From a virus, in the IMG/VR virus record IMGVR_UViG_3300009605_000124, positions 1-25,757 of that record: a stretch of DNA of 25,757 nt, one strand, 5' to 3'. Position numbers and translations under genes: made by a program. Below the pieces are notes generated by a model. It was not told the origin of the DNA and did no database searches. It was given only the letters and a program-made list of their open reading frames with translations. Within the stretch, counting starts at the first letter, position 1. Each line of letters opens with the position of its first letter. This document shows positions 1 to 25,757 of the stretch, one piece after another.

Positions 1-1
1 C

Positions 2-1372
2 ATAACCGCAGGATATGTGGCTTGGCTGATGATGTTTCGAAGAGAAAAAAACATTCTCGTTGTCGCAACTAAATTTTCTACTGCTGCAAACTTGGTTAAG
101 AAGGTGAAAGCGCTTATCAAGAATCTCCCAGAGTGGATAAGGATTTCTGAAATTTCCGTAGATAATAGAACTTCTTTTGAATTGTCGAATGGATCGCAAA
201 TAAAAGCGTCCACGACATCCCCTGACGCAGGCCGCTCGGAAGCGTTATCTTTGCTTGTAGTGGACGAGGCCGCCCACGTCCCAGAGTTGGAAGAAATGTG
301 GAAAGGTTTATATCCCACATTGTCCACTGGCGGCAGATGTATCGCCCTATCAACTCCAAATGGCGTTGGCAATTGGTTTCATCAAACTTACATTGATGCA
401 GAAGAGCAGAGAAATAGTTTCCATCCTAGGAAATTGCCATGGGATATGCATCCCGAAAGAGATATGGAGTGGTTCGAGAAAGAAACCAAGAATATGTCCA
501 AGCGAGACATTGCGCAGGAGTTGGAATGTAACTTCAATATGTCTGGAGAGACTATTATCCACCCGGATGATATAGAAAGAATGCTCAGCCAAGCATTGGA
601 ACCAAAATACAGAACTGGGTTTGATAGGAATTATCATATTTGGGAGGAGCACCAATCTGGCGCGAACTATCTTATTGTGGCAGATGTTGCTCGCGGAGAT
701 GGACAAGATTATTCGGTGTTTCACGTTATAAAGCTTGAGACGATGGAAGTTATCGCTGAATACCAGGGAAAGCCAAATATTGATATGTTCGCCAACATGC
801 TTAACACCGTCGGTCGTGAGTTTGGTAATTGTATGGTGGTGGTTGAGAACAATAATATAGGATTTAGCGTGTTGGAAAAATTGATACTGATGGAATATCC
901 AAACGTTTACCATTCAATTAAGTCAACTCACGAATATGTTGAGCAGTATGCGGCCGAAGGTAGATCTGGCGCTGTTCCCGGATTTACCACGTCATCAAAG
1001 ACGAGACCTCTTATTGTGGCGAAATTTGAAGAATTTGTCAGGAACAAAGTAATTACATTATATTCTAGTCGAGTGATAAACGAAATTAGAACTTTTGTTT
1101 GGAACAATGGAAGGCCGCAAGCGATGAGAGGATATAACGATGACTTAGTTATGAGTTTGGCGATAGCATGCTGGATTCGAGATACGGTGGTAACATCTTC
1201 TAAACGAGATATGAAATACACCAAAGCGATGTTAGATAGCATTCTTTTCGCAAACACGAAGATAAACACAACTATTCCTGGTATGCACGGATACAAAAGA
1301 AATGAAACTCACGATAAGATGTTGGAGCAAACAACACTGCAAAAAGAATTTAGTTGGCTTTACAAGGGATAA
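2..1372 (+). CDS. 17: Terminase large subunit, gp17-like (5' partial)
   Basis: ATPase-nuclease that drives DNA into the prohead and cuts the concatemer. The reading frame is open to the left window edge (frame from base 2), so the N-terminus with Walker A lies outside. Numbering from the GTG at 17: Walker B is VVDEA (D83, E84), followed by the coupling motif STPNG (112-116) that T4 gp17 has as TTPNG. The C-terminal RNase H-like nuclease shows its acidic residues: D223 in VADVARGDGQDYSVF, E277 in VVVENNNIG, and D375/D376 in GYNDDLVMSLAI. These three blocks match T4 gp17 in order and spacing. The stop lies 4 bases before the portal start, suggesting co-translation. No intein or interruption is seen in the part present. 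Identification is secure; the true start cannot be assigned. Confidence 0.95.
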   Translation: MTAGYVAWLMMFRREKNILVVATKFSTAANLVKKVKALIKNLPEWIRISEISVDNRTSFELSNGSQIKASTTSPDAGRSEALSLLVVDEAAHVPELEEMWKGLYPTLSTGGRCIALSTPNGVGNWFHQTYIDAEEQRNSFHPRKLPWDMHPERDMEWFEKETKNMSKRDIAQELECNFNMSGETIIHPDDIERMLSQALEPKYRTGFDRNYHIWEEHQSGANYLIVADVARGDGQDYSVFHVIKLETMEVIAEYQGKPNIDMFANMLNTVGREFGNCMVVVENNNIGFSVLEKLILMEYPNVYHSIKSTHEYVEQYAAEGRSGAVPGFTTSSKTRPLIVAKFEEFVRNKVITLYSSRVINEIRTFVWNNGRPQAMRGYNDDLVMSLAIACWIRDTVVTSSKRDMKYTKAMLDSILFANTKINTTIPGMHGYKRNETHDKMLEQTTLQKEFSWLYKG

Positions 1373-1376
1373 ATAA

Positions 1377-3359
1377 ATGGAAGATAACAACAACAATGTC
1401 AGAAATTCTGAATCTACACTATACAAGAAATTAACAAGACTTTTTTCTGGTCCCATAGTTAATCGCAGAACACAGTTTTATAGACAAGAGAGAAGAACTC
1501 AGTTAGATAAATATAAGTTTAAGTCTGCTAGCGGTGCGAATTTTAAGAAGGCGTCGTATAATCCTTTTGAGGGAATGCAATCATCCATGATGCAAAATCA
1601 GAATCGTGGTGAGCGATATTCCGATTTTGATCAAATGGAGTATACGCCGGAGCTTGCATCGGCACTCGATATATATGCAGATGAAATGACAACTCATACA
1701 TCTTACGAGAAGATGCTGAAGGTTATATGTCCCAATGAAGAAATAAAGGGTGTTCTAGAAACTCTCTACAGTAATGTGCTAAATGTTGAATTTAATTTAT
1801 TCGGGTGGTGCCGTACAATGTGTAAGTATGGCGATTTCTTTTTATATACGGATATTGACGAAGGGATCGGTGTCAAGAGCGTAATTGGACTACCTCCCCA
1901 AGAAGTGGAAAGACTAGAAGGCGAAGATCCAACAAATCCTAACTATGTCCAGTTTCAGTGGAATAGCGGTGGATTAACTTTTGAGAATTGGCAAATGGCC
2001 CATTTTAGGATTTTGGGAAATGATAAGTATGCCCCATATGGAACTTCAGTTCTAGAGTCGGCGAGACGAATCTGGAGACAGCTAATCTTGCTAGAAGATG
2101 CTATGATGGCATATCGGATTGTTCGTGCGCCCGAAAGGAGGGTGTTTTATATTGATGTTGGGGCAATCGCTCCAGAAGATGTAGAGCAATATATGCAGAA
2201 AGTTATTACGCAAATGAAGCGAAATCAGGTTATCGACAAAGACACGGGTCGTGTTGATCTAAGATATAATCCAATGAGTATTGAGGAAGATTATTTTCTG
2301 CCAGTTCGAGGCGGGACCAGCAACTCTAGGATTGAGAATCTTCCGGGGGGAACCTATACGGGCGATATTGAAGATGTAAAATATTTGAGAGATAAATTAT
2401 TTTCCGCAATAAAAATTCCTCAATCATACCTTTCCAGGGGCGAGGGGTCCGACGAAGATAAATCAACTTTGGCGCAAAAGGATATTCGATTTTCAAGGAC
2501 AATTCAGCGTCTTCAGCGAGCGGTCGTCGCAGAGTTGGAAAAGATAGGAGTTATCCATTTATATATTATGGGATTTAGAGGCGACGATTTAATTTCCCAC
2601 TCTCTGAAACTTAATAATCCCTCAAAGTTGGCGGAATTACAAGATTTGGAACAGTGGAGAACTAAGTTTGATGTTGCATCGGCGGCCACTGAAGGATTCT
2701 TTTCTAAGAGATGGGTTGCAGATAATATTTTTGGTATGACAGATGAAGAGTTCTTGAGGAATCAGAGGGAGATGTTTAACGATCAGAAGATGCAGATATT
2801 GCTTGACGCTGTTGCTGCGGGTGCAGAAGCGGGGGGTGAAGATCTTGGAGGTGACCTTGGGGGCGACCTTGGAGGTGACCTTGGGGGTGACCTTGGAGGT
2901 GACCTTGGGGACGACCTCGGGGGAGATTTAGGCGATGAAGAGTTGGGCGGCGAAGAGTTAGGTGGTGAAGAGTCGGCCGAACCAGAAGAAGGTGATCTGC
3001 TCGCCGCACCTGCACGGCGAAATGATAAAATGCACCAATACCAAAAGGGTTCTTATCTTCCCGTAAAACATCGAGGGGGAGACAAGAGAAGTCTTGGCGC
3101 GAACAAGAGAAGCAGAAAAGGCGAGTGGAGTAATGAAAAGGGTAAGAATACGCCAAGAAATACTTTCGGCGCAGGAATGCTTGATATAATGAATTTGACA
3201 AAAGGTGGCGTTTATGAAGAGGGAAGTGATACTTATAGAAGTGAGGAAGATAAAGTTTTTGAAGTAAAAGAAAGACACCGGGAAATTAAACTTCTAATAG
3301 AGCAATTAGAAAATAGAGAGGATAAAAGAAAGGATGAAACGCAAGAAGAACAAACATAA
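1377..3359 (+). CDS. 20: Portal protein, gp20-like, with long C-terminal extension
   Basis: Dodecameric portal at the unique capsid vertex, through which DNA enters and to which the neck attaches. At 660 residues it is longer than T4 gp20 (524). Residues about 1-480 look like the T4-type portal body (LASALDIYADEMTT near 90-105; SAIKIPQSYLSRGEGSDEDKS in the mid-region). Residues 486-532 are a Gly-Asp-Leu low-complexity tract (repeated GGDL, then GGEE). Residues 533-660 form a basic region (KRSLGANKRSRKGEW) ending in a charged, probably coiled segment. It begins 4 bases after the terminase stop and its end overlaps the next gene by 26 bases. The core call rests on motifs, synteny with terL and gp21, and length. 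The role of the extension is unknown; it could act during scaffold or genome contact. Confidence 0.9.
   Translation: MEDNNNNVRNSESTLYKKLTRLFSGPIVNRRTQFYRQERRTQLDKYKFKSASGANFKKASYNPFEGMQSSMMQNQNRGERYSDFDQMEYTPELASALDIYADEMTTHTSYEKMLKVICPNEEIKGVLETLYSNVLNVEFNLFGWCRTMCKYGDFFLYTDIDEGIGVKSVIGLPPQEVERLEGEDPTNPNYVQFQWNSGGLTFENWQMAHFRILGNDKYAPYGTSVLESARRIWRQLILLEDAMMAYRIVRAPERRVFYIDVGAIAPEDVEQYMQKVITQMKRNQVIDKDTGRVDLRYNPMSIEEDYFLPVRGGTSNSRIENLPGGTYTGDIEDVKYLRDKLFSAIKIPQSYLSRGEGSDEDKSTLAQKDIRFSRTIQRLQRAVVAELEKIGVIHLYIMGFRGDDLISHSLKLNNPSKLAELQDLEQWRTKFDVASAATEGFFSKRWVADNIFGMTDEEFLRNQREMFNDQKMQILLDAVAAGAEAGGEDLGGDLGGDLGGDLGGDLGGDLGDDLGGDLGDEELGGEELGGEESAEPEEGDLLAAPARRNDKMHQYQKGSYLPVKHRGGDKRSLGANKRSRKGEWSNEKGKNTPRNTFGAGMLDIMNLTKGGVYEEGSDTYRSEEDKVFEVKERHREIKLLIEQLENREDKRKDETQEEQT
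2832..2972 (+). repeat. Tandem 12-bp repeat coding for GGDL/GGEE tract in portal
   Basis: Inside the portal gene, units of the type GGAGGTGACCTT and GGGGGTGACCTT alternate, giving a near-perfect 24-bp super-period for about five units before decaying into GGCGAAGAGTTA-like units. The product is an acidic Gly-rich linker (residues 486-532). Such a tract can gain or lose units by slippage, so its length may differ between relatives. Confidence 0.9.
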
Positions 3360-4173
3360 TAAGAAAAGAAATACCGCTTTTCTTTACGAGATTCTTGTAC
3401 GAGAAATTACGAGAAGTGTTGTGAGCGAGGATAGGGAAAAAGAGCGGTTGGCATTAGGGATCTGTAAGGATTTCTTTCGCAAAGGATCTATACTGAGAAG
3501 GGAGAAGGATATATACGACTCTCTTTTGTCTTTGGGTGATGTTGCTGATGATCTCGCCGAAAAGATAATGTTGGAAGCCAAAAAAGATTATGAGAAAATT
3601 GAAAGAAAAGAAGTTTTCAATAAACAAACAAAGTTGGTTAATAGAATAAATAAAAGCCTGTCCTCAGATACATTTAGTTTGTTTGTTCAGAATTATAAGG
3701 ATTTGGCAACAGTCTCCCAAATACTAAATCAAGAACTCATGACAAAAGAGAGAGTATTGTTGGAGAATAATTTTTTAAAGAATAAGAGAGAAGATGTAAA
3801 AGAGGATATGGAACCTACAGATAGTTTGGTATACAAGACGTTCGTGGAGAATTTTAATAAGAAATATGGTTCGCTGTTGGAAGAGCAGAAAAACCTTGTT
3901 ACGAGGCACGCTCTTTCTTTTAGCGATAATGGTCTTTCTTTGCGGGTGTTTCTTAATGAGGAATTGGTGCGACTAAAAGGGATGATGTTGGAAGCGAAAG
4001 AATTTGATTACATAAAAGAAGACGAGAGTATGAGTGAGAAAGTTGATGATGTATATGCAATTCTGGAATCGTTTAAGGAAAAAGAAGAGATAGATCAACA
4101 ATCTATTTATAAATTACTCGAAATACAGGATCTGGCGAATGAATTAGGGGAGAAAGAATCTAATGCCGATTGA
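3334..4173 (+). CDS. Conserved-looking hypothetical protein downstream of portal
   Basis: A 279-residue, highly charged, apparently all-helical protein with a strongly basic N-terminus (MKRKKNKHNKKRN) followed by FLYEILVREITRSVV. No catalytic motif, signal peptide or membrane segment is visible. It starts inside the last 26 bases of the portal gene, behind the purine-rich AAAGG, and its end overlaps the next gene by 11 bases, so it is translationally coupled on both sides. Position between portal and protease is where T4 keeps its small prohead-core genes 67 and 68; a prohead-core or assembly role is a positional inference only. I recall similar proteins beside portals of environmental T4-like phages but cannot name a function. 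Confidence 0.75.
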   Translation: MKRKKNKHNKKRNTAFLYEILVREITRSVVSEDREKERLALGICKDFFRKGSILRREKDIYDSLLSLGDVADDLAEKIMLEAKKDYEKIERKEVFNKQTKLVNRINKSLSSDTFSLFVQNYKDLATVSQILNQELMTKERVLLENNFLKNKREDVKEDMEPTDSLVYKTFVENFNKKYGSLLEEQKNLVTRHALSFSDNGLSLRVFLNEELVRLKGMMLEAKEFDYIKEDESMSEKVDDVYAILESFKEKEEIDQQSIYKLLEIQDLANELGEKESNAD

Positions 4174-4753
4174 GATTAGGGTGAGAGACGAGGAAGAGGT
4201 TACAGAACCCGCGCCAGAAAAGATAAACATAACTGTAAAAGAGCCACTTCCACCCGAAGAGGAAAATACTTCTTTTAAGATGAGGTTGCGGGCCCGCAAA
4301 TCTTTGGATGGTACCATAATGATAACTGATCACTACGTGATAGATATCTCAGTGTCTCCTGAATTCAAGAAAGTCGTTGCATTTCCAAAAAAGGCATATA
4401 GTGATGAGGTATATGCCGCTCAGAATAGGTTGTTTGAACACCTAACTAAGGCGGGCATCGTTGACAGGGAAAGCGTGCAAGGCGGCGCCGTTCACGGCGC
4501 CCTAGAGGGTCTAATATTGGAATCCAAAGATAATGTTCCTGTTGTAGATTTGACAGTTATGTCGATAGGTAAGTTCATCGAAAGAGAAAAACCAGAATAC
4601 ATTTTTCAACAAGCGTATGACCAAGAAGTGGATGATATGTATGTACATCCAGACGAACAAGAGTCTACTGACCTTGGGGAGGTTCCGCAAGAGGCGGAAA
4701 AAGGGAGTATTCGACAATATTCCGTTAGAAGATATCTCGGTTCGGGGTTTTAG
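4163..4753 (+). CDS. Hypothetical protein in portal operon
   Basis: A 196-residue acidic protein. The first 35 residues are Glu/Pro-rich and probably disordered. Residues about 38-130 look like a folded alpha/beta core (LRARKSLDGTIMITDH, then AYSDEVYAAQNRLFEHL and ESVQGGAVHGALEG), and the tail (about 150-196) is again acidic. Start is ATG 4163 inside the end of the previous gene, with GGGGAGAAAG just upstream as ribosome-binding site. Its stop TAG shares a base with the GTG of the next gene. I see no motif that gives a function; the conserved-looking core and tight coupling to portal and protease suggest a head-assembly role, which is inference. Confidence 0.7.
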   Translation: MPIEIRVRDEEEVTEPAPEKINITVKEPLPPEEENTSFKMRLRARKSLDGTIMITDHYVIDISVSPEFKKVVAFPKKAYSDEVYAAQNRLFEHLTKAGIVDRESVQGGAVHGALEGLILESKDNVPVVDLTVMSIGKFIEREKPEYIFQQAYDQEVDDMYVHPDEQESTDLGEVPQEAEKGSIRQYSVRRYLGSGF

Positions 4754-5073
4754 TGGATTTAGCATATTTCATTTTAGTGTGTTATGGGATGACACAGATA
4801 ATCGTTTATGGATCTGTTTTTAATAGGATCCGACCATCTCCAGAATTTCTATATGGATTCGGAAAACTGTTTCATTGCCCTCTTTGCATGGGATTTCATG
4901 TAGGGTGGGTTGTGTTTTTGATGTTCTGGTATAGCGGATTTCAATTGTGGAGCAACGTTTATTTGGGATGCTTTCTTTACGGGTGTTTGAGTTCAGGAAC
5001 TACTTATATTTTGAGTATGCTTGTTGATGACTATGGCTTACAGATTTGCTCAAGCAAGTCGGAGGAGAATTAA
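4753..5073 (+). CDS. Small membrane protein with CPLCMGFH motif (DUF1360-like)
   Basis: A 106-residue protein with three hydrophobic stretches: residues about 2-21, about 45-64 (VGWVVFLMFWYSGF) and about 68-92 (VYLGCFLYGCLSSGTTYILSML). The first two are separated by HCPLCMGFH. The Cys-Pro-x-Cys-x-Gly-Phe pattern next to a membrane segment resembles the small DUF1360-type membrane proteins, whose function is unknown; this assignment is from memory of the pattern. Start chosen is GTG 4753, sharing one base with the previous stop; ATG 4789 (residue 13) is an alternative that would remove much of the first hydrophobic stretch. A membrane protein inside the head operon is unusual; a role in membrane-attached prohead assembly or in host-envelope modification is possible but unsupported. 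Confidence 0.7.
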   Translation: MDLAYFILVCYGMTQIIVYGSVFNRIRPSPEFLYGFGKLFHCPLCMGFHVGWVVFLMFWYSGFQLWSNVYLGCFLYGCLSSGTTYILSMLVDDYGLQICSSKSEEN

Positions 5074-5075
5074 GT

Positions 5076-5138
5076 ATGTCTTTGGTGTCTATTAGATGGT
5101 TTTTGCCAATTACGCGCCGCTGCTGTAGAGGAAAGTAA
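5076..5138 (+). CDS. Candidate 20-residue microprotein before the terminator
   Basis: A 20-codon ORF, MSLVSIRWFLPITRRCCRGK, starts 2 bases after the stop of the membrane-protein gene. It is preceded by a strong Shine-Dalgarno, GGAGGAG at 5061-5067, with 8-base spacing, and ends 3 bases before the terminator stem. The peptide is hydrophobic then basic, with a Cys-Cys pair. The strong ribosome-binding site and exact placement argue for real translation; the very short length argues caution. No function can be given. Confidence 0.4.
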   Translation: MSLVSIRWFLPITRRCCRGK

Positions 5139-5141
5139 CTC

Positions 5142-5165
5142 ATGCGGGTAGTGCCCGCATTTTTG
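5142..5165 (+). terminator. Rho-independent terminator after the terL-portal unit
   Basis: ATGCGGG (5142-5148), 5-base loop, CCCGCAT (5154-5160), then TTTTG. A perfect 7-bp GC-rich stem followed by a T-run, placed between the last ORF of the left unit and the promoter-like box at 5201. Confidence 0.85.
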
Positions 5166-5200
5166 TCTTTATAGGAAAAAGTTTTTAGGGATGTTTTTAT

Positions 5201-5210
5201 ACTATTTATA
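5201..5210 (+). promoter_or_regulatory. Putative late promoter box upstream of gp21
   Basis: ACTATTTATA, 16 bases upstream of the gp21 ATG and just downstream of a terminator. Four similar boxes occur in intergenic positions (7053, 18442, 21487, 24468). It contains TATTTATA, the exact reverse complement of the T4 late -10 consensus TATAAATA. Because all five precede + strand genes, I read it as a sense-oriented late promoter of this phage. Confidence 0.6.
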
Positions 5211-5225
5211 TCGAGGAAATATATA

Positions 5226-5828
5226 ATGCCTAAAGTTTTATTGAGAGAATATTATGAGCTATGTCCGGGCGGCGTTTGTCAAGATCTTCTGACAGAAGAA
5301 GAGAAGCAGCAAGTCGCCAACGGGATGGTTATCATGACAGGTGTATTGCAAAAAGCTGACACTAGAAATGGAAATGGGAGAATATATCCCGAGAGTGTTC
5401 TTAAGCGTGAAATAGATAACTATCAGAAGTGTATAAAAGACAATAGAGCGCTTGGGGAACTAGATCATCCGGAGGATAGTGTTATTAACTTGAAGAACGC
5501 TTCCCATATGGTGACTCAAACTTGGTGGGATGGAAATACTGTGTTGGGGAAAGTAAAGATACTCGGTACCCCAAGCGGCAAAATCCTTCAAGAGCTTATC
5601 AATTGCGGTGTCAAACTTGGTATTTCTTCTCGTGGTCTCGGAAGTGTTAAAGAAAACAACGGAGACACTATTGTTGAGGATGATTTTCAATTAATTTGTT
5701 TTGATTTCGTTTCTGAACCATCAACCCCAAATGCCTATATGGCGCCGAGGATGATGGAGGGAAAAGAAAATGTTTTTTCAAAGGCGGATAGGATAAATCG
5801 GATGCTGAATAGCATAACGGAGAAATAA
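5226..5828 (+). CDS. 21: Prohead maturation protease, gp21-like
   Basis: Serine protease of the T4 gp21 (MEROPS S80) type that degrades the scaffold and trims capsid proteins during prohead maturation. The 200-residue length is close to T4 gp21. The segment TRNGNGRIYPESVLKR (46-61) matches the T4 block around NRNKRLYPKRIL. The catalytic His is H81 in LGELDHPE, and the nucleophile is in GISSRGLGS (S134 or S135). A third conserved block, FDFVSEPSTPNA (159-170), matches the VWGPSAPDA region of T4. ATG 5226 follows TCGAGGAAAT. The gene opens the second transcription unit, and two small helical proteins and bS21 follow closely. Its likely substrates here are gp22 and gp23. Confidence 0.93.
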   Translation: MPKVLLREYYELCPGGVCQDLLTEEEKQQVANGMVIMTGVLQKADTRNGNGRIYPESVLKREIDNYQKCIKDNRALGELDHPEDSVINLKNASHMVTQTWWDGNTVLGKVKILGTPSGKILQELINCGVKLGISSRGLGSVKENNGDTIVEDDFQLICFDFVSEPSTPNAYMAPRMMEGKENVFSKADRINRMLNSITEK

Positions 5829-5829
5829 A

Positions 5830-6402
5830 ATGAAAATAACGAAAGGTGAACTGAAATACATTATCAAAGAAGTGATACAAGAACACTGGGATGATGATGT
5901 TGGCAGACCGTTTGATTCCAAATTAGCAGAATTCAACAAACTTATGCACGAGTTAGCAACTGAAGTTGCTCACCACTATAAATCTCGTAATGCGACCAAA
6001 GAAGAGGCCCACGGGGAGGTTTTGCAGGTTATTGGCGCCGCCATTGATGAGTTCAGGGAAGGATCGGTGGATGGTATAGATGTAGAGAATGTTTTGCTTG
6101 ACGTATATGACGATGATCAGGGAGAGGGCGACGAACTCAATATGGCGGCGAGATTCGCCAAGAAGGGCAAGAGAGACTTCGGTAGCGCGTTGCAGGAAGA
6201 GGAGAAATGGATTCAGAAAGCATCAAAAGAGATGGAAGAAGAGGGTACAGAGGGCGATTTTACAAAATATTGCAAAGGTAAAGTAAGTCAGGCGTGCATT
6301 GATCGAGCCGCTAAGGAAGGAGGACATCCAGCGGAGATGGCACTCTTCGCTGCTAACACTTCCAAGGGCAAATGGAAATATCCTAAAAAAGAAAAGGAAT
6401 AG
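5830..6402 (+). CDS. Hypothetical protein with MKIT N-terminal motif, downstream of protease
   Basis: A 190-residue helical, charged protein starting 1 base after the gp21 stop. It begins MKITKGELKYIIKEVIQE, an amphipathic helix shared in outline with the proteins at 6405, 17790 and 18107. A middle acidic helical region (about 25-95) is followed by a C-terminal module, about 130-185 (DFTKYCKGKVSQACIDRAAKEG...), with two Cys and several Lys; I recall similar modules in small phage proteins but know no function. I12-K13-E14 fits the (I/L)-x-E cleavage preference of gp21 proteases, so the N-terminus could be a removable tag. Prohead-core or internal virion protein is a reasonable inference from position. 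Confidence 0.7.
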   Translation: MKITKGELKYIIKEVIQEHWDDDVGRPFDSKLAEFNKLMHELATEVAHHYKSRNATKEEAHGEVLQVIGAAIDEFREGSVDGIDVENVLLDVYDDDQGEGDELNMAARFAKKGKRDFGSALQEEEKWIQKASKEMEEEGTEGDFTKYCKGKVSQACIDRAAKEGGHPAEMALFAANTSKGKWKYPKKEKE

Positions 6403-6404
6403 TA

Positions 6405-6830
6405 ATGAAAAAAAGCGAACTCAAAGAAATGATAAAGCCCATAGTTCAAGAGTGTGTGCGGGAGAGCGTGCAGCAAGTGCTGCTAGAAAGTGGTCTCTTG
6501 TCATCGGTTATCTCTGAGGTTATAAAAGGTTTGGAGAGACCGCTTGTGATGTCGGAAAGCAATCATACACAGGCAGACTCAAAGCAGAAGCAGGCAAGGG
6601 AAGTGAAAAAGTCCAACAAAGAGATTTCCAACAAACTTGACGAAACAAGAAAGAAGATGATGAAAGCAATTGGAAAAGATTCTTATGGTGGTGTAAATGT
6701 TTTTGAAGGAACAAAACCATCTATGGCAGATTCTTCTCCATCTGCCGGGGCCCTCCGGGATACAGACCCATCCGATTCAGGAGTTGATATTAGTTCTATT
6801 ATGAATGAGAGTTGGGCAAAATTAATATAG
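6405..6830 (+). CDS. Hypothetical helical protein, possible prohead-core component
   Basis: A 141-residue protein starting 2 bases after the previous stop. The N-terminal 45 residues (MKKSELKEMIKPIVQECVRE...) are a long amphipathic helix with heptad-like hydrophobics. The middle (about 50-90) is Lys/Glu-rich and low-complexity. The last 30 residues (DPSDSGVDISSIMNESWAKL) look like a conserved peptide anchor. No enzyme motif is seen. The start resembles the MKIT-type N-termini found elsewhere in the window. LLE at residues 26-28 (VLLESG) could be a gp21 cleavage site. Location directly after the protease suggests a scaffold or core role, as an inference. Confidence 0.7.
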   Translation: MKKSELKEMIKPIVQECVRESVQQVLLESGLLSSVISEVIKGLERPLVMSESNHTQADSKQKQAREVKKSNKEISNKLDETRKKMMKAIGKDSYGGVNVFEGTKPSMADSSPSAGALRDTDPSDSGVDISSIMNESWAKLI

Positions 6831-6839
6831 GGGAATGAT

Positions 6840-7043
6840 GTGACTGTTATGAAGAATGATAGGGGTGGCGACCCCGAAAAAATGATAAAGAGATTTATTA
6901 AAAAAGTAAAGAAAGCGGGCATAATTGAGGAAGTTATCAATAGAAGGCACTATGTTAAACCATCTGCCAAAAGAAGGTTAGAGAAGAAGAGATTGCTTGC
7001 TGAACACAAAAAAAGAAAAGAGAAAGAAAAAAGCACTATTTAG
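6840..7043 (+). CDS. rpsU: Ribosomal protein bS21 homologue
   Basis: A 67-residue, Lys/Arg-rich protein that aligns over its whole length with bacterial 30S protein bS21 (E. coli 71 residues). MTVMKNDRGGDP corresponds to MPVIKVRENEPF of E. coli; KRFIKKVKKAGIIEEV corresponds to RRFKRSCEKAGVLAEV; RRHYVKPSAKRR corresponds to RREFYEKPTTERK. The alignment starts exactly at GTG 6840 and AGGGGA (6829-6834) sits 5 bases upstream, so I prefer GTG to ATG 6849. Phage-borne bS21 is known in several aquatic phages and is thought to enter host ribosomes; whether it favours phage mRNAs here is inference. It sits 9 bases behind a presumed head gene, which predicts late co-expression with the gp21 unit. Confidence 0.9.
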   Translation: MTVMKNDRGGDPEKMIKRFIKKVKKAGIIEEVINRRHYVKPSAKRRLEKKRLLAEHKKRKEKEKSTI

Positions 7044-7052
7044 TATCATAAA

Positions 7053-7062
7053 ACTATTTATT
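7053..7062 (+). promoter_or_regulatory. Putative late promoter box upstream of fibre cluster
   Basis: ACTATTTATT, 10 bases after the bS21 stop and 13 bases before ATG 7076, with TTTTGGAGTA serving as ribosome-binding region. It would drive the fibre genes separately from the gp21 unit. No terminator is seen before it, so read-through from the gp21 unit is also possible. Confidence 0.55.
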
Positions 7063-7075
7063 TTGGAGTAATATT

Positions 7076-7477
7076 ATGAGCACATTAACTTATAGAAACG
7101 GTATCGGGAATCAGGCGGCGTACCAAGTATCCGGGATTCCATTTGTAACTGGCGCAGCATTGGCCACCAACGAAGAAGACGCAATATCTTTCCCGTTCGT
7201 TACAAAGGCGGTGACCGTTATTAATACCGGGGCGGCCGCCATGAGAGTTCATTATAACGCCTCCGGTTCAGGAAATGTTGTTGGCGGACTTCACTTCGTC
7301 ACTCTGGAACCTGTTGGCGCGACGCTGCCCCTAAGTCGGTTCACGTTTAGCGTCAAATGTAAAGAGATTTTTGTGTCTTGCCCCGCTGGCACCACCACAT
7401 ATGAGATGTTCGCAGAACTAACTACAGTATCGACGAATGATATGTATATACTCACGGGGTCAGGTCTTACTGAATAG
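7076..7477 (+). CDS. Hypothetical beta-rich virion-type protein
   Basis: A 133-residue protein with predicted beta-strand alternation throughout, for example AVTVINTGAAAMRVHYNASG and HFVTLEPVGATLPLSRFTFSVK. It has few charged residues, no signal peptide and no membrane segment. GGAGTA lies upstream of ATG 7076. It is the first gene behind the box at 7053 and precedes the giant fibre gene. I recall similar small proteins (starting with a YRNGIGN...YQVSG pattern) in aquatic phages with unknown role. A minor virion, decoration or fibre-associated protein fits composition and place, but this is inference. Confidence 0.65.
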   Translation: MSTLTYRNGIGNQAAYQVSGIPFVTGAALATNEEDAISFPFVTKAVTVINTGAAAMRVHYNASGSGNVVGGLHFVTLEPVGATLPLSRFTFSVKCKEIFVSCPAGTTTYEMFAELTTVSTNDMYILTGSGLTE

Positions 7478-7574
7478 ATTTGCGCCGATGAACTTCCTAT
7501 CTTCGCAAATTAGTAATCGCTTTCCATTACAATAAACTAATTATGAAAGCAGCCACTTTGGGAAGTATTTCATA
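7478..7574 (+). other. Intergenic leader of giant fibre gene with inverted repeat
   Basis: 97 bases without an ORF. ATTTGCG (7478-7484) and CGCAAAT (7504-7510) form a perfect 7-bp inverted repeat with a 19-base spacer, directly after the stop codon. No T-run follows, so it is not a classic terminator; it could be an mRNA stability or attenuation hairpin. A weak GGGAAG ribosome-binding site lies at 7560-7565. Confidence 0.5.
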
Positions 7575-10500
7575 ATGACAAAAAAAGGTATAGCAGTATA
7601 TAAGAGCGGTAGCGCTACTGATGTAACCTTTCAGTTTTTAGATGACGGTTCTTCGGTTCAGGGCGCGGGATACACTTCCTCAGTTCACCAAGTAACTGGC
7701 GCTTTAGAAGTAACTGGCACATTAAAGTTAGACATCTCTGGCACTCTTACGAGTGGATATGTATTAACAACAGACGGCGTAGGTAATGCTTCATGGCAAG
7801 CCGGCGGTAGTTCTTCTTTCGCTGCTTTCGCCACAGAAGCAGGCAAAGTAACCAACGCTCTTACTGGTGGTACAGGAATTACTTCCTTTACTTACGATGG
7901 TTCTTCTACGGCAACTGTGGCGATAGACGAATCAATAGTAGTAACCCTAACGGGTTCACAAACACTAACGAACAAAATCATTTCTGGAACCTTTTCTGGT
8001 TCCCACGCTGGATCTTTTCTTGGAGATGGCAGCGGACTAACTAACATAACTGCATCAGAGATAGAGGCAGCAGGCGATACCAATGATATTCAATATAATT
8101 TAAACGATGATCTGACAGGAAGCAATAACTTTACTTTTGACAACAGCACATTACGCCTTACCGGCTCCGCAATTATCTCCGGATCCATTACCACTACAGG
8201 CGGCAATAAGTTTGGCAATGCGCTAGATGATGTTCATCAATTTACCGGCAGCATTCTTTTACAAGGATCAGGATCTGATCCGGCATTACTGGTATCAGAC
8301 GCAGCAGGCGACCTAAACTTCGCGGTGTATGATAGTGGATTGGTAAATATACGAGGACCATCTAGTGGAGTAATATTTACTGCTGGTATACCTGGGACCG
8401 GATATCTTCAGGTGGATGCTTCCGTTGGCGTTCGCACAATTGGCGGGGTTCAAACTTATGATATGCGCAACAATGCGGACGTGCAGTTTAGGCAAAATTT
8501 TGGTGGCGAACTCAACCCCAACGAATCGGGTCTAGGATTTCCTCTTGATCCAGGTTCCTGTGGACTATTCTCTCAAAACGCACCAGTGTTGGTTGTTAGC
8601 GGAACATCAGCCTACTGTCCTTCAGGCAGTTTCGATGTCTCCGGTTCAACAAAAGCAGGAAGTGATTTATCACATACCCACCAGGTTACTGGTTCTTTGC
8701 AACTAACGGGTGCGGTAAATTTAGATATATCTGGTTCTCTTATAGATGGATATATATTAACTACTGATACTGCGGGCAATGCTTCTTGGCGCCCTAACAC
8801 TACTTCCTCTTTCGCCACTGAAGCAGGCAAAGTATCTAATGCTCTTACAGACGGAACGGGAATAACAGATTTCACATATGACGGGAGCTCGCCAGAAACT
8901 GTATCAATTGACCAAAGCATTGTTGTAACTCTAACAGGTTCACAAACTTTAACTAATAAGATTATATCTGGGACTTTCTCTGGATCTCATAGCGGTTCGT
9001 TTACAGGATCTTTCTCTGGTGATGGATCTGGACTAACAGGACTAACAGGCACTGTCTCAGATCCCTTATCTGGCGCTTTCGGCATTGTTCCATTTACATA
9101 CGACGGTTCGTCCGTACAATCAGTTGCGATAGACGACACAATAATAGCAACATTAACAGGCACCCAAACCCTTACCAACAAAACCATAACAGGATCTTTT
9201 AATGGAGATCTGGTAGGAGATGTTACAGGAAACCTTCTGGGGACTGCATCTTTTGCAGATGAGGCAGCAAAAGTATCAAGTGAACTCACGGATGGTACAG
9301 GAATAACAGACTTTACATATGATGGCAGTTCTCCTGCTACTGTATCAATAGACGAAAGTATTGTCGTTACTCTCACCGGATCACAAACTTTAACTAACAA
9401 GATCATATCAGGGACTTTCAGCGGATCTCACACGGGATCCTTTACTGGTTCGTTCGCGGGCGACGGTTCCGGACTAACTGGCATTACGGCCGCTGTCTCC
9501 TCGCCTCTTACTGGGGCATTTGGTATCGTTCCATTTACTTATGACGGATCCTCCACTGCCGACGTTGCTGTCGATGACACCATAGTGGTAACACTAACAG
9601 GATCTCAGACTCTAACAAATAAAATAATTTCTGGAACATTTTCTGGATCGCATACTGGTTCTTTTACAGGTTCGTTTTTTGGCGATGGCAGTGGATTAAC
9701 AGGGATCAGCGCTTCTGTTGGTGCTGCCGGAAATGAAAACGAGATACAATATAACTCAGGCGGCAACCTCACAGCTAGCAGCGGCCTTGTTTATAACGGG
9801 ACAGTCCTTCTTGTAACAAGTTCTATAGAAACCACCAGTATTACTGGCGCTTTGCTGGGAGATGTTGTAGGAACTGCGTCTTTTGCAGACGAAGCAGCAA
9901 AAGTAACCAATGCTCTTGTCGATGGTACTGGCATAACTGATTTTACATATGATGGAAGTTCGCCTGCTACCGTATCAATTGACCAAAGTATTGTTGTTAC
10001 CCTAACGGGTTCTCAGACTCTAACTAATAAGATAATTTCTGGTACTTTCAGCGGATCCCACAGCGGATCTTTTACTGGTTCGTTTGCAGGCGACGGTTCG
10101 GGACTAACTGGCATAACAGGAACTGTCTCTTCGCCTCTTACTGGCGCCTTCGGAATTGTACCTTTTACTTATGATGGATCTTCTACTGCTGATGTGGCTG
10201 TCGATGAGACGGTAATAGTAACACTTACCGGTTCACAGACCCTGACTAATAAAATAATCTCGGGCACTTTTTCGGGTTCTCATACTGGATCTTTTACCGG
10301 GTCTTTCGCAGGAGATGGATCTGGTCTGACTGGTATCACGGCAGAGTGGGATGGAAGTCATGACGGCGATGCCAGCATTACTGGCACCCTATATGTAACA
10401 GAGGGAGTCGAGGCGCCATCTTTTACTGGATCATTGCTGGGCGATATAACAGGGGATGTAACAGGAAATCTGCTGGGCACATCATCGTTCGCTACAGAAG

Positions 10501-13500
10501 CAGCCAAGGTGACGAATGCCCTCACAGAAGGAACTGGTATTACCGCTTTCACCTACGATGGTTCATCCGCCGAGATAGTTTCTATAGACCAGAGCATTGT
10601 TGTTACTTTGACAGGATCTCAAACGCTTACCAACAAAATAATTTCAGGCACATTTAGTGGATCTCACACAGGTTCTTTTACAGGATCGTTTGCAGGGGAC
10701 GGATCAGGACTAACGGGGGTAACTGCTGAATGGGATGGGACGCATGTTGGCGATGCGCAGATAACTGGAACCTTGTATGTCACAGAGGGTGTGGAGGCGC
10801 CGTCATTTACTGGTTCTTTGTTGGGTGATGTCGTGGGTGATGTAACGGGGAACCTCCTGGGAACTTCTTCGTTCGCCACTGAGGCAGGTAAGGTATCAAA
10901 CGCCTTAACGGAAGGTACGGGTATAACGACTTTTACTTACGATGGATCTTCGCCAGAGACGGTATCAATTGATCAGAATATTGTTGTTACTTTAACAGGA
11001 TCGCAAACGCTTACCAACAAAATCATTTCAGGCACATTTAGCGGATCACATAGCGGATCTTTCACTGGATCATTCGCTGGTGATGGATCTGGGTTGACGG
11101 GCATAACAGCAGAATGGGACGGCAGTCATGTTGGGGATGCTAGCATTACTGGCACCCTTTATGTTACGGAAGGTGTTGAGGCGCAATCATTTACGGGATC
11201 TCTGCTAGGAGATGTGGTGGGGGATCTTACAGGGAATGTTCTTGGCACCTCCTCTTTCGCAACTGAAGCAGCAAAAGTATCTAATGCTCTTACTGCTTCT
11301 TATGGCATTCTTCCCTTCACTTACGATGGTTCGTCCACTGCCCATGTCGAGGTTGACACGTCGCTGATAGTAACCCTCACAGGCTCGCAGACACTAACCA
11401 ATAAAATAATTACTGGATCTTTTACAGGTTCGTTCACGGGATCTTTTACTGGATCTTTTGCTGGCGATGGTTCAGGATTAACAGGGGTAACTGCTGTAGA
11501 GACCGACACGCTAGATGATGTAACTACAAGAGGAAACACGACAGCGAACAGTATAACCATAGGTTCGTTTATATCTAATGGCGATAGCGTAGTTACTGGA
11601 AATTTAGATGTAACAGGAAAACTCACTGCTAACGAGTTCCACACACAGATTGTGTCATCTTCCATTATTTATGATTCAGGATCAACAAAGTTTGGCGACT
11701 CTGTAGATGATTTTCATCAATTTACTGGTTCAATTGGATTGGTAAGCGGGAATGTGGAAGCGCCATCTTTTACTGGTTCTTTCTTGGGAGACTTGGTTGG
11801 CGACGTAACAGGAAATTTGCTGGGGACTGCATCTTTTGCCATCGAAGCGGGCAAAGTATCAAATGCCCTAACAGAAGGAACCGGCATCACCGCTTTTACT
11901 TATGACGGATCTTCTGCGGAGACAGTCTCAATCGACCAATCTATCGTCGTTACACTTACAGGCTCTCAAACTCTTACTAATAAAACAATTACTGGATCTT
12001 TCAACGGTGATTTGGTTGGCGATGTAACAGGAAATCTTCTTGGCAATGTTGTCGGAGATATCACGGGAGATGTTACTGGCAATGTGCTTGGCAACTTGAC
12101 TGGCGATGTAACTGGCGATGTAACTGGCGATGTAACTGGTAATGTACTCGGAGACGTGGTTGGAAATCTTACAGGAAATGTTCTTGGAAACCTTATAGGC
12201 GATGTAACTGGCAATCTTCTTGGGACTGCTTCTTATGCTGATGAAGCAGGCAAAGTAACCAACGCTCTCACAGGCGGCCACGGTATTGAAGCATTTACTT
12301 ACGACGGTTCAGCAACAGCAGAAGTAACACTTGCTTCTGGCACTGTTGCTATATTAGACAGCACAGGGAAATACACCTACCATGCTACGATTTCATCTGC
12401 TTTGGGCGTTGCTGTTGACGGAGATACTGTACAAATAGCACCAGGAGAATATCCCGAGAGTGGATTGTCTGTGCCTGTAGGAGTAACAGTAAAAGGTATT
12501 GGCGGATGGCCAGTAACACGAGTTGGTACAACTTCTTCTTTGTCTAATATTATGACAATTGCCGATGACTCTTATATTGATAACTTATCTTTCTATGTTC
12601 CCACTGGTTCTGGACTGGCGGGGGTTGTTTATACGGGTTCAGCAGGAAAAACTGCTGGTGCCTATAACTTGACATTCTTTGGCGACGGTGCTTCTGGACT
12701 AGGAGACGGTTTGGTTGTTGAGCACAGTGGCAGCGGAAACAGCAAACTGATTGGAGCAGAGATAAGATGTGATGGCGGCGGCCTTAATAGTTTGATGAGG
12801 GTGAGAAGTGGTATTCTTGCTATCGAGTCTACTCACCTTCCAGGGGCAGCAGGAACAATAAATAATGCTGTCATTGCGGAGGGAACAGGTAGAACTCAAC
12901 TGGTTGGGTTTAACGTAGGCAACCCAAATGTCGTAAACGCCCTGTATATGAGTGGCACCTCAACAAACAATGTTTTTAATGCCAATATTTTCAACTGCCT
13001 AAACGGGCTTTATCTGGCACAAGACGGAGTGTCATTGGATCTTATTGGTGGCAAGATAGAGCCCCTCGCATATGTCGGCATAGTAGATCCAGCCATTACT
13101 CTTACATCTGCTAGCTCTTTCTATTTACAGGGCACTTTTTCACCAGCATTTACTTTCCCCCCAAGCACTTTAGATGCCGATTTTTCGGTGGTGTTTAACC
13201 AAAAGAATGCCGTTACAAGAACAGCCGCATCCCGCTTCCTAGGATCGGATTTTAAGGTAGGCTTTCCAGAGAAGGGTGCTTCTACCGTGATGGGCCAAGG
13301 TGGCCAATACGGAGATAAAGCAACCTTTTTCTCAACAGACGCAACTGCCACAACCAGCACCGATGGCGGGAACATTACTAACATAACAGTTGATGCAACA
13401 TCCCTAACAGGTTCTGTATTTACGTTTCAAACTGCTTCTGCTGGATCTACAATATTGATGTGTAGCAACAGACAAACTCCGTCTGGCATTCCTCTACAGC

Positions 13501-14489
13501 ATTACGGGATTCAACACAAGACATCTGTTGGCGACCTTAGCGGGTCGTATGCGTTTGATATTTGGAATGGAACCGCGTGGGAAGAAACTTCTGTTCAGGC
13601 AGTATCTACTAATCATACACACAGATATGCCAATAATGTGTTCCTACGAAGTAACTTAATCGAAGACATTCAATATGGAGAAAACACTACGACTAGTGGC
13701 AGCTGGGCACTGAAGACAATTAACAGCGTTGAGGGATACTGGTCAAGAATAAGAATAGTGGCAACAGGATCTACTGCTCCTGTAAGTTTAGAATATCTTA
13801 ATCTATCTCCACATATTAGTACCTTCAATGCGCTTGGCCAACGCCGATCAGCGGGGCTATCGATGTGGAGAGAGACTATTGCTGGAACAGGCAACATCTT
13901 TGGCGAGACTGGGGGAGTGGTCTCTGGAACACCAGCAGTTGGTTCCGGCGGCGGAGTTACTGGATGGAATCACAATATGAAGAACTGCCAGTTGAACCAA
14001 ACTGGAGACGCCATTTATACACAGTTCGCATTGCCTGCTGGTATATGTACTTCGCATCCTTTGCGATTACAACTAGTATATAGTTTGACGAACTCCTCCA
14101 CACAAACATCTGCTCCGACTGGTACGATGTCGGTGCTAGCACTTGAAGCTGCCGGCGTAGAAATAGCAGATCCAACCGGGGGCGAAGTGCCGATTTTACG
14201 ACCTTTTGGTTCTACGGAAACACTGACGGCGAAGGCGGCAACAGCAATTGCGGCGGATCTTGTCCCGGAGGGAGTAACACTCCCGGCAGCAAGTCTAGAC
14301 AATAAGGTGATCCAGACTAATTATGAACCATACGACATAAGTTCTTATTATGAAGATGATGTGATAGCGATTAGGTTTGAACTTACAGATGACGGCTCTC
14401 CCAACCAAGATGTTATTGTATGGGCAATTGTAATCGAAGGCGTTAAATTTTCAGATGGTAAGGTATTAGACCACGCTCATCTTGTTTAG
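7575..14489 (+). CDS. Giant modular tail-fibre-like protein (2304 residues)
   Basis: Presumed elongated fibre that contacts the host. Residues about 1-120: head region ending in GYVLTTDGVGNASWQ, a pattern common in phage fibres, repeated near 370-410. Residues about 120-1480: eleven copies of a module containing VTLTGSQTLTNKIISG and FTYDGSS, spaced mostly 222 or 384 bp apart. Residues 1478-1549: 18 uninterrupted tetrapeptides G-(D/N)-(V/L/I)-(T/V/L/I). Residues about 1599-1870: probable right-handed beta-helix (GDTVQIAPGEYPES..., like pectate-lyase-type folds). Residues about 1930-2304: C-terminal beta-rich domains. His-x-His pairs occur at 367/369, 2014/2016 and 2300/2302, the last four residues from the end; T4 gp37 and gp12 use such pairs to bind metal. 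No enzyme active site can be named with confidence. It could be a tail fibre or a head-attached fibre; location alone does not decide. Confidence 0.85.
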   Translation: MTKKGIAVYKSGSATDVTFQFLDDGSSVQGAGYTSSVHQVTGALEVTGTLKLDISGTLTSGYVLTTDGVGNASWQAGGSSSFAAFATEAGKVTNALTGGTGITSFTYDGSSTATVAIDESIVVTLTGSQTLTNKIISGTFSGSHAGSFLGDGSGLTNITASEIEAAGDTNDIQYNLNDDLTGSNNFTFDNSTLRLTGSAIISGSITTTGGNKFGNALDDVHQFTGSILLQGSGSDPALLVSDAAGDLNFAVYDSGLVNIRGPSSGVIFTAGIPGTGYLQVDASVGVRTIGGVQTYDMRNNADVQFRQNFGGELNPNESGLGFPLDPGSCGLFSQNAPVLVVSGTSAYCPSGSFDVSGSTKAGSDLSHTHQVTGSLQLTGAVNLDISGSLIDGYILTTDTAGNASWRPNTTSSFATEAGKVSNALTDGTGITDFTYDGSSPETVSIDQSIVVTLTGSQTLTNKIISGTFSGSHSGSFTGSFSGDGSGLTGLTGTVSDPLSGAFGIVPFTYDGSSVQSVAIDDTIIATLTGTQTLTNKTITGSFNGDLVGDVTGNLLGTASFADEAAKVSSELTDGTGITDFTYDGSSPATVSIDESIVVTLTGSQTLTNKIISGTFSGSHTGSFTGSFAGDGSGLTGITAAVSSPLTGAFGIVPFTYDGSSTADVAVDDTIVVTLTGSQTLTNKIISGTFSGSHTGSFTGSFFGDGSGLTGISASVGAAGNENEIQYNSGGNLTASSGLVYNGTVLLVTSSIETTSITGALLGDVVGTASFADEAAKVTNALVDGTGITDFTYDGSSPATVSIDQSIVVTLTGSQTLTNKIISGTFSGSHSGSFTGSFAGDGSGLTGITGTVSSPLTGAFGIVPFTYDGSSTADVAVDETVIVTLTGSQTLTNKIISGTFSGSHTGSFTGSFAGDGSGLTGITAEWDGSHDGDASITGTLYVTEGVEAPSFTGSLLGDITGDVTGNLLGTSSFATEAAKVTNALTEGTGITAFTYDGSSAEIVSIDQSIVVTLTGSQTLTNKIISGTFSGSHTGSFTGSFAGDGSGLTGVTAEWDGTHVGDAQITGTLYVTEGVEAPSFTGSLLGDVVGDVTGNLLGTSSFATEAGKVSNALTEGTGITTFTYDGSSPETVSIDQNIVVTLTGSQTLTNKIISGTFSGSHSGSFTGSFAGDGSGLTGITAEWDGSHVGDASITGTLYVTEGVEAQSFTGSLLGDVVGDLTGNVLGTSSFATEAAKVSNALTASYGILPFTYDGSSTAHVEVDTSLIVTLTGSQTLTNKIITGSFTGSFTGSFTGSFAGDGSGLTGVTAVETDTLDDVTTRGNTTANSITIGSFISNGDSVVTGNLDVTGKLTANEFHTQIVSSSIIYDSGSTKFGDSVDDFHQFTGSIGLVSGNVEAPSFTGSFLGDLVGDVTGNLLGTASFAIEAGKVSNALTEGTGITAFTYDGSSAETVSIDQSIVVTLTGSQTLTNKTITGSFNGDLVGDVTGNLLGNVVGDITGDVTGNVLGNLTGDVTGDVTGDVTGNVLGDVVGNLTGNVLGNLIGDVTGNLLGTASYADEAGKVTNALTGGHGIEAFTYDGSATAEVTLASGTVAILDSTGKYTYHATISSALGVAVDGDTVQIAPGEYPESGLSVPVGVTVKGIGGWPVTRVGTTSSLSNIMTIADDSYIDNLSFYVPTGSGLAGVVYTGSAGKTAGAYNLTFFGDGASGLGDGLVVEHSGSGNSKLIGAEIRCDGGGLNSLMRVRSGILAIESTHLPGAAGTINNAVIAEGTGRTQLVGFNVGNPNVVNALYMSGTSTNNVFNANIFNCLNGLYLAQDGVSLDLIGGKIEPLAYVGIVDPAITLTSASSFYLQGTFSPAFTFPPSTLDADFSVVFNQKNAVTRTAASRFLGSDFKVGFPEKGASTVMGQGGQYGDKATFFSTDATATTSTDGGNITNITVDATSLTGSVFTFQTASAGSTILMCSNRQTPSGIPLQHYGIQHKTSVGDLSGSYAFDIWNGTAWEETSVQAVSTNHTHRYANNVFLRSNLIEDIQYGENTTTSGSWALKTINSVEGYWSRIRIVATGSTAPVSLEYLNLSPHISTFNALGQRRSAGLSMWRETIAGTGNIFGETGGVVSGTPAVGSGGGVTGWNHNMKNCQLNQTGDAIYTQFALPAGICTSHPLRLQLVYSLTNSSTQTSAPTGTMSVLALEAAGVEIADPTGGEVPILRPFGSTETLTAKAATAIAADLVPEGVTLPAASLDNKVIQTNYEPYDISSYYEDDVIAIRFELTDDGSPNQDVIVWAIVIEGVKFSDGKVLDHAHLV
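7941..12014 (+). repeat. Eleven-copy module array in the giant fibre gene
   Basis: Copies of the codons for VTLTGSQTLTNK(I/T)I begin at 7941, 8925, 9147, 9366, 9588, 9996, 10218, 10602, 10986, 11370 and 11949. Spacings are 984, 222, 219, 222, 408, 222, 384, 384, 384 and 579 bp, all multiples of three. Two unit sizes dominate: 74 residues and 128 residues, the longer one adding a TAEWDGSH...LYVTEGVEAPSFTGSLLGD block. The protein is nearly invariant between copies while codons differ widely. One more diverged copy sits at 16513 in the next gene. Confidence 0.93.
12006..12221 (+). repeat. Tetrapeptide G-(D/N)-aliphatic-x tract, 18 units
   Basis: Eighteen consecutive in-frame 12-bp units, such as GGCGATGTAACT, coding for GDVT, GNLL, GNVL and variants, 72 residues with no break in phase. 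Three adjacent units (about 12102-12137) are GDVT-GDVT-GDVT. The same four-residue Gly phase is visible in shorter form (SGSF-TGSF-AGDG) in each upstream module. Confidence 0.9.
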
Positions 14490-14514
14490 AGCATAGGAGA
14501 AAGGAAGAAAGAAA

Positions 14515-17500
14515 ATGGCAGGCGGATTTGAAGCATTATATACACAAGACTTTTCTAGTACCAGTTCTATAACTGTAACGCACAACCTCGACAGAGTAAT
14601 TTGTGCGGTAAGAGTTATGATAGGATCACTAGTGAGAAACGACCTTGTTGAGAGCGTTGTTCCATCTCCGGCAGATCCCCGCAATGTGATTATTGTTACC
14701 CTGAAAGCATCCAACAGCGGCACAATACAAATAATAGACTCTGATTATATTTGGGGCACACTGCCAACTCCAGAAGGCGCAGCAGCACTAGGAAATAACT
14801 TAAGCGGATCTACTTTCAGCGGATCTTTCTCGGGTTCATTTGCTGGCGATGGTTCGGCCCTAACAGGAATCACGGGTAGCGGCGGAGGAACACCTGGAGG
14901 TGCCGATACATATATTCAATTTAATTCTGGCAGCGTTTTTTCTGGTTCGCAAAACCTTACATTTGATTATTCCGCAAATACACTATCTCTCACAGGCACA
15001 CTAGATACGAATGGCGCAGTTCTGGCATCTTCTTTTTCAGGAGATGGTTCTGCAATAACAAATGCCCAAGTTAGTGGCAGCAACCTTTTGTGGGTAGATA
15101 TCAGCGGTAGCGATACTACTGGGACAAGAGGAAGGTTTGATCTTCCTTATCTGACTATTGGAACTGCGATAAGCAGTGCTTCTGCTGAAGATGTTGTTTT
15201 GGTGCGTCCTGGCATTTATGATGAAGAAATCACAATGGCAGATGATGTTTCTGTTATTGGTACAGATCGAATGAATTGCGTGATGCAGGTATCCGCATCT
15301 TTTGCGTCAGGCCCTTATGTAGTTACAATGGCAGATAGATGTATTTTCGCGAATATGGAAATAAGGGCTACCAATCGTAATGGAATAAGATTTACTGGCA
15401 CAACTGCTGGCACCTCTACCGCAAGAAATGTTAGAATATTAGCAACAGGTGGTACTGTCGCTCCAGTCGCTATTAGCGGCACTCCAAGATTTAACTATCA
15501 ACCAACTTGTGATAATGTTGATGCTCTAGGTAGCGGATTGACGAATGCGTTTGTTGATACTTCTACTGGCGTTTCTTTCTTAAGGAATTGCTTTGGAAAC
15601 GCTTTTATAGGGTTCGGCGCCAGCGGTGGCGGCACCACCTTTATACAAGGTTGTCGTTTCGTTGGGTTTCGTGGTGTCAACAACGGTGCGGGACACACTA
15701 TGGTCGTGGATCAATCAACGCGGTGGAGCAGTTTAACTAACGCCGGATCGATTACAGCAGACGGATTTCATCTGTTATCGGCAGCAGGAAGCAATAAACA
15801 AATTCAGTTTAATGACGGACTCAGCCTTCTCGGCGGAGACGCAGATTTAACTTTCGACAACAGTACGTCTCCCAGTAATATGCAGCTAACTGGGAGTCTA
15901 CACGTATTTAACCAAATCACCGCACATACGATGAACCCATCTTTTGGACTTGGGACAGCCGGGTTCCTTTCTGCTTCCATATATCTGGGACAGGCTAGCG
16001 GATTGGCAGACATTAGCGCCGGTCCAGAAAAAAGCTTACAGTTTAATTCTAGTAGTGCTGACGGCAGCAAGTTTTCAGGATCTCAAAATCTAACATTTGA
16101 TTACGATAATAATCTTCTGGAACTCACTGGCACCTTTGCAGTGTCTGGATCCGGAGGAGGAGCAGTTGAGATAACGGGCACCCTAGGTGTTGATGGTAAT
16201 GTAATAGCAAATAGGTTTGACGGTCTTTTTGTTGGAGATCTGACAGGTGAAGTCACAGGAAATGTCCTTGGTAATGTAACAGGCGACTTGGTTGGCGATG
16301 TAACAGGTGATCTAACGGGAAGTGTGCTAGGAAATGTCCTTGGCAACATAACTGGCGATGTTGTGGGCGATTTAACAGGAAGTGTCCTTGGAACTTCATC
16401 ATTTGCTGATGAAGCAGCAAAAGTATCAAATGCTCTCTCGCAAGGTCCAGGCATAGCTGCATTTTCATTCGATGGATCTTCAGCAGCACTAGTGGGGATA
16501 GATAGTACCGTTGTGACACTAACGGGTGCTCAGACGCTTTCCAATAAAACCGTGAGTGGGTCTTTTTCTGGTTCATTTGTTGGCGATGGGAGTGGTTTAA
16601 CTGGCACTAGGGTTATTGTACAAGATAGTGGTGGAACAGTATCTGGCGGCCCACATTCAACACTCAACTTTGTTGGTGAACTTAGTGCGTCCAATAGCGG
16701 AGGCGGAGTTGCACAGATTGATGTAAATCTCCCAGAAGCCAAGTTTGCGAACTACTACAATGCTTCTCAGTATACCGGCATCACGACATCGGCAAGCACT
16801 TTGCCGTTTACAACTACCAGAATTAGTAGTTCTGCATTCACAATGGATGGTTCTGGCGAAGAAGTTACGATCAATACGGACGGATCTTATCGGGTAGATT
16901 TCGGGTGTTCCTCAGACGAGTCAAGCAACAACGATGCCACAGTGGATATGTGGATAGAACTAGACACGGGCGGGGGCTTCGCAGAAGTGGGCGGCTCCCG
17001 GGCGCGATGGTTCCATGACTCCAGCGAAGAAGAAGGGGGGAACGCCGGGTTTGCTATTTTGGAGCTTGACGCAGGCGACGTGATCCGCATCAGGGGCCAG
17101 GTTGTCGATGGCAGCGATCAGATCAACACGCTGGCGAACAGCCTTCGCCTAAGCATCCAAACAGTTGGTGCGAACGGTGCAGCAGGGGCAGCAGGTGCCC
17201 AAGGCGAACAGGGTGTCACAGGATCAGGCAGCACGATTATTGTTGAAGATGAAGGATCTAATATCCCAAACACTCCACACAGCAATTTGAATTTTGTAGG
17301 TGCTGGAGTCACAGCAGCGGACGGAGGATCAGGAGTAGCAACTATAACTATCCCTGGTGGAGGAACGGCAAACATCGCTCAGTATAGACAAACGGGAAAC
17401 CTAACTATCAATACTAGTGCGACAACGGTGGTTCTCAATGCGAACGACTTTGAAGACTCTAATTATACTCGTTCGGGTGAGAACATTACCATTGACACCG

Positions 17501-17790
17501 CAGGTATTTATCGGATAAGTTATAGCATATTCTTCGACACCACTGCGAACGCCCGTAGAACTTGTGATGGCTGGGTCGAGCAGAATACTACCGAAATAGT
17601 TCCATCCCGTGCCAGTGGTTATACTCGTAATAATACTGATGACACTGCTAGTTTATCTGCCACATTCTTAGTTCAACTTGCCGCCACTGATGTTGTGAGA
17701 CTTCGTTGCCAGTCTACTGGTACAAATGGCACCGCTCAAGGTGTGGGCAACAGAATGTGGATAACACTTGAATTCGTGAGGGCACCATAA
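14515..17790 (+). CDS. Second modular fibre protein with beta-helix and C1q/TNF-like C-terminus
   Basis: A 1091-residue probable fibre sharing modules with the 2304-residue gene. Residues about 1-85: an N-terminal domain (FSSTSSITVTHNLDR...) that may anchor it. Residues about 193-400: beta-helix-like region (DISGSDTTGTRGRFDLPYLT, then VVLVRPGIYDEEITM). Residues 574-625: 13 tetrapeptides of the GDVT type. Residues about 667-680: one VTLTGAQTLSNKTVSG module. Two similar linker blocks (PHSTLNFVG and PHSNLNFVG) each precede a jelly-roll domain: about 741-886 and 953-1091. The second has YRISYSIFFD and ends NRMWITLEFV, the pattern of C1q/TNF-like trimeric domains. A short collagen-like GAAGAAGAQGEQG lies between (about 888-900). 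ATG 14515 follows the purine-rich AGGAGAAAGGAAG. The stop overlaps the next ATG by one base. Host-binding fibre tip is the likely role. Confidence 0.85.
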   Translation: MAGGFEALYTQDFSSTSSITVTHNLDRVICAVRVMIGSLVRNDLVESVVPSPADPRNVIIVTLKASNSGTIQIIDSDYIWGTLPTPEGAAALGNNLSGSTFSGSFSGSFAGDGSALTGITGSGGGTPGGADTYIQFNSGSVFSGSQNLTFDYSANTLSLTGTLDTNGAVLASSFSGDGSAITNAQVSGSNLLWVDISGSDTTGTRGRFDLPYLTIGTAISSASAEDVVLVRPGIYDEEITMADDVSVIGTDRMNCVMQVSASFASGPYVVTMADRCIFANMEIRATNRNGIRFTGTTAGTSTARNVRILATGGTVAPVAISGTPRFNYQPTCDNVDALGSGLTNAFVDTSTGVSFLRNCFGNAFIGFGASGGGTTFIQGCRFVGFRGVNNGAGHTMVVDQSTRWSSLTNAGSITADGFHLLSAAGSNKQIQFNDGLSLLGGDADLTFDNSTSPSNMQLTGSLHVFNQITAHTMNPSFGLGTAGFLSASIYLGQASGLADISAGPEKSLQFNSSSADGSKFSGSQNLTFDYDNNLLELTGTFAVSGSGGGAVEITGTLGVDGNVIANRFDGLFVGDLTGEVTGNVLGNVTGDLVGDVTGDLTGSVLGNVLGNITGDVVGDLTGSVLGTSSFADEAAKVSNALSQGPGIAAFSFDGSSAALVGIDSTVVTLTGAQTLSNKTVSGSFSGSFVGDGSGLTGTRVIVQDSGGTVSGGPHSTLNFVGELSASNSGGGVAQIDVNLPEAKFANYYNASQYTGITTSASTLPFTTTRISSSAFTMDGSGEEVTINTDGSYRVDFGCSSDESSNNDATVDMWIELDTGGGFAEVGGSRARWFHDSSEEEGGNAGFAILELDAGDVIRIRGQVVDGSDQINTLANSLRLSIQTVGANGAAGAAGAQGEQGVTGSGSTIIVEDEGSNIPNTPHSNLNFVGAGVTAADGGSGVATITIPGGGTANIAQYRQTGNLTINTSATTVVLNANDFEDSNYTRSGENITIDTAGIYRISYSIFFDTTANARRTCDGWVEQNTTEIVPSRASGYTRNNTDDTASLSATFLVQLAATDVVRLRCQSTGTNGTAQGVGNRMWITLEFVRAP
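16234..16389 (+). repeat. Tetrapeptide G-(D/N/S)-aliphatic-x tract, 13 units
   Basis: Thirteen consecutive 12-bp units code for GDLT, GEVT, GNVL, GNVT, GDLV and similar (52 residues), in perfect four-residue phase. It is the same element as at 12006-12221 and is likewise followed by GTxSxADEAxKV, so the whole module was shared between the two fibre genes. Confidence 0.9.
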
Positions 17791-17792
17791 TG
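17746..17792 (+). repeat. 47-bp direct repeat, copy 1 (end of second fibre gene)
   Basis: Codes for GNRMWITLEFVRAP and the TAATG stop/start junction with the next gene. It matches 18164-18210 at 45 of 47 positions; the two differences are at fixed points (aattC/aattT and gaggG/gaggA). Confidence 0.95.
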
Positions 17793-18104
17793 ACTACTAT
17801 AACCAAAACAGAATTTAAACAACTCCTCCTAGAAGAGTTTGGTAACCTATCTGAGAAACTAGGATTAAAAGCTATAGAAGCTGCTGAGTATGGTGCTGAA
17901 TATGAAAACGATCAGTTAACATATCAACATAATCGTCTTAACGCTATGATTGTATCCATAGAAAGCATTGATGGCGATATCGACGAACTGGTAAAACCAA
18001 TTCTAGAAGAAATGACTACTAACCCTAGTGGATGCATCACCACAGAGACTTATTCACAAAAGTTTTATGATGTCATGGGTGCCCTAAGTATGGAGAACAG
18101 TTAA
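17790..18104 (+). CDS. Small hypothetical protein behind the fibre gene
   Basis: A 104-residue acidic helical protein, starting within the stop of the second fibre gene (TAATG overlap), so translation is coupled. The N-terminus MTTITKTEFKQLLLEEF resembles the MKIT-type amphipathic starts of the proteins at 5830, 6405 and 18107. The rest (about 20-104) has no recognised motif. Genes directly behind fibres are often fibre-assembly chaperones; that role is possible, but the shared N-terminal motif suggests an alternative as a packaged or core protein. Function unknown. Confidence 0.65.
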   Translation: MTTITKTEFKQLLLEEFGNLSEKLGLKAIEAAEYGAEYENDQLTYQHNRLNAMIVSIESIDGDIDELVKPILEEMTTNPSGCITTETYSQKFYDVMGALSMENS

Positions 18105-18106
18105 CT

Positions 18107-18208
18107 ATGAAAATAACACAGAACAAATTAGAACAAATCATCAAAGAAGAAACACAGGCCGTCGGCAACAGAATGTGGATAACACTTGAATTTGTGAGGA
18201 CACCATAA
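18107..18208 (+). CDS. 33-codon chimeric ORF (MKIT start fused to fibre end), likely a deletion scar
   Basis: Begins MKITQNKLEQIIKEETQAV, a motif typical of the starts of small proteins in this phage, and continues in frame as GNRMWITLEFVRTP, the last beta-strand of a C1q-like fibre tip. The second half is encoded by copy 2 of the 47-bp repeat. It starts 2 bases after the previous stop, with a weak ribosome-binding context (GGAGAACAG). Its stop overlaps the next start as TAATG, exactly as at the true fibre end. It reads as the product of an in-frame deletion joining a small gene to the end of a lost fibre gene. Whether the peptide is made or useful is unknown. Confidence 0.5.
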   Translation: MKITQNKLEQIIKEETQAVGNRMWITLEFVRTP

Positions 18209-18210
18209 TG
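18164..18210 (+). repeat. 47-bp direct repeat, copy 2
   Basis: Duplicate of 17746-17792 with two mismatches, lying 418 bp downstream. Both copies carry the terminal fibre codons, the TAA stop and the overlapping ATG of the following gene. Confidence 0.95.
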
Positions 18211-18372
18211 GCTGAATATACTAAAATGCTTTTTCTTTGTTCGTGCGGAGCGTCGTTTGAAATTGACGACTCTACTGGAATGACGGATCATATCGAAGCC
18301 AATATCACCCATACTGTTACAGAGGAGTATGTTCATGCTTCTGTTGTTGCTTCTGCTTCTGGTAGTCAGTAG
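18208..18372 (+). CDS. 54-residue CxCG...H...H microprotein
   Basis: A short ORF coupled by TAATG to the scar ORF. Residues MLFLCSCGASFEIDD carry C11-x-C13-G, and H28 and H35 follow, a C-x-C-x14-H-x6-H spacing that could hold one zinc ion. The C-terminus (about 42-54) is Ala/Ser/Val-rich. No membrane segment is evident. It is the last gene before the scaffold unit. I do not recognise a family; the zinc-binding idea is inference from four residues. Confidence 0.5.
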   Translation: MAEYTKMLFLCSCGASFEIDDSTGMTDHIEANITHTVTEEYVHASVVASASGSQ

Positions 18373-18389
18373 CAAGAGTGACTAGTTTT
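18363..18389 (+). terminator. Weak terminator-like hairpin after the fibre cluster
   Basis: TAGTCA (18363-18368), 10-base loop, TGACTA (18379-18384), then GTTTTG. The stem is only 6 bp and AT-rich and overlaps the stop codon of the preceding ORF, but it is the only termination candidate between the fibre cluster and the scaffold promoter box. Confidence 0.3.
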
Positions 18390-18441
18390 GGGCTTGATTG
18401 TGGATAATAGATAATAAACAGAGATTTTTGCAAAGTTTGTT

Positions 18442-18451
18442 ACTATTTATT
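18442..18451 (+). promoter_or_regulatory. Putative late promoter box upstream of scaffold gene
   Basis: ACTATTTATT, 36 bases before ATG 18488, in the 115-base gap that follows the small ORFs. The longer leader (GGGAGAAAG, T-run, CAGGGAG) contains two purine blocks; the second, at 18474-18480, is the ribosome-binding site. Confidence 0.6.
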
Positions 18452-18487
18452 GGGAGAAAGATTTTTTTATTTCCAGGGAGAAAAAAT

Positions 18488-19720
18488 ATGTCTAACAAAA
18501 TGTTACAACAGGCGATTATAGACGCCGACGCACTAAAAGAAGTTGCACTCAAGAACGCTGAAGCGACTATTGTTGAGAAGTATTCGCGGCAAATCAAAGA
18601 AGCGGTTGATAACATGCTGGAGCAAGATGAAGACGAAGACGAAGATGTCAGCGCCGCAGAGGCGGGAATGGATTCCGCTATTGGTGGCGAAATCGCGCAA
18701 GATGATTTGGCATTGGACGCCGGCGCAGAAGGCGCACCTGAATCCGCTGTTGGAGATCAGCTGCCTCTCGCCGCTGTGGATGGCGAAAAGCTTTGCCCGT
18801 GCCCAGAAGAGGAGGATCCTATCGAAATTGATTTCGAAGATCTGCAAAATATGATGCAGCAGGTAGATTCGGGAGAGGAACCAATGGCAGGACCAACTCC
18901 CGCAGAAGTTCTCCCGCCCGGACCAGGAGAGGAAATGGCACTAGAAGAAGACGAAGATGAGGTAGTGTTTGAATTGGACGATCTAAGGCTAGATGAAGAC
19001 GACGAAGAGAGGCGCGATCACGATAGAGACGCCGCAAAAGACGATTGGGCCCATATCGTTAAGTTAGCAAGAGACGCCCACCAAGATCATCTCGCTCGAT
19101 CAGGTGACGAGGGTGGCGAAGACAAAGAAGAAAGAGATCGCCATCGAGACGCTGCCGAAGATGATTGGGCACATATTGATGCTTTGGCGCGAGACGCGCA
19201 CGAAGACAGGGAAGACAAAGAAGAAAGAGAACACATAAATGAGGCCGCCAAGATTAACAAGAAGAAGGCGACGAAGATTTTAACTGAGCACGTCAATCTT
19301 AATAAAAAGAACATAAACCTCATTTCAGAAAATACGACTTTAAAAAACAACCAAAAGAAACTCTTAGGCGAGAACAAAGGATTTAGGGTGCTTTTGGAAA
19401 AACTTTCACATACGTTGGAGAGTGTAAATCTCTCCAATGCGAAACTAATTTATACGAATCAAATTCTTGGTAGCAACTCCTTGAATGAGCGGCAAAAGAT
19501 GAAAATTGTCGAGGCTATTAATGATGCTGATTCTGTTGAGACGGCGAAAGCGGTATTTGAAACCCTTCAGAGCGCAGTGGGACCATCATCTAATGATGGG
19601 CCAAAATCACTAAGCGAAGTAGTATCAAATAATCACGCTACAATGTTTAAACGAACAGAGAAAAAACAAAGCAAGAATGATTCATCTGTTAGCAGGATGA
19701 GGAAACTTGCAGGCATTTAG
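18488..19720 (+). CDS. 22: Prohead core scaffolding protein, gp22-like
   Basis: Internal scaffold that shapes the prohead and is destroyed by gp21. Start is ATG 18488 behind CAGGGAG; the frame is open further upstream to 18398, but that part overlaps the promoter box and lacks a ribosome-binding site. The 410-residue protein is very acidic (runs of EDEDED near 47-53) and low in hydrophobics, as scaffolds are. Residues 176-200 and 216-240 are a duplicated 25-residue helix (RDxxRDAAxDDWAHI). From about 245 a Lys-rich coiled coil leads to a conserved-looking helical end (NAKLIYTNQIL... ERQKMKIVEAI, about 320-345) of the kind found in aquatic T4-like scaffolds. It lies 29 bases before gp23, the T4 order. 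The call rests on composition, coiled coil and synteny more than on pairwise similarity to T4. Confidence 0.82.
   Translation: MSNKMLQQAIIDADALKEVALKNAEATIVEKYSRQIKEAVDNMLEQDEDEDEDVSAAEAGMDSAIGGEIAQDDLALDAGAEGAPESAVGDQLPLAAVDGEKLCPCPEEEDPIEIDFEDLQNMMQQVDSGEEPMAGPTPAEVLPPGPGEEMALEEDEDEVVFELDDLRLDEDDEERRDHDRDAAKDDWAHIVKLARDAHQDHLARSGDEGGEDKEERDRHRDAAEDDWAHIDALARDAHEDREDKEEREHINEAAKINKKKATKILTEHVNLNKKNINLISENTTLKNNQKKLLGENKGFRVLLEKLSHTLESVNLSNAKLIYTNQILGSNSLNERQKMKIVEAINDADSVETAKAVFETLQSAVGPSSNDGPKSLSEVVSNNHATMFKRTEKKQSKNDSSVSRMRKLAGI
19013..19207 (+). repeat. Internal 40-residue-period duplication in scaffold gene
   Basis: Units at 19013-19087 and 19133-19207, 120 bp apart. Both code for RD..RDAA.DDWAHI..LARDAH.D; I count 19 of 25 identical residues. 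The separating linker (GDEGGEDKEE) recurs in shortened form (EDKEE) after the second unit. Confidence 0.88.
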
Positions 19721-19749
19721 CTTTATCATTTAAGGAGGAAAAAAATAAG

Positions 19750-21423
19750 ATGTCTATTTTAGAAAAACTAACAGAAGGCATCGTTTCGAGGGATCTTGCG
19801 AGGGAGAGTCACGCTCTTATTGAAAAATGGGAAAAGACTGGACTCTTAGAGGGTCTCGGAAACGAGCAAAAGAGAAACACGATGGCGTGTTTACTAGAAA
19901 ATCAAGCGAAGGAACTTCTTCGTGAAGCGTCTACCATGTCTGGTGGGGATGTTGAGGGATTTGCAGCGGTTGCATTTCCGATTGTGCGGCGCGTGTTCGC
20001 AGGATTGATCGCCAATGATTTGGTGTCAGTTCAGCCCATGAGTTTGCCAAGCGGACTGATCTTCTTTCTGGATTTCACGAAGCATACTTCTCGCCTAGGC
20101 GACGAAGCAGGTGATTCAGTATATGGTGGCGGCGCAGTCGCAAACCAGATTACTGGGGGTGTCTCTCTTACGGGAGCTGACATTTCGAAGTCATTCTATA
20201 ACCTAAACAACGGATATTCATCTCCGACTGGAACCGCAGCGGCCGTTACTATTACCGATGTTTTGTCGGGTAATGTTGGCGGGCCCTCTAATATCGATGC
20301 AGAGTTAGAGAGGATCCTTCGTTTCGATCCAGATATCGCTTCTGGAACGGCAGCGTATGTTGGCAGTGTATCTATTGGAGATTTAGATCAATTCAATCTA
20401 GATGATCTGATTACTCTCACCATTACCTTGACGGGTGATGGGCGGCAAGCGCGACGATTGACTCAATTGAGCGGTACCGCTGGTACTGATTTGCTTGTTG
20501 TCATCGCTGCATCTGGATCTGAAACAAGTAATGATTTGGATCCAGGCGGCGCTCAGGCGATGTCTTGGGCAGAAGTGGATGATTTCACGAATGGCGGTGC
20601 ACTTGGGTCAGTTGTTGGTCAAACCGAGTGGGGACTAGAAGACGAGGTGTCGATTCCTGAAATCGATATCAAAGTTGATAGTGTCGCTGTAACGGCACAA
20701 ACCAAGAAACTCAAAGCCAAGTGGACTCCAGAATTGGGTCAAGATTTGAATGCATATCACAATCTTGATGCAGAAGTGGAACTCACGAGCATTCTTTCTG
20801 AGCAAATTGCGCTTGAGATTGATCAAGAAATTCTTGAAGATCTCTTAAAAGGTGCGACTGCTGGTAAGTTGTTCTGGTCTCGACGACCTGGCAAGTTTCT
20901 GAACCGAGAAACTGGTACGCCAATTAGCACTCAAGCTAATGAGTTGATTCTAGGAGCGGACTTCACGGGCACCGTGTCTGAGTGGTATGAAACTCTCTTG
21001 GAGACCATCAATGATGTTTCCGCTGCAATCCATCGCAAAACGTTGCGAGGGGGAGCGAACTTTCTGGTTGTTGGACCTGAAGTGGCAAACATTCTTGAGT
21101 TTACTGCTGGATTCAAAGCGACTGTAACCCACGATGATGATCGAGGGAATACGGGTGCTGTGGCTGTTGGTAGTCTTTCCAAGAAGTGGGATGTTTATGT
21201 TGATCCATACTTCCCAAGGAATGTTGTGCTGGCAGGACGTAAAGGTAGCTCTTTCTTAGAAAGCGGATATGTTTACGCTCCTTATGTGCCTCTCCAAACG
21301 ACACCAACTATCTTCGGTACTGAAGATTTCGTGCCTCGCAAGGGTGTGATGACTCGGTACGCTAAGAAGATGGTGCGACCGGACATGTACGGACTTGTTA
21401 TTGTAACTGATCTTCTCGGATAA
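19750..21423 (+). CDS. 23: Major capsid protein, gp23-like
   Basis: HK97-fold shell protein of the T4 type. At 557 residues it is slightly longer than T4 gp23 (521). Residues 1-59 form the helical N-terminal region removed on maturation; LLRE-ASTMSGGD (E59/A60) matches the T4 E65/A66 cleavage context (LxE followed by Ala and a GGD). VQPMSLPSGLIFFLDF (94-109) matches the T4 VQP...P.G..F block. Residues about 155-290 are a Gly/Thr/Asp-rich region with beta strands, probably a surface insertion domain. GYVYAPYVPLQTTP and the end RYAKKMVRPDMYG are typical of the family. AAGGAGG (19732-19738) gives a strong ribosome-binding site 11 bases ahead. It follows the scaffold gene and ends before a strong terminator, fitting very high expression. 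Confidence 0.95.
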   Translation: MSILEKLTEGIVSRDLARESHALIEKWEKTGLLEGLGNEQKRNTMACLLENQAKELLREASTMSGGDVEGFAAVAFPIVRRVFAGLIANDLVSVQPMSLPSGLIFFLDFTKHTSRLGDEAGDSVYGGGAVANQITGGVSLTGADISKSFYNLNNGYSSPTGTAAAVTITDVLSGNVGGPSNIDAELERILRFDPDIASGTAAYVGSVSIGDLDQFNLDDLITLTITLTGDGRQARRLTQLSGTAGTDLLVVIAASGSETSNDLDPGGAQAMSWAEVDDFTNGGALGSVVGQTEWGLEDEVSIPEIDIKVDSVAVTAQTKKLKAKWTPELGQDLNAYHNLDAEVELTSILSEQIALEIDQEILEDLLKGATAGKLFWSRRPGKFLNRETGTPISTQANELILGADFTGTVSEWYETLLETINDVSAAIHRKTLRGGANFLVVGPEVANILEFTAGFKATVTHDDDRGNTGAVAVGSLSKKWDVYVDPYFPRNVVLAGRKGSSFLESGYVYAPYVPLQTTPTIFGTEDFVPRKGVMTRYAKKMVRPDMYGLVIVTDLLG

Positions 21424-21449
21424 GATTAGCGCAACAACATAAAAGGAAT

Positions 21450-21479
21450 AAGAGCCTCTTCGGAGGCTCTTTTCTTTTA
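21450..21479 (+). terminator. Strong rho-independent terminator after gp23
   Basis: AAGAGCCTC (21450-21458), TTCG tetraloop (21459-21462), GAGGCTCTT (21463-21471), then TTCTTTTAT. A perfect 9-bp stem with the extra-stable UUCG loop and a T-rich tail. Confidence 0.95.
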
Positions 21480-21486
21480 TTCTCTA

Positions 21487-21496
21487 ACTATTTATA
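21487..21496 (+). promoter_or_regulatory. Putative late promoter box upstream of neck genes
   Basis: ACTATTTATA, 8 bases after the gp23 terminator and 25 bases before GTG 21522. Its placement between a strong terminator and a new gene string is the best single argument that this box is a promoter. Confidence 0.65.
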
Positions 21497-21521
21497 GTGT
21501 ATAATTCCAGGAGGAAACAAT

Positions 21522-22787
21522 GTGGCAGTCCCTACTCTATCTCCATCTTCAACTGTAAGTGCTATTGTCTTGCCATCATCTGGTGTCAAAGCAGATGTTA
21601 CTGGGTCGTTACCTTTCGGAGTATATACTGACGCCGATTTCATTTCGGGTGCAGTTGATCAGGTAGCATTCGCTTATCGGAAACTCGGGGGTGATGTACT
21701 TGACATTGAACTCACCGCAAATAATGTTTATGCTGCTTATGAAGAAGCGGTTTTAGAATATTCTTATATAGTCAACATCCACCAATCAAGAAACGTTCTG
21801 TCTAGCTTGTTGGGGCAGACAACAGGTACTTTTGATAGCGACGGAGAGCTTCAGGCAGGCGATCTTCTGACTCAACTAAGCGGCACAGGTGCAGAGTTGA
21901 GGCGGCCGAGGTTTGACTTGGGGTACGCCAATGCGCTCGCTTCAGTTGCCTCTGGGAGGGCGCAGGTAGGTGGTGATTCGACTTTTTATTCTGCTTCCAT
22001 CAGCATATCTGACGGCGTTCAAGACTATGATTTGCAGTCTATTATCTCTTCTAGTGCTGCCGCAGGAGGTGTGGCATACTCTGGTATAGATACAACAAAG
22101 AAAGCGAGAATTCAGAAAGTGTATTATAAGTCACCGCGTGCGATGTGGAGATTTTATGGATATTATGGGGGGATAAACACGATAGGAAATCTTTCCACTT
22201 ATGGGCAATATTCTGATGATAGCACTTTTGAGATCGTTCCCGTTTGGCAAAACAAACTCCAGGCGATGTCATATGAGGATTCTCTCTATACTCGAACCTC
22301 TCACTATTCTTACGAAATAAGGAATAACAAGATTAGGTTATATCCGGTACCCGATACTGATTGGGTTACGAAGATTTGGTTTGAATTCACGATAGCTACT
22401 GATGCGCTTTTCGACGAAACAGGACTTGATACAGGCGTCGGGGGCGTCAACAACATGAACACCCTTCCCTTTGCCAATATTCCTTATACCAATATTAATT
22501 CTATTGGGAAGCAGTGGATTCGGAGGTTCGCTCTCGCTCTTTGTAAAGAAATGTTAGGATTAATAAGAAACAAGTTTACGACAATACCAATCCCAGGAGA
22601 GTCTGTTACCTTAAACGGCGACACACTCCTGTCTCAGGCGAAGGAAGAGCAGACCACCCTAAGGGATGAACTCAAGGCAGTTCTTGAAGAGATGACTTAC
22701 GACAAGTTGGTGACCACCGATTCAGAAATGATGGAATCAACCCAGAATTTACAAGCAAAAATTCCAATGACAATTTATACGGGCTAG
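21522..22787 (+). CDS. 13: Neck protein, gp13-like
   Basis: Head-completion/neck protein that sits on the portal after packaging. 421 residues, against about 309 in T4 gp13; the N-terminal half is expanded. The C-terminal part, NINSIGKQWIRRFALALCKE and then TTIPIPGESVTLNGDTLLSQ (about 330-375), with a helical end, matches what I recall of T4-type gp13 proteins (FIRRYALALSKE...PIPG...LNG). GTG 21522 lies within ATGTGG; the ATG at 21520 is in another frame. AGGAGGAAAC is immediately upstream. It heads a four-gene run 13-14-15-18. The identification depends on remembered motifs plus the gp14- and gp15-like neighbours. Confidence 0.65.
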   Translation: MAVPTLSPSSTVSAIVLPSSGVKADVTGSLPFGVYTDADFISGAVDQVAFAYRKLGGDVLDIELTANNVYAAYEEAVLEYSYIVNIHQSRNVLSSLLGQTTGTFDSDGELQAGDLLTQLSGTGAELRRPRFDLGYANALASVASGRAQVGGDSTFYSASISISDGVQDYDLQSIISSSAAAGGVAYSGIDTTKKARIQKVYYKSPRAMWRFYGYYGGINTIGNLSTYGQYSDDSTFEIVPVWQNKLQAMSYEDSLYTRTSHYSYEIRNNKIRLYPVPDTDWVTKIWFEFTIATDALFDETGLDTGVGGVNNMNTLPFANIPYTNINSIGKQWIRRFALALCKEMLGLIRNKFTTIPIPGESVTLNGDTLLSQAKEEQTTLRDELKAVLEEMTYDKLVTTDSEMMESTQNLQAKIPMTIYTG

Positions 22788-22798
22788 GGGGATAAGTA

Positions 22799-23590
22799 GT
22801 GGCAGAAGATATTACGTGGAATCAACCCGCTAATCCTCCTCCCCCAATGTTTTTAGGGGAGAAAGAAAGAAACTTAGTTAAGCAGGTCAACGATGAGCTC
22901 ATCGAGCGTGTTATTGGCCAGGGGATTATTTATTATCCCGTAAGCATGAAGCACACGAATTATCATCCGCTTTATGGCGAGGCGATCCACAAGAATTTTC
23001 TTTCTCCGATCAAGGTTAACGCCTTGATTTCCTGGGAAGGGCAGACTACCGACACCACGAATCTTGGTATCGACAGAAGATCGAGTATTACGATTAATTT
23101 TCATAAACGAAGGCTTACAGAAGATCAGGATCTGAAAGTTCAGGAAGGGGATTTCGTCCTATATGGTAATTTGTTTTATGAAATAGTGACTTTATCACAA
23201 CCACGGGAACTTTTTGGCCAAGTAGATCACAAGATGGAGATAGCGGCAAAATGCATACGAGCGAGGGATGGAGTATTTGAAGAATCCACACTTCCCGCTG
23301 TCTCGATTGACAAGTTTAAACTTGCGCAAGAGAAGATTGTTAATATTGAGGTTCTTACGATACCAAATGATTGCAAGATATGTGTTCCAACATTGTCAGC
23401 GGTCGATGTAGATTCGCTAGATTACAGAACTCTAGAAGAGTTTGTGGCAGATTCGTGCAAATATAACGGATACCAGTTCTATCTTTCCGATGCAGGACCA
23501 TCTCCTATTAGACCTTTTATTATCTCAAACAAATGGTATTTTAACGAGGATTGTACTTGGTATCCAAGTCCATTCTACAAGATTCCATAG
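22799..23590 (+). CDS. 14: Neck protein, gp14-like
   Basis: A 263-residue protein (T4 gp14: 256). Residues about 20-165 form a conserved-looking core: NDELIERVIGQGIIYYPVSM, NYHPLYGEAIHKNFLSPI, a beta-rich segment with INFHKRRLTEDQ, then QEGDFVLYGNLFYEIVTLSQ, which recalls the EGDLIYFPMDNSLFEI region of T4 gp14. The last 90 residues are a separate domain ending in aromatic-rich WYFNEDCTWYPSPFYK. GTG 22799 is preceded by AGGGGG at 7-base spacing. Placement between gp13-like and gp15-like genes supports the head-closure role; direct similarity is modest. Confidence 0.6.
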   Translation: MAEDITWNQPANPPPPMFLGEKERNLVKQVNDELIERVIGQGIIYYPVSMKHTNYHPLYGEAIHKNFLSPIKVNALISWEGQTTDTTNLGIDRRSSITINFHKRRLTEDQDLKVQEGDFVLYGNLFYEIVTLSQPRELFGQVDHKMEIAAKCIRARDGVFEESTLPAVSIDKFKLAQEKIVNIEVLTIPNDCKICVPTLSAVDVDSLDYRTLEEFVADSCKYNGYQFYLSDAGPSPIRPFIISNKWYFNEDCTWYPSPFYKIP

Positions 23591-23600
23591 GTAAATTAGT

Positions 23601-24443
23601 ATGTCAAGCAAAAAAGAAAAAGTAACAACTTTAGAACCATCAAACTTGGAAACGATAGACGCATCTATTTTTGATTGGGTTAACGATGAGGTGAATGTTT
23701 CCTCAAACACCAATCGCGGATGGAAGAAGGTGCCAGTCATTTGGGTGTCTGCTGAACGTGCGCATCAAGTAAAGTCAGATAAGAGTTTGCGTGATAAAGA
23801 GGGCGCTTTGATATTCCCGATAATAACGGTTGAAAGAATAAGCGTGGAAAAAGATTTGGCATTCAAAGGATCATTGCAGGCGAATATATTCCCAATTAAT
23901 GATTATCGCGGCGGATCAATACCGCTTATATCTGTTATCAATCAAAACAAAACAAAGAATTTTCAGAATGCAGATGCAAAGAAGACATATGGGCAGTTGA
24001 ATTTTAAAGTAGAACCAAAGAATAATAAGATTGTATATACCCACAAGACAATCCCGATGCCGGTTTATGTAACCGCTATGTACAGGATTATACTAAGAGG
24101 AGAATACCAACAACAAATTAATGAAATGAGCCAGCCGTTTATGGTATCGACAGGCGGAATTAATAGTTTCATTTTGCATCAAACCGGACATCGTTATGAA
24201 GGATTTCTTCAATCATCGTATACTCTGGAAAACAATGCCGCCAACATTGGCGACGAGGAAAGGATATATCAAACCTCAATTGAGGTAAAGGTGTTGGGCA
24301 CTTTAATCGGCGGCGGGGCGAACCAAGAGAAGCCTCGAATTGTGGAAAGGGAAAATGCAGTAGAATTTAAGTTTTCTAGAGAGAGGGTAATAATGGGTGA
24401 CGATCCTACGCACCCTGATAACTGGGGCAAGTATAGAGAATAA
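23601..24443 (+). CDS. 15: Tail sheath stabiliser/completion protein, gp15-like
   Basis: Caps the finished tail and joins it to the neck. 280 residues (T4 gp15: 272). KKVPVIWVSAERAHQVK (about 42-58) corresponds to FIRVPITYASKEHF of T4. MPVYVTAMYRIILRGEYQQQ (about 152-171), followed by INEMSQPFM, corresponds to the T4 IKMIYELSIFTRYEDD...IVEQILPYF block. The end (DDPTHPDNWGKYRE) resembles the acidic T4 DPEDWDG region. ATG 23601 follows TAGGTAAATTAGT with a weak ribosome-binding site. It completes the 13-14-15 string; the sheath gene follows after a gap with its own box. Confidence 0.75.
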   Translation: MSSKKEKVTTLEPSNLETIDASIFDWVNDEVNVSSNTNRGWKKVPVIWVSAERAHQVKSDKSLRDKEGALIFPIITVERISVEKDLAFKGSLQANIFPINDYRGGSIPLISVINQNKTKNFQNADAKKTYGQLNFKVEPKNNKIVYTHKTIPMPVYVTAMYRIILRGEYQQQINEMSQPFMVSTGGINSFILHQTGHRYEGFLQSSYTLENNAANIGDEERIYQTSIEVKVLGTLIGGGANQEKPRIVERENAVEFKFSRERVIMGDDPTHPDNWGKYRE

Positions 24444-24467
24444 AAAGAGCATTTACAAAATTTAAAA

Positions 24468-24477
24468 ACTATTTACA
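24468..24477 (+). promoter_or_regulatory. Putative late promoter box upstream of tail sheath
   Basis: ACTATTTACA, 24 bases after the gp15 stop and 63 bases before ATG 24541. It is the most diverged of the five boxes (final ATA replaced by ACA) and has the longest leader. Confidence 0.45.
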
Positions 24478-24540
24478 TCAGGAAAAGAAGCGTTAAAAAA
24501 CGTGATATATACTTTGTCATTTTGAGGAGAACAGAAAACT

Positions 24541-25757
24541 ATGTCGGTAAAGAAATTTAAATTTGTATCCCCTGGAGTTTTTGTTGATGAAATTGATAAC
24601 TCGCAATTACCAGAACTACCAACAGCTGTAGGACCAGTAATTATCACTAGAGCGGTAAAAGGACCATCAATGGTGCCAGTGCGGATTGATTCTTTCTCCG
24701 AATATATTGAGACATTTGGAAATCCTATTTATGGCGCAGGAAGCAGCGATGTTTGGAGAAGCGGACCCAACGTTTCCGCCCCGGCATATGGAACGTATGC
24801 AGCACAAGCTTATTTGAGGAATAGAAGTCCCGCCACAATTGTTAAATTGGCAGGCATTGAAGACGCCAACCCTACTGCTAATGGAAACGCAGGATGGGAA
24901 ACAAATACTGACGCCATGAATAGCGGTCTCGCCAACGGAGGCGGATTTGGATTGTTTCTTGTTGAGTCCGGATCAAACCTGGAGGACCTCCGCACTGGTT
25001 CTCTAGCAGCAATCTTTTACTGTGCAGAAGGCGTTGTAGAACTTACGGGTACTCTGGCAGATGACGCCACTACGACTAGCGGCACCGCCGGGCTGTTCTT
25101 GTCAGATGCTACGCCACATCAATATACGGCCCTGGTGAAAAACGCGGCAGGAACAGATACAGACAAGATTGTATTCAACTTTGAAGAAAATAGCAAACTT
25201 TACATTAGAAACGTTTTCAACACCAACCCAACCTTGGTAAACAGTTTCGCAGGAGATAATCAGAAGACTTATTTCCTTGGCGAAACTTTCGATAGAAACA
25301 TTAGTGACAAACTTAATGCCAATTCCTCTTCTCTAGGTGTTATTCTGGGATTGACGACCACCACCGCAGGACTATCACCGCAGCAGAATTGGCAAGATAT
25401 GCAACTTAGTAACGCTTCTACGGGATGGTTTTTCTCTCAAGATTTAGGAGAGCAATCCCTATATGACGCTTTGAACATGCAGAATCTCTTCAAATTTGAG
25501 GCGATATCTGGTGGAGATTGGGCACAAGCAAATCTTAAGATTTCCATTTCCAACATAAAGGCGTCACCGAACGAAGACGCTCCATACGGAACTTTTTCAG
25601 TTCAGATTAGGAAAATAAATGATGCTGACGCAAGAGTTTCGCCAGTCGAAACTTTTAGTGACGTAAATTTGAATCCTAATTCGGCTGACTTTATCGCTCG
25701 AAGAATCGGCGATTCCTATAGACAGTGGGACGATACCAAAAAACGATATCAAACTTA
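24541..25757 (+). CDS. 18: Tail sheath protein, gp18-like (3' partial)
   Basis: Contractile sheath subunit; 405 residues are present before the window ends in frame, with no stop. It starts MSVKKFKFVSPGVFVDEID, the usual opening of T4-type sheaths (SPGV..EID), followed by PVIITRAVKGPSMVPV and AAQAYLRNRSPATIVKLAG. Near the edge, ASPNEDAPYGTFSVQIRK and NPNSADFIARRIGDSYRQW are typical conserved blocks. GAGGAGA (24524-24530) is the ribosome-binding site. Residues about 85-270 contain a Gly/Asn/Thr-rich, probably outward-facing domain. T4 gp18 has 659 residues, so roughly 40 percent is missing beyond the edge. Confidence 0.93.
   Translation, partial: MSVKKFKFVSPGVFVDEIDNSQLPELPTAVGPVIITRAVKGPSMVPVRIDSFSEYIETFGNPIYGAGSSDVWRSGPNVSAPAYGTYAAQAYLRNRSPATIVKLAGIEDANPTANGNAGWETNTDAMNSGLANGGGFGLFLVESGSNLEDLRTGSLAAIFYCAEGVVELTGTLADDATTTSGTAGLFLSDATPHQYTALVKNAAGTDTDKIVFNFEENSKLYIRNVFNTNPTLVNSFAGDNQKTYFLGETFDRNISDKLNANSSSLGVILGLTTTTAGLSPQQNWQDMQLSNASTGWFFSQDLGEQSLYDALNMQNLFKFEAISGGDWAQANLKISISNIKASPNEDAPYGTFSVQIRKINDADARVSPVETFSDVNLNPNSADFIARRIGDSYRQWDDTKKRYQT

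Follow-up and report, generated by a model that had tools for sequence, protein, structure and literature searches.

Polyubiquitin genes evolve by birth-and-death under purifying selection, as reported by Nei, Rogozin and Piontkivska (2000, PNAS 97:10866) and cited in PMC5225520. As far as that citation conveys, they resemble the phage gene described here in that their in-frame repeats are nearly identical in protein, differ widely at silent sites and cluster between species. In contrast, the phage unit is a structural module, its units are presumably uncleaved, it comes in three types with variable spacers and its silent sites are fully saturated. Primate filaggrin repeats are likewise intragenic and described as evolving by birth-and-death; they vary at silent sites and in copy number and are under purifying selection (PMC5225520). 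Their nucleotide diversity is 0.03-0.08 and recent lineage-specific duplications are known among them, whereas none was seen in the phage arrays. A survey of protein repeats (Persi, Wolf and Koonin 2016, PMC5120217) found that fixed repeats are strongly conserved between species and that divergence of repeats within a protein is accelerated relative to orthologues. The phage copies depart from this, as they stay alike in protein at saturated dS and show no horizontal acceleration, at least in the core.

The window, i.e., the whole stretch of DNA analysed here, is a 25,757-base metagenomic virus fragment. It carries a structural cluster of large terminase, portal, head maturation protease, gp23-type major capsid protein and head-tail adaptor. 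The capsid protein matches Pfam Gp23 (E 6e-73), and the terminase, portal, head maturation protease and head-tail adaptor have PHROG matches. A gp23-type capsid, large terminase, portal and protease found together mark a T4-like (gp23) myovirus structural cluster and, judged by gene content, the source is evidently an uncultured T4-like phage. In the ORF table, all 11 modules lie within a single intact ORF on the plus strand (7575-14489, 2304 aa), which has orthologues in three relatives (L083, L082 and L007). A second fibre-like ORF on the same strand (14515-17790) has a BclA_C-like C-terminus (Pfam E 3.4e-7, under the gathering score), and the core search located one weaker, divergent core in it, at 16513. 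Both ORFs are long, repetitive and rich in Gly/Ser/Thr, and such a long modular ORF in a T4-like structural cluster resembles the repeat fibres and adhesins of T4-like and marine phages.

Searches with the ORF at 7575-14489 itself gave no significant match in Pfam and just one weak match to a function-unknown family in PHROGs (E 3e-4). The N-terminal array part had no match in the phage genome collection, and neither the module nor the C-terminus matched the PDB. The PDB hits of the protein encoded by a 12-bp array in the same gene (an ARID-domain protein, P230 and the T4 gp5 spike) were rejected as mere low-complexity resemblance. AlphaFold models were poor for the module (pLDDT 67, pTM 0.29) and for the C-terminus (pLDDT 34). 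From sequence character and neighbourhood, the ORF most likely encodes a fibre or adhesin. The two genes are flanked by the head protease gene on one side and the capsid gene on the other, so that a head-fibre role may be as possible as a tail-fibre role. Many viral contigs contain the module motif, elsewhere mostly in one or two copies per locus; in contrast, this lineage has 10-16 modules, and there is no solved homologue.

The 22-codon cores start at 7941, 8925, 9147, 9366, 9588, 9996, 10218, 10602, 10986, 11370 and 11949, all on the plus strand, and eight of the 11 copies encode identical residues. Modules are roughly 74 to 128 codons long, fall into three sequence types and are separated by spacers of varying length. 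Repeat detection returned a 200-nt unit in 11 copies and, by TRF, an array with a period of 384; the repeats are far above chance. The first two cores (7941-8006 and 8925-8990) are of type A and read VTLTGSQTLTNKIISGTFSGSH. Motif searches recovered the third, of type B, as the variant ATLTGTQTLTNKTITGSFNGDL (9147-9212) and the last as VTLTGSQTLTNKTITGSFNGDL (11949-12014). Two paralogous A+B two-module blocks span 9240-9713 (cores 9366 and 9588) and 9870-10343 (cores 9996 and 10218). As the first-pass annotation had pointed out, a spacing of 384 bp occurs three times, at 10218-10602-10986-11370; these four cores occupy 10218-11435 (TRF period 384, 75% match). After the last core follows an array with a four-residue period, G[DN]x[TLV], and a 12-bp DNA period (12002-12228; TRF period 12, repeat family D6), in which the gene's longest exact DNA repeat (29 nt) is found. 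The single-copy C-terminal region (12318-14486), with 74-79% amino acid identity to three relatives, served as yardstick for between-virus divergence.

We measured silent similarity as codon memory, i.e., (observed - expected)/(1 - expected) codon identity at shared residues, which is 0 for scrambled and 1 for identical codons. The copies at 7941 and 8925, which had first drawn attention to the locus, encode the same 22 residues with 15 of 22 codons and 15 nucleotides different, all synonymous. This is the saturation value (expected 14.6). Over the 28 pairs of identical 22-mers, the mean codon mismatch was 14.54/22, compared with 14.63/22 expected when the codons of each copy are drawn independently from the codon usage of the gene and 14.69 (sd 0.48, P 0.66) in codon-shuffled genes. 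For 40-codon units, codon identity at shared residues was 0.357 with 0.356 expected. Between same-type modules, the Nei-Gojobori pS was 0.780, compared with 0.774 for random synonymous draws. Codon memory within the window ranged from 0.002 (40-codon units) to 0.047 (all segments). Because mismatch, codon identity and pS all equal the random synonymous expectation, the silent sites are fully saturated: the copies are as different as chance, no more and no less.

The protein, in contrast, has been kept. Pairwise comparison of same-type modules, a check proposed with the original observation, gave dN of about 0.145 at this saturated silent distance. For most orthologous repeat segments dN/dS was 0.035-0.10 (one short segment 0.17), whereas the single-copy C-terminus had 0.15-0.18. 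From the lower dN/dS it follows that the repeats are the more constrained part of the protein, by a factor of about 2-4. The initial proposal of duplication followed by strong purifying selection is thus borne out by pS, dN and dN/dS alike. Furthermore, Ser 18 of the core is encoded by both TCN and AGY codons among copies with identical protein, and copy 11370 has Thr at this position. The codon split would be consistent with long drift via Ser/Thr alternation at core position 18.

The first-pass annotation had also considered an added pressure that diversifies the DNA and so protects the array from recombinational loss of modules, beside the protein constraint. Between modules there is indeed no exact repeat of at least 21 nt besides the pair 7836/12243 (26 nt) and the 12-bp array, although exact 21-mers are too rare for a depletion test (1.4 expected under the null, 0 seen). 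The codon mismatch of two core pairs with a 222-bp spacing is 17.5/22, with a nominal P of 0.04; this signal fails across three genes, however, and we do not count it as support. Under such a pressure exact repeats should be fewer than in shuffled genes, yet they are commoner: exact 12-mer pairs numbered 255 compared with 93 in codon-shuffled genes with the 12-bp array included, and 180 compared with 78 with the array excluded. Nor does the all-pair codon mismatch, which lies at chance, point to repulsion. Near neighbours are not significantly more different, with 0.033 for near and 0.094 for distant different-type pairs (P 0.13, three genes), and exact repeats of up to 45 and 41 nt persist in relatives. 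We see no convincing repulsion signal, and codon diversification against recombination is disfavoured; we consider it very improbable that DNA-level selection keeps the copies apart. The regular spacing had moreover been taken to mark the youngest expansion of the array. A recent tandem expansion would account for the three equal spacings and for the pair 10602/10986, where, as first noted, just 6 of 22 codons (6 nt, all synonymous) differ. When shared codons were compared with chance in 22-codon blocks along the 128-codon diagonal, however, the blocks were at chance (8/22, 6/17, 7/19, 6/19, 7/21, 5/20, 0/13) save one patch. Codon memory along the whole diagonal was 0.07 over 209 codons, and 10218 and 10602 differ at 17/22 codons. 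With silent sites saturated along the diagonal, we rejected a recent expansion of the 384-bp array, which has next to no probability left.

The similarity between 10602 and 10986 is genuine, but it is limited to a stretch of about 22 codons and absent along the rest of the 384-bp unit. Most of this pair falls into a patch of about 65 bp, where 10590-10656 and 10974-11040 share 18/21 codons compared with 7.4 expected (z 4.9), more than in any of 60 codon shuffles. The simplest reading of the patch would be that a short tract was converted between two modules that are themselves old, with chance as a possible alternative. Residual silent similarity extends furthest elsewhere in the gene, between the two-module blocks at about 9240-9708 and 9870-10338, which have 92% amino acid identity over 156 codons and a codon memory of 0.22 over 144 codons and form an older two-module unit. 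Gene conversion as the source of the protein identity was rejected, because conversion would homogenise silent sites too and these are homogenised in isolated patches only.

The relatives place the duplications in time. The orthologues comprise 3227 aa in L083 and 3005 aa in L082 and are partial in L007, a contig that begins inside the array. Comparison of copy number, one of the checks suggested at the outset, gave 11 modules in the window, 16 in L083 and 10 in L082. The copy tree, another of these checks, covered 34 modules of three viruses, which are intermixed, with 13 label changes compared with a minimum of 2. A single clade per genome was rejected for all three by the AU test; saturation leaves many forks weak. 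Because the modules of the three viruses intermix on the tree, the duplications evidently predate the split of the window virus from its sequenced relatives. The C-terminus points the same way. Between the viruses its amino acid identity is 74-83%, below that of the repeats, and its codon memory is 0.32-0.56, above that of the repeats; the copies within the gene should therefore be no younger than the split of the viruses. Pairwise dS cannot date the duplications because it is saturated. A recognisable orthologous module in L083 or L082 was found for about half of the window's modules; an example is the first core, whose orthologous module in L082 has a codon memory of 0.51. With about half lacking a clear orthologue in these two relatives, simple vertical descent may not hold for every module.

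Module number has evidently changed since. L083 and L082 have a codon memory near 0.6 in single-copy regions, yet they carry 16 and 10 modules. In the three arrays, none of the well-aligned within-gene pairs exceeded a codon memory of about 0.44, and the single higher value (0.59) rests on an indel-shifted unit of 18 codons. We saw no recent duplicate in any of the three arrays; assembly artefact may contribute to this, because near-identical modules break short-read contigs and their absence may reflect assembly survivorship. The missing high-memory pairs would be expected if an old, larger array had lost different modules in different viruses, if diverged modules had come in from other viruses, or if assembly survivorship had removed them. 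Silent divergence of the C-terminus between the window and L082 is strongly mosaic and ranges from 0.06 to 0.89 over 720 codons (p 1e-10). Such a pattern is expected if relatives recombine, with rate heterogeneity as an alternative. The module adjoining the 3′ end has a dS of 0.20 to L082, compared with 0.93 for the whole C-terminus.

It is against these data that two further explanations must be weighed. The array may have grown by import or out-of-register exchange of phage modules that had already diverged, rather than by local tandem duplication. This would agree with the ceiling on within-array memory in three genomes whose members L083 and L082 differ in module count, with the C-terminal mosaic and with the low dS of the 3′-end module. 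The same pattern would arise, however, if a larger ancestral array had lost modules differentially; a donor with near-identical modules was not found outside close relatives, and recent duplicates may be hidden by assembly survivorship. We hence regard growth by import as rather unlikely. Somewhat more doubtful is a further reading, in which module number in these fibre genes changes mainly via out-of-register exchange of diverged modules between co-infecting relatives while new identical tandem copies are lost before they diverge; such a survival filter would keep the array free of recombinogenic identity without selection on codons. The second explanation, that metagenome assembly invented or scrambled the copies, draws on the origin of the window as a metagenomic virus contig. 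Against it, no exact repeat exceeds 29 nt, or 26 nt between modules, and assembler confusion is unlikely because exact repeats are shorter than the longer k-mers. In addition, the ORF is intact across 2304 codons and two independent contigs share the architecture. An assembly origin of the copies is thus scarcely credible.

Birth-and-death evolution under purifying selection in a modular phage structural gene, probably a fibre gene, in the manner of polyubiquitin, is very probably the best account of the locus. High protein identity with larger silent divergence, clustering between species and copy-number differences, as birth-and-death entails, were all found. Within-genome homogenisation that includes silent sites, the mark of concerted evolution, was seen in isolated patches only. 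The 11 homologous modules would have arisen by duplications that predate the virus split. Afterwards, purifying selection would have held the protein of each module while silent sites were substituted to saturation, until codon agreement between two copies was no higher than between codons picked at random from the gene's usage. Modules would meanwhile have been lost, gained and now and then patch-converted. We infer that the modules form the fibre shaft and that the selected trait would be the folded repeat.

Among related phages the window stands at the low end of silent memory, yet it is not alone. A set of 263 sequences, including the window, contained 74 ORFs with internal protein repeats, 54 of them with enough data. 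Silent memory in these 54 was below 0.1 in 17, 0.1-0.3 in 19, 0.3-0.6 in 12 and above 0.6 in six, counts that are approximate as some ORFs are overlapping copies from the same contigs. In a limited literature search we found no report of silent-site saturation in phage fibre repeats.

The locus thus provides a quantified phage case in which repeats are old and constrained in protein while all silent DNA similarity is gone. Silent divergence between repeats is by itself no proof of selection against recombination, and regular spacing, here 384 bp three times, together with one short similar stretch can mislead on the age of an array. Wherever repeats are said to be 'scrambled', a comparison with codon-shuffled genes offers a simple control.

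Along the C-terminal region of the fibre gene (window 12318-14486), silent divergence from the related contigs L211/L082 and L083 is very uneven, and codon memory against L082 (chance-corrected codon identity at shared residues, from 0 for scrambled to 1 for identical) ranges from 0.06 to 0.89. This unevenness suggests recombinational mosaicism, in which the last ~130 codons would have been shared recently. A second contig, L002 (IMGVR_UViG_3300009418_000560), whose gp23 is 99.8% identical to that of the window, contributes no repeat array because it begins within the second fibre-like ORF (ORF2), leaving the array outside its reach.

After the last module of the fibre gene lies a G[DN]x[TLV] array (12002-12228) with a four-residue period, 12 bp in the DNA; arrays of this period are also found in L083 and L082. 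Its likeness to the T4 gp5 spike beta-helix is weak and of low complexity (E about 0.04), and a triple-stranded beta-helix is hence only a lead. ORF2 (14515-17790) carries a separate G[DN]x[TLV] array of its own, one divergent core copy at 16513 and a BclA_C-like C-terminus scoring slightly under the Pfam cut-off.

In-frame tandem repeats of LGGD type (12/24 bp and 15 bp) occupy 2844-2973, close to the portal gene end. Immediately preceding the fibre gene, a 133-aa ORF (7076-7477) showed no family match; from its position within the head cluster, we would guess at a decoration or fibre-attachment protein.

In related phage ORFs of L146, L189 and L190, codon sharing between internal repeats falls below expectation (memory -0.15, -0.40 and -0.26, respectively, from small counts). 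With 74 ORFs in the comparison, this probably reflects chance; codon repulsion, if there is any, would best be sought in these repeats.
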